From: an uncultured Acidovorax sp.
Lineage (GTDB): Bacteria; Pseudomonadota; Gammaproteobacteria; Burkholderiales; Burkholderiaceae_C
Length of the DNA stretch: 64,000 nucleotides
Assembly: GCA_913774625.1 (NCBI GenBank)
Contig: CAJYHL010000010.1
Span: forward strand, 124,001-188,000
Reading direction: 5' to 3'
The notes below the pieces were generated by a model that was not told the origin of the DNA, did no database searches, and saw only the letters and a program-made list of their open reading frames with translations. Below are positions 1 through 64,000 of this stretch, piece after piece (the stretch's first letter is position 1; each line of letters begins with the position of its first letter). The translations under genes were made by a program, and so were the position numbers.

Positions 1-1
1 G

Positions 2-391
2 CAGGCCGAGCACAGCTACCTGGCCAAGTACGAAGAGCTGCGCGCCCGCAACCCCTGGCGCCCCCAGCTCACTGCCGCGCAGATCGCCGAGGTGGCGCCC
101 GCCGTCCACCCGGTGGTGCGCACCCACCCCGAGACGGGCCGCCGCGCGCTTTTCGTCAACGAGCACTTCACCACGCGCATCGTCGGCTGGCCCGAGGACG
201 AGAGCCGCGACCTGCTGGCCCAGCTGTTCGCCGCCGCCGTGAAGCCGGAATTCGTCTATCGCCACCAGTGGCAGCCGCACGACCTGGTGTTCTGGGACAA
301 CCGCTCGGTCCAGCACCTGGCCGCCGGCACGCCCGACAGCGAGCGCCGCAAGCTTTTCCGCACCACGGTCGAGGGCGATCTACCCTTGTGA
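2..391 (+). CDS. TauD/TfdA-family Fe(II)/2-oxoglutarate dioxygenase, C-terminal part (5' end outside window)
   Basis: Open frame from base 2 to TGA at 391; HPETGRRALFVNEHFTTRIVGWPEDES and HQWQPHDLVFWDNRSVQHLA are typical TauD C-terminal motifs. Confidence 0.85.
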   Translation, partial: QAEHSYLAKYEELRARNPWRPQLTAAQIAEVAPAVHPVVRTHPETGRRALFVNEHFTTRIVGWPEDESRDLLAQLFAAAVKPEFVYRHQWQPHDLVFWDNRSVQHLAAGTPDSERRKLFRTTVEGDLPL

Positions 392-475
392 CCCACGCTG
401 GCTGAGCGGCCCCTGCGGCCCACTCACTCTCACTTTCCGATAGCTGCAGGCACCCGTCTTGCGGGCGCCCGGGCT

Positions 476-1564
476 GTGTTGTCCTCGAAGAAACTAAAAA
501 GGTCGTCGTCCATGCACCATCGCTCATCCACACCCGCCTGGCAGGGCCTCACCCGCCGCGCCGCCACCTTCGCCACGGTGGCTGGCCTGCTGGCCGCGGG
601 CCTGATCGCTCCCGGCATGGCCAGGGCCGAAGAGGGCAAGCTGCGCATCGCCCAGCAGTTCGGCATCGTCTATCTGCTGCTCAACGTGGCGCAGGAGCAG
701 AAGCTGATCGAAAAGCACGGCAAGGCGGCGGGCGTGGACATCCAGGTCGAATTCCTGCAGCTTTCCGGCGGCTCGGCCGTGAACGAGGCGCTGCTGTCGG
801 GCAGCATCGACATCGCAGGCGCCGGCGTGGGACCGCTCTTCACGCTGTGGGACCGCACGCGGGGCCGCCAGAACGTCAAGGGCGTGGCCTCGCTGGGCAA
901 CTTCCCCTACTACCTGGTCAGCAACAACCCCCAGGTCAAGACCATCGCCGACTTCACCGACAAGGACCGCATCGCGCTGCCGGCCGTGGGCGTGTCGGTG
1001 CAGTCGCGCGTGCTGCAGTTCGCATCGGCCAAGCTCTGGGGCGACAAGGAATTCAACCGCCTCGACAGGCTGCAGGTGGCGGTGCCGCACCCCGACGCGG
1101 CGGCGGCCATCATCAAGGGCGGCACCGAGATCACCGCCCACTTCGGCAACCCGCCGTTCCAGGAGCAGGAGCTGGCGGGCAACCCGAAGGCCCATATCGT
1201 GCTCAATTCCTACGACGTGCTGGGCGGGCCGTCCTCGGCCACGGTGCTCTACGCCACCGAGAAATTCCGCAAGGAGAGCCCCAGGACCTACAAGGCCTTC
1301 ATCGAAGGCCTGAACGAGGCCGCGCAGTTCGTCGCCGCGAACCCCGAGAAGGCGGCCGACATCTACCTGAAGGTGACCGGCGCCAAGACCGACCGGGCCC
1401 TGCTGCTCAAGATCATCAAGAACCCCGAAGTGCAGTTCAAGGTGCAGCCCGAGAACACCCTGGGCCTGGGCCAGTTCCTGCAGCGCGTGGGCGCCATCAA
1501 GAACAAGCCCGAAGCGCTCAAGGACTATTTCTTCGACGACGCGCTGACCGCTCGCGGCAGCTGA
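476..1564 (+). CDS. ABC transporter substrate-binding protein, NMT1/SsuA/TauA-like
   Basis: 362 aa ORF with signal peptide; periplasmic binding protein sequence; followed by ABC ATPase and permease. Confidence 0.8.
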
Positions 1565-1598
1565 AGCCGGTGGGCGCGGGAAGGATGAAAGGAAAAGG

Positions 1599-2630
1599 GT
1601 GCGAGCGATGCTGAGCATGCAACAACGCCTGGGACCGATGGCCGCTGCGCTGCTGGAGCGCGTGCGGGAAGAGATGGGCCCTTACGCCGACGGCGCTCCG
1701 GAGGGACCTGCGCCGCTGGCGCTGTCTTCTGCGGCGCAGGTATCCCGCCCGCAGGGCGATGCGGAAGCCGGCACGCAGGCCGGGTCGCCCCTGCTGCGCG
1801 TCGAGGGCGTCAGCATCGACTACCGCACGCCGCAGCGCGCCGTGCGGGCCACGCATCGCGTAGGCTTCGACGTGCATGCGGCCGACCGCCTGGTGCTGCT
1901 GGGCGCTTCGGGCTGCGGCAAATCGACCCTGCTCAAATCCATCGCCGGCTTCATCCCGCCCAGCGAAGGGCGCATCCTGCTGGACGGCAAGGCGGTGACG
2001 CGGCCCGGCCCCGACCGCGTGGTCGTGTTCCAGGAATTCGACCAGCTGCCGCCCTGGAAGACCGTGCGCGAGAACGTCATGTTCCCGCTGCTCGCATCGC
2101 GCCGCGTGGGCCGGGCCGAGGCCGCCGAGCGCGCCGCGCTCTATCTGGACAAGGTCGGCCTCGCGCCCTTCGCCGACGTGCATCCGCACCAGCTCTCGGG
2201 CGGCATGAAGCAGCGCGTGGCCATCGCCCGGGCTCTCGCCATGCAGCCGCGCGTGCTGCTGATGGACGAGCCCTTCGCCGCGCTGGACGCGCTCACCCGC
2301 CGCCGCATGCAGGAAGAGCTGCTGGCGCTGTGGGAGGAGTTCCGCTTCACGCTGATCTTCGTCACGCACTCCATCGAAGAGGCGCTGGTCGTGGGCAACC
2401 GCGTGGCCATCCTCTCGCCCCATCCGGGCCGGCTGCGCGCCGAGATCAACAGCCACCAGTTCGGCCTGCACAGCCTGGGCGGCGCCGAATTCCAGGCCAC
2501 CGCCCAGCGCATCCACCGCCTGCTGTTCGACGAGCCCGCTGCCGGCGCGCCCGGCTCCGCCGCTGCCGACGCGGCCCTGCTGGCGCAGCGCGCCGCCGGC
2601 CCACTCCTGCCTTTCCGCATCGCCATATGA
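1599..2630 (+). CDS. ABC transporter ATP-binding protein (SsuB/TauB family)
   Basis: Walker [10 protein letters not shown], signature [15 protein letters not shown], Walker [14 protein letters not shown]. Start may be 1608. Confidence 0.9.
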
Positions 2631-3568
2631 CTGCCGCCGCCAACGTCCCCCGCTCCTCCTCCACCTCCGCATTCGCCTTCGCCGGCGCCGCAGCGGCGGC
2701 AGCGCCGCGCACGCCCCCGATCCGGCCCGAGGTGGAGCACGCCCTGCCGCCCCTGGAAGGCATCGCCCCCGAACGCCCGCTGCCCTGGGCCGCGCGCCTG
2801 GCGCAGCACGAGGCGCTGCGGCGCCTGGCCATCCTGGCAGTGCTGGCCGTGCTGTGGGAGGCCGTGGCGCGCTGGCAGAACAACGACCTGCTGCTGCCCA
2901 CCTTCCTGCAGACCGCGCGGGCCCTGTGGGAGGGCCTGGCCAGCGGCGAGCTGGTCGCCAAGACCGCCATCTCGCTCACGGTGCTGCTCAAGGGCTATTT
3001 CGCCGGCATCGCGGGCGCCTTCCTGCTGACCACGCTGGCCGTGTCCACCCGGTTCGGGCGTGATCTGCTGTCCACCCTCACCGCCATGTTCAACCCGCTG
3101 CCCGCCATCGCCCTGCTGCCGCTGGCGCTGCTGTGGTTCGGGCTGGGGCAGGGCAGCCTGGTCTTCGTGCTGGTGCATTCGGTGCTGTGGCCGCTGGCGC
3201 TCAACACGTATGCCGGCTTCCAGGCCGTGCCCGAGACGCTGCGCCTGGCCGGACGCAACTACGGCCTCACGGGCATCCGCTACGTGCTGCAGATCCTGGT
3301 GCCGGCCGCGCTGCCCGCCATCCTGTCGGGCCTGAAGATCGGCTGGGCCTTCGCCTAGCGCACGCTGATCGCGGCCGAACTGGTCTTCGGCGCCTCGTCC
3401 GGACAGGGCGGCCTGGGCTGGTACATCTTCCAGAACCGCAACGAGCTCTACACCGACAAGGTCTTCGCCGGCCTGGCGCTGGTCATCCTCATCGGCCTGC
3501 TGGTGGAAAGCCTGGGCTTCCACACGCTGGAGCGGCTGACGGTGCGGCGCTGGGGCGTGCAGCGCTGA
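2627..3568 (+). pseudogene. ABC transporter permease (SsuC/TauC family) interrupted by an in-frame TAG at 3356-3358
   Basis: ATG at 2627 overlaps the ATPase stop (ATGA). Translation runs to ...SGLKIGWAFA*, then continues in the same frame as RTLIAAELVFGASSGQGGLGWYIFQNRNELYTDKVFAGLALVILIGLLVESLGFHTLERLTVRRWGVQR* to 3568. Confidence 0.85.
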
Positions 3569-3589
3569 GCGCCGGCTGCTTCGAGGGCA

Positions 3590-4579
3590 TCAAGGCTGCG
3601 CCAGCAGCCGCTGTCCGGTGTGGTGGTCGGTGATCAGGGTGCTGATCCAGCCGCCGCGCACGGCTGCGCGGATCGCCTCGAACTTGCGCGGGCCGCCCGC
3701 CACGCCGATGCGGCGCCGCGTCTTCAGGATCTGCGCCGCGGAAATGCCGATGACCCGGTCGTCGAACGAGGTCCGTATCGGCCGGCCGTCCGCATCGAAG
3801 AAGCGCATGCAGACGTCGCCGACCGCGCCGGCCTGCTTGAGGTCGTGCAGGTCCTGCTCGCTGAATACGTTGCCGCTTTCACGCAGCATGCGCGACGGCG
3901 GGATGGCGCCTATGCCCATCAGCACGGCGGAGAGATGCTCGAAATGCCCGATCGCCTGCCGGCAGGTCGGGTCGGCCAGCAGCGCCTGCTTGGCCTCCAG
4001 GCTCTGCACCACGCCCGGCGCCAGCATGAAGACCGGCTCCGCGTGCGTGAGTTCGGCCAGATGTTCCGTGAGCCGGGTGGCGAAGCGCTGGGCGACCGGA
4101 ACGCCCACCCCGCCCAGTGCCTGCACGATGTGCTGCGTGGCGCCCGGGCCGGTGGGCCGCATGGCGTTGACGGCGGCCAGCAGCGTGGAGCTCCAGGAGG
4201 ACACCCCCACCGACTCCATGGCGGGCAGGGTCAGCTCCAGATAGCTGGCGACGGTGGAGCCCAGCGCGCGTGCGATGTCGTCGTCGTTCTGCTGCGCGGA
4301 CTCCTCCACGCTGACGAGGACCACCTCGTCCAGGCCGTAGCGGTCTTCCAGCCGGATCTCGTCGTCGGCGTGGATGCCTTCGGGCACATGGACCGTGATC
4401 TTGACGATGCCGAGCTGCTCCGCCTGCTTGAGCAGGCGCGATACCCGGGCCTGGGAGAGTCCGAGCTGCTCGGCGATGCGGGCCTGGCCGATGCCGCGCT
4501 CGTGGTACATGCGCGCGATGCGGGTTGTCAGCCGCAGCAGGCCGGGCGAAGCGGAACGGGCGGTGACCATGGATTTCAT
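3590..4579 (-). CDS. SorC/DeoR-like sugar-binding transcriptional regulator
   Basis: N-terminal HTH (MYHERGIGQARIAEQLGLSQARVSRLLKQAEQLGIV) plus SorC-type sugar-binding domain; start 4579 or 4570. Confidence 0.85.
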   Translation of the reverse strand: MKSMVTARSASPGLLRLTTRIARMYHERGIGQARIAEQLGLSQARVSRLLKQAEQLGIVKITVHVPEGIHADDEIRLEDRYGLDEVVLVSVEESAQQNDDDIARALGSTVASYLELTLPAMESVGVSSWSSTLLAAVNAMRPTGPGATQHIVQALGGVGVPVAQRFATRLTEHLAELTHAEPVFMLAPGVVQSLEAKQALLADPTCRQAIGHFEHLSAVLMGIGAIPPSRMLRESGNVFSEQDLHDLKQAGAVGDVCMRFFDADGRPIRTSFDDRVIGISAAQILKTRRRIGVAGGPRKFEAIRAAVRGGWISTLITDHHTGQRLLAQP

Positions 4580-4650
4580 TATCGCAGGCACCTTGCCGGC
4601 CTCCCGCCAGGCGGAGCGCACCGCCGCGCCTGCCGGGAGCGCCGCAGCCT

Positions 4651-5418
4651 TCACCAGCAGACGAACCCACCGTCCACGATCAGATCGACGCCGGTGCAGA
4701 ACGACGCGGCGCGGCTGGACAGGAAGACCGCCGGGCCCACCAGCTCATCGACGGTCGCCATGCGGCCCAGAGGCGTGTCGCGCTCGAAGATCTTGACCTG
4801 CTCGGCCACTTCCGGGCGCAGGTTCATCGGCGTGGCGGTGTAGCCGGGGCTGATGCTGTTCACCCGGATGCCGCGGTCCGCCCACTCCATGGCGAGGCTC
4901 TTGGACAGGTGCATGACCGCCGCCTTCGAGCTGTTGTAGTGCGCCTGCAGCAGCCCGCGGTTGACGATGCTGCCGGACATCGAGGCGATGTTGATGATCG
5001 CGCCCTTGCGGCGCGGCAGCATGACCCGGGCCTGGGCCTGGCAGCTCAGGAAGACGCCGTCGACGTTGACCGCATGCACCTTGCGCCACTGCGCGAACTC
5101 CATGTCCTCGGCCGGCGCGGCATTGGCGATGCCGGCGGCATTCACGCCGATGGTGAGCGCGCCCACGTCCTTCTCGGTGCGCTCGACCGCTCCGCGCAGG
5201 TCGTCCGCGCTGGTCACGTCGCCGGCCTGCGCCAGCGCGCGGCGACCCAGGGTGCGGATCTTCGCGACGGTTTCTTCCATGCCGGCTTCCTGCTGAGGCA
5301 GGTCGAAGCAGGCCACATCCGCGCCGGCCTGCGCCAGGCCGATGGCCAGCCGCTGGCCGATGCCGCTGCCGGCGCCGGTCACCAGCGCGACCTCTCCGCT
5401 CAAATCGAAAAGCTCCAT
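4651..5418 (-). CDS. SDR-family NAD(P)-dependent oxidoreductase
   Basis: MELFDLSGEVALVTGAGSGIGQRLA (TGxxxGxG), ...YNSSKAA catalytic motif. Confidence 0.9.
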   Translation of the reverse strand: MELFDLSGEVALVTGAGSGIGQRLAIGLAQAGADVACFDLPQQEAGMEETVAKIRTLGRRALAQAGDVTSADDLRGAVERTEKDVGALTIGVNAAGIANAAPAEDMEFAQWRKVHAVNVDGVFLSCQAQARVMLPRRKGAIINIASMSGSIVNRGLLQAHYNSSKAAVMHLSKSLAMEWADRGIRVNSISPGYTATPMNLRPEVAEQVKIFERDTPLGRMATVDELVGPAVFLSSRAASFCTGVDLIVDGGFVCW

Positions 5419-5495
5419 GTTTCGGACTCCTGTTGTTGGTATCTGTTGCGAAGGCGGTGAAAGCCGTGAAGGCGTTGGCGCCGCCCTTGGTTCGT

Positions 5496-7010
5496 TCAGG
5501 CCACGGCGAGCTCCATCACCCGCTGGCTGCTGGCTTCGGCGCGCGGCAGCACGCCCTGCACCCGTCCCCGGGCCAGCACCACGACGCGGTGCGCGAGCCC
5601 CAGGACCTCGTCCAGGTCCGAGCTGACGACGATGACGGCCATGCCCTCGCGCGCCAGCTGGGCGATCACCTCGTAGATCTGTGCCCGGGCGCCGACGTCC
5701 ACGCCGCGCGTCGGCTCGTCGAGGATGATGACGCGCGGCCCGCGCGCCACCCATTTGGCGATCACCACCTTCTGCTGGTTGCCCCCGGACAGCGCGCCGG
5801 CACGCTGCTGCGGCCCGCCCTTGATGCGCAGGCGCTCGATCAGCGCCTCGGCGTAGGCGAGGCCGGCCTTGGGCCAGAGCCAGCCGGAGGGCGCCACGTT
5901 GTCGAAGTTGCTGTAGGCGAGGTTTTCCCAGATCGAATGGTCCAGCACCACGCCCAGGGCCTTGCGGTCGTCGGGCACCATGACCACGCCCTGCCGGATC
6001 ATGTCTTTGGGGGCCGCCGGCCGCACGGCTTCTCCGAAGACGCGCAGCGTGCCGCTGGCGATCGGATCGACGCCGGCGATGGCGCGCATCGCCTCGGTCC
6101 GGCCCGCACCCGCGATGCCGGCGAAGCCCAGCACCTCGCCTGCGCGCACGGCGAAGCTCAGGTCGCTGAAGCTGCCGTCCGGCGCGCTCAGGGATTCGAC
6201 AGCCAGCGCCACCGGCGCGGTCTCCGGCGGCACCGGGATCTCGGGAAACAGGCGGTCCACGCTGCGGCCCACCATGTCGCGCACCAGCATCGCGGGCGGG
6301 ACCTGGGCGGTTGCGTGCGAGGCCACGTGCTCGCCGTCGCGCAGCACCACGACGCGGTCGCAGATGCGGGCGATCTCCGCCAGGCGGTGGCTCACGTAGA
6401 TGAAGGAGACGCCCTCGCGCTTGAGGCGGTGCACCTGCTCGAAGAGCCGGTCGGTCTCCTCGTCGCCCAGGGCCGCCGTCGGCTCGTCGAGGATCAGCAG
6501 CCGGGCTTCGAGCGTCAGCGCCTTGGCGATCTCCACCTGCTGCTGCGCCGCCACCCGCAGCGTGCCCACCTTGCGGGTGGCCGGAACGTCCAGCCCCAGC
6601 CGCTGCAGCTGCGCCTGGGCGCGCTGCACCATGGTGTCCATGTCGACGCGGCCGTGCTTCATGAGCAGGCGGCCGACGAAGATGTTCTCGGCGATGGTCA
6701 GTTCGGGCAGCAGCCGCATTTCCTGGTGGATCAGGCCGATGCCGGCACGCAGCGCATCGGCCGGGGATTGCGGCGCGTAGGGCCGGCCCTGCCAGGTCAT
6801 GCTCCCGCCCGGGTCGGGGCGCAGCAGCCCCGCGATCAGCGCGGACAGGGTCGATTTGCCGGCGCCGTTCTCGCCGAGCAGCGCCACGCATTCGCCGGGG
6901 CGCACGTCCAGGTCCACGCCCTTGAGCACGGTGACCGACCCGTAGGTCTTGGCGATGCGGCGAACGCAGAGGCCACCGTGGTCCGCTTGAATGTCTGCTG
7001 GGGGTTGCAT
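5496..7010 (-). CDS. Sugar ABC transporter ATP-binding protein, two ABC domains (RbsA/XylG-like)
   Basis: Walker A GENGAGKST in domain 1; second domain with LSGGNQQKVVIAKW and VIILDEPTRGVDVGA. Confidence 0.92.
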   Translation of the reverse strand: MQPPADIQADHGGLCVRRIAKTYGSVTVLKGVDLDVRPGECVALLGENGAGKSTLSALIAGLLRPDPGGSMTWQGRPYAPQSPADALRAGIGLIHQEMRLLPELTIAENIFVGRLLMKHGRVDMDTMVQRAQAQLQRLGLDVPATRKVGTLRVAAQQQVEIAKALTLEARLLILDEPTAALGDEETDRLFEQVHRLKREGVSFIYVSHRLAEIARICDRVVVLRDGEHVASHATAQVPPAMLVRDMVGRSVDRLFPEIPVPPETAPVALAVESLSAPDGSFSDLSFAVRAGEVLGFAGIAGAGRTEAMRAIAGVDPIASGTLRVFGEAVRPAAPKDMIRQGVVMVPDDRKALGVVLDHSIWENLAYSNFDNVAPSGWLWPKAGLAYAEALIERLRIKGGPQQRAGALSGGNQQKVVIAKWVARGPRVIILDEPTRGVDVGARAQIYEVIAQLAREGMAVIVVSSDLDEVLGLAHRVVVLARGRVQGVLPRAEASSQRVMELAVA

Positions 7011-7092
7011 GTTCGGGCAGGAAGAAGGAATCGAAGGACGCCGGCGCGCCGGGCGCCGCCCCGCTGGGGCCGGTGCCCGGGCGTGCCGCGGG

Positions 7093-8031
7093 TCAGGGGT
7101 GCTGCTTGATGAACTGGTCCACGTTGGACTTCAGCGTCAGCTTCGCGTCCGTCGGCTGGTCCTTGGCCACCGGCTTGCCGGCGAGGATGCTGGTCACGGC
7201 ATCGACGGCCATCTTGCCCATGGTCCAGGTCTGCTGGGTCGCGGTGGCGTCCAGCGTGCCGTTCTTGACCGCGACCAGGGCGCCGGGGTCGCCGTCGAAG
7301 CCGACCACCCACACGCGCTGCGGCAGCTTGGCGAGCTTGACCGCCTGGGCTGCGCCCATGGCGATGCCGTCGGCCTGGCCGATGATGACGTTGATCGAGG
7401 GGTCGCGCTGCAGCATGTCCTGCGCGATGCGGTTGCCTTCGTCGGCCGACCAGCGCTCGGTCCACTGATGCTGGGAGATCTTCATGCCGCAGGAGGCCAG
7501 GCCTTCGGTGAAGCCCTTGGTGCGATCGACCTCGGGCGTGGTGCCCCGCTGGCCGTGGATCATCACCGCCTTGCCCTGGCCCTTGGTCTGCTCGCAGATC
7601 CACTTGCCGAGCTCGGTGGTCGCCGCCACCGACTGGCCGTATATGAAGGCGTCGCCCGGGTTGGTCGGCACGTTGCGGTCCACGTTGACGACCGGGATGT
7701 TGGCGGCGCGCGCGGCGCGCACCGGCACGGCCGCAGCCGTCGCGCCGGCGGGGATGTAGATCAGCGCGTCGATCTTCTGCGCGATCAGGTCCTGGATCTG
7801 GTTGACCTGGGTGGTGGCGTCGCCCTTGGCGTCCACGGTGACCACCTTGTAGCCCTGCTCCTTGCCGTGGGCTTCGACGCCCTGCTTGATCATGTTGAAG
7901 AAGTCGGCCTGCAGGTTGGCCACGGCCAGGCCGATGGTCTTGCCCTGGCCCGGGGCCTGCGCCTGGGCGGCGGCGCTGCAGAGGGCCAGGCCGGCGGCGG
8001 CGGCGAGGGCGAGGCGGCGGATTTTGAACAT
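7093..8031 (-). CDS. Sugar ABC transporter substrate-binding protein (RbsB-like)
   Basis: MFKIRRLALAAAAGLALCSAAAQAQ signal peptide; KTIGLAVANLQADFFNMIKQGVEAHGKEQGYKVVTVDAKGD. Confidence 0.92.
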   Translation of the reverse strand: MFKIRRLALAAAAGLALCSAAAQAQAPGQGKTIGLAVANLQADFFNMIKQGVEAHGKEQGYKVVTVDAKGDATTQVNQIQDLIAQKIDALIYIPAGATAAAVPVRAARAANIPVVNVDRNVPTNPGDAFIYGQSVAATTELGKWICEQTKGQGKAVMIHGQRGTTPEVDRTKGFTEGLASCGMKISQHQWTERWSADEGNRIAQDMLQRDPSINVIIGQADGIAMGAAQAVKLAKLPQRVWVVGFDGDPGALVAVKNGTLDATATQQTWTMGKMAVDAVTSILAGKPVAKDQPTDAKLTLKSNVDQFIKQHP

Positions 8032-8075
8032 GTCTGTCTCCTGGTTGGATGGTGGGGTTTTGTTGGTTTCGTTGC

Positions 8076-9059
8076 TTATCGGAGCTTGCGCTTGTTGGCG
8101 TCGACCATCACGGCCAGCACGATGACGACGCCGATCACGATCTGCTGCACGAACGGCGAGGTCCCCACGAGGTTCAGGCCGTTGCGCAGCACACCGATCG
8201 TCAGCACGCCCATCAGCGTGCCGAAGATGCTTCCCACGCCGCCAGCCAGGCTGGCGCCGCCGATCACCACCGCGGCGATGGTGTCGAGCTCGTAGCCGAG
8301 GCCGCCGCTGGGCTGCGACGAATCCAGGCGGGTGGACATGACCACGCCCGCCAGTCCGGCCAGCAGGCCGCACATGGCGTACACCCCCAGGGTGATCCGC
8401 TTGACCGGCAGGCCGGCGAGCCGGGCCACTTCAGGGTTGCCGCCGATGGCGTAGAGCGCCCGCCCGCCTGCGCGGTACTTCATGTAGATCTGGCCCAGCA
8501 CGAACAGCACCAGGAAGAGCGCCACGGTCGCCGAGAGAAAGCCGAAGTAGCGGGTGATGGAGAGCCCGGAAAACCACTCCGGATAGCCCACGATCTGGCT
8601 GCCGTCGGTGATCAGGTTGGCCAGGCCCCGGGCGATGGACATGGTCGCCAGCGTGGCGATGAAGGGAGGCAGGTTGCTGCGCGTGATCAGCAGGCCGGAG
8701 AACGTGCCGCACAGCGCGCCGACCACCAGTGCGGCCACGATGGCCAGCGGCATCGGCACGCCCTGCACGTTGCTGGCCCAGCCCATCACCATCATGGACA
8801 CGGCGAGCACCGAGCCCACCGACAGGTCGATGCCGCCGATCACGATGACCGCCGTCATGCCCAGGGCCAGGATGCCCAGCACGGTGAGCTGGTCGATCAC
8901 GTTGAGCAGGTTGCGCGTGCTCAGGAAGACCTCGGAGCTCAGCGAGAACACGATGCACAGCACGATCAGGCTGAGCGCGGGGACATGGGCCGTCAGCCGT
9001 TCCGTCCATGCGGAGGCGGGCGATCCGGCCTTGGCCGGGGAATGGGGGGAAGTAGCCAA
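8076..9059 (-). CDS. Sugar ABC transporter permease (RbsC-like); probable TTG start
   Basis: GILALGMTAVIVIGGIDLSVGSVLA and GLGYELDTIAAVVIGGASLAGGVGSIFGTLMGVLTIGVLRNGLNL motifs; no closely placed ATG, TTG at 9059. Confidence 0.88.
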   Translation of the reverse strand: MATSPHSPAKAGSPASAWTERLTAHVPALSLIVLCIVFSLSSEVFLSTRNLLNVIDQLTVLGILALGMTAVIVIGGIDLSVGSVLAVSMMVMGWASNVQGVPMPLAIVAALVVGALCGTFSGLLITRSNLPPFIATLATMSIARGLANLITDGSQIVGYPEWFSGLSITRYFGFLSATVALFLVLFVLGQIYMKYRAGGRALYAIGGNPEVARLAGLPVKRITLGVYAMCGLLAGLAGVVMSTRLDSSQPSGGLGYELDTIAAVVIGGASLAGGVGSIFGTLMGVLTIGVLRNGLNLVGTSPFVQQIVIGVVIVLAVMVDANKRKLR

Positions 9060-9088
9060 GAGTGACTCCTGTGTGCGAATGGATTGCG

Positions 9089-10558
9089 TCAGCGCGGCTC
9101 GCGCAGGCGCGCGCGTTCCACGGCATGCAGCCAGCGCCGGCGCTGGCTGGCCAGGTCTTCGGATGCAGCGGGCGCATCGCTGGCCTGCTGGGCGCGCGGC
9201 AGGGCACGGAGGTCGTCCCACGACCAGAGGCCGGTGCCCAGCCCCGCCAGGTGCGCTACGCCGAGGGCCGACAGCTCCGGATCGGTGCAATGCACCACCG
9301 GCCGGCCGATGAAGCCCGACAGCAGCTGGCGCAGGTGCGCGTTGCGCGAGGGCCCGCCATCGACCAGCAGGCGCGAGACCCGCACGCCGCTGGCATCCAT
9401 CGCGGCCAGCACGTCGGCGACCTGGTGGGCGATCGATTCCAGCGCCGCCGCGAAGAGCTCGTTGCGCGTGGTCTTGAGCGTGAGTCCGGCCAGCAGGCCG
9501 ACGGCGTGCGCGTCCCACCAGGGGGCGCCCAGGCCGGAGAAGCCCGGCACCAGCATGATGCCGTCGCTGGACGTGCGCGCCGCGATCTGCGCGGCCTCGT
9601 CGCTGCCGATGCCGAACAGCTCGCCGATCCAGCGCAGGGTGGCGCCTGCAGCGCGGATGTTGCCTTCCAGCGCCTGCGCAGGCCCGTGGCCGGCATCCCA
9701 GGCCACGGTCAGGCACAGGCCCTGGTGCATCGGGGCGTTGCCCGGTGCCAGGCCCATGACCGAGGAGCCGGTTCCCATGGTGGCCTTGACCTCGCCGGGC
9801 TGGTAGGCGCCGTGCGCGAACAGCGCGGCATGCGAATCGGCCATCACTCCGGCCACCGGCACGCCGGCGAGCGCCGGATGCAGCAGCCCGGCATCGGCGA
9901 GCCGGCCGACCGAAGCGACGACGCGCGGCAGCGCGACGCGGGGAATGTGGAAGAGTTCGAGCAGGCCGTCGTCCCACTGGAAGGTATGCACGTCGAGCAG
10001 CTGCGTGCGCGAGGCGTTGCCGACTTCGACCACCGCCCCGGCGCCGAGCCGGTGCAGCAGATAGGCGTCGATCGTGCCGGCGACCAGCTCGCCCGCGCGG
10101 CTGCGCTGGCGGCCGGGGTCGATGCCGTCGAGCAGCCAGCAGATCTTTAGCGCCGAGAACATCGGGTCCAGCGGCAGGCCCGAGCGTTCCCGCACGTAGG
10201 CATCCACGCCCGCCGCCTGGGCGAGGCGATCGCGCAGGGCCACCGTGCGCTGGTCCTGCCAGCTCAGCACGGGGGTCAGGGCCTGGCCGGTCTTGCGGTC
10301 CCAGACCACGGCGGATTCCCGCTGGGTGCTGAGCCCGACGCCGGCCACGCGCACGCCGTCAGCCCGCGCCAGGCAGTCGCGCACGGCGGCCTGCACGCTG
10401 GCCCAGATCTCCTCTGCGTCCTGCTCGACCCAGCCCGGCTGCGGATAGCGTTCGCCCAGCGGCACGGCCGACTTGGCGACGATGTGGCCATGTTCATCGA
10501 CCAGCACGCACTTGGTGGCGCTGGTGCCTTGATCGATGGCGAGCAGGCAGTTCTTCAT
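9089..10558 (-). CDS. FGGY-family carbohydrate kinase (xylulokinase/glycerol kinase-like)
   Basis: MKNCLLAIDQGTSATKCVLVDEHG; C-terminal LLVDGGPSRNAHLRQLLSGFIGRPV. Confidence 0.9.
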   Translation of the reverse strand: MKNCLLAIDQGTSATKCVLVDEHGHIVAKSAVPLGERYPQPGWVEQDAEEIWASVQAAVRDCLARADGVRVAGVGLSTQRESAVVWDRKTGQALTPVLSWQDQRTVALRDRLAQAAGVDAYVRERSGLPLDPMFSALKICWLLDGIDPGRQRSRAGELVAGTIDAYLLHRLGAGAVVEVGNASRTQLLDVHTFQWDDGLLELFHIPRVALPRVVASVGRLADAGLLHPALAGVPVAGVMADSHAALFAHGAYQPGEVKATMGTGSSVMGLAPGNAPMHQGLCLTVAWDAGHGPAQALEGNIRAAGATLRWIGELFGIGSDEAAQIAARTSSDGIMLVPGFSGLGAPWWDAHAVGLLAGLTLKTTRNELFAAALESIAHQVADVLAAMDASGVRVSRLLVDGGPSRNAHLRQLLSGFIGRPVVHCTDPELSALGVAHLAGLGTGLWSWDDLRALPRAQQASDAPAASEDLASQRRRWLHAVERARLREPR

Positions 10559-10571
10559 GGGATGCCCGTGG

Positions 10572-11528
10572 TCACTGCCCGCGCGCCAGCGCGGCGGCCT
10601 GGGTGGCGATGTTGGCGGCCGTCAGGCCGAAGTGTTCCAGCAGGAAGTCCGTGTTGCCGGTGGGCGCGAAGTCGGTCAGGCCCAGGATGCGCATGCGCAC
10701 CGGGTGCTGCTGGGACACCAGTTCGGCCACTGCCGCGCCCAGGCCGCCCTGCACGGTCGCTTCCTCCACGGTCACGATGCCGCGCGTTTCGCGGGCCGCG
10801 GCCAGCAGGGTCGCCTCGTCCAGCGGCTTGACCGACGATGCGTTCACGACGCGGGCATCCACGCCCTGGGCTTGCAGCTGGCGGGCCGCTTCCAGCGCCC
10901 GCGAGACCATCGTGCCGATGGCGACGATGGTCACGTCGCGGCCGGGCCGCAGCGTGGCCGCCTTGCCAGCCTCGAAGCGCGTGTCCTCGGGCATCACCGC
11001 CGGCACCTTGTGGCGGCCGATGCGCATGAAGACGGGCTGGCCGGAGGCGACGGCCCAGCGCATGGCGGCGCGGGTCTCGGCCGGGTCGGCGGGCACCAGC
11101 ACCGTCAGGTTGTTGATGGCGCGCATCCAGGCCAGGTCCTCGATGGAGTGGTGCGTGGGGCCCAGTTCGCCGTAGGCTACGCCGGGGCTCATGCCGCACA
11201 GCACCGCCGGAAAGCCGGAATAGGCGATGTCCGCCTTCACCTGCTCCAGCGAGCGGCCGGTCAGGAAGGGCGAGGCCGCGCAGACGAAAGGCAGGTAGCC
11301 GCCGTTGGCCAGGCCCGCGGCCACGCCGACCATGTTCTGCTCGGCGATGCCGACGTTGATCACCCGGTTCGGGAATTCCTTGCGGAACGCGCCCAGGTTG
11401 CTGGAGCCCACCGAATCGTTGCACACGGCGACGATGCGCGGGTCCTGCCGGGCCAGCGTCGCCAGTTCCTCGGCGAAGGCCTGGCGGCAATCGAAGGTGC
11501 CCGCTGCGCTTGCTTGTTCTCGACTCAT
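10572..11528 (-). CDS. Transketolase C-terminal (Pyr/TKC) subunit of a split transketolase
   Basis: RVINVGIAEQNMVGVAAGLA; ends near the C-terminal domain; 4-bp overlap with the N-terminal subunit gene. Confidence 0.92.
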   Translation of the reverse strand: MSREQASAAGTFDCRQAFAEELATLARQDPRIVAVCNDSVGSSNLGAFRKEFPNRVINVGIAEQNMVGVAAGLANGGYLPFVCAASPFLTGRSLEQVKADIAYSGFPAVLCGMSPGVAYGELGPTHHSIEDLAWMRAINNLTVLVPADPAETRAAMRWAVASGQPVFMRIGRHKVPAVMPEDTRFEAGKAATLRPGRDVTIVAIGTMVSRALEAARQLQAQGVDARVVNASSVKPLDEATLLAAARETRGIVTVEEATVQGGLGAAVAELVSQQHPVRMRILGLTDFAPTGNTDFLLEHFGLTAANIATQAAALARGQ

Positions 11529-12439
11529 TCGGCCAGCTCCTTCAATGCGGCTTCCACCTGTTCAGCGCTCGGCACCTTGTGGTGCCACTCGACGCCGTTC
11601 TCCATGAACGACACCCCCTTGCCCTTGACCGTGTGGGCGATCACACAGCGCGGCCGCTCGCCGGCAGGCGCTTCGAAGGCCGCCAGCAGCTGGGCATGGT
11701 CGTGCCCGTCCAGCTCGACGACGTCCCAGCCGAAGGCGCGCCACTTGTCCGCCAGCGGTTCCAGGTCGTTGGTGTCCGCCGTGGTGGCGCCCTGCTGCAG
11801 CCGGTTGCGGTCCACGATGGCGGTCAGGTGGCCGAGCTTGCGGTGGGCGGCGTACATCGCGGCCTCCCAGTTGCTGCCTTCCTGGAGCTCGCCGTCGCCG
11901 AGCACGACGAAGGTGCGCCATGCCTGGTCGGCCAGCTGCGCCGCAGTGGCGCAGCCCACGCCGACCGGCAGCCCGTGGCCCAGGGGGCCGGTGTTGGTCT
12001 CGACGCCGGGAATCTTGCGGCGGTTCGGATGGCCGTTCAGCGGCGACAGCGGGCCGGCGAAATGCGCCAGCCGTTCGCGCGGGAAGAAGCCGCATTCCGC
12101 CAGGGTGGAGTAGAGAGCCGCCGCGCAGTGGCCCTTGCTCAGGATGAAGCGGTCGCGGCTTGCGCGCCGTGGGTCGGCGGGGTCGATGTCCAGAACCCCC
12201 TCGAACAGCGTCGTCATGATGTCGGCCACCGAGTAGTCGCCGCCGATATGGCCGATGCCCGCGTGGTCTATGGTCCGGATCACATCGCGCCGCAGCCGGC
12301 GAGAGGCCGCCGCCAGCAGCTCGGCGCGGCGCTCAGGCGCGGCCTGGGCGAATGCTGCGCGCCGGCCGCGCCAGCGCTCGATGGCGGGCAGATCCGGCAC
12401 AAGAGCCGCATCCATGGGGGAGTCACTGTGGCTTTGCAT
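11525..12439 (-). CDS. Transketolase N-terminal (PP/TPP-binding) subunit of a split transketolase
   Basis: HAGIGHIGGDYSVADIMTTLFEG, GPLGHGLPVGVGCATAAQL, VVLGDGELQEGSNWEAAM. Confidence 0.92.
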   Translation of the reverse strand: MQSHSDSPMDAALVPDLPAIERWRGRRAAFAQAAPERRAELLAAASRRLRRDVIRTIDHAGIGHIGGDYSVADIMTTLFEGVLDIDPADPRRASRDRFILSKGHCAAALYSTLAECGFFPRERLAHFAGPLSPLNGHPNRRKIPGVETNTGPLGHGLPVGVGCATAAQLADQAWRTFVVLGDGELQEGSNWEAAMYAAHRKLGHLTAIVDRNRLQQGATTADTNDLEPLADKWRAFGWDVVELDGHDHAQLLAAFEAPAGERPRCVIAHTVKGKGVSFMENGVEWHHKVPSAEQVEAALKELAE

Positions 12440-12745
12440 ATTTATTCATAATTGAATCAACAGTCAAATTAAAAGCGGAATCTGCTTTTTCTTCCATCGG
12501 GTTAATACTGAGCAGGTGCCTGCGCCCGGGGGCTGCGGGGCGCGGCGATGGCCCACGCGGGCCTTTGCCCTGCGAAGGCGCAAGGGCAGGCAGGCGCTGC
12601 AAAGCGAGTGCTGCAGGCGGGAGCGTGGGAGGGGGAAGGGGGGGAGGGCGGGCGGCTCAGCGCAAGCTGGACGCCCTGGAGCGGGGGCGGCAGGTGCCCC
12701 GCCCAGCGCCGCAGGCGGGCTGGCCGGGGCCGTGCCGCGCGCTGG

Positions 12746-13267
12746 TCAGCGGCCGGCCGCGAGGGCCGTGTCCAGCTGCTGCAGGCTCTGGACGGTCTGC
12801 ACCGCGGCGCGTGCCGCCTCGGCCCCCTTCTGGACGAAGTGGCGCCGGAAATAGTCGCGGTGCTCGGAATGCTCGTGGAAGTTGTGGGGGGTCAGCACCA
12901 CCGACAGAACGGGCACGTCGGTGTCGATCTGCACGTCCATCAGCGCGCTGACCACCGCCTGGGCGACGAAATCGTGGCGGTAGATGCCGCCGTCGACGAC
13001 CAGCGCGCAGCCGGCGATGGCGGCGTAGCGGCCCGAGCGCGCCAGGCGCTTGGCATGCAGCGGGATCTCGAAGGCGCCAGGCACCTTGAAGAGATCCACC
13101 TGGCCTGCAGGAATGCCCAGCGTGGCCAGTTCGGCCAGGAAGCCCGCCTGGGCTTCGCCGACGATTTCAGCGTGCCAGGAGGCGGCGATGAACGCGTAGC
13201 GCTTGCCTGCGCCCGCATCGCTGCCGGGGGGGAGAACGGATAAAGGAAGGTCTTGGAGCTGACTCAT
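12746..13267 (-). CDS. ribH: 6,7-dimethyl-8-ribityllumazine synthase, RibH2 type
   Basis: AFIAASWHAEIV, VPGAFEIPLHAKRLA, SVVLTPHNFHEHSEHRDYFRRHFVQKGAEAA (RibH2-like C-terminus). Confidence 0.88.
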   Translation of the reverse strand: MSQLQDLPLSVLPPGSDAGAGKRYAFIAASWHAEIVGEAQAGFLAELATLGIPAGQVDLFKVPGAFEIPLHAKRLARSGRYAAIAGCALVVDGGIYRHDFVAQAVVSALMDVQIDTDVPVLSVVLTPHNFHEHSEHRDYFRRHFVQKGAEAARAAVQTVQSLQQLDTALAAGR

Positions 13268-13387
13268 GGTTGCCTTGTGATGCCGCAGCAGCGGCGGATG
13301 GACCAGAATCAGGGCGCACGATCCCTCAGCACGCCGGCAACGCCGCAACCATCCCGGGGACGGGCGGGCGCGAAAAGGCGCCTGACA

Positions 13388-13556
13388 GGTTCGCGCTCTC
13401 TTGCATCCGGACTGTGACCGTCGGCCCCGGAATCACACCGGGTCTGCTGACCCCGCCGGCGCAGACGGCCGGCGGGCGCTCGCGGGCTCGTGCGCATGGA
13501 GGAGGCCTCCCTGCGCCATCACCGCCGGTGGGGAATTCCACCCCGCCCTGAGAACG
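13388..13556 (-). promoter_or_regulatory. FMN riboswitch (RFN element)
   Basis: Minus strand reads GTTCTCAGGGCGGGGTGGAATTCCCCACCGGCGGT...AGCCCGCGAGCG...GGTCAGCAGACCCGGTGTGATTCCGGGGCCGACGGTCACAGTCCGGATG; these match the conserved RFN blocks; upstream of ribH. Confidence 0.95.
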
Positions 13557-13749
13557 CTTTTCCCGCCTCTTCGCGCGACACGGCGTCGTGCTGGAGGCTG
13601 GAGCCGCGATTCTAGGCCACGGGCCATGGCCGTTGCGGCGATGGTGCCTTGTCACCGCTGAATGCCGCCGCCGCTTCGGCCGTGTGGTGGGCGTGGCAGC
13701 AAGCCTCGTCCCGCCCTCGGCACGCCAGCACCCGGCCTACACTCCCCGC

Positions 13750-13944
13750 ATGCTGCGCTGGTTTATCGTCGTCTTCCTCGCCCTCATGTGCATCAGCTGG
13801 CTCTCGCCGCTGCTGCGGCGCATGGGCTTCGGGCGGCTGCCGGGAGATTTCCGGTTCCGGCTGGGCGGGCGCGACTGGGACGTGCCGCTGGCGTCCACCC
13901 TGCTGCTGAGCTTCGTCGCCAGCCTGATCGCCAAATGGATCTGA
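13750..13944 (+). CDS. DUF2905 family small membrane protein
   Basis: 64 aa: MLRWFIVVFLALMCISWLSPLLRRMGFGRLPGDFRFRLGGRDWDVPLASTLLLSFVASLIAKWI. Confidence 0.85.
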   Translation: MLRWFIVVFLALMCISWLSPLLRRMGFGRLPGDFRFRLGGRDWDVPLASTLLLSFVASLIAKWI

Positions 13945-14034
13945 CGGGGGGCCTGCCGGGCGCCGGGGCGTGACCGGACGTGGACGCGGCTCAGCGCGGC
14001 GCGGGGTGTTTTTTCTGAAAGGCTTCCGGGGTAG

Positions 14035-15000
14035 ATGACGAAGACGACAACGACGACAACGATGAAAGCGTGCATCGATGTGGGCGGCACCAAGGTGGCC
14101 GTGAGCCTGAGCGATGGCACGGGCCGCCCGCCTGTGGGCCGCAAGGCCGAGCCCACGGCCACCACGGGCGACCGGGGAGCGCTGGCGCGGCAGATCCTGC
14201 GGCTGGTGGACGAGGTCTGCGCGGAGCAGGGGATCGACCCGGCCAGCGTGACCCAGGCGGGCGTTTCGTCCTGCGGCCCCTTCCTCTTCGTCGATGGGCA
14301 GGCCGAGGTCAGCAACCCCAATATCTGCGGCGGCCTGGCCGGGCCGGCGCGCGGGCTGGGCAACGACTGGGTCGCGGTGCCCCTGGAAGCCCCGCTGCGC
14401 GAGCGCTTCGCGCAGGTGCGGGTCGAGAACGACGCTGTCGCCGCGCTGGAGGCCGAGCGCCTCTGGGGCGCGCTCCAGGGCCTGGACCACTGCGCCTACG
14501 TGACCTGGAGCACCGGCGTGGGCGCAGGCCTGTGCGTGGACGGCCGGGTGCTGCGCGGCAAGAACGGCAATGCCGGCCACGCGGGCCATACCTATGTGTC
14601 GGACGACCCCATCGGCCTGCTGTGCGGCTGCGGCAACCGGGGCGACGTGGAGGCGCTGGTGGCGGGCAATGCGGTGCAGCGGCGCTTCGCCGAAGGCGGC
14701 TGGGCCGATGCGGCGGCGCTGATGAAGGCGGCCTCGGCCGGCGACGCCGCCGCGCTGGAGGTGGTGAACGAGCTCTGCCGCGTGCTGGGCCGCCTGCTCT
14801 ACAACCTGGTGGCGTTGATGGATCTGCAGCGCATCAGCCTGGGCGGCAGCGTGTTCTGGAACAACCAGGCGCTTTTGCTGCCGCGTCTGCAGCACGAGGT
14901 GTCGAGCCGCCTGCCGGCGCTGACCGAGGGCGTGCAGCTGGTGCCGGCCGGGCTGGGCGACAAGGTGGGCGACTACGCGGCGCTGGCGCTGGTGCATTGA
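14035..15000 (+). CDS. ROK-family sugar kinase (start possibly 14062)
   Basis: CIDVGGTKVAVSLSDG, STGVGAGLCVDGRVLRGKNGNAGHAGH, zinc-motif-like GLLCGCGNRGDVEAL. Confidence 0.9.
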   Translation: MTKTTTTTTMKACIDVGGTKVAVSLSDGTGRPPVGRKAEPTATTGDRGALARQILRLVDEVCAEQGIDPASVTQAGVSSCGPFLFVDGQAEVSNPNICGGLAGPARGLGNDWVAVPLEAPLRERFAQVRVENDAVAALEAERLWGALQGLDHCAYVTWSTGVGAGLCVDGRVLRGKNGNAGHAGHTYVSDDPIGLLCGCGNRGDVEALVAGNAVQRRFAEGGWADAAALMKAASAGDAAALEVVNELCRVLGRLLYNLVALMDLQRISLGGSVFWNNQALLLPRLQHEVSSRLPALTEGVQLVPAGLGDKVGDYAALALVH

Positions 15001-15044
15001 GGCGGGCGGGCCTCCCCCGGTTCACTCCGCCACTGCCGCCCGTT

Positions 15045-17325
<2,281 letters not shown>

Positions 17326-17343
17326 GGAGCGTGGGCGCCGGCC

Positions 17344-18756
17344 TCAGCCGCCGCGTGCCAGATGGCTGCGGTCGTCGTCCTCGCCCGCCTCGGCCAGCGC
17401 GACCAGATAGGTCTTGCGCCACCAGTGCACGTCGTGCTCGCGGATGCGCTCCATCAGCCGCTGGTGGCGGCGCTGGCGTTCGGCCAGCGGCATCTGCAGC
17501 GCGGTCTGGATGCTGTCGGCCATGCCCTGCGTGTCGTAGGGGTTGACCAGCAGCGCTTCCTTCATCTGCTCGGCCGCGCCCGCGAAGCGCGATAGCACGA
17601 GCACGCCGGGGTCTTCCGGGTCCTGCGCAGCCACGTATTCCTTGGCGACGAGGTTCATGCCGTCGCGCAGCGGCGTGACGAGGCCCACGGCGGCGGCGCG
17701 GCACAGGCCCGGCACGCGTTTGCGCGCCACGGTGCGGTGGATGTAGCGCAGCGGCATCCAGTCCAGGTCGCCGAAGTCGCCGTTGACGGCGCCGCACAGG
17801 CCTTCGAGCTCGGTGCGCAGGTCGGCATAGGCATTGACGCTGTCGCGCGAGGGCGAGGCGATCATGATGAGCGTGGCGCTGTGCTGGTTCTCGGGGTAGC
17901 GCGAGAGCAGTTCGCGGAAGGCACGCACGCGCTGCGGGATGCCCTTGGAATAATCCAGCCGGTCGATGCCCATGAGCAGGCGGCGGCGGGAGTATTCCTC
18001 GCGCATGGAGTGGAAGGTGTCCATGGCCTCGGGCGCGGCGGCCAGGCGGGTGAATTCGTCCACGTCGATGCCGATGGGAAAGGCACCCACCTGCACGGTG
18101 GCGCCGAAGGCGCGCAGCCGCTGCGGGCCCACTGACTGGGCCGAGGCCTCCTGGTCGAGGTAGCGCGTGAAGTGCGCCACGTCGGCCTCGCTCTGCAGGC
18201 CCACCAGGTCGTACGCGAAGAAGGAGCGCATCAGCCATTCGTGCTGCGGGATGGCCGCCATGATGAGCGGCGGCGGCACGGGGATGTGCAAGAAGAAGCC
18301 GATCTTCTGGCGGCAGCCCAGCGCGCGCAGTTCGGCCGCCAGCGGGATCAGGTGGTAGTCATGCACCCAGATGATGTCGTCGTCCTTGAGCAGCGGCAGC
18401 AGCTTGCGGGCGTACATCTGGTTCACGCGCCGGTAGCCGGCGATGTAGCCGGCGTTGAAGTCGGCCAGGTCCAGCCGGTAGTGGAACACCGGCCAGAGCA
18501 CGCTGTTGCTGTAGCCGTAGTAGTAGCTGTCATGGTCCTCGCGGCACAGATCGACCGTGGCCAGCGTGACGTTGCCGGCCTGGCGCGTCTGCAGCGTGCC
18601 TTCGCCGGGCAGGCCGTCTTCGGTGACGGTGCCGCTCCAGCCGAACCACAGGCCGCCGGTCTGGTTCAGGGTCTCGCCCAGGGCTACGGCCAGGCCGCCG
18701 GCGGCGGGCTTGCGGGGATCGGCGATGCGGTTGGAGATGACGACGAGACGGCTCAT
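17344..18756 (-). CDS. otsA: Alpha,alpha-trehalose-6-phosphate synthase
   Basis: [74 protein letters not shown]. Confidence 0.97.
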
Positions 18757-20708
18757 ATGACGGTGTCCCAGGGAGCGGAAAGGCGCATGGCGGCATTGAT
18801 GATGCCCACCATGGAATAGGTCTGCGGGAAGTTGCCCCACATCTCGCCGGTCTCGGCATGCGTGTCTTCCGACAGCAGGCCCAGCGGGTTGCGGGCGGCC
18901 AGCATGGCCTCGAAGATCTCGCGCGCCTGGCTGCGGCGGCCGATGCGCGCCAGCGCGTCGATGCGCCAGAAGGTGCAGATGTTGAAGGCGGTGTCGGGCT
19001 TGCCGAAGTCGTCGGCGGCCTCGTAGCGGCGCATGTAGGGGCCGTCGCAGAGCGAGGCTTCCATGGCGTCCACGGTGCTCACGAAGCGCGGGTCGCGCGG
19101 GTCGATCAGGCCGACCTCGGCCATCAGCAGCACGCTGGCGTCCAGCTCGTGGCCGCCGAAGCTCTCGGCGAAGGCCTGGCGCCGGTCGCTCCAGGAGCGG
19201 GCCAGGATCTCGTCGCGCATGCGGCGGGCGTGTTCCTGCCAGTAGCCGGCGCGGCTCTCCAGGCCCAGCTTGGCGGCTATTTTCGCCAGCCGGTCGCAGG
19301 CGGCCCAGCTCATCAGCGCGGACGAGGTGTGGATGCGGGCCCGTGTGCGCAGCTCCCACATGCCGGCGTCGGGCGTGCCGTAGACGCGCACGGCCAGCTC
19401 GCCGATCTGCTCCATGCGGGTGAATTCGGCCTCGCCGCCGGGGTTGAGCAGCCGCCGGTCGTGGAAGGCCTGGGCCGCGCCCAGGATGATGTTGCCGTAC
19501 ACGTCGTGCTGGAAATGCTCGGCCGCCTGGTTGCCCACGCGCACCGGGCCCATGCCGCGGTAGCCCTGCAGGTGGGGCACGAAGAATTCGGGCAGCTCGC
19601 GTTCCAGGCCGATGCCGTAGAGCGGCTGGATGTGGCCTTCGCTCGCCTCGGCCACCACGCTGCTGAGCCAGCGCAGGTAGTCCTCCATGGTGGCGGTTTC
19701 CGACAGGCTGTTGAGCGCGCGAACGACGAAGAACGCATCGCGCAGCCAGCAGTAGCGGTAGTCCCAGTTGCGGCCGCTGTGGGCCGACTCGGGAATGCTG
19801 GTGGTCATGGCCGCCACGATGGCGCCCGTGTCTTCGTAGAGCGAGAGCTTGAGCGTGATGGCCGCGCGGATCACCGCGTCCTGCCACTCCAGCGGCAGGG
19901 CCAGGCGCTGCGTCCACTGGCGCCAGTAGGCGATGGTGTCCTGCTCGTAGGAGCGGGCCGTGTCGGCGATGCCGGTGGGCAGGGCCTCGTCGGCGCCCAG
20001 CAGGAATTCGTAGCCGCGCGAGAGCACGAAGGGCTGGCCCGAAAGCACGTGCGACAGCGGCGCGTCCGTGGTCAGGCGCAGCGTCATCTCGGGACCGACG
20101 AAGCGCACGTGGTGGCTGCCCTGGGTGATCTCGGGCCGCTCGCTGCCCCAGCCGTAGCGCAGGTTGGCGGTCACGCGGATGCGCGGCGAGCCCTGCACCG
20201 GCCGCACGCGGCGCACCAGCAGCATGGGCCGGAAGAAGCGGGCCCGGGCATAAAAGCGCGGGGCGAAGTCGGTGATCTCGATGCTGTTGCCGGACTGGTC
20301 GGTGAGCCGCGTGCGCAGCACGGCGGTATTGGGCTCGTACCACTGGCGGGTTTCGGCCAGGTTCTCCAGCTCGATGGCGAAGCGGCTGCCCTCGTCGCCG
20401 GGCTGGATCAGCGCGTTGAACACCGGGTCGCCGTCGAAGCGCGGCATGCACGACCAGACGATGTGGCCCCGCGCATCGACCAGCGCGCTGATGGAGCAGT
20501 TGCCGACCATGCCCAGCTGCAGCGACGCGTCGGCCGGCGGCGCGAAGCTTTCGGGCCGGGGCAGCAGTTCGCGCGCCACGCGGCGCAGCGCGGAGGGCGG
20601 CGGTGCCGGCAGTTCCGAGGCCGCCACCGCGGGCGTGCCCGGATGGGGCGCGGTGGCCGGCGGCGTCGCCGGGGGCGAGGTGGGAGGCGTCGGAGCGGTG
20701 TCGTTCAT
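18753..20708 (-). CDS. Glycoside hydrolase family 15-like protein
   Basis: LGMVGNCSISALVDARGHIVWSCMPRFDGDPVFNALI, NWDYRYCWLRDAFFVVRALN; 4-bp overlaps with otsB and otsA. Confidence 0.9.
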   Translation of the reverse strand: MNDTAPTPPTSPPATPPATAPHPGTPAVAASELPAPPPSALRRVARELLPRPESFAPPADASLQLGMVGNCSISALVDARGHIVWSCMPRFDGDPVFNALIQPGDEGSRFAIELENLAETRQWYEPNTAVLRTRLTDQSGNSIEITDFAPRFYARARFFRPMLLVRRVRPVQGSPRIRVTANLRYGWGSERPEITQGSHHVRFVGPEMTLRLTTDAPLSHVLSGQPFVLSRGYEFLLGADEALPTGIADTARSYEQDTIAYWRQWTQRLALPLEWQDAVIRAAITLKLSLYEDTGAIVAAMTTSIPESAHSGRNWDYRYCWLRDAFFVVRALNSLSETATMEDYLRWLSSVVAEASEGHIQPLYGIGLERELPEFFVPHLQGYRGMGPVRVGNQAAEHFQHDVYGNIILGAAQAFHDRRLLNPGGEAEFTRMEQIGELAVRVYGTPDAGMWELRTRARIHTSSALMSWAACDRLAKIAAKLGLESRAGYWQEHARRMRDEILARSWSDRRQAFAESFGGHELDASVLLMAEVGLIDPRDPRFVSTVDAMEASLCDGPYMRRYEAADDFGKPDTAFNICTFWRIDALARIGRRSQAREIFEAMLAARNPLGLLSEDTHAETGEMWGNFPQTYSMVGIINAAMRLSAPWDTVI

Positions 20709-21448
20709 GGTGCGTGGGGCAGGCCCTGGGGTGCGGCCATCTGGAAGATCCATTCGCGCAGCACGGTGGTGTCGTCGCAGCGGACCTGGGCCTGGGTCTC
20801 GCCCGGCCCCACCTTGATGCCGATGCCGCCCAGCGCGCGCACGGCCGCGAAGCCGTGCTCGTCGGTCACGTCGTCGCCAGCGAAGAGGGGAATGCGGCCC
20901 TGGAACGGCGCGTGGCGCATGAAGTCGGCGATGGCGCGGCCCTTGTCGGGGCCGGCGGCCTTGATCTCCAGCACGCACTTGCCCTGCAGCAGTTCCATGC
21001 CCGGGGCCTGGGCCAGGGCGTGCTCCACGGCGGCGCGGCACTGGGCCTCCAGCTCGGGGGCCTGGCGGTAGTGCAGGGCCACGCCGGCGCTCTTGGGCTC
21101 CAGCACCAGGGCGGGGTGGCGGTCCAGCATGGGCTGCAGCACCTGCATCACCGGCGCCAGGTCGGGCGCGGGCACGCCGCCCGTCACGCCGTTGCCCAGC
21201 CGGTACTGCGCGCCGTGCTCGGCCGCCAGGGGCAGCTTCAGGGGCGCGAGGAAGTGGTCGATGTCGGCCTGGCGGCGGCCGGTGACGATGGCGAGCGCGC
21301 CGTTCAGCTGCGTGTGCAGCTGCTCCAGCGCGGGAACGATGCCGGGGTGGACCTGCGTCGCATCGGGATGCGGGGCGATGTCGGCCAGCGTGCCGTCGAA
21401 GTCGAGGAATAGCGCGTGGCGCGCCGTCAGCAACGGGAGCTTTTGCAT
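20705..21448 (-). CDS. otsB: Trehalose-6-phosphate phosphatase
   Basis: HALFLDFDGTLADIAPHPD, ALAIVTGRRQADID, PLFAGDDVTDEHGFAAVRALGGIGIKVG. Confidence 0.95.
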   Translation of the reverse strand: MQKLPLLTARHALFLDFDGTLADIAPHPDATQVHPGIVPALEQLHTQLNGALAIVTGRRQADIDHFLAPLKLPLAAEHGAQYRLGNGVTGGVPAPDLAPVMQVLQPMLDRHPALVLEPKSAGVALHYRQAPELEAQCRAAVEHALAQAPGMELLQGKCVLEIKAAGPDKGRAIADFMRHAPFQGRIPLFAGDDVTDEHGFAAVRALGGIGIKVGPGETQAQVRCDDTTVLREWIFQMAAPQGLPHAP

Positions 21449-21526
21449 TGGCAAAACCTTAACAAATGGCAACCGGCCCGGCTGTAGGCCATGGGCTACT
21501 GTCGGGCCGGCCGTGCGGGCCCGTGG

Positions 21527-22774
21527 TCAGTGCGCAGCGCCGTCCAGGTGCCGCTGCAGCGCCTCGGTGCGGGCGCGGCGGATGGCCTCGCCCACCTGCG
21601 GGCCGCCCAGGCCGGCGCGGGCGGCTTCTGCGGCGATGGGGCCGGTGGGCACGGCGCGCGCGGCGGCCAGGGCCGCGGCCAGGCGCGGGCGCTGGGGGTA
21701 GGGCGCTTCCTCGAAGCCCAGCCGGCCGCGCGCATCGCATTCGCAGGCCAGCAGCACGTCGGCGAAGCGCTCGGGCTTGCGCAGCGCGTCGCAGCGCTCC
21801 AGCAGGCGCAGCAGGGCGGCCGCGCCCAGTTCGCCGCTGCGGTGGATGTTGCCGTGCTCGCGCGCCACCACGTCGGCGGTTTCGCGGCAGTCCGCCGACA
21901 CGCGCAGGCGCTCGGCCACGCCTTGCAGCAGCCGGGCGCTGCGCGCCTCGTGGCCGATGTGGCGCGGCAGCACGTCGGCCGGCGTCGTGCCCTTGCCCAG
22001 GTCGTGCGTGAGGCAGGCGAAGCGTACGGCGAGCGGCGCCTCGAGGCGCGCTGCCATGTCCAGCACCATCATCAGGTGGATGCCGGTGTCCACCTCGGGG
22101 TGGTATTCGGCGCGCTGGGGAACGCCCCAGAGGCGGGCGACCTCGGGCAGCAGCACGGCGAGCGCGCCGCAGTCACGCAGCACCTCGAACATGCGCGAGG
22201 GCCGGGCTTCCATCAGGCCGCGGGCCAGTTCCTGCCAGACGCGTTCGGGCACCAGGTGGTCGGCCTCGCCGGCTTCTACCATCTCGCGCATGAGCTGCAG
22301 GGTCTCGGGCGCGACGTGGAAGTCGGTGAAGCGCGCGGCGAAGCGCGCCACGCGCAGGATGCGCACCGGGTCCTCGCGGAAGGCGTCGGTGACGTGGCGC
22401 AGCACCCGGGCCTCGATGTCGCGTGCGCCGCCGTAGGGGTCGATCAGGCCGGGGGCGCCCGAATCGACGGGGCCTTCAGCTATGGAATTAATAGTGATGT
22501 CGCGGCGCGAAAGATCTTCTTCCAGCGTCACGTCGGGCGCGGCATGGACGGCGAAGCCACGGTAGCCGTGGCCGCTCTTGCGCTCGGTGCGCGCCAGGGC
22601 GTATTCCTCGCGCGTGGCGGGATGGAGGAAGACGGGGAAGTCGCGCCCCACGGGCAGGAAGCCCTGGGCTTCCATCTCCGCCGGCGTGGCGCCGACGACG
22701 ACCCAGTCGCGGTCATGGACGGGGCGGCCCAGCAGCCTGTCGCGCACCGCGCCGCCCACCAAATAGATCTGCAT
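21527..22774 (-). CDS. cca: CCA tRNA nucleotidyltransferase (multifunctional, HD domain)
   Basis: [51 protein letters not shown] motif. Confidence 0.95.
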
Positions 22775-22842
22775 GCGGGCAGTGTAGCCACCGGGCCTGC
22801 CTATATTCGGTGTCCTGCCCGTTCTTACCCGATTGCACCGCC

Positions 22843-23301
22843 ATGACCACGCACCCGACCATCGCCATCGCCCAGATGAACCCCGACGGCAGCCTGCCCA
22901 TTCCGGCGCCCGCCCCGGCCCCGGCATCGGCGGCAGCGACCGACACGTCCGAGATGGAGCAGCGCCTGGAAGCCCTGCAGGCGCGGGCCGACGCGCTGCA
23001 GGAAGTGCTGGACAAGCCGCTCAGCGCCATCCTGGCCGAGCACGAGCGCGCCCAGGAGACCGCTGCCGCCTGGGACGCCTTCGGCGCGATGTGGATGCTG
23101 TCGCAGCGCGCCATGCGCCGCGTGGCCATGGACCTGGCCGCGCAACTGGGCGTGAGCGAAGAGGAGGTGGTGCAGCGCGCCCTGGCCCATGCACGCAACG
23201 TGCTGAACGTGGAGGACGAGGACCTGGGCGGCACCGTGGCCCCGGCGCAGCTGGCACACATCGCGCGCCACAAGCCCTTCCTGCGCAAGCAGTTCAGGTG
23301 A
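22843..23301 (+). CDS. Hypothetical protein with Pro/Ala-rich N-terminus
   Basis: 152 aa ORF in the gap between cca and the doxX-like gene; no recognised domain. Confidence 0.65.
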
Positions 23302-23304
23302 CCC

Positions 23305-23805
23305 TCAGTCGATCCCCAGCGCCCGGTCCAGCGCCAGGCTTCCCCCGCCGCGCCCGACCAGGTACAGCATCAGCCCTGCCCAGGACAGGTGCGTGGGCCA
23401 GGCATCGGGATAGACGAACACCTGGATGACCAGGGTCATGCCCAGCAGGGCCAGGGCCGAAAGGCGGGTGAACAGGCCCAGCACCAGCAGCAGCGGGAAC
23501 ACATGCTCCGCCAGGGTGGCCATCTGTGCCGCCAGCTCGGGCGGCAGCAAGGGGAGCCGGTACTCGTCGCGGAACAGCGCGTAGGCGCTGTCGGAGATGC
23601 TGAACCAGCCCTCTACCTTGGTGCGCGCCGACATCCAGAAGATGCCTGCCAGCGCCACGCGGTGGACCAGCGCCAGCAGGCTGTGGGGGGTGAGCCAGGC
23701 GGCGACTGCGGCCAGGCGCGCCAGCCCGGCGCGTAGCCCGCCTTGCGGCGCCATCGCGGAGGGGGCGTGGGTGTGGGCGTGGTCTATGGGTCGGGGTGTG
23801 TTCAT
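23305..23805 (-). CDS. DoxX family membrane protein, last gene of bufferin-like operon
   Basis: RVALAGIFWMSARTKVEGWFSISDSAYALFRDEYRLPLLPPELAAQMATLAEHVFPLLLVLGLFTRLSALALLGMTLVIQVFVYPDAW. Confidence 0.9.
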   Translation of the reverse strand: MNTPRPIDHAHTHAPSAMAPQGGLRAGLARLAAVAAWLTPHSLLALVHRVALAGIFWMSARTKVEGWFSISDSAYALFRDEYRLPLLPPELAAQMATLAEHVFPLLLVLGLFTRLSALALLGMTLVIQVFVYPDAWPTHLSWAGLMLYLVGRGGGSLALDRALGID

Positions 23806-24596
23806 GGCGTGGGGGCCGCAGGCGGCGTGGAGTGGGGCAGGGCCAGCGCGCCCGCGTCCAGCAGGCTGCCCAGCAGGTGGGGGAAATCGAGTGCGGGATC
23901 GGCCATCAATGCCTGGGTGGCGGCGTCCTCCAGCGGCAGGCCGGCGGCGCAGGCGTCCAGAAAGACGCAGCCGCCGCGCGGCATGCCGCGCCAGGCCACC
24001 GCCGCACCGGGCCGCGTCAGCAGGGCGCCGTCGCCCGTCCAGGCCAGCGCAGCGTCCACCGGCTGGCCCGCGCGGTGGCATTGCCACAGCGCATAGGCCG
24101 GATGCTCCGTGCACCAGCGCCAGCGCGCGGCGGGGTGGGGGCGCAAGGGCGTCCGGGCCCAGGTATCGGTGGGCTGCCGGCTCCATGCGCCGTGGTCCAG
24201 GGCCGGGGCATCGGCGGCAAGGTGGGCCTCCGTCCAGCAACGGTCCAGCCGGGCCACATCGCTGAGGTAGGGCAACCCGGCGGCGGGCCCGAAGTCCGCC
24301 AGAAATGCGGCAAAGCTGCGGCCATAGGACACCAGCAGGCCGTCGTCCGGTGGCTGGGCGCGTGCGTACACGGCGGCTGCGGCGCGGAACCAATCCTCGC
24401 CCACCAGCTGGCACACGGTGGGGTAGCTGGCCTGCAGCGCGTCAACGCAGCCCTTGAGCACGGTGTTGCGGTACACGGCGAAGCCGGCCTGGGCCTCCAG
24501 CGCCTGCAGCCAGGCCGGCGGCGGGGAAGTGCCTGGGCCTGGGCCTGGGCCCTGCAGCGCGGCGGCCAGGCCGTCCTGGAATGCGCTCAGCTGCAT
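23802..24596 (-). CDS. bufC: DUF2063 / HvfC-BufC-type partner protein
   Basis: FAVYRNTVLKGCVDALQASYPTVCQLVGEDWFRAAAAVYARAQPPDDGLLVSYGRSFAAFLADF; directly downstream of an MNIO gene. Confidence 0.88.
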   Translation of the reverse strand: MQLSAFQDGLAAALQGPGPGPGTSPPPAWLQALEAQAGFAVYRNTVLKGCVDALQASYPTVCQLVGEDWFRAAAAVYARAQPPDDGLLVSYGRSFAAFLADFGPAAGLPYLSDVARLDRCWTEAHLAADAPALDHGAWSRQPTDTWARTPLRPHPAARWRWCTEHPAYALWQCHRAGQPVDAALAWTGDGALLTRPGAAVAWRGMPRGGCVFLDACAAGLPLEDAATQALMADPALDFPHLLGSLLDAGALALPHSTPPAAPTP

Positions 24597-25438
24597 GCGG
24601 CCTCCGCAGGCAGCACGGCGGTGAGCAGGCGGTGGGCCTGGTCGCGCTCGTCCAGCAGTACGTCGAAGGCCGGCAGTTGGTCATCGCGCTCGATGAGGGT
24701 GGGCACGGGGCCGGTGCGCGCAATCGCCTGCGCGTACAGCGCCCACACGGCAGGGGCCACGGGCGCGTCGTGGCTGTCGATGAGCAAGGCTGTGCCGTGC
24801 ACCGGATCGGCGTGGTGGCCGGCGAGGTGGATCTCCGCCACCGCAGCCAGCGGGAAGGCCTCCAGATAGCTCCGGGCGCAAAAGCCCAGGTTCTGGGCGC
24901 TGACATGGACATTGTTCACGTCCAGCAGCAGGTGGCAGCCGGTGCGGCGCACCAGCTCGGCCAGGAAGTCGGTTTCGGCCCAGTCGTGGCCGTCGATGTG
25001 CAGGTAGTGCGAGGGGTTTTCGATGGCGATGGGCCGCGCCAGCGCATCCTGGGCGATGGCGATGTTGTCGGCAATGCGCCGCAGCGCCGCCCCCGTGCGC
25101 GGAAACGGCAGCAGGTCGGGCAGGTACTGGCCGCGCCAGGTGGACCAGGCCAGATGCTCCGATACGAGGGCCGGCTCCACGCGGCGCGCCAGGGCTGCCA
25201 GCCGCGCCAGATGGACTGCATCGGGCGGGGCGTCGGCGGCGAGCGACAGGGACACACCATGCAGGGCCACCGGGTGGCGGTCGCGGATGGCGTCCAGCCA
25301 GGCCAGGCGGGGCCCGCCCTCGGCCAGGTAGTTCTCGGGATGCACCTCCCACCACAGGCCGGGTGCGCAGCATTGCAGCGCTTCGCCATAGTGCTGGGGC
25401 TTGAGGCCCAGGCCCGCAGTGAGGGTGCGCGGATGCAT
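24587..25438 (-). CDS. bufB: DUF692 multinuclear non-heme iron-dependent oxidase (MNIO), BufB-type
   Basis: GLGLKPQHY, WWEVHPENYL, ALHGVSLSL, ENPSHYL, LLLDVNNVHVSAQN, EIHLAGHH, LIDSHDAPV. Confidence 0.93.
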   Translation of the reverse strand: MHPRTLTAGLGLKPQHYGEALQCCAPGLWWEVHPENYLAEGGPRLAWLDAIRDRHPVALHGVSLSLAADAPPDAVHLARLAALARRVEPALVSEHLAWSTWRGQYLPDLLPFPRTGAALRRIADNIAIAQDALARPIAIENPSHYLHIDGHDWAETDFLAELVRRTGCHLLLDVNNVHVSAQNLGFCARSYLEAFPLAAVAEIHLAGHHADPVHGTALLIDSHDAPVAPAVWALYAQAIARTGPVPTLIERDDQLPAFDVLLDERDQAHRLLTAVLPAEAACS

Positions 25439-25441
25439 GGC

Positions 25442-25729
25442 TCAGGCCTTGTTCGGGGTGAGGGAGCCCATGCCCTTGGGCGTCTGGATGGTGGTGCAGG
25501 TGCCTGCGGGCACGAACTTCCAGGCATTGCCCTGATAGTCCATCTTGGACGTGCCTGCACAGGTGGTGCCGGGGCCGGCTGCGCAGTCGTTCTTGCCGGC
25601 GAGCGACACGCCGTAGCACTTTTCCATGGCCGGCTTGGCAGCGTCTGCGGGCTTGTTCTGGGCCAGGGCGGCGCCGGAGGCCAGGGCGGCGAGGGCGATG
25701 GCGCCGAGGCTGAGGGTGCGTGAGGTCAT
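25442..25729 (-). CDS. bufA: DUF2282 / BufA1-type RiPP precursor (bufferin-like) with signal peptide and four Cys
   Basis: 95 aa: signal [24 protein letters not shown]; core [43 protein letters not shown] (Cys 38, 49, 57, 78). Confidence 0.92.
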
Positions 25730-25787
25730 GGGGTTCTCCAAAAAAGGGGGTGACGACCGGATGCCATTCATCCGATCTGCGCTGTAA

Positions 25788-25813
25788 TTCGCGCTGCAGT
25801 GGCGGGCGGTTAC
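25788..25813 (-). promoter_or_regulatory. Predicted ECF-sigma promoter of buf operon: GTAACC-N16-CGAA
   Basis: Minus strand GTAACC (25813-25808), 16 nt, CGAA (25791-25788), upstream of bufA; same motif and spacing on the opposite strand at 25847-25872. Confidence 0.85.
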
Positions 25814-25846
25814 AGCAGGGCTCATCTCTTTTTTTTGGTGCTTCCT

Positions 25847-25872
25847 GTAACCCGATGGGCCCCTCCACCGAA
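25847..25872 (+). promoter_or_regulatory. Predicted ECF-sigma promoter of the sigma/anti-sigma genes: GTAACC-N16-CGAA
   Basis: GTAACC 25847-25852, N16, CGAA 25869-25872, 20 nt before the ATG at 25892. Confidence 0.85.
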
Positions 25873-25891
25873 CTGCCTTCAGGGAGACACC

Positions 25892-26449
25892 ATGGAGATC
25901 GTTGAAGAGCGCTTGAGGGGCCTGCTGCTGCAGGGGCTGGACGCCGATGCCGCGGCCTACCAGCGCTTCTTGAAGGAGCTGAGCGCGCATCTGCGCGCGT
26001 TTCTGCGCCGCCGTTTGGCGCAGCGCCCCGACGAGGTGGAGGATCTGGTGCAGGAAACGCTGCTGGCGGTACACAACCAGCGCCACACCTACCGGCACGA
26101 CATGCCGGTGACCGCCTGGGCGCACGCCATCGCGCGCTACAAGCTCATCGACTGGTGGCGCTCGCATGCCGTGAAGGAGGCGCTCAATGATCCGCTGGAC
26201 GATGCCGAGGAATGGTTCGCCCACAGCGACAGCGAGGCCGCGCAGGCACGCCGTGACCTGGGCCAGTTGCTGCGCACCTTGCCGGACAAGCAGCGCCTGC
26301 CCATCGAGTACGTGAAGCTGGAGGGCTTGTCCGTGGTCGAGACCGCACGCCTTACCGGCCTGTCGGAGTCGGCCGTCAAAGTCGGCGTGCACCGGGGGCT
26401 CAAGGCCCTGGCCGCCAAGATCCGGGGCATGGCGGATGCCAGGCCTTAG
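25892..26449 (+). CDS. ECF RNA polymerase sigma factor (SigF-like)
   Basis: [51 protein letters not shown] (sigma2) and [34 protein letters not shown] (sigma4). Confidence 0.93.
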
Positions 26450-26550
26450 TTGTATGCATGGGGTGGAAACCGCGCGCTTGCCGGCCGCTGCTGCTGGGCG
26501 GCCCTGGCCGGTACGGCGTTCCGGCGTCCGCAAACCCTGTAGGAGATGGC

Positions 26551-27192
26551 ATGAAGACCGATGAATTGATCCACCTGCTGGCCGCCGATGAGCGGCCCGT
26601 GCGTCGCACTGCGGTCGAGCAGCGCTTTGCTGCGGCCGTCCTGGCCGGCCTGGCAGGGGCGGCTGTGTTGATGGTGGCGCTGTTCGGCCTGCGGCCCGAT
26701 CTGCGGCAGGCCCTGGCATGGCCCATGTTCTGGGGCAAGCTGGTGTTTGCTGGCGCGCTGGCCGCCGCCGGCCTGACGCTGCTGCTGCGCCTGGCCCGCC
26801 CCGGCATGAAGGTCGGCAAGGCGGCCGCCTTGCTGGCCGTGCCGCCGGTGGCGATGTGGGCCTTGGCGGCGCTGGCCTTGGCGCAGGCGGATGGGCCGCA
26901 GCGGTGGCCGCTGGTGCTGGGCAGCACCTGGCATAGCTGCCCGCTCAACATCGCCACCTTGTCGGTGCCCGCCTTCATGGCTGCCTTCTGGGCCCTGCGG
27001 GGCGCTGCCCCTACGCACCTGGCCCGTGCCGGTGCGGTCGCCGGCTTGCTGGCGGGCGCGCTCGGGACACTGGTGTATGCGCTGCATTGCCCCGAAATGG
27101 CCGCGCCCTTCCTGGCCGTGTGGTACGTGGCGGGCATGGCGATTCCCATCGTGCTGGGCGCCTTGCTGGGGCCACGACTGCTGCGCTGGTAG
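26551..27192 (+). CDS. nrsF: DUF1109 / NrsF-family anti-sigma factor, predicted multi-pass membrane protein
   Basis: [19 protein letters not shown], several hydrophobic segments, [19 protein letters not shown] and [23 protein letters not shown]. Confidence 0.88.
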
Positions 27193-27234
27193 GGCGCCGC
27201 GCGCCGCAAGCCCCTTCCTGCGCCAGCCGTTCCG

Positions 27235-27543
27235 TCAGTTGAACACCGGCCTGAAGAAGCTGCGCTCGTAGCTCACGATGCAGCCGGTCTCCTCCGCGTA
27301 GCGGAAGGCCGCCTGGCATTCCGCGTCTTCCATCGACCGCTGCCGGTAGATCTCGTAGGCGGCCAGGCTCTCGAAGGTGAAGAGGGCCAGCGCGATGTTG
27401 TTGGCGCCTTCGCTGGGCATGAAGTAGCCGTGGTGCTGCCCACCGAATTTCTCGACCAGCGGAATCCAGAGACGCCCGTAGTGCTCGAACTCGCGCAGCC
27501 GGGAGGTGTTCAGCACATAGCGCAGGTAGATGGTGACGGCCAT
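27235..27543 (-). CDS. NIPSNAP family protein
   Basis: MAVTIYLRYVLNTSRLREFEHYGRLWIPLVEKFGGQHHGYFMPSEGANNIALALFTFESLAAYEIYRQ. Confidence 0.88.
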   Translation of the reverse strand: MAVTIYLRYVLNTSRLREFEHYGRLWIPLVEKFGGQHHGYFMPSEGANNIALALFTFESLAAYEIYRQRSMEDAECQAAFRYAEETGCIVSYERSFFRPVFN

Positions 27544-27547
27544 CGCT

Positions 27548-28240
27548 TCACCCCCGTTCGCCGCGCAGGCGGTAGGGTTCCTCGAAGTCGAGGAAGTCGT
27601 TCTCGGCCAGCGCGCCCTGCACCCAGTCCTGCACGCCGGGTAGCGCATGCACGCGGTCCACGTAGGCGGCGATCTGCGGCGGCAGCGGCAGGGCGTAGGT
27701 GGCGAGGCGCATGCACATCGGCGCGAAGAAGGCGTCGGCGATGCTGAAGGCGCCGAAGAGCATCGGCCCGCCGTGCGTGTCCAGCAGCTGCGTCCAGAGG
27801 GCGACGAGGCGTTCCACGTCGGCGCGCACGCCGGGCTTGTCGCGCCAGATCAGCGCGCCCACCTCGGGCAGCCGGGCCTCGACGTTCATGGGGCAGGCGC
27901 CGCGCAGGGCGGAAAAGCCGCTGTGCATCTCCGCGCAGGCGCTGCGGGCCACGGCGCGGGCGCGGGCTTCCGCCGGCCACAGGGCGCGGTCGGGAAAGCG
28001 TTCGGCCAGGTATTCGGCGATGGCCAGCGTGTCCCACACCACCAGGTCGCCATGCACCAGGGCCGGCACCTTGCCCGTGGGCGAAACGGGGCCGATGCGG
28101 CGCTTGAATTCGGAGCCGGCGTCGAAGCTGTCGAAGCGCACCAGCACTTCCTCGAAGTCGATGCCGGCCTGGCGCATCAGCACCCAGGGGCGCATGGACC
28201 AGGACGAGTAGTTCTTGTTGCCGATGTAGAGCTTGAACAT
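27548..28240 (-). CDS. Glutathione S-transferase family protein
   Basis: MFKLYIGNKNYSSWSMRPWVLMRQAGIDFEEV, PTGKVPALVHGDLVVWDTLAIAEYLAE. Confidence 0.92.
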   Translation of the reverse strand: MFKLYIGNKNYSSWSMRPWVLMRQAGIDFEEVLVRFDSFDAGSEFKRRIGPVSPTGKVPALVHGDLVVWDTLAIAEYLAERFPDRALWPAEARARAVARSACAEMHSGFSALRGACPMNVEARLPEVGALIWRDKPGVRADVERLVALWTQLLDTHGGPMLFGAFSIADAFFAPMCMRLATYALPLPPQIAAYVDRVHALPGVQDWVQGALAENDFLDFEEPYRLRGERG

Positions 28241-28436
28241 GGCTGGACTGCAGAGAAGGTGGATGTGGCGGGAAAGTCTAGCGACCCAGCCTCGCTGCAG
28301 TGATGCATTGCACCGCCCGATTTGATGCCTGGGGCGCATCAGCCTGCATTTGCCCGTTCTTGACCGATCGAGCGGCCGCGGAGCAGGCCATGCCAGTGCA
28401 GCCGCGGAACTGGCTTCGCCAGGCCGCCGGTTGCGT

Positions 28437-28508
28437 CCCCCTTCCCGCATCGCGCAGCGAGGCGAGAGAAGGGGGAAGCGGCGCAAGCCGCTCAGGGGGT
28501 TGCCCCCT
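28437..28508. repeat. Three consecutive stem-loops at the 3' end of the fthC-like gene
   Basis: CCCCCTTC(28437-28444)...GAAGGGGG(28468-28475); GCGGC-GCAA-GCCGC(28478-28491); AGGGGG-TTG-CCCCCT(28494-28508). Confidence 0.8.
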
Positions 28509-29082
28509 AGATCGGCCAGACCACGCCGTTGTCGTTCAGGATCGCATCCAGCGGCCTGTCGTGCGCCTCGGGCTCGAAGTCCTCGATGAAGCCGTGCGTG
28601 AAGCCCAGGCCCACGGTGACGGGCGCGGGCTGCAGCGTGGCCAGCGTGCGGTCGTAGAAGCCGCCGCCGTAGCCCAGCCGGTAGCCGCCGATGCCGTAGC
28701 CCACGCAGGGCACGAAGAGCAGGGTGGGCACGATGACTTCGGTGTCCTTGGGCTTGGGGATGCCGTAGGCGTCTTCCTCCATGGGGCAGCCGGGGTGCCA
28801 GGCGTGGAAGGTGAGGGTCTTGGTGTCCTTGTTGACTACCGGCAGGCCGATGCGGCGGCGCTGGGGTTCGTCCAGCAGCTCGCCGTCTTCCTTCCAGCGG
28901 TGCAGGGCGGGCAGCGGATCGAATTCGCCCTTGATGGGCCAGTAGGCGCCGATGACGGTGTCGGGCCGGTCCACCAGCCAGATGCGCATCACGCGCTGCA
29001 GCAGGTCGGCGCGCTGTAGGCGGTCGGGCAGGTTCAGGCGTTCTTCAATCAGGGCGCGGCGCAGGGCTGCTTTGTCCATCAC
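28507..29082 (-). CDS. 5-formyltetrahydrofolate cyclo-ligase
   Basis: DKAALRRALIEERLNLP, FVPCVGYGIGGYRLGYGGGFYDRTL. Confidence 0.92.
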   Translation of the reverse strand: MMDKAALRRALIEERLNLPDRLQRADLLQRVMRIWLVDRPDTVIGAYWPIKGEFDPLPALHRWKEDGELLDEPQRRRIGLPVVNKDTKTLTFHAWHPGCPMEEDAYGIPKPKDTEVIVPTLLFVPCVGYGIGGYRLGYGGGFYDRTLATLQPAPVTVGLGFTHGFIEDFEPEAHDRPLDAILNDNGVVWPI

Positions 29083-29093
29083 ATAATTCCCTC

Positions 29094-31076
29094 ATGCTGA
29101 TCCACAAGATTCTGACACCGCTTCTGGCCGGCGCCTTGCTGGCCGCCATCGCGCCGCTTGCCGCAGCGCAAAACCGGGGCGACGATGCCGTGCTGGAGAT
29201 GCAGAAGGCTTTCCGCAAGGGCGACCGCCAGACGCTCGCCAGCCTGCTGCCCTATGCCCGCGGCAACCCGCTGGAGCCCTGGGCCGCCTACTGGGAGCTG
29301 AAGGCCCGGCTGCAGGACGCCTCCCCCGCCGAGGTGGCCGACTTCCTTCGGCGCTATGCCGGCACCTACCAGGAGGACCGCCTGCGCAACGACTGGCTGC
29401 TGCTGCTGGGCCAGCGCCGCGACTGGGCGCAGTTCGCCGACCTGCACGCCGCCTACCGCATGGGCGATGACCGCGAGGTGCGCTGCTACGCCATCACCAT
29501 CGACCACATCAAGGGCACGGCTCCCGCCAGTGCCGCCGATGAGGTGCTGCGCCTCTGGTACGCCCAGCGCGACGGCGACGACGGCTGCACCAACGCCGCG
29601 TCCGAGCTGTTCGCCAGCCGCAAGCTCAAGCCCCTGGACATCTGGCGCAAGGCCCGCCTGGGCGCCGACGCCAACCGTTCGCGCGTGGTGCGCGACGCCG
29701 TCGCCATCGTCGCGCCCGAGGCCCTGCCGCAGCTGCGCGAGGTGCTGGACAGCCCGATCAAATACCTCACCGGCCGCGCCAGCGCCGCCACCCGGACCAA
29801 CCACGAGCTGGTCGTGCTGGCCCTGATCCGGCTGGCGCGCAGCGACGTCGCGCAGGCTGCCCGCCTGCTGGACAGCAAATGGGGCGTGCAACTCTCGCCC
29901 GAGGAGCGCAACTGGACCTGGGGCGCCATCGGCCGGCAGGCGGCGGCATCGCTGTCCGACGATGCCCTGGGCTACTACGGCAACGTCAGCCGCGATGCCG
30001 ACCTGACCGACGACATGCTGGCCTGGAAGGTGCGCGCCGCCCTGCGCGCCGGCCAGTGGAAGCTGGCCGGCCGCGCCATCGACGCCATGAGCCCCGAGGC
30101 CCGCAACGACAGCACCTGGATCTACTGGAAGGCGCGCTCCCTGATGGCCCAGCGCCCGGGCGACGACGACCGCGCCGAGATCAGGAAGCTGCTCGAACGC
30201 ATCGCCGGCCCCAGCGGCTTCTACGAGCAGCTGGCGCTCGAAGACCTGGGCCAGCGCGTGACCGTGCCGCCCGCGCCCGCGCCGCTCACCGCCGAGGAAA
30301 AGGCCGCCGCGCGCGCCAATCCCAGCCTGGCGCGCGGGCTCTACGCCATCCAGCTCGGCCTGCGCAGCGAGGGCGTGCGGGAATGGAACTACGGCACCAA
30401 CCTGCACACGCCCGGCGGCCTGGCCGAACGCGAACTGCTGGCCGCGGCCGACTTCGCCTGCTCCCAGCAGGTCTGGGACCGCTGCATCAACACCAGCGAG
30501 CGCACCAAGACCTCGTTCGACGCCAGCCAGCGCTTTCCCACGCCGTTCCGCGACGCGGTGGTGGCGCGCGCCCAGGGCATCGGCCTGGACCCGGCCTACG
30601 TCTACGGGCTGATCCGCCAGGAAAGCCGCTTCATCATGGATGCGCGCTCGGGCGTCGGCGCCTCGGGCCTGATGCAGGTCATGCCCGCCACGGCCCGCTG
30701 GACGGCGCGCAAGATCGGCATGGCCGGCTTCACGCCCGACCAGATCACCGACCGCGACACCAACATCACCATCGGCACGGCCTACCTCAAGCTGGCGCTG
30801 GACGACTTCGATGGCTCCATGGCCCTGGCCGCCGCCGCCTACAACGCCGGCCCCGGCCGGCCGCGCAACTGGCGCAACGGCCCGGTGCTGGACGCCGCCA
30901 TCTGGGCCGAGAACGTGCCCTTCCCCGAAACGCGCGACTACGTGAAGAAGGTGCTGTCCAACACCACCTTCTACGCCGCGCTGCTCACAGGCCAGCCGCA
31001 ATCCATCAAGGGCCGGCTGGGCACGGTGGGCCCGCGCGACGCGAGCCAGCCGGACCCGTCCAGGGATCTGCCCTGA
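29094..31076 (+). CDS. slt: Soluble lytic murein transglycosylase
   Basis: Signal peptide; SLT domain YGLIRQESRFIMDARSGVGASGLMQVMPATARWTARKIG, AAAYNAGPGRPRNW. Confidence 0.93.
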   Translation: MLIHKILTPLLAGALLAAIAPLAAAQNRGDDAVLEMQKAFRKGDRQTLASLLPYARGNPLEPWAAYWELKARLQDASPAEVADFLRRYAGTYQEDRLRNDWLLLLGQRRDWAQFADLHAAYRMGDDREVRCYAITIDHIKGTAPASAADEVLRLWYAQRDGDDGCTNAASELFASRKLKPLDIWRKARLGADANRSRVVRDAVAIVAPEALPQLREVLDSPIKYLTGRASAATRTNHELVVLALIRLARSDVAQAARLLDSKWGVQLSPEERNWTWGAIGRQAAASLSDDALGYYGNVSRDADLTDDMLAWKVRAALRAGQWKLAGRAIDAMSPEARNDSTWIYWKARSLMAQRPGDDDRAEIRKLLERIAGPSGFYEQLALEDLGQRVTVPPAPAPLTAEEKAAARANPSLARGLYAIQLGLRSEGVREWNYGTNLHTPGGLAERELLAAADFACSQQVWDRCINTSERTKTSFDASQRFPTPFRDAVVARAQGIGLDPAYVYGLIRQESRFIMDARSGVGASGLMQVMPATARWTARKIGMAGFTPDQITDRDTNITIGTAYLKLALDDFDGSMALAAAAYNAGPGRPRNWRNGPVLDAAIWAENVPFPETRDYVKKVLSNTTFYAALLTGQPQSIKGRLGTVGPRDASQPDPSRDLP

Positions 31077-31114
31077 GCACGTGAACACGTTCTGAGCCTG
31101 GGGCGCGGCCGGCG

Positions 31115-32077
31115 TCAGGCGTTGTGCAGCCAGCCGTCCGCGCGCCGGGCGGCGCCGCTGGCCTCCAGCGCCGACAGCAGCCCGTCCGTCCAGGCGGCGA
31201 ACGGCGTGCCGCCGAAATGGCGCGCGTGCAGCAGCCCGAAGTAGGGCGTCGAGGCGGCCCAGGCCTGCATCTGCGCGACCGGGGCCTGCTGCCATTCCAG
31301 CAGCTTGTACTTCAGCAGCACCTTGGCGGCGTAGAGGGCGTGGCGGTCCGGGCTCTGCACGAAGCCCTGCAGCCGGCGGCGGGCCGTGGCCAGGGCGCCG
31401 GCCACGTCGGTGAAGACCGGGCCGTGGCCGGGAATGACGATGCGCGGCGCCAGCGCCTCGATGCGGTCCAGCGTGGCGGTCACGTCGGCGAAGGCCTGCT
31501 CGCCCTCCAGTTCGGGGAACACCACGCCGAAGCCGTTCTCCCAGAGGGCGTCGGCCGAGATCAGCACCCGGGATTCAGGCTCGAACAGCACCACCGAATG
31601 CGTGTCGTGCCCGGGCGCCGCATGCACCTGCCAGCCGCGTCCGCCCAGGCGCAGCGTGCTGCCGGGCTGCAGCAGGCCGTCATAGCCGAAGCGCGGGCAT
31701 TCCTGGCCGGTGGGCGTGTAGCTCAGCGCGTCGGGGTTCCAGTCGCGCACCAGCGCGGCCTGGCCGGGCGGGATCAGCGTGCAGAGGCCGGGAAAGCGCG
31801 CCTGCAGCGCCGCGTTGCCGCCGCAGTGGTCGCTGTGCAGATGGGTGTTGGCCAGCAGGGCCAGCGGCTGGCCCGGCGGCAGGGCCGCCTGCACCAGCGC
31901 CAGGGTCTGGCCGGCGTGCGTGCAGTAGCCGCTGTCCACCAGCGCCGCGCCGTCGCCATCGGCAGCGCCTCCGGGGTCGGTCAGCAGGATGTTGTTGGCC
32001 GAAAGCCAGCCGCGCTCCAGCACGGTGATTCCGGGGGGCAGCAGGGCGGGCGATGCGGGGGCGTGGGGGTTGGGCAT
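31115..32077 (-). CDS. MBL-fold metallohydrolase
   Basis: ALLANTHLHSDHCGGNAALQ, AAPGHDTHSVVLFEPESRVLISADAL, IVIPGHGPVF. Confidence 0.92.
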   Translation of the reverse strand: MPNPHAPASPALLPPGITVLERGWLSANNILLTDPGGAADGDGAALVDSGYCTHAGQTLALVQAALPPGQPLALLANTHLHSDHCGGNAALQARFPGLCTLIPPGQAALVRDWNPDALSYTPTGQECPRFGYDGLLQPGSTLRLGGRGWQVHAAPGHDTHSVVLFEPESRVLISADALWENGFGVVFPELEGEQAFADVTATLDRIEALAPRIVIPGHGPVFTDVAGALATARRRLQGFVQSPDRHALYAAKVLLKYKLLEWQQAPVAQMQAWAASTPYFGLLHARHFGGTPFAAWTDGLLSALEASGAARRADGWLHNA

Positions 32078-32179
32078 GGGCCTGCCAGCGTAGCGCGGAC
32101 CTGCGGCCGCCGGGCAGGGTGGCAAACCCGCAAGCCGGCATGCGAACGGCGGATGGCGCAGATGCGGCGAGCGCTGCCA

Positions 32180-32197
32180 GCTATCATTTTTGATAGC
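32180..32197. repeat. Small hairpin repeat GCTATCA-TTTT-TGATAGC
   Basis: Perfect 7-bp arms, T4 loop, in the gap between divergent MBL and rlmI genes. Confidence 0.8.
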
Positions 32198-32241
32198 ACG
32201 TGCTGCCGGCACCTGGCGGTGCGGCGTCACAATACGGCCCC

Positions 32242-33459
32242 ATGAAAACCATTCGCCTGCGACCTGGCAAGGAGCGTTCGCTCCAGCGCCGCCATCCCTG
32301 GATCTTCGAGTCGGCCATCGCCAAGGGCGGCGGCGACAGCGGCGAGACGGTGCGCGTGGAATCGGCCGAGGGCCGCTTTCTGGCCTGGGCCGCCTTCAGC
32401 CCGGCTTCGCGCATCCGCGCGCGCGCCTGGAGCTTCGACGAGAAGCAGCGCATCGATGCGCCGTTCTTCTCGGCGGCCTGCGCAGCAGCCATCCGGGCCC
32501 GCAGCCGCTTCGCCATCGAAAGCGACGGCGTGCGCCTGGTGCATGGCGAATCCGACGGCCTGCCGGGCCTGATCGTGGACCGCTACGGCGACGGCGCGGA
32601 TGCCGTGCTGGTGGCGCAGTTCACCAGCGCCGGCACGGAACGCTGGAAGGGCGTGATCGCCGACGCGCTCCTGCAGGCCACGGGCGCGCAGCACCTCTAC
32701 GAACGCTCCGACGCCAGCGTACGCCAGCTGGAGGGCCTGCAGCCCGCCACCGGCTGGCTGCGCGGCGGCCAGCAGGCGGACGGAACGCCGGTGCCGGTGG
32801 AGCGCTCGCTGCGCGAGCACGGCTGGCAGCTCACGCTCAACATCGCCGAAGGGCACAAGACCGGCTTCTACCTGGACCAGCGCGACAGCCGCCAGCGCTT
32901 CTTCGAGACCGTGCGCCGCCTGGGCTCGCAGCGCGTGCTGAACTGCTTTTGCTACACGGGCGGCTTCTCGGTGGCGGCGCTGGCGGGCGGAGCGGGTCAC
33001 GTCACCTCCATCGATTCCTCGGGCCCGGCGCTGGAGCGGGCCCGCGCCCATGTCGCGCTCAACGGCTTCGATGCCGCGCGCGCCGACTTCCTCGATGCCG
33101 ACGTGAATGCTTCGCTGCGGCAGTTCCTGAAGGAGGGGAGGACCTTCGACGCCATCGTGCTCGATCCGCCCAAGTTCGCGCCCACCGCCGTGCATGCCGA
33201 GCGGGCCGCGCGTGCCTACAAGGACATCAACCGCCTGGCGCTGCAGCTGCTGGAGCCGGGCGGCATGCTGTTCACCTTCTCGTGCTCGGGCGGCATCAGC
33301 GCCGACCTGTTCCACAAGATCGTCGCCTCGGCCGGAGCCGATGCCGGCGTGGACGGCTACATCCTGGAGCGCCTGGCCGGCGCGCCCGACCACCCCATGA
33401 CGCTGGAATTCCCCGAGGGCGAATACCTCAAGGGGCTGGCCGTCATGCGCAAGGGCTGA
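32242..33459 (+). CDS. rlmI: 23S rRNA (cytosine-C5)-methyltransferase, RlmI family
   Basis: MKTIRLRPGKERSLQRRHPWIFESAI (PUA-like), NCFCYTGGFSVAALAGGA, IVLDPPKFAP, TFSCSGGI. Confidence 0.92.
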   Translation: MKTIRLRPGKERSLQRRHPWIFESAIAKGGGDSGETVRVESAEGRFLAWAAFSPASRIRARAWSFDEKQRIDAPFFSAACAAAIRARSRFAIESDGVRLVHGESDGLPGLIVDRYGDGADAVLVAQFTSAGTERWKGVIADALLQATGAQHLYERSDASVRQLEGLQPATGWLRGGQQADGTPVPVERSLREHGWQLTLNIAEGHKTGFYLDQRDSRQRFFETVRRLGSQRVLNCFCYTGGFSVAALAGGAGHVTSIDSSGPALERARAHVALNGFDAARADFLDADVNASLRQFLKEGRTFDAIVLDPPKFAPTAVHAERAARAYKDINRLALQLLEPGGMLFTFSCSGGISADLFHKIVASAGADAGVDGYILERLAGAPDHPMTLEFPEGEYLKGLAVMRKG

Positions 33460-33466
33460 CCGGCCT

Positions 33467-34816
33467 TCAGCGCCGGCCCCCGGCAGGCGGGGCGGCCATC
33501 TCGACGCGGCCCCGGCCGGCGCGCTTGGCGGCATAGCAGGCGGCGTCCGCGTCGGCCAGCAGCGCTTCGGCCGGCTCGTCCGCGCCGCCGAAAAGGCGCA
33601 CCCCGATGCTGGCGCCGATGCGGAAGCTGTGGCCCCCTTCCAGGGCGAAGGGCTTGTCGTAGAGCGCCGCGATGATGTGCCTGGCCACCTGCTGGGCCGG
33701 CGCCTCCCCGCAATGGGGCAGCGCCACCACGAATTCGTCGCCCCCCAGCCGCACCAGCGTGTCGCCCTGCCGTACGCACTTCGCCAGCCGCAAGGCCGCC
33801 CGCCGCAGCACCTGGTCGCCCGCCGCATGGCCGGCCTGGTCGTTCACCGCCTTGAAGCCGTCCAGGTCGATGAACAGCAGCGCATGGGGGCCCGGCTGGC
33901 TGCACAGCTCGTTCAGCAGCGTGTGCAGGCTGCGGCGGTTGAGCAGGCCGGTGAGCATGTCGCGCTGGGTCTCGCTGCGCAGCTGCTCGGCCAGCACGCG
34001 CAGCTGCTGCTCGCTGGCGCGCAGCTCGCTTTCGTTGCGCTTGATGCCGGAGATGTCGGTGTGCAGCGCGTAGCTCTGCCCGCCTGCGCTGCGGTTCATG
34101 GCCACGCGCAGCCAGCGGTGGCCGGGCAGGGGCAGCTCGAACGGGGCGCCCGCGAACAGGGCGGCGTCGCGCAGCGCAGCGGCCAGGTTCTCCCGGTGCT
34201 GCAGGCGCTCCTGGGGGTCCGGGGCCGTGTCCCAGAGCCGCTGCACGATCTGCGCATAGGTGCTGCCGTGCAGGGCGCTCCTCGACGGCAGGCCGTACAG
34301 CGCCAGGAAGCGGTCATTGGCCAGGAGGATGCGGCCTTCGCCGTCCATCACGGTGGCCGCCTCGCCCATGTCTTCCAGCATCTGCTGGGTGTCGGAGAGC
34401 GGCGGCAGGCCCACATCGCCGGAGCTCGGCATCTCGATGCGCAGGTCCTTCGCGTCGTCGGCCGCCGCCACCTGCAGCCAGATGCGGACCTGGCCGCCAC
34501 CCGGGCGCGGCGCGGCGGCCACGCGCAGCCACCGGCCCTGGTGCAGAAAGACGAAGGGCTGGGTCTGCGAACGGAAGCGCTGCAGGCCGTCGGCAATGAA
34601 GCGGTCGATGTAGGGCAGGTCCTCGGGCGCCAGCCTGCCGAGGTAGAAGCGCCGCAGGTTGTCCGTGTAGGGCTCGCCGGCACGCACATGACCCTCGTGC
34701 TCGGGAAACAGCCGCAGGAAGGAGGCGTTCCAGAGCACCGTGCGTTCCTGGCCGTCGAAGATGCACAGCGCAATGCCGAGGGAGTCCAGAAGGTCGGCAG
34801 TCAATTGAAAATCCAT
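33467..34816 (-). CDS. PAS-containing diguanylate cyclase
   Basis: RDMLTGLLNRRSLHTLLNEL, LVRLGGDEFVVALP (GGDEF), PAS-like N-terminal segments. Confidence 0.92.
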   Translation of the reverse strand: MDFQLTADLLDSLGIALCIFDGQERTVLWNASFLRLFPEHEGHVRAGEPYTDNLRRFYLGRLAPEDLPYIDRFIADGLQRFRSQTQPFVFLHQGRWLRVAAAPRPGGGQVRIWLQVAAADDAKDLRIEMPSSGDVGLPPLSDTQQMLEDMGEAATVMDGEGRILLANDRFLALYGLPSRSALHGSTYAQIVQRLWDTAPDPQERLQHRENLAAALRDAALFAGAPFELPLPGHRWLRVAMNRSAGGQSYALHTDISGIKRNESELRASEQQLRVLAEQLRSETQRDMLTGLLNRRSLHTLLNELCSQPGPHALLFIDLDGFKAVNDQAGHAAGDQVLRRAALRLAKCVRQGDTLVRLGGDEFVVALPHCGEAPAQQVARHIIAALYDKPFALEGGHSFRIGASIGVRLFGGADEPAEALLADADAACYAAKRAGRGRVEMAAPPAGGRR

Positions 34817-35023
34817 GGCCGTGCTTGAGTGGGAATCGGTCGGTCGATGAAAGTCAATGAAGTATTCGACTATGTAGTCAAGTACCGTAGGGTGAAGAAG
34901 CGTTGAATCATGCGTCCATGGTGCTACTGGGGCTTGACAGCGTCGCTAAACTTTTGCAAGGCGTGCCACCGCAGTGTGCCGCAGCCTCCGAACCCTTCCC
35001 TTAGATCGAAAGCGTTGCCGAAC

Positions 35024-36109
35024 ATGTCCCTCATCCCCGTCACCATCCTCACCGGCTTTCTCGGCTCAGGCAAGACCACGCTGCTCAAGCGCGTGCTGAC
35101 CGAGGCCCACGGCCAGAAGATCGCCGTCATCGAGAACGAATTCGGCGAGGAGAACATCGACAACGACATCCTGGTGACGGACTCGAAGGAGCAGATCGTG
35201 CAGATGAGCAACGGCTGCATCTGCTGCACCATCCGCGAGGATCTGCGCGCGACCCTGCAGGACCTGGCCGCCAGGCGCCGCAAGGGCGAACTGGCCTTCG
35301 ACCGCATCGTGATCGAGACCACCGGCGTGGCCGACCCCGGCCCGGTGGCGCAGACCTTCTTCATGGACGAGGAGATCGCCGAGTCCTACCTGATCGACTC
35401 CATCATCACCCTGGTGGATGCCAAGCACGCGGCGCAGCAGCTCAACGACCGCCAGGAGGCGCGCCGCCAGGTGGGCTTCGCCGACCAGATCTTCCTGTCC
35501 AAGACCGACCTGGTGGAGGCCGGGGAAACCGATGCGCTGATCCACCGCCTCAAGCACATGAACCCGCGCGCGCCGATCAAGGCCGTGCATTTCGGCGAGG
35601 TGTCCATCGCCGAGGTGCTGGACCTGCGCGGCTTCAACCTGAACGCCAAGCTCGACATCGACCCGGACTTCCTCAAGGAAGAGGACGACCACGATCACGA
35701 CCATGGCCACCACGGCCATGACCACGACCACGACCACGACCACGAGCATGGAGAGCACTGCAGCCATCCTTCGCACCAGCACGGCGGCCACGGCCACCAC
35801 CATCACCAGGACGACGACGTCAAGAGCTTCGTCTATCGCGCCGAGCGCCCCTTCGATCCCGCCAAGCTGGAAGACTTCCTGGGCGCCATCGTCAACATCT
35901 ACGGCCCGCGCATGCTGCGCTACAAGGGCGTGCTGGACATGAAGGGCACCGAGCGCAAGGTGATCTTCCAGGGCGTGCATCAGCTCATGGGCAGCGACCT
36001 GGGGCCGCAATGGACCGAGGGCGAGAAGCGCATGAGCAAGATGGTGTTCATCGGCATCGACCTGCCCAAGGACATCTTCATGCAGGGCCTGGAGCAGTGC
36101 CTGGCCTGA
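35024..36109 (+). CDS. CobW/G3E-family GTPase with His-rich metal-binding loop
   Basis: TGFLGSGKTTLLKR, NGCICCTIR, ETTGVADPGPV; DDHDHDHGHHGHDHDHDHDHEHGEHCSHPSHQHGGHGHHHHQDDD. Confidence 0.95.
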   Translation: MSLIPVTILTGFLGSGKTTLLKRVLTEAHGQKIAVIENEFGEENIDNDILVTDSKEQIVQMSNGCICCTIREDLRATLQDLAARRRKGELAFDRIVIETTGVADPGPVAQTFFMDEEIAESYLIDSIITLVDAKHAAQQLNDRQEARRQVGFADQIFLSKTDLVEAGETDALIHRLKHMNPRAPIKAVHFGEVSIAEVLDLRGFNLNAKLDIDPDFLKEEDDHDHDHGHHGHDHDHDHDHEHGEHCSHPSHQHGGHGHHHHQDDDVKSFVYRAERPFDPAKLEDFLGAIVNIYGPRMLRYKGVLDMKGTERKVIFQGVHQLMGSDLGPQWTEGEKRMSKMVFIGIDLPKDIFMQGLEQCLA

Positions 36110-36166
36110 TCTGCGGCCGCCTTTGCTTTGTCAAAGCTTGTCAGCAGCGGGGGCGGTAGCAGGCGA

Positions 36167-36215
36167 TTTCCTTGGGAAAGCGTCTTATTTCCGTAGGAGA
36201 ACGCCTTATATTTCC
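36167..36215. repeat. Phased TTTCC-N3-GGARA boxes in dksA leader
   Basis: TTTCCTTGGGAAA (36167-36179), TTTCCGTAGGAGA (36188-36200), TTTCC (36211-36215); spacing 21 and 23 bp. Confidence 0.6.
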
Positions 36216-36522
36216 CCCGCCGCGCCGCAGGGGGTTTCCCTTCGGGCGCAGGTCGATACAATCGCGCCCCGGCAAAACCCACGACGGTCCGCCACCCCCG
36301 CCCCGCGGCAGGCGCGAGCCGCCCGGGAACAGCCCAGAGCGAATGGACAGGAAGGCGGCAGGCAAGGTGCCCCTCCGAAGCCGGTGCTGCAACCCTTCCA
36401 GGTCCGCAGGCCGGTATTTCGGAATGTGGCCGGCGCCGGCGCTATCTGTCCGCAGCGATTGCCCGTACCATCCCTGGAAACCTCGGCGGCCCTCACAACG
36501 CCTCAGCCAGCTCATACCTAAC

Positions 36523-37020
36523 ATGCCTACCACCCTGCAAGCCCAATCCCCCGTGGCGGCCGCCAAGAAAGATCCCAAGCTGGCCAACAACTGGAAGAAC
36601 AAGGCGGCCGAAGAGCTGACCGACGCCGAAGTGCTGTCCATGCCCGAAAGCGAGTACATGAACGAAAAGCAGATGGCGTTCTTCCGCCACAAGCTGGTTC
36701 AGCTCAAGCAGGACATCCACAACAGCGCCGGCGAAACCACCGAGCACCTGCGCGAAGACACCGTGGTCGTTCCAGATCCGGCCGACCGCGCCACCATCGA
36801 GGAAGAGCACGCGCTCGAATTGCGCACGCGTGACCGCGAGCGCAAGCTGCTCAAGAAGATCGAGCAGTCCATCGCCCGCATCGACGCCGGCGACTACGGC
36901 TACTGCGACGAGACCGGCGAGCCCATCGGCGTCGGCCGCCTGCTGGCGCGCCCCACCGCCACGCTGTCGCTGGAAGCCCAGCAGCGCCGCGAGCTCAAGC
37001 AGAAGATGTTCGGCGACTGA
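36523..37020 (+). CDS. dksA: RNA polymerase-binding transcription factor DksA
   Basis: HLREDTVVVPDPADRATIEEEHALELRTRDRERKLLKKIEQSIARIDAGDYGYCDETGEPIGVGRLLARPTATLSLEAQQRRELKQKMFG. Confidence 0.95.
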   Translation: MPTTLQAQSPVAAAKKDPKLANNWKNKAAEELTDAEVLSMPESEYMNEKQMAFFRHKLVQLKQDIHNSAGETTEHLREDTVVVPDPADRATIEEEHALELRTRDRERKLLKKIEQSIARIDAGDYGYCDETGEPIGVGRLLARPTATLSLEAQQRRELKQKMFGD

Positions 37021-37081
37021 GCCGCGCCGGACCGCATCGCTGCCAGGCCCGCGACCAGGCTGAAGCATTGCGACATCGACC

Positions 37082-38791
37082 ATGAGCAAGGACGAACCCT
37101 CCCGGGGACTGCTGTCCAAGGTGGTGCGCTTCGTGCGCAACCCGACAGGCCGCGGCTCCGAGGACGAAGCGGCCGAGGACGACCGCGACAGCCTGCAGAC
37201 CCGGCAGATGCTCAAGGACATGATCGAGCGCAAGCGCCGCAACGACTTCGTGCGGCGCCGCGAATTCGATCAGCTGCGCCAGTTGCGCCAGCGCGGCGCG
37301 CTACAGGCCCAGCGCATCGACGACTCCGCCGTGCGGCCCTCGTTCCTGGAGATCGAAAGCGGCTTCGGAGCCTCGTCGCCGGACGACCGCGCCGGAACGA
37401 TCCGCAAGATCGACGAGATCGAGGAGCAGATGTCCCAGCAGTGGTGGCGCAGCCGCCAGGCGCCGATCGCCGCTGCGGCGCCGGCGCCGTCCGCATCGCC
37501 CTCCGAAGAAGAGGCGCGCCAGGCCCGCGCCTTCGCGCCCACCACCCCCCTTCAATTGCCGTCCCAGGACCTGGACCTGCGAGCGCACGGGCAGGACGAG
37601 CTTGCGCAGTGGCGCAACTGGGCCGTCCGGCCCGCGGTCCGGCCGGAAGGCGCAGGCGCGGCGCCGGCCACTGCGCTGCCCCCGTCTGCCGCCGCGTCCG
37701 GCGCTCCTGCGGCCTTCCGGCACGACCCCGATCTGGAAGAGGCGGCCATCCGTTTCGCCAGCGGCGATGCGGCCGGCGCGGAAGCCGCGCTGCGCGAGCT
37801 GCTGGCGCAGCAGGCGCAGGCGGAGCACGCCGCGCCGCAGGAGGTCTGGCTGGCGCTCTTCGACCTGTACCGCGCCACCGGCCAGCAGGAGCCTTTCGAG
37901 GCGCTGGCCATCGAATTCGCCGGCCGGTTCGGCCGGTCCGCGCCGCTCTGGTTCTCGCTGCCCGAGCTGGCGGGCATGCCGCCCGAGCCGCCAGGGTCGG
38001 CGCCTGCCATGCCCGCGCGAGAATTCAAGTGGACCGCTCCCGCGGACCTGGCTCCGCAATCGGTGGCGGCGCTGAAAGCCTCCACGCAGCGCGCTGCAGC
38101 ACCCTGGGATCTGACCTGGACGCGCCTGCAGCGCATCGACGCCGCAGCGGTGCCCGCGCTCGCCGACCTCTTCACCCAGTGGGCCGAGCAGCGCGATGCG
38201 CATCTGGCCTTCCATGGCGTGGAGGCCCTGCTCGACGTGCTGCAGGCGGGCACGCCCTCCGGCGACAGCAGCGCCCCGCCGCAGGGCTGGCGGCTGCGCC
38301 TGGCGGCGCTGCGCCTGCTGGGCCGGCTGGATGAGTTCGAGCTGGTGGCGCTGGACTACTGCGTGACCTACGAGGTCTCGCCCCCGTCCTGGGCTCCGCC
38401 GCTGTGCGTGTGCAGCGGCGGTGGCGGTGCCACCGACTGGGCGGCGCTGGAAGACATGGCGGGCGATCCGCACACGGGCTTTGGCGCCGAGTCTTCGTTC
38501 CTGCCGTCGCAAGCCGACAGTCAGGCGCGCCTGGCCGGCGTGGTGGAGGGTGACGCCGCGCCGCTGCTGGAGCCGCTGGCGCTGGCCGCCGGCACCGGAC
38601 CGCTGGTGGTGGCCTGCGATCGCCTGATCCGCATGGATTTCGCCGCTGCCGGCTCGGTGCTGAACTGGTCCGCCGAGCAGCAGGCGCAGGGCGGCCTGGT
38701 GCATTTCGTGCAGCTGCCGCGCCTGGTGGCGGTGTTCTTCAACGTGGTCGGCATCGGCGAGCACGCCCGCATCGTGCCGCGCACGAACTGA
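37082..38791 (+). CDS. Hypothetical protein with possible C-terminal STAS-like domain
   Basis: 569 aa; coiled/charged N-terminus, Ala/Pro-rich middle, C-terminal [63 protein letters not shown]. Confidence 0.8.
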
Positions 38792-38856
38792 GGCTCCGCC
38801 CGCCGCCGCCCCCGGCGCGCTTGCAAAGCCCGGCGCAGCCCCCATCTGCGGGCGCT

Positions 38857-39402
38857 ATGGAACAGTTTCACGGCACCACCATCCTCAGCGTCCGCCGCCA
38901 GACGGCGGACGGCATACAGGTCGCCATCGGCGGCGACGGCCAGGTCACCCTGGGCAACATCGTGGTCAAGGGCACGGCGCGCAAGGTGCGCAAGCTCTAC
39001 CACGGCAAGGTGCTGGCGGGCTTCGCCGGCGCCACGGCGGATGCGTTCACCCTCTTCGAGCGCTTCGAGGCCAAGCTGGAAAAGCATCAGGGCCACCTGA
39101 CCCGCGCTGCCATCGAGCTGACCAAGGACTGGCGCACCGACCGCGTGCTGCGCCGCCTGGAAGCCATGCTGGCCGTGGCCGACGAGAGCGCCTCGCTCAT
39201 CATCACCGGCAACGGCGACGTGCTGGAGCCCGAGCAGGGCATCGTCGCCATCGGCTCGGGCGGCGCCTATGCGCATTCGGCTGCCAAGGCGCTGCTGAAC
39301 CACACCGAGCTGTCCGCCGAAGAGGTGGTGAGGAAGTCGCTGCAGATCGCCGGCGAGCTCTGCATCTACACCAACATGAACCACACCATCGAGACGCTGT
39401 GA
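38857..39402 (+). CDS. hslV: ATP-dependent protease subunit HslV
   Basis: [58 protein letters not shown]. Confidence 0.97.
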
Positions 39403-39435
39403 GCGCGGCCCCCGGGCTGCATCACCTCTCGATTT

Positions 39436-39478
39436 GCTATTGATTTGGTAGCTTCCTGCGCAGATGGATCTTGCGCAG
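39436..39478. repeat. Two-hairpin intergenic repeat between hslV and hslU
   Basis: GCTAT-TGATTTG-GTAGC then CTGCGCA-N9-TGCGCAG (39456-39478). Confidence 0.65.
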
Positions 39479-39519
39479 GCGGCCTTTTTGGCTTTGAACT
39501 GCAAAGGCAGGCACCGCAC

Positions 39520-40842
39520 ATGTCCTCCATGACCCCCCAGGAAATCGTCTCCGAACTCGACCGCCACATCGTGGGCCAGCACGGCGCCAAGCGCGCCGTG
39601 GCCATCGCTCTGCGCAACCGCTGGCGCCGCCAGCAGGTGGAAGGCGGGCTGCGCCAGGAGATCACGCCCAAGAACATCCTCATGATCGGCCCCACCGGCG
39701 TGGGCAAGACCGAGATCGCCCGGCGCCTGGCGCGGCTGGCCGATGCGCCCTTCATCAAGGTCGAGGCCACCAAGTTCACCGAGGTGGGCTACGTGGGCAA
39801 GGACGTCGATTCCATCATCCGCGACCTGGTGGAGATCGCCGTCAAGCAGACGCGCGAGGCCGACATGAAGGGCCTGCGCGCCCGCGCCGAAGACGCCGCG
39901 GAAGACCGCATCCTCGACGTGCTGGTGCCGGCGGCCCGCACGGCCGGCGACGTGCCGCCCGCCGACAGCACGGCGCGCCAGGTCTTCCGCAAGAAGCTGC
40001 GCGAGGGGCAGCTGAACGACAAGGAGATCGAGATCGAGCTGGCCGACGCCCGCCCGCAGCTGGAGATCATGGGCCCGCAGGGCATGGCGGAGATGGCCGA
40101 GCAGTTGCGCGGCATGTTCAGCCAGATGGGCCAGGAGCGCCGCAAGACGCGCCGCCTCAAGATCGGCGATGCGCTCAAGCAACTGACCGACGAGGAGGCC
40201 GCCAAGCTGGTCAACGAGGAGGACGTCAAGACCCGCGCCCTGCAGAACGCCGAGCAGAACGGCATCGTCTTCCTGGACGAGATCGACAAGGTCGCCACCC
40301 GCCAGGAGACGAGCGGTTCCGACGTGTCGCGCCAGGGCGTGCAGCGCGACCTGCTGCCCCTGGTGGAGGGCACGACGGTGTCCACCAAGTACGGCATGGT
40401 CAAGACCGACCACATCCTCTTCATCGCCTCGGGCGCCTTCCACCTGTCCAAGCCCAGCGACCTGATCCCCGAGCTGCAGGGGCGCTTCCCGATCCGGGTG
40501 GAGCTGGAGTCGCTGTCGGTGCAGGACTTCGAGGCCATCCTCACGAACACCCATGCCTCGCTGGTCAAGCAGTACCAGGCGCTGCTGGCCACCGAGGGCG
40601 TGACGCTGGAATTCACGCCCGAAGGCATCACCCGGCTGGCCCGCATCGCCTTCGAGGTCAACGAGCGCACAGAGAACATCGGCGCGCGGCGCCTGTCCAC
40701 GGTGATGGAGCGCCTGCTGGACGAGGTGAGCTTCGACGCGGCACGGCTATCGGGCCAGCAGGTGTCGATTGATGCTGCCTATGTCGATGCGCGGCTCGAG
40801 TCCCTGAGCCAGGACGAGGACCTGTCCCGATACATCTTGTAG
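39520..40842 (+). CDS. hslU: HslU ATPase
   Basis: [52 protein letters not shown], ends DEDLSRYIL. Confidence 0.98.
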
Positions 40843-41015
40843 TCGTATGGGGCCACAGCCCCGGCAGCTTCAGGTTGCACTTGCATACCACCACCTAAGT
40901 GCTTGCACGATAAGGATTTTCAGCGGATTCCGCCTTTGGAATTCGCTTCTAAGTCCTTGATTTCATTGCAAAGTTTTATGTAACCCCCCTTGAATGGTGT
41001 GCTTTTCCTGCTACA

Positions 41016-41048
41016 GTGGGAAAAAGTGCAATTAAGTGGTGAGAAGTG
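41016..41048 (+). promoter_or_regulatory. Predicted MraZ operator: GTG units in 10-bp register
   Basis: GTGGGAAAAA-GTGCAATTAA-GTGGTGAGAA-GTGCC: GTG at 41016, 41026, 41036, 41046; about 55 bp upstream of mraZ. Confidence 0.75.
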
Positions 41049-41103
41049 CCTTTTTGCTCCATTCCGGGGTCGAAAAGGTCGCCACCAACCTGGGGTTCCA
41101 TTC

Positions 41104-41532
41104 GTGTTTCAAGGGGCGTCATCGCTGAGTCTCGATGCCAAGGGGCGGCTGTCTGTGCCGACCCGGCATCGTGACGTCCTCTCGGCGACGGCTGGCGGCC
41201 AGCTCACCATCACCAAGCACCCGCACGGCTGCCTGATGGTGTTCCCGCGCCCCGAATGGGAAAAATTCCGCGAACGCATCGCCGAGCTGCCCATGTCGGC
41301 CCAGTGGTGGAAGCGCATCTTCCTGGGCAATGCGCAGGACGTCGAAATGGACGGCACGGGCCGCGTGCTGGTGTCGCCCGAGCTGCGCCAGGCTGCCGGC
41401 ATCACGCGCGACACCATGCTGCTGGGCATGGGCAACCACTTCGAGCTCTGGGACAAGGCCACCTACGAGGCCAAGGAAGCCGAAGCCATGCAGGCCGCCA
41501 TGCCCGAAGTCTTCCAGGACTTCTCTTTCTAG
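41104..41532 (+). CDS. mraZ: Division/cell wall cluster transcriptional repressor MraZ (GTG start)
   Basis: [25 protein letters not shown]; first gene of dcw cluster. Confidence 0.96.
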
Positions 41533-41540
41533 GTCCGACG

Positions 41541-42473
41541 GTGCAATCCACCTTGCTGCAACACACCACCGTACTGCTGGACGAAGCGGTCGATGCCCTG
41601 CTGGGCGCGGCCGGCGAGCCGGCGGCCGGCACCTTCATCGACGGGACCTTCGGACGCGGAGGGCATTCGCGCCGCATATTGCTGCGGCTCGGGCCGGGGG
41701 GGCGCCTGCTGGCGTTCGACAAGGACCCCGAAGCCATAGCCGAGGCAGCGCGCATCACCGATGCGCGTTTTTCCATTCGGCACGAGGGTTTTCGCCATCT
41801 CGGCGAACTGCCTCCGGCGAGCGCCGCCGGCGTGCTGCTGGACCTGGGCGTCAGCTCGCCTCAGATCGACAGCCCCGCGCGGGGCTTCAGTTTCCGTTTC
41901 GACGGCCCGCTGGACATGCGCATGGACACCACGCGCGGCCAGAGCGTGGCCGAGTGGCTCGCCGATGCCGAAGTCGGGCAGATTGCGGAGGTGATACGTG
42001 AATACGGCGAAGAGCGGTTTGCTGGCCCCATTGCAAAGGCGATTGTTGCTCGCCGGCAGGAACGCGGCCCCATCGGCAGCACTGCCGAGCTGGCCGAGCT
42101 CGTGGCTGGTGCGGTCCGCACCCGCGAACAAGGCCAGAACCCTGCAACACGCACCTTCCAGGCTCTTCGGATTTTCATCAATGCCGAGCTGGAGGAACTG
42201 CAGCAGGCGCTAGAGGCCAGCCTGCGCGTGCTGGCGCCGGGCGGGCGGCTGGTGGTCATCAGCTTCCATTCGCTCGAAGACCGCATCGTCAAGCAGTTCA
42301 TCGCCCAGCATTCCAAGGAGGTCTATGACCGCCGTGCGCCGTTCGCGGCGCCGCAGCCCATGCGCCTGGCAGCGCTGGACCGCATCAAGCCCGGCGCCGC
42401 CGAGGTGGCCGCCAACCCGCGAGCGCGCAGCGCCGTGATGCGGGTGGCCGAGCGAACGGAAGTCCCGGCATGA
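41541..42473 (+). CDS. rsmH: 16S rRNA (cytosine(1402)-N(4))-methyltransferase (GTG start)
   Basis: [46 protein letters not shown]. Confidence 0.96.
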
Positions 42474-42805
42474 CGCGGCTCAACCTGGTGCTGCTGCTGG
42501 CGGTGATGGTCAGCGCGATGTTCGTGGTGCGCACGCAGTACGAGTCGCGCCTGCTGTTCACCGAGCTCGACCGCGCGGTGGCCGAATCGCGCCGGCTGGA
42601 GACCGAGCACCAGCGCCTGCAGGTCGAAAAGCGCGCCCAGGCCACGCCGCTGCGCATCGAGAAGCTCGCGCGCGACCGTCTGCAGATGCGCACGGCCACG
42701 CCCGCGATCACCCAGTACGTGACCGACAGCGGCGCCATCGTGCCGCCTGTGGCTGCGCCCGAGCCGGCAGCCTCCGCGCAGAGCGCGAGCGGGAGGCGTC
42801 CATGA
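42470..42805 (+). CDS. ftsL: Cell division protein FtsL
   Basis: Short bitopic protein between rsmH and ftsI; one TM, coiled coil. Confidence 0.93.
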
Positions 42806-44553
42806 GGAACAGCCGCAGCGTCAACTACACCTCCAGCCCGCTGCTGGCGTCGCGCACGCCGCTCTGGCGCAGCAAGTTCATCGTCGCCCTGGTGGCCTTG
42901 GGCTTCGTGGGCCTGGCCGCCCGCGCCGCCTACGTGCAGGTGTTCGACAACGCCTTCTTCCAGCGCCAGGGAGAGGTGCGCTTCGCCCGCACGCTGGAAC
43001 TGCCGGCCAACCGGGGCCGCATCCTCGACCGCAACGGCCTGATCCTCGCCTCCAGCGTGCCGGCCGCCAGCATCTGGGCCATTCCCGAAGACGTGGAGCA
43101 GGACGACCCCGAGGTCAAGGCCAAGCTGCGCCAACTGGCCAAGCTGCTGGAGATGCCGCAGTCCGCGCTGCAGGCCAAGCTGGCCGACGAGGACAAGACC
43201 TTCGTCTGGATCAAGCGCCAGCTCGACTGGGAGGTGGGCCAGCAGATCACCGCGCTGAACATCAAGGGCATCTACCTGCGCAAGGAGTACAAGCGCCAGT
43301 ACCCCGAGGGCGAGGCCGCAGCGCACGTCGTGGGCTTCACCAACGTGGAAGACCAGGGCCAGGAAGGCATCGAGCTGGCGTTCAACAAGGAGCTGGGCGG
43401 CAAGGCTGGCTCGCGCCGCGTCATCAAGGACCGCCTGGGCCGCGTGGTCGAAGGGGTCGGCGCCGACGTGCCGCCCGTGGACGGCCAGGACGTGCAGCTG
43501 TCCATCGACAGCAAGGTGCAGTTCTTCGCCTACCAGAAGCTGCGCGACCAGGTGGCGCTGCACAAGGCCAAGGCCGGCAGCGTGGTGGTGATCGACGCGC
43601 ACACGGGCGAATTGCTGGCGCTGGCCAACTACCCCAGCTACGTGCCCGACAAGCGCCAGAACCTCACCGGCGAGCAGCTGCGCAACCGCGCCATCACCGA
43701 CGTGTTCGAGCCCGGCTCGACCATGAAGCCCTTCACCATCGGCCTGGCGCTGGAGACCGGCCGCGTGCGGCCCGACACCATCATCGACACCAACCCCGGC
43801 CGCGTCACCGTCACCGGCTCCACCATCTCCGACACCAGCAACCACGGCGTGCTGACCGTGGAAGGCGTGATCCAGAAGTCCAGCAACGTGGGCACGACCA
43901 AGATCGCGATGACGCTGCCGGCCAAGGAGATGTGGGAAACCTTCAGCGCCGCCGGCTTCGGCCAGAAGCCGCAGATCCACTTCCCCGGCGTGGTGACCGG
44001 GCGCCTGCGCCCCTACAAGACCTGGCGGCCGATCGAGCAGGCCACCATGTCCTACGGCTACGGCCTCTCGGCCAGTCTGCTGCAGATGGCGCGTTCCTAT
44101 ACCGTGTTCGCCAACGACGGCAAGATCATTCCCGCCACCATCCTGAAGAACGACCAGCCCGCCGTCGGCGTGCCGGTCTTCTCCGAGCGCACGGCCGCGC
44201 AGATCCGCAAGATGCTGCAGATGGCCGCCGGTCCGGGCGGCACGGGCCAGCAGGCGCAGACCGTGGGCTACTCGGTGGGCGGCAAGTCCGGCACGGCCCG
44301 CAAGCAGGTGGGCAAGCACTATGCAGCCGGCAAGTACCGCGGCTGGTTCACCGGCCTCGCGCCCATCGACAAGCCCCGCATCATCGTGGCCGTGATGATC
44401 GACGAGCCCAGCGACGGCGTGTTCTACGGCGGCGCCGTGGCCGCGCCCGTGTTCAGCGTGGTGGTGCAGCAGACCCTGCGCATGATGGGTGTGCAGCCCG
44501 ACATGGCGGTCAAGCCCCAGATCGTCGCCGATACCGTGAAGGAGCCGCTATGA
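42802..44553 (+). CDS. ftsI: Penicillin-binding protein 3 / FtsI
   Basis: GRILDRNGLILASS, FEPGSTMKPFTIGLA (SxxK), GGKSGTARK. Confidence 0.97.
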   Translation: MRNSRSVNYTSSPLLASRTPLWRSKFIVALVALGFVGLAARAAYVQVFDNAFFQRQGEVRFARTLELPANRGRILDRNGLILASSVPAASIWAIPEDVEQDDPEVKAKLRQLAKLLEMPQSALQAKLADEDKTFVWIKRQLDWEVGQQITALNIKGIYLRKEYKRQYPEGEAAAHVVGFTNVEDQGQEGIELAFNKELGGKAGSRRVIKDRLGRVVEGVGADVPPVDGQDVQLSIDSKVQFFAYQKLRDQVALHKAKAGSVVVIDAHTGELLALANYPSYVPDKRQNLTGEQLRNRAITDVFEPGSTMKPFTIGLALETGRVRPDTIIDTNPGRVTVTGSTISDTSNHGVLTVEGVIQKSSNVGTTKIAMTLPAKEMWETFSAAGFGQKPQIHFPGVVTGRLRPYKTWRPIEQATMSYGYGLSASLLQMARSYTVFANDGKIIPATILKNDQPAVGVPVFSERTAAQIRKMLQMAAGPGGTGQQAQTVGYSVGGKSGTARKQVGKHYAAGKYRGWFTGLAPIDKPRIIVAVMIDEPSDGVFYGGAVAAPVFSVVVQQTLRMMGVQPDMAVKPQIVADTVKEPL

Positions 44554-46061
44554 CCCAGGCCGCCCTCTCCCTCGCCTCGGTGCAGGACGTGGTGCTCTGG
44601 CTGCGCGACCGCGTCACCGGCACGCTGCAGACCGACAGCCGCCTGGTCATGCCCGGCGACGGTTTCGTCGCCTGGCCCGGCGCCGCCACCGACGGCCGCG
44701 CCCATGTGGGCGAGGCGCTGGCGCGCGGCGCCACGGCCTGCCTGGTGGAGCAGGAGGGCATCGAGCGCTTCGGCTTCGAGGTTCCGCAGGTCGCCGCGCT
44801 GCGCGGCCTGAAGGCGGCGCTGGGCCTGATCGCCACCGAATGGTTCGGCCTGCCCACCCACCGGCTGGACGTGCTGGCCGTGACCGGCACCAACGGCAAG
44901 ACCAGCACCGCCTGGTGGTTGGCCGAGGCGCTCAACGTGCTCGACCGCGAGCGGCTCGGCGTACCCGGCGGCTGCGCGGTGGTGGGCACCCTGGGCGCGG
45001 GCCGGCCGCCCATGCTGGAGACCACGGGCATGACCACGCCCGACCCGGTGCGGCTGCAGCGCGTGTTCCAGCGTTTCGCCGACGCGGGCCATACGGCCTG
45101 CGCCATCGAGGCCTCGTCCATCGGCCTGGCCGAGCACCGGCTGGCCGGCACCCGCGTGCGCGTGGCGCTCTTCACCAACTTCACCCAGGACCATCTGGAC
45201 TACCACTCCACCATGGCCGCCTACTGGCAGGCCAAGGCCATGCTCTTCGACGCGCCCGGCCTGCAGGCCGCGGTGGTCAACATCGACGACCTGCGCGGCG
45301 CCGAACTGCACGCCACGCTGTCCGAGCGTCCGCTGGATCTCTGGAGCATCTCCCTGCGCGGCCCGGCCCGGCTGCAGGCGCGCGACATCGTCCATGGCGA
45401 CGAGGGCCTGGCCTTCACCGTGGCCGAAGGCGCCCATGCCCACGTGCTGCAGACCCGGCTGATCGGGCTCTACAACGTCTCCAACCTGCTGGGCGTGATC
45501 GCGGCGATGCGCGCCATCGGCGTGCCGCTGGAGCATGCGCTCTACGCCTGCGCCCAGCTCACGCCCGTGCCCGGCCGCATGCAGCAGATCAGCCAGCCCG
45601 GCCAGCCGCTGGTGGCCGTGGACTACGCCCACACGCCCGACGCGCTCGACCAGGCGCTGCTGGCCCTGCGGCCCGTGGCCCAGGCGCGCGGCGGGCGCCT
45701 GTGGTGCGTGTTCGGCTGCGGCGGCAACCGCGATGCGGCCAAGCGTCCGCTGATGGGCGCCGCCGCGCAGCAGCGGGCCGACCGCGTGCTGGTCACCAGC
45801 GACAACCCCCGCGGCGAAGATCCGGCCGGGATCATCCACCAGATCCTGCAGGGCTGCGTCGCCGGCCTGACCGTGCAGGCCGAACCCGACCGCGCCGCCG
45901 CCATCGCGCTGGCGCTGCGCGATGCTGCTCCCGAAGACGTGGTGCTGATCGCCGGCAAGGGCCACGAGGACTACCAGGAGACGGCCGGCGAGCGCCGCCC
46001 GTTCTCCGACATGGAACATGCCCGCGCCGCCCTGGCCCGGCGTTCTGGGAGCGCCGCATGA
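44550..46061 (+). CDS. murE: UDP-N-acetylmuramyl-tripeptide synthetase MurE
   Basis: [48 protein letters not shown]. Confidence 0.96.
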
Positions 46062-47506
46062 ACGACCGGCAAGCTCCCATGCTCACCCTGCAGCAGGCCC
46101 ATGCGCTGCTGGCCGGCCGCGTACCCGGCGCGCGCCTGGTCGGCGACGGTGCCACGCCGCTGTCGCGCGTGCATACCGACACGCGCACGCTGGCCGCGGG
46201 CGACCTGTTCGTCGCGCTCAAGGGCGAGCGCTTCGATGCCAACGCCTTCCTGGCCGATGCGCGCGCCGCGGGTGCCGCCGCCGCGCTGGCGCACGGCGGG
46301 CTGGAGGCCGCAGGCCTGGCCGGCATCGAAGTGCCCGACACGCTCAAGGCCCTGGGCGCGCTGGCGGCCGGCTGGCGCGCGCAGTTCGCCCTGCCGCTGA
46401 TCGGCGTGACCGGCAGCAACGGCAAGACCACCGTCACCCAGATGTGCGCCGCCGTGCTGCGCGCCTGGCAGGGGGATGCCGCCTTCGCCACCCAGGGCAA
46501 CTTCAACAACGACATCGGCGTGCCGCTGATGCTGCTGCGCCTCACCGCCGCGCACCGCGCCGCCGTGATCGAGATGGGCATGAACCATCCGGGCGAGATC
46601 GCCTATCTGGCGGACCTGGCCCGACCCACGGTGGCGCTGGTCAACAACGCGCAGCGCGAGCACCTCGAATTCATGCATACGGTGGAAGCCGTGGCACGCG
46701 AGAACGGCTCGGTGCTGTCCGCGCTGCCGCCGGACGGCGTGGCCGTGTTCCCGGCGGGCGATGCCTACACGCCGCTCTGGCGCGGGCTGGCGGCCGGCCG
46801 CCGCTGCATCACCTTCAGCGCTGCGCCCGAAGCGGGCGGCGAGGTGCACTGCATCGCCGCCGACTGGCAGGGCGGGGCCTGGCAGGTCCGCATCGCCACG
46901 CCGGCCGGCAGCTTCGCCGCCACGCTGCACATCGCGGGCCGCCACAACGTGGTCAACGCGCTGGCCGTGACGGCCTGCGCCGTCGCGGCCGGCGTGCCGC
47001 TCGCGGCCATCGCCCAGGGGCTGGCCGCGTTCGAGCCGGTCAAGGGCCGCTCGCGCGCCTTCGCGCTGGCCCAGGGCGCACGCAGCCTGACCGTGGTGGA
47101 CGACACCTACAACGCCAACCCGGACTCCATGCAGGCCGCCATCGACGTGCTGGCCGAGCTGCCCGGCCCGCGCCTGCTGGTGCTGGGCGACATGGGCGAG
47201 GTCGGGAACGAGGGGCCCCGCTTCCATGCGGAGGCGGGGGAGCAGGCGCGCCAGGGCGGCATCGAGCAGCTCTATGCCCTGGGCGCGCAGAGCACGCATG
47301 CCGCGGCGGCCTTCGGCCCGGCGGCGCGGCATTTCGACGACATGGCATCGCTGCAGGCAGCGGTGCGCGAGGCGCTGCCCGCGGTGGGCAGCGTGCTGGT
47401 GAAGGGATCCCGGTTCATGAAGATGGAGCAAGTGGTGCAGGTGCTGGAAGCCGACGCACAGGAACAAGCGGGCCGCGGCCCGGCGCGGGAGGTGTCCGCA
47501 TGCTGA
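46058..47506 (+). CDS. murF: UDP-N-acetylmuramoyl-tripeptide--D-alanyl-D-alanine ligase MurF
   Basis: [40 protein letters not shown]. Confidence 0.96.
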
Positions 47507-48681
47507 TACTGCTGGCGCAATGGCTGCACGGGACCGGCAGCCCCGAACTCAGTTCCTTCCGGGTGTTCCAGTACCTCACCTTCCGCGCCGTGATGGCGGC
47601 GGTGACGGCCCTGCTCATCGGCCTGGTCGCGGGCCCCAAGGTGATCCGCATGCTGACGGCGCTGAAGATTGGCCAGCCGATCCGCGGCTACGCCATGCAG
47701 TCGCATCTGGCCAAGAGCGGCACGCCCACCATGGGCGGCGTGCTCATCCTGGGCTCCATCACCCTGTCCACGCTGCTCTGGGCGGACCTGTCCAACCGCT
47801 TCGTCTGGATCGTGCTGGCCGTGATGCTGGGCTTCGGCGCCATCGGCTGGGTGGACGACTGGCGCAAGGTCGTCAACAAGGACCCGGAGGGCATGCGCTC
47901 GCGCGAGAAATACTTCTGGCAGTCCGTCATCGGCCTGGTGGCCGCGCTCTATCTGGTGTTCAGCATCTCGGAGAACTCCAACGCCCGGGTGTTCGAGCTG
48001 TTCCTGGCCTGGGTGCAGTCCGGCTTCTCGCTCAGCCTGCCTCCGAAGGCCGGGCTGCTGGTGCCCTTCTTCAAGGAAGTGACCTATCCGCTCGGCGTGC
48101 TGGGCTTCGTCATCCTGACCTATCTGGTCATCGTCGGCGCGAGCAATGCCGTCAACCTGACCGACGGGCTGGACGGCCTGGCCATCATGCCGGTGGTGCT
48201 GGTGGGCGCCACGCTGGGCCTCTTCGCCTACGTGGCGGGCAACGTGGTGTTCTCCAAATATCTGCTGTTCCCGCACATCGCGGGCGCGGGCGAGCTGCTG
48301 GTGTTCTGCTCGGCCATGGCCGGCGCGGGCCTGGCCTTCCTCTGGTTCAACGCCAATCCGGCGCAGGTCTTCATGGGCGACGTGGGCGCGCTGGCGCTGG
48401 GCGCGGCCCTGGGCACGGTCGCGGTGATCGTGCGCCAGGAGATCGTGCTGGCCGTCATGGGCGGCATCTTCGTGGTCGAGGCCCTGTCGGTGATGCTGCA
48501 GGTGTCCTGGTTCAAGTTCACCAAGCGCCGCTACGGCACCGGCCGCCGGCTGCTCAAGATGGCGCCGCTGCACCACCATTTCGAGAAGAGCGGCTGGACC
48601 GAAACGCAGGTGGTCGTGCGCTTCTGGATCATCACGCTGCTGCTGTGCCTGCTCAGCCTGTCCACGCTGAAACTGCGATGA
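47500..48681 (+). CDS. mraY: Phospho-N-acetylmuramoyl-pentapeptide-transferase MraY
   Basis: [54 protein letters not shown]. Confidence 0.97.
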
Positions 48682-50603
48682 ACCCGCACGATCCGCAACC
48701 CCTCCCCGACGACCAGGAGCTGCCTGGAGCAGACGCCGGCCACAGCGCCGGCGCCGCTGCATCCGCATCCGTATCCTCATCCGTGCCTGCGGCCGGGGCC
48801 GAGGCTGCGCCCGCTGCGCCTGTGGGCGAGACCTATACGCCCGGCTCCGCAGCGCAGTCGGCCGCGGAATTCGTCGCCCGCATCTTCGCCGACGTGGCCG
48901 CTCCCGAGGCCGGCGCGCCTGCGGCCGATGTGGCCGCCGCTACTGAAGCCGCACCGTCCGGCGAGGCCGCCGAAGCAGCCGCTGCAGAGCCCCGGGTTCC
49001 CCAGCCCGAAGGCCGCCCCGGCGAGCATCTGGCGGCTCTGCAGGGCCGCCGCGTGCTGATCCTGGGCCTGGGCGCTTCGGGCCTGGCCATGGCCCGCTGG
49101 TGCGTGCGCTGCGGGGCCGAGGTCACCGTGGCCGACACGCGCGAGGCGCCGCCCCAGCGCGCCGTGCTGGAGGCCGAGCTGCCCCAGGTGCGCTTCATCG
49201 CCGGCGCCTTCGACGAGCGGCTGGTGCAGGGCCGGGGCCTGGACGCCATCTACCGTTCGCCGGGCCTGAGCCCCGCCACGCTTGCTCCTGTATTGAGAGC
49301 GGCAGGCGAAGAGGGCGTGCGGGTGACGGGCGAATTGAGCCTGTATGCCCAGGCGCTGGCCGAAATGCGCGCATCGCACGGCTACGCGCCCGCTGTGCTG
49401 GCCGTCACCGGCACCAACGGCAAGACCACGGTCACCTCGCTCACCGGTCTGCTGGTGGACTGCGCGGGCCGCAGCGTGGCCGTGGCGGGCAATATCGGCC
49501 CCACGCTGCTGGACACGCTGGCCGGCCACATCGACGCCGGCACGCTGCCCGAGGTGTGGGCGCTGGAGCTGTCCAGCTTCCAGCTGGACGACGCCATCGG
49601 CTTCGAGCCCACTGCCGCCACCGTGCTCAACATCAGCCAGGACCACCTGGACTGGCACGGCGACCTGTCTTCCTATGCCCGCGCCAAGTCGCGCATCTTC
49701 GGCCAGGGCGGCCTGATGGTGCTCAACCGCGACGACCCCGAGGTGATGGCCATGCTGGCGCCTGCCGCCCCGGTTCTGCCTGCGGCCGACGCGGCGCCCG
49801 CGAAGAAGCCGGCGGCATCGCGCGCCAGGTCGGCCAAGCCCTCCCCGCTGCGCCCCCACGTCACCTTCGGCGGCGACATGCCCCGGCGGCCCGGCGATTT
49901 CGGCATCGAGGTCGTCTCCGGCATGGCCTGGCTGGTGCGCGCGCAGGAGGCCGACGAGACCGCCCGCCGCTCCCGCTCCGCCGCGGCCGAAGACCTGCAC
50001 ATCCAGCGGCTGATGCCTGCCGATGCGCTGCGCATCCGCGGCCGGCACAACGCCGTCAACGCGCTGGCGGCGCTGGCCCTGGCCCATGCGGCCGGCTGCA
50101 CGCTCGCGCCCATGCTCTACGGCCTGCGCGAATACCGCGGCGAGCCGCACCGCGTGGAGCCCATCGGCATGGTGGGCGACATCGAATACTTCGACGACAG
50201 CAAGGGCACCAACGTGGGCGCCACGGTGGCCGCGCTGGCCGGCCTGGGCGCCGACCGGCGGCTGGTCGTCATCTTGGGCGGCGAGGGCAAGGGGCAGGAC
50301 TTCTCCCCGCTGGCCGAACCCGTGGCCCGCCATGCGCGCGCCGTGGTGCTGATCGGCCGCGACGGCCCGCAGATCGGCGCCGCGCTGCGGGGCACGGGCG
50401 TGGCCATGGAGAGCGCCGCCAGCCTGCCCGAAGCCGTGCAGGCCGCCACCCGCCTGGCCCGGCCCGGCGATGCGGTGCTGATGTCGCCGGCCTGCGCCAG
50501 CTTCGACATGTTCAAGGACTACGAGCACCGCGCCCGCGTCTTCTGCGACGCGGTGCGCACGCTGGCGCACGACGCCGGCCAGGAACTGGAGGGCAGCCTG
50601 TGA
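48678..50603 (+). CDS. murD: UDP-N-acetylmuramoylalanine--D-glutamate ligase MurD with long N-terminal extension
   Basis: [50 protein letters not shown]; 641 aa. Confidence 0.95.
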
Positions 50604-51886
50604 ACGGCTACGCTGCTTCCGCTTCCCGCCAGCCCGGCCTGCTGCAGCGCCTGCGCGCCTGGGCCGGCGGCCAGCCCCAGGGCGGCGCCGACGTGCTGCC
50701 CGTGCGCGTGGGCGGCACGGAATACCGCCAGACCACCACCACGCCCGCCAGCGTGCTGGGCTTCGACCAGGCGCTGGTCTGGGTCGTCATCGCCCTGCTG
50801 GCCTGGGGCCTGGTGATGGTGTATTCGGCCTCCATCGCCATGCAGGACAACCCGCGCTTCGGCAAGATCGCCGAGGCGCATTTCCTGATCCGCCACACCA
50901 TGGCGCTGGTGATCGGCTTCGTAGCGGCGCTGCTGGCCTTCCAGATTTCCATGGCCACCTGGGAGCGGGTCGCGCCCTGGCTGTTCGTGGGCTCCATCGG
51001 CCTCTTGATCGCGGTGCTCATCCCGCACGTGGGCACGGTGGTCAACGGCGCGCGGCGCTGGCTGTCGCTGGGCATCATGAACTTCCAGCCGTCGGAGCTC
51101 GCCAAGTTCGCGGTGGTCATCTATGCGTCCGACTACATGGTGCGCAAGATGGAGGTGAAGGAACGCTTCTTCCGCGCCGTGCTGCCCATGGGCGTGGCCG
51201 TGGCCCTGGTGGGCGCGCTGCTGCTGGCCGAGCCCGACATGGGCGCCTTCATGGTGATCGCCGTGATCGCCATGGGCATCCTGTTCCTGGGCGGCGTGAA
51301 CGCGCGCATGTTCTTCCTGATCGCCACCGTGCTGGTGGGCGCCTTCGCCGTCATGGTGATGGCCAGCCCCTGGCGGCGCGAGCGCATCTTCGCCTACCTC
51401 GACCCCTTCAGCGGAGAGCATGCGCTGGGCAAGGGCTACCAGCTCTCGCACTCGCTGATCGCCATCGGCCGGGGCGAGATCTTCGGCGTGGGCTTGGGAG
51501 GCAGCGTAGAGAAGCTGCACTGGCTGCCCGAGGCCCACACCGACTTCCTGCTGGCCGTGATCGGCGAGGAATTCGGCCTGGTCGGCGTGATGGTGCTGAT
51601 CGTGCTCTTCCTCTGGCTCACCCGCCGCATCATGCACATCGGCCGCCAGGCCATCGCGCTGGACCGCGTCTTCTCCGGCCTGGTGGCGCAGGGCGTGGCC
51701 ATGTGGATGGGCTTCCAGTCCTTCATCAACATGGGCGTGAACCTGGGCGCGCTGCCCACCAAGGGCCTGACCCTGCCGCTGATGAGCTTCGGCGGCTCGG
51801 CCATCCTGATGAACCTGGTCGCCATCGCGGTGGTACTGCGGGTGGATTACGAAAACAAACTGCTCATGCGCGGAGGCCGCGTATGA
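50600..51886 (+). CDS. ftsW: Lipid II polymerase FtsW (GTG start)
   Basis: Polytopic SEDS protein; [54 protein letters not shown]. Confidence 0.96.
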
Positions 51887-51897
51887 GCAGTTTGTTT
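51853..51897. repeat. 45-bp near-perfect palindrome across ftsW stop codon
   Basis: AAACAAACTGCTCAT-G-CGCGG-AGG-CCGCG-T-ATGAGCAGTTTGTTT: 15-bp outer arms, one G/T position, 5-bp inner arms, 3-nt loop. Confidence 0.9.
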
Positions 51898-52056
51898 CGC
51901 CAAAACAATGCTGCGTGCTGCGCGCCAGCGCAGCTGGGCGCGAAGCGCCATGCGCGGAGGCCGCGTATGAGCAGCTTGTTTCACCAGAATAAGTGCTCGC
52001 GGCGCGATAGCGCAGCGGAGCGCGCAGCGCCGATGCGTGGAGGGCGCGTATGAGCG
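51866..52056 (+). repeat. Tandem imperfect repeat, about 84-bp period, at ftsW-murG junction
   Basis: ATGCGYGGAGGSCGCGTATGAGCRG at 51866, 51950 and 52033; first two followed by TTGTTTCRCCARAAYAA. Confidence 0.85.
51883..52053 (+). CDS. Putative 56-codon bridging ORF between ftsW and murG
   Basis: ATG overlaps ftsW TGA (ATGA 51883-51886); its TGA (52051-52053) overlaps murG ATG (52050). [56 protein letters not shown]. Confidence 0.4.
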
Positions 52057-53114
52057 GAAAGACCGCGCTCGTCATGGCCGGCGGCACCGGCGGCCACATC
52101 TTCCCGGGCCTGGCCGTGGCCGAGGAGCTGCGCGCGCGCGGCTGGGCGGTGCACTGGCTGGGCACGCCCGGCAGCATGGAGTCGCGCCTGGTGCCGCCGC
52201 GCGGCTTCGCCTTCGAAGCCATCGATTTCTCCGGCGTGCGCGGCAAGGGCCTGCTCACGCTGGCCCTGCTGCCGCTGCGGCTGCTGCGCGCCTTCTGGCA
52301 GTCGCTGGCGGTGCTGCGCCGCGTGAAGCCCGATGTGGTCATCGGCCTGGGCGGCTACGTCACCTTCCCGGGCGGGATGATGGCCGTGCTGTGCGGCAAG
52401 CCGCTGGTGCTGCACGAGCAGAACTCCGTCGCCGGCCTGGTCAACAAGCTGCTGGCCGGCGTGGCCGACCGGGTGTTCACTGCCTTCCCCGGTGTGCTGC
52501 GCAAGGGCCGATGGGTGGGCAACCCGCTGCGCGAAGCCTTCCTGCGCCAGGCCGGCCCGGCCGAGCGCTTCGACCAGCGTTCGGGGCCGTTGAACGTGCT
52601 GGTGGTGGGCGGCAGCCTGGGTGCCAAGGCGCTCAACGAGATCGTGCCCCAGGCGGTGGGCCTGATCCCCGTGCAGTTCCGCCCGCAGGTCACGCACCAG
52701 AGCGGCGCCGCGCAGATCGACGCGCTGCGTGCCAACTACGAGGCGGCGGGCGTGCAGGCCGCGCTCACGCCCTTCATCGACGACACGGCCACCGCCTTCG
52801 CCGAAGCCGACCTGGTCATCTGCCGCGCGGGCGCCAGCACGGTCACCGAGATCGCCGCCGTGGGCGCCGCCGCGCTGTTCGTGCCCTTCCCCCACGCGGT
52901 GGACGACCACCAGACGGCAAATGCCCGCTTCCTCGTGGACGCCGGCGGCGGCTGGCTGGTGCAGCAGAGCGAGCTGACGCCAGGGTGGCTGGCCGGTATG
53001 CTACAAAATACAGAGCGCACGACCTTGATGAAACGTGCGCTGGAAGCCAAGAAGATGCAAAAGACAGAAGCCACCCAAGCCGTGGTGCAAGCGTGCGAGG
53101 AGCTGACCGCATGA
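52050..53114 (+). CDS. murG: MurG glycosyltransferase
   Basis: [50 protein letters not shown]. Confidence 0.97.
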
Positions 53115-54544
53115 AGCACGCCATCCGCCATATCCATTTCGTCGGCCTGGGCGGCGCCGGCATGTGCGGCATCGCCGAGGTGCTGTTCAACCTGGGCTAC
53201 GAGATCTCCGGCTCCGACCTGTCCGACAGCGCCACGCTGCGCCGGCTCGCGGGCCTGGGCATCCGCACCCACGTGGGCCATGCGGCGGCGCACATCGACG
53301 GCGCCGATGCGGTGGTCACCTCCACTGCCGTGCAGGCCGACAACCCCGAGGTGCTGGCCGCCCGCGACAAGAAGATCCCCGTCGTGCCCCGCGCCCTCAT
53401 GCTGGCCGAGCTGATGCGCCTGAAGCGCGGCATCGCCATCGCCGGCGCGCACGGCAAGACCACCACCACCAGCCTGGTCACCAGCGTGCTGGCCGAGGCC
53501 GGCCTGGACCCGACCTTCGTGATCGGCGGGCGCCTGAACAGCGCGGGCGCCAACGCCAAGCTGGGGCAGGGGGACTACATCGTGGTCGAGGCCGACGAGT
53601 CCGACGCCTCGTTCCTCAACCTGCTGCCCGTGATGTCGGTGGTGACCAACATCGACGCGGACCACATGGAAACCTACGGCCACGACTTCAACCGCCTCAA
53701 GGGCGCGTTCGTGGACTTCCTGCACCGCATGCCGTTCTACGGCACGGCCATCCTCTGCACCGACAACGCGGCCATCCGCGAGATCGTGCCGCAGGTCACC
53801 TGCCCCATCACCAGCTACGGCTTCGGCGAGGACGCCCAGGTGCGCGCGGTCGATGTGCGGGCCGTGGGCGCGCAGATGCATTTCCGCGTGCAGCGCCGCA
53901 ACGGCGTGGTGCTGCCCGACCTCGACGTGGTGCTGAACCTGGCGGGCGAGCACAACGTGCTCAACGCCCTGGCGGCAGTCGCCGTCGCCGTCGAGCTGAA
54001 CGTGCCCGACGACGCCCTGCTGCGCGCCCTGGCGGGCTTCCGCGGCGTGGGCCGCCGCTTCCAGAGCCACGGCGACCTGCCGGCGAAGGAAGGCGGCCAG
54101 TTCACGCTGATCGAGGACTACGGCCACCACCCCGTCGAGATGACCGCCACGCTGGCTGCCGCGCGCGGCGCCTTCCCCGGCCGTCGCCTGGTGCTGGCCT
54201 TCCAGCCGCACCGCTACAGCCGCACGCGCGACTGCTTCGAGGACTTCGTGAAGGTCATCGGCAGCGCCGACGCGGCCCTGCTGACCGAGGTCTATGCCGC
54301 AGGCGAGGCGCCCATCGTGGCCGCCGACGGCCGGGCGCTGGTGCGCGCAGTGCGCGTGGCCGGCCAGGTCGAGCCGGTGTTCGTCGAAGCCGTGGCCGAC
54401 CTGCCCCAGCGCATCGTGGACACGGTGCGCGCGGGCGACGTGGTGATGTGCATGGGCGCAGGCTCCATCGGCAGCGTGCCCGCCAAGGTGGTGGCGATGC
54501 TGCAAAACAACGGGCAGGCAGCGCAGGAGGCGAGGGCGGCATGA
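53111..54544 (+). CDS. murC: UDP-N-acetylmuramate--L-alanine ligase MurC
   Basis: [56 protein letters not shown]. Confidence 0.97.
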
Positions 54545-55554
54545 GCCAGAAGAACGAACAAACCACCATCGACGTGCGCGCGCTGGGCAAGGTGGCCGTG
54601 CTGATGGGCGGCACATCCGCCGAGCGCGAAGTCTCGCTGATGTCCGGCGGCGGCGTGCTGCAGGCCCTGCGCTCCAGCGGGGTCGATGCCCACGCCTTCG
54701 ACCCTTCGCAGACCGACCTGTCGGAACTCAAGAGCCACGGCTACACGCGCTGCTTCATCGCGCTGCACGGCCGCCACGGCGAAGATGGCACGGTGCAGGG
54801 CGCGCTGGAACTGCTGGGCATTCCCTACACCGGCCCGGGCGTGATGGCCTCCAGCATCGCCATGGACAAGATCATGACCAAGCGCATCTGGCGCTTCGAG
54901 GGCCTGCCCACGCCCGACTGGCGGCTGGTCTCCAGCGCCGCCGAGACGGCGCAGGCCCTGCAGGCCCTGGGCACGCCCATGATCGTCAAGCCCGCACGCG
55001 AAGGCTCCACGCTGGGGCTGACCAAGGTGACCTCGCCCGGCCAGTGCGAGCAGGCCTACCTGCTGGCCTCGCGCTACGACCCCGAGGTGCTGTGCGAGGA
55101 GTTCATCGAGGGCGAGGAAACCACCTGCCCCGTGCTGGGCCAGGGCGGGGACGCCCGCGCGCTGCCGGTGATCCGCATCGTGGCGCCCGAAGGCAACTAC
55201 GACTACCAGAACAAGTACTTCACCGACGTCACGCAGTACCACTGCCCGAGCGGCCTGCCCGAGCACGAGGAACGCGAGATCCAGCGCCTGGTCGTCGAGG
55301 CCTTCCGCACGCTGCAGTGCCGCGGCTGGGCGCGCGCCGACATCATGATCCGCGCCAGCGACCGCAAGCCCTTCCTGCTGGAGATCAACACCTCCCCGGG
55401 CATGACCGGCCACTCGCTCGTGCCCATGTCGGCACGCGCCATGGGCCTGAGCTACGAGGCGCTGTGCCTGCGCATCCTGGCCAGCGCCTCGCTGGACAGC
55501 GCGCAGGGCAAGGCCGCCGGCCCCTCCACCACCGCCAAGGGCGCCGCCGCATGA
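54541..55554 (+). CDS. ddl: D-alanine--D-alanine ligase
   Basis: [58 protein letters not shown]. Confidence 0.96.
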
Positions 55555-56408
55555 ACCACACGCTGCCCGCACCGCTCGACGTCAAGCTCATGAACTGGAC
55601 CGCCACGGCCCTGTTCGTGGGCTGTGCCGCGTTCGTGCTGGCGGCGGGCGGGTCCTGGCTGCTGCGGCTGCCGGTGTTCTCCATCGGCCGCATCGTGGTG
55701 CAGGGCGAGCTGGTCCACAACACCGCCGCCACGCTGCGCGCCGAAGTGGGGCCGCGCCTGGTGGGCAACTTCTTCACGGTCGATCTCCAGGCCGTGCGCC
55801 AGGCCTTCGAGGACGTGCCCTGGGTGCGCAGCGCCATGGTGCGGCGCGAGTTCCCCAACAGCCTGGTCGTGGATCTGCAGGAGCACAAGGCCGCCGCCTA
55901 CTGGGGCGCGGAAGGCAGCCCCACGCTGGTGGACAGCTCGGGCGAGGTCTTCGAGGCCGGCAGCGACGGCCTGGACGGCGACGACCTGCCCAGCCTCAAG
56001 GGTCCCGCCGGCCGGTCGCAGGAAGTGCTGCAGATGTACCGCGCCCTGGTGCCGGTCATCAAGCCCCTGGGCCCCGCCATCGACACGCTGGAGCTGAGCG
56101 GGCGCGGCGGCTGGCGCGTGGTGCTGGACGGCGGCGCCGCCATCGAGCTGGGCGGCGGCAGCACCGCCGAGGTGCTGCAACGCACCGAACGTTTCGTGAA
56201 GACGCTGCCGCAGGTGGCAGCGCAGCAGGGCCGCCGCGTGGCGGACCTGGAATCGGCCGACCTGCGGCACGACGGCGGCTACGCGCTGCGGCTGCGTGGC
56301 GTGAGCACCGTGACGGCCGAGGTGGCCAAGCAGCGCGCAGCGGCCCGGCCCGCCGCGGCCCGCGCGCGCCCGGCCCCCGCCGCAAGAACAACAGGGCACA
56401 CCCGCTGA
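55551..56408 (+). CDS. ftsQ: Cell division protein FtsQ
   Basis: N-terminal TM, POTRA-like [51 protein letters not shown]. Confidence 0.94.
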
Positions 56409-56422
56409 GGGAAGACACAACT

Positions 56423-57652
56423 ATGGCAAGAGAATACAAAGACGTGGTCGTGGGGCTGGACATCGGCACCGCCAAGGTGATGGCGGTGGTGGCCGAGGTC
56501 ATGCCCGGCGGAGAGCTCAAGCTGGCCGGCCTGGGCGTGGCGCCCAGCAATGGCTTGAAGCGCGGCGTGGTGGTCAACATCGACGCCACGGTGCAGAGCA
56601 TCCAGCAGGCGCTGAAAGAGGCCGAACTGATGGCCGACTGCAAGATCCAGCGCGTCTATACCGGCATCACCGGCAGCCACATCCGGGGCCTCAATTCCAG
56701 CGGCATGGTCGCGGTGAAGGACCGCGAAGTCACGCCGACCGACGTGGCGCGCGTGGTGGAAACGGCCAAGGCCATCAACATCTCCAGCGACCAGCGCCTG
56801 CTGCTGGTGGAGCCGCAGGAATTCGTCATCGACGGCCAGGACGTGCGCGAGCCCATCGGCATGAGCGGCATCCGCCTGGAAGCCAAGATCCACATCGTGA
56901 CCGGCGCGCAGAGCGCGGCCGAGAACATCATCAAGTGCGTGCGCCGCTGCGGCCTGGAGGTCGAGCAGCTCATGCTCAATCCGCTGGCCTCCAGCCAGGC
57001 CGTGCTGACCGACGACGAGCGCGAGCTGGGCGTGGCGGTGGTGGACATCGGCGCCGGCACTACCGACGTGGCCATCTTCACGGGCGGCGCGATCCGCCAC
57101 ACCGCCGTGATCCCGATCGCGGGCGACCTCATCACCAGCGACATCGCCATGGCCCTGCGCACGCCGACCAAGGACGCAGAGGACATCAAGGTCGAGAGCG
57201 GCTACGCCAAGCAGCTGCTCGCCGACCCCGAGGCGCAGGTCGAGGTGCCCGGCCTGGGCGACCGCAGCCCGCGCATGCTCAGCAAGCAGGCGCTGGCGGG
57301 CGTGATCGAGCCGCGCGTGGAAGAGATCTTCTCGCTGGTGCAACAGGTGGTGCGCGAGTCGGGCTACGAGGAGGTGCTGTCGTCCGGCATCGTGCTGACC
57401 GGCGGCAGCGCCGTCATGCCGGGCATGGTCGAGCTGGCCGAGGACATCTTCCTCAAGCCCGTGCGCCGCGGCATTCCGAAATATTCCAGCGCCTTGTCCG
57501 ACATGGTGGCCCAGCCCCGCGCTGCTACTGTGATGGGTTTGCTGGAAGAGGCGAGGCTCGCGCGCATGCGCGGCTTCAAGGTGGCTCAGAAGAGCGGCTC
57601 CGTGAAGACGGCCTTCGGCCGCTTCAAGGACTTCATCGTGGGGAACTTCTGA
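56423..57652 (+). CDS. ftsA: Cell division protein FtsA
   Basis: VVGLDIGTAKVMAVVAEV, VVDIGAGTTDVAIFTGGAI, VLTGGSAVMPGM. Confidence 0.97.
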   Translation: MAREYKDVVVGLDIGTAKVMAVVAEVMPGGELKLAGLGVAPSNGLKRGVVVNIDATVQSIQQALKEAELMADCKIQRVYTGITGSHIRGLNSSGMVAVKDREVTPTDVARVVETAKAINISSDQRLLLVEPQEFVIDGQDVREPIGMSGIRLEAKIHIVTGAQSAAENIIKCVRRCGLEVEQLMLNPLASSQAVLTDDERELGVAVVDIGAGTTDVAIFTGGAIRHTAVIPIAGDLITSDIAMALRTPTKDAEDIKVESGYAKQLLADPEAQVEVPGLGDRSPRMLSKQALAGVIEPRVEEIFSLVQQVVRESGYEEVLSSGIVLTGGSAVMPGMVELAEDIFLKPVRRGIPKYSSALSDMVAQPRAATVMGLLEEARLARMRGFKVAQKSGSVKTAFGRFKDFIVGNF

Positions 57653-57838
57653 CATGTCCGGCTACCCCCTCTGGCTTGCCCGCGGAAGCCCGCCCCTGCA
57701 CGCGCGCGAGCGATGGCGGAGCACCGGCCCGCCACCTCCGCCCGACGACCCTTGCCGAATTCGATTTCCGATTTATCCCAGAACCCAACGCGTGGCCCCG
57801 GCCACCCCAACATTCACGTGAAAGACCAGGAGCACCAT

Positions 57839-59068
57839 ATGTCCATCGAAATGATCGAAGCCGAAGAGTTCAACCAGGGCACGCAGATCAAGGTGATCGG
57901 TGTCGGCGGCGGCGGCGGCAACGCCGTGGAACACATGATCTCGCGCAACGTGCAGGGCGTGGAATTCGTCTGCGCCAACACCGACGCGCAGGCGCTCACC
58001 CGCAGCTCCGCACACCGCACCATCCAGCTGGGCCACAGCGGCCTGGGCGCCGGCAGCAAGCCCGAGAAGGCGCGTGAAGCCGCCGAAGGCGCGCAGGAAG
58101 ACATCCGCCAGGCCATCGCCGGCGCGCACATGCTGTTCATCACCGCCGGCATGGGCGGCGGCACGGGCACGGGCGCCGCGCCCGTCATCGCCCGCGTGGC
58201 CAAGGAAATGGGCATCCTCACCGTCGGCGTGGTCACCAAGCCCTTCGACTGGGAAGGCGGCCGCCGCATGAAGAACGCCGACGACGGCCTGGCCGAGCTC
58301 GAAGCCAACGTCGATTCGCTGATCGTCGTGCTCAACGAGAAGCTGCTCGAAGTGCTGGGCGACGACATCAGCCAGGACGAGGCCTTCGCCCATGCCAACG
58401 ACGTGCTGAAGAACGCCGTGGGCGGCATCGCCGAGATCATCAACGAATACGGCCACGTCAACGTCGACTTCGAAGACGTGCGCACCGTGATGGGCGAGCC
58501 CGGCAAGGCCATGATGGGCACGGCCACCGCCAGCGGCCCGGACCGCGCCCGCATCGCCGCCGAGCAGGCCGTGGCCTGCCCGCTGCTGGAAGGCATCGAC
58601 CTGTCGGGCGCCAAGGGCGTGCTGGTGCTGGTCACGGCCGCCAAGGGCAGCCTCAAGCTGTCCGAATCGCGCCTGGCGATGAGCACCATCAACGCCTACG
58701 CCTCGCCCGACGCGCACGTCATCTACGGCGCCGCCTACGACGACAGCCTGGGCGACGAGATCCGCGTGACGGTGGTCGCCACCGGCCTGTCGCGCGCCAA
58801 CGCCCGCCGCCAGCCCATCTCGGTGGTGCAGGGCGGCCTGCGCACCGGCACCGACAACATCGCCTACCAGATGCCCGTGGCCGGCGCTGCCGTGGGCGTG
58901 GCCGGCGGCGTGATGGGCGGTGCAGCCCAGGCCGACTACGGCAACATGGCCGTGCCCAGCGTGTGGCGCACCAACCGCACCCAGGCCGCGGCCCGCGTGG
59001 ACGCGCTGTCCTCGGGCGGCATGGACGACCTGGAAATCCCGGCCTTCCTGCGCAAGCAGGCCGACTGA
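57839..59068 (+). CDS. ftsZ: Cell division protein FtsZ
   Basis: IKVIGVGGGGGNAVEHMI, GMGGGTGTGAAPVIARVAKE tubulin signature, C-terminal DDLEIPAFLRKQAD. Confidence 0.98.
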   Translation: MSIEMIEAEEFNQGTQIKVIGVGGGGGNAVEHMISRNVQGVEFVCANTDAQALTRSSAHRTIQLGHSGLGAGSKPEKAREAAEGAQEDIRQAIAGAHMLFITAGMGGGTGTGAAPVIARVAKEMGILTVGVVTKPFDWEGGRRMKNADDGLAELEANVDSLIVVLNEKLLEVLGDDISQDEAFAHANDVLKNAVGGIAEIINEYGHVNVDFEDVRTVMGEPGKAMMGTATASGPDRARIAAEQAVACPLLEGIDLSGAKGVLVLVTAAKGSLKLSESRLAMSTINAYASPDAHVIYGAAYDDSLGDEIRVTVVATGLSRANARRQPISVVQGGLRTGTDNIAYQMPVAGAAVGVAGGVMGGAAQADYGNMAVPSVWRTNRTQAAARVDALSSGGMDDLEIPAFLRKQAD

Positions 59069-59076
59069 CCGGGTGG

Positions 59077-59127
59077 GGCCGGCAGCTGCCGGCCAGTCTG
59101 CCAGCGGTGCATGCATCGCTGGCAGGC
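59077..59127 (+). terminator. Two consecutive stem-loops after ftsZ, possible terminator or processing site
   Basis: GGCCGGCAGCTGCCGGCC (59077-59094, perfect palindrome); CTGCCAGCG-N10-CGCTGGCAG (59098-59125), extendable to G96:C127. No strong U-tract. Confidence 0.45.
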
Positions 59128-59257
59128 ACCGTCTCGTGCCGTGGCAGGCAGAGCGGTGGGGCATCAAGGTAACCCCATGTGACAAGCGCCCCCGTAGCTA
59201 TGGCGCAGATAGCTGCAGCCATGTGTCCGACGAGGGCCGGGCCTCTAAAATCGCTGG

Positions 59258-60181
59258 ATGCTTCAGCAACGCACGATCAAGACCCTCACCCGCGCCGTCG
59301 GCGTAGGCCTGCACAGCGGACAGCGGGTCGAACTGACGCTGCGGCCGGCCCAGCCGGATACGGGCATCGTGTTCCGCCGCGTGGATCTGCCCGAGCCGGT
59401 GGACATCCCCATCACGGCCGAGGCGGTGGTGGACACCCGCATGGCTTCGACCATCGGCGTCGGCGGTGCCAAGGTCCACACGGTGGAGCACCTGATGTCG
59501 GCCTGCGCCGGGCTGGGGCTGGACAATCTCTACATCGACATCACGGCCGAAGAGGTGCCCATCCTCGACGGCTCGTCGGCCTCGTTCGTCTTCCTGCTGC
59601 AGAGCGCCGGCGTGGAACTGCAGAACGCGCCCCGGCGCTTCATCCGCGTCAAGCGTCCGGTGGAGGTGCGCCAGGGCGAGGGTGCGAACCTGAAGTGGGC
59701 GCGGCTCGATCCGTACCACGGCTTCAAGCTGCGCTTCGAGATCGACTTCTCGCACCCGGCGGTGGATTCCACCGGCCAGAGCGTGGAGTTCGACCTGGGC
59801 CAGGGCAGCTACACGCGCGACATCGCCCGTGCCCGCACCTTCGGCTTCACCAAGGACGTGGAGATGATGCGCGCCAGCGGCCTGGCCCTGGGCGGCGGGC
59901 TGGACAACGCCATCGTCATGGACGACTACAAGGTGCTCAATTCCGACGGCCTGCGCTACGACGACGAGTTCGTGAAGCACAAGATCCTCGACGCCATCGG
60001 CGACCTCTACATCGTCGGCCGCCCGCTGCTGGCGGCCTACAGCGCCTTCCGCTCGGGCCATGCGATGAACAACCTGCTGCTGCGCGAGCTGCTGGCGCAC
60101 GAGGACGCCTGGGAGATCGCCACCTTCGAGAACGAGCGCCAGGCGCCCACCGGCTTCGCGCAGCCTGCGCGGGCCTGGTGA
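59258..60181 (+). CDS. lpxC: UDP-3-O-acyl-N-acetylglucosamine deacetylase
   Basis: [66 protein letters not shown]. Confidence 0.97.
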
Positions 60182-60378
60182 GCCCGGGCCCGCAGGCCGG
60201 CATGCTGCTCTTTCGCTGGACCGTTTCCCTGCTGCTGCTCCTGGCGGCCGTGTCTTTCATGTTCTATGTGGGCACGGGGCAGGTGCGCTTCCGGCGCTTC
60301 GGACTGGTCATCGTCAAGTGGACGGTGATCGCGGCGCTGTTCTTCTTCGCCGTGCTGTTCGTCCAGCGCATTCTCTGA
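60178..60378 (+). CDS. Small two-TM hypothetical membrane protein (GTG 60178 or ATG 60202 start)
   Basis: [61 protein letters not shown] overlaps lpxC stop. Confidence 0.7.
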
Positions 60379-60379
60379 A

Positions 60380-60406
60380 GCGGGCCGCACTCGCTTTGCG
60401 GCCCGC
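60380..60406 (+). terminator. Strong stem-loop upstream of TPP riboswitch
   Basis: GCGGGCCGCA-CTCGCTT-TGCGGCCCGC, perfect 10-bp stem; no U-tract. Confidence 0.4.
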
Positions 60407-60425
60407 AGCGGCCTATACTCGCGCC

Positions 60426-62553
<2,128 letters not shown>

Positions 62554-62743
62554 CCCTTCCAGTCCGTGCAGCGCTATGTGCCACGGCGCACATCGCGCTG
62601 CCGCCTCGGGCCCAACCCTCTGCGGCGTGGCACGGAATTGGCGTACCGTAGGCGCATTCGCGGCGGGCCACGAGCCTGCCGTTTCCACTGTGCCGTGGCT
62701 CGCTTATTGCGTACCCGCGGCCATTGATTTTCCGAGGAGCGTT

Positions 62744-64000
62744 ATGAACGCGTTGGGTCGTCTGTCCATCCGTGCCCGCCTGTATTTCGGCACGGTCTTT
62801 TCCCTGTTCCTGCTCGTCGCCATCGGCGCCATGGGCTATGGCGCACTGCACCGAACGCAGGCCACCCTGCAGGAGCTGTTCTCCCAACGGGTGCAGACCC
62901 TCACCGATATGGCCGAGCTGCGCACCAGCCTGGGACATCTGCGCCGCGCCGAGAAGGACATCATCATCAACTTCAACAACTCGGACGAGGTCTCCGCGCT
63001 CCGAGCCACCTGGGCCAAGACGCTGGCCGGCCTGCGCAAGAGCCTGGCCGAGGTGCGTCAGGCCCAGGCGGGCGACGCCGAGTTCACGCAGGCCATCGAC
63101 CGTTCGCTGGCCGAGATCAAGCAATACGAGGACGGCATCTCGCCCGTCTTCGAGCAGATCGAGCGCGCGCAGATCGACGGCGCGGCCGGCGGCGCCTATG
63201 CCGACCGGCTCAAGGGCCACATGGAGACCACCGACCAGCTGTTCGCCAGCCTGGCCGCCACCGCGCGTCAGCGCATGGACGAGGCGCGCACTGACATGGA
63301 GAGCCGCACCGCCGCCATGGCCACGCTGATCGGCGCCGGCCTGGTGCTGGGCCTGGCGGTGCTGACGCCGCTGACCTTCTTCAGCGTGCGCTCCATCACC
63401 CGCTCGCTGGCGCAGGCGCGCGACCTGGCCGAGCGCATCGCGGGCGGCGACCTGTCCCGGCCCGTGCATGCGCTGCAGCAGGACGAGGTGGGCCAGCTGG
63501 TGACGGCCATGGGCGCCATGCAGCAGTCGCTGCGCGGGCTGGTCGGGCAACTGCAGCAGGCGGCCTCCAGCATCTCCACCGCCAGCACCGAGATCGCCAG
63601 CGGCAACCACGACCTGAGCCTGCGCACCGAGCAGACGGCCGCCAACCTGCAGGAGGCGGCCTCGTCCATGGAACTTCTGACCAGCACCGTGCAGCAGAGC
63701 GCGCAATCGTCGCGCCAGGCCAGCGAATTCGCGGCCTCAGCCGCCCAGGTGGCCGGGCGCGGTGGCGAAGTGGTGGCCCAGGTGGTCAGCACCATGGGCG
63801 AGATCTCCGAAAGCTCGCGCAAGATCGGCGACATCACCGGCGTGATCGATTCGATCGCGTTCCAGACCAATATCCTCGCGCTCAATGCGGCCGTGGAGGC
63901 CGCCCGGGCGGGAGAGCAGGGCCGGGGCTTCGCCGTGGTGGCCAGCGAAGTGCGCATGCTGGCCCAGCGCTCGGCCGAGGCCGCGCGCGAGATCAAGGCG
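62744..64000 (+). CDS. Methyl-accepting chemotaxis protein (3' end outside window)
   Basis: Open frame from ATG 62744 to window end; two TM segments, [70 protein letters not shown]. Confidence 0.94.

Follow-up and report, generated by a model that had tools for sequence, protein, structure and literature searches.

Twin outward-facing ECF16-type promoter motifs conserved in a predicted sigma factor–bufferin stress divergon of an Acidovorax-like bacterium

The locus described here is very probably an autoregulated stress divergon of the ECF16 (SigF/NrsF) type. Four features of it are directly observed: two exact copies of the motif GTAACC-N16-CGAA, the conservation of these copies among relatives, the families to which the adjoining genes belong, and the conserved cysteines of the encoded anti-sigma factor. 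The locus is part of a 64-kb stretch of DNA (contig C10, positions 124001-188000; hereafter 'the window'), which belongs to a genome of 4.66 Mb, and its closest named relatives are Acidovorax species.

Organization of the locus

The minus-strand operon has the gene order bufA-bufB-bufC-doxX. Its first gene, bufA (25442-25729), encodes a DUF2282 bufferin precursor of 95 residues (PF10048, 91.9 bits; cut-off 22.4), which begins with a stretch resembling, as judged by eye, a signal peptide and has four cysteines (C38, C49, C57 and C78) that are invariant in 75 relatives; with the BufA2 model NF050166 it scores 21.4, below the cut-off of 60. It is followed by bufB (24587-25438), encoding the MNIO bufferin maturase formerly known as DUF692 (NF050167 MNIO_BufB, 357 bits, cut-off 310; PF05114, 323 bits), by bufC (23802-24596), encoding the DUF2063 partner protein (PF09836, 74.3 bits; cut-off 27.2), and by the last gene of the operon (23305-23751), the product of which is a DoxX-family membrane protein (PF07681, 66.6 bits; cut-off 23.6). 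In the window genome, neither a second PF05114 (MNIO) protein besides BufB nor a second DUF2282 protein besides BufA was found. Bufferins are copper-chelating peptides, and sigma/NrsF neighbours have been reported for Buf1 but not for Buf2 clusters (PMC12452194); the Buf1 partners DUF2063, DoxX and the sigma/NrsF neighbours are all present at this locus.

The plus-strand operon comprises the gene of an ECF sigma factor of the ECF16/SigF type (25892-26449; 185 residues; NF009188, 302.6 bits, cut-off 250), for which only region 2 (PF04542, Sigma70_r2) and region 4 (PF08281, Sigma70_r4_2) were detected above their cut-offs, and the gene of the NrsF (DUF1109) membrane anti-sigma factor (26551-27192; PF06532, 249.3 bits, cut-off 26.8). 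With the stricter NCBIfam equivalog NF042994, NrsF scores 133.9 bits, which is below the cut-off of 300. Of its cysteines, C130 is shared by all (100%) of the 104 relatives aligned and C180 by 95%. About 100 bp (26450-26550) lie between the two genes in the window, and this spacing may hold a separate nrsF promoter. In many relatives the sigma and nrsF genes are adjacent or nearly so, and others have a somewhat shorter gap.

Twin motifs and their conservation

The gap between bufA and the sigma gene spans 25730-25891 and thus measures the 162 bp given in the original prediction, which also had the coordinates, the spacers and the orientation of both motifs right. The predicted promoter of the bufA operon (25788-25813, minus strand; GTAACCGCCCGCCACTGCAGCGCGAA) consists of a -35 box GTAACC at 25813-25808 and a -10 box CGAA at 25791-25788, while the predicted sigma-nrsF promoter (25847-25872, plus strand; GTAACCCGATGGGCCCCTCCACCGAA) has its GTAACC at 25847-25852 and its CGAA at 25869-25872. 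Both match the motif exactly with a spacer of 16 nt, both are likewise exact in relatives, and both point outwards, each towards its adjoining gene; for the bufA-side promoter, the Caulobacter orthologue has been mapped by 5'RACE. The leading T of the published ECF16 consensus, tGTAACc-N16-CGAA (PMC3420878), is also present at both sites. The two -35 boxes are separated by 33 bp (25814-25846) containing a T8 tract, a region that is UP-element-like, and neither a sigma-70-like promoter nor a terminator was found in the bufA-sigma gap.

The transcription start of Bradyrhizobium EcfF, an ECF16 sigma factor, was mapped 6 nt past the -10 box (PMC3420878), and the starts in the window would therefore be expected near 25878 (plus) and 25782 (minus), in good agreement with the earlier values of about 25880 and 25781. 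The predicted leaders are then ~14 nt long on the sigma side and ~53 nt on the bufA side. A longer reading frame of the sigma factor, starting at 25799, is argued against, since this position lies upstream of the promoter and of the predicted start.

Among 50 loci fetched by similarity of the sigma protein alone, 46 have both motifs exact with N16; in two (L035 and L047) a single mismatch affects one of the two motifs, and another two (L055 and L056) have one-mismatch matches only. This conservation is decisive evidence that the pair is not a product of chance, because 46 of 50 relatives that were selected by protein keep both copies with 16 nt between the boxes. When 99 loci with a relative of the sigma factor are considered, the N16 spacer is found at 74 on the sigma side and at 81 on the target side, and any other spacer (N10-N15 or N17-N22) occurs at most once each; this set was partly fetched with the motif itself, so that 46 of 50 is to be taken as the unbiased figure.

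Related systems and proposed circuit

In Caulobacter crescentus, GTAACC-N16-CGAA precedes both sigF-nrsF and CC3254-3257, and these promoters are documented by 5'RACE, primer extension and lacZ fusions as well as by loss of expression in delta-sigF arrays (PMC3511200). The Caulobacter motif, described as similar in the original prediction, is in fact identical. The SigF regulon is induced by copper, and a sigF mutant is copper-sensitive (PMC8224329). The locus sigF-CC3252/CC3254-CC3257 shares with the window the gene set (DUF2282, DUF692, DUF2063, DoxX), the sigma/anti-sigma neighbours and the promoter on both units; it differs in that Caulobacter has further targets, namely a second DUF2282-DUF692-DUF2063 operon and msrPQ, whereas no other target was found in the window genome. 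The proposal that a single ECF factor serves the RiPP operon as well as the genes for itself and its anti-sigma factor is hence supported, and has been demonstrated at the orthologous Caulobacter locus. The implied novelty is not supported: the twin-promoter architecture has already been described experimentally in Caulobacter and is thus known, and the window locus is a further, strongly conserved instance of it in an Acidovorax-like bacterium. With it, the copper-responsive sigma circuit of the Caulobacter type would also be present in a beta-proteobacterium resembling Acidovorax, in which the two promoters can be mutated base by base.

Bradyrhizobium EcfF/OsrA belongs to the same ECF16 sigma group and has an autoregulated promoter of the same type, and OsrA is a DUF1109 anti-sigma factor with two key cysteines, as is the NrsF of the window (PMC3420878). 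C130 and C180 of NrsF correspond to C129 and C179 of OsrA, which were found to be important for binding of the sigma factor and for the response to the signal (PMC3420878). EcfF differs, however, in its looser reported consensus, with N14-15 instead of the N16 of the window, and in its targets, which include methionine sulfoxide reductases but not a bufferin operon. The SigF/NrsF-MrpX-MsrPQ systems responding to hypochlorite (Azospira SigF, Brucella BcrS) likewise use this kind of sigma/anti-sigma pair, and carry msrPQ and a methionine-rich peptide as cargo in place of the bufferin genes of the window.

By analogy with these orthologues, from which promoter use, release from NrsF and copper chelation are carried over, the circuit would very probably operate as follows. 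In unstressed cells the sigma factor would be held by the membrane anti-sigma factor NrsF. A periplasmic signal, most likely an excess of copper, or else another thiol-reactive metal or oxidant, would be sensed via the cysteines of NrsF and lead to release of the sigma factor, and RNA polymerase with the sigma factor bound would then start at both tGTAACC-N16-CGAA promoters. The minus-strand promoter would drive bufA-bufB-bufC-doxX, with a periplasmic, copper-chelating modified peptide as the presumed product, and the plus-strand promoter would yield more sigma factor and NrsF, which would amount to positive feedback with a built-in brake.

Promoter spacing and A/T tracts

A set of 29 relatives, obtained by thinning at 82% sigma identity, has A/T-rich tracts at positions -17 to -11 ahead of the sigma-side -35 box (69-93% A/T) and at positions -16 to -11 ahead of the target-side -35 box (52-86% A/T), with positions -10 to -2 being GC-rich. 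The T8 tract of the window, which precedes the sigma-side -35 box by 11-18 nt, fits the usual position on that side, and is ~5 bp too far from the bufA-side box. The pattern in the relatives is reminiscent of an UP element; in E. coli, ECF promoters have been rescued with a synthetic A/T-rich region from -35 to -60 (PMC3817407). The spacing of the two -35 boxes falls into clusters of 32-35, 40-47 and 52-57 bp, near 33, 43 and 54 bp, and on the sigma tree at least 15 changes of gap class are counted. For a period of 10.5 bp, a Rayleigh R of 0.58 was obtained (29 events from clusters at 80% identity; p=5e-5), where it must be considered that the period tested was one already noticed and that part of the data had been fetched with a gap-limited pattern. 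In a separate survey, 19 other genera, a set which may share species with the first, gave R=0.52 (p=0.006) and a best period of, again, 10.5 bp. A strict helical rule was rejected, as exceptions occur at 35, 37, 47, 49, 50, 51, 64 and 66 bp.

The clustered distances thus suggest helical phasing of the boxes, which we consider a lead only. Extending this lead, one may tentatively picture two ECF16 promoters that are helically phased around UP-like A/T tracts, with output and feedback coupled either by a pair of RNA polymerases or by an UP element common to both promoters, and with a gap that evolves by roughly whole turns of DNA (33, 43, 54 bp) while the cargo swaps between copper-binding and methionine-sulfoxide-repair operons; this is a possible scenario, but we would not presently bet on it. 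The conserved A/T tract and the distribution of gaps may represent an additional layer of promoter architecture in ECF divergons, of which we know no earlier description, the literature having been lightly searched. One may go further and regard the central A/T tract as the main control element, at which a nucleoid protein, a regulator or a shared UP element would couple the promoters. The placement of tracts at -17 to -11 ahead of both boxes in the relatives and the clustering of distances at ~33, 43 and 54 bp speak for this idea, but such tracts may be simple UP elements, the tract of the window has the usual position on the sigma side only, and the divergon contains no regulator gene except those of the sigma factor and NrsF, so that we deem it unlikely. 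An element in the bufA leader, TTACA-N3-CGCAGA, at first looked conserved and was discarded when it proved weaker in the thinned relatives.

The gig/rpoQ locus of Cupriavidus metallidurans

The gigPABT/rpoQ-rsqA divergon of C. metallidurans has orthologous genes in the same layout as the window, the rpoQ product of strain CH34 being 66.5% identical to the window sigma factor. On the CH34 chromid (L081), perfect copies of TGTAACC-N16-CGAA are present on both strands between gigP and rpoQ, with motif starts at 4781 (minus) and 4816 (plus) and the boxes 34 bp apart; nowhere else on the 2.58-Mb chromid does such a site occur, and the count in the control was zero. The divergon differs from that of the window by this 34-bp gap and by longer leaders. 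In the published work, a promoter upstream of gig was not identified, rpoQ was assigned to RpoD, and expression of gig was found to persist after deletion of rpoQ (PMC10304878); a 2026 paper still offers no reason for RpoQ being non-essential (PMC13192273). The CH34 twin boxes provide a candidate gig promoter where one has been missing; being open to direct mutation, they make the question of RpoQ dependence directly testable.

Since gig expression survives the deletion of rpoQ, exclusive control by the cognate sigma factor may not be valid in every relative. An alternative is that the boxes are real promoters but are recognised, in addition or for the most part, by another sigma factor, so that the neighbouring one is not the sole driver. 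It is in line with the observation that deletion of rpoQ raised gig expression in metal-treated cells of C. metallidurans, an effect for which the authors' account is network compensation (PMC10304878), at a locus having the same perfect twin motifs. The window genome, however, encodes only one sigma protein matching at E<=1e-20 and one NrsF, no second nrsF gene having been found in it, and deletion of sigF in Caulobacter lowers expression of the target operons. We thus consider a second sigma factor quite improbable, and retain control of both units by the cognate sigma factor as the preferred reading for the window.

Genome-wide occurrence of the motif

A pattern search of the whole 64-kb window for GTAACC-N(14-18)-CGAA returned the two sites and no more; dinucleotide shuffles of the window gave a mean of 0.07 matches per window and never reached two. 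The genome-wide scan for GTAACC-N16-CGAA, by which the regulon was to be defined, was carried out and fell short of this aim, as the matches do not exceed the reversed control: single exact copies number 6, against 9 in the control, and are thus at background level, and with one mismatch allowed there are 105 against 130. In contrast, the outward-facing pair occurs once in the window genome, and its control was zero in each of three surveys (399, 399 and 401 genomes). The motif scan by itself is hence weak evidence, and the outward pair is strong evidence. The reading that a GC-rich gap has produced a near-palindrome by chance, singled out for its likeness to the Caulobacter sequence, is in keeping with the background level of single copies but is already refuted by the persistence of both copies with their 16-nt spacers in the relatives selected by protein similarity, in addition to the uniqueness of the pair, and is hardly conceivable any longer.

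Among further exact N16 matches, two were rejected as targets for lying inside reading frames (L004, pilus-like; L005, protease-like), and a third (L003), although located before an acetyltransferase-like gene, has neither the leading T nor the A/T tract. In the examined flanks of both Oxidored_molyb (PF00174) loci, an ECF16 site was not found even when one mismatch was allowed.

Exchange of target operons among relatives

The 81 distinct twin loci face bufferin genes in 64 cases, msrPQ in 12, and other or unrecognised genes in 5. By parsimony, the cargo changes at least 7 times on the sigma tree, many branches of which are weakly supported, the starred branches forcing only 2 changes. Outward twin motifs with msrPQ as cargo are found in Curvibacter-like, Paraburkholderia and Caballeronia relatives, and known msrPQ systems of the ECF16 sigma group are responsive to oxidants, hypochlorite among them. 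In the loci L044-L046, L048, L049, L051, L053, L061 and L082-L084 the sigma-NrsF divergon and its promoters are accompanied by msrPQ in place of the bufferin operon, and most of these loci also have genes for MXKDX methionine-rich peptides.

A distant subgroup of the sigma factors comprises 10 loci (33-36% identity), of which 6 have the exact motif on the target side only. For the five examined (L072-L075 and L077), the target-side gene encodes a methionine-rich peptide or a DsbD-like protein, and an exact copy of GTAACC-N16-CGAA was not found on the sigma side.

Additional copies of the promoter occur in some relatives. L058 has two tandem NrsF-like genes, with one copy before the second gene and another after it (positions 1449, 2705 and 3450). 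At L103 (2320) and L106 (2795), an extra copy lies beyond nrsF, ahead of the gene of a small peptide that looks secreted and contains a CYG motif, apparently another bufferin precursor. Finally, conjugative plasmids of Stenotrophomonas and Pseudomonas (L085 and L090) carry a sigma-NrsF pair with bufA facing it; the part of these plasmids that was read yielded no MNIO gene, and a partial second NrsF-like gene is present at its left edge.
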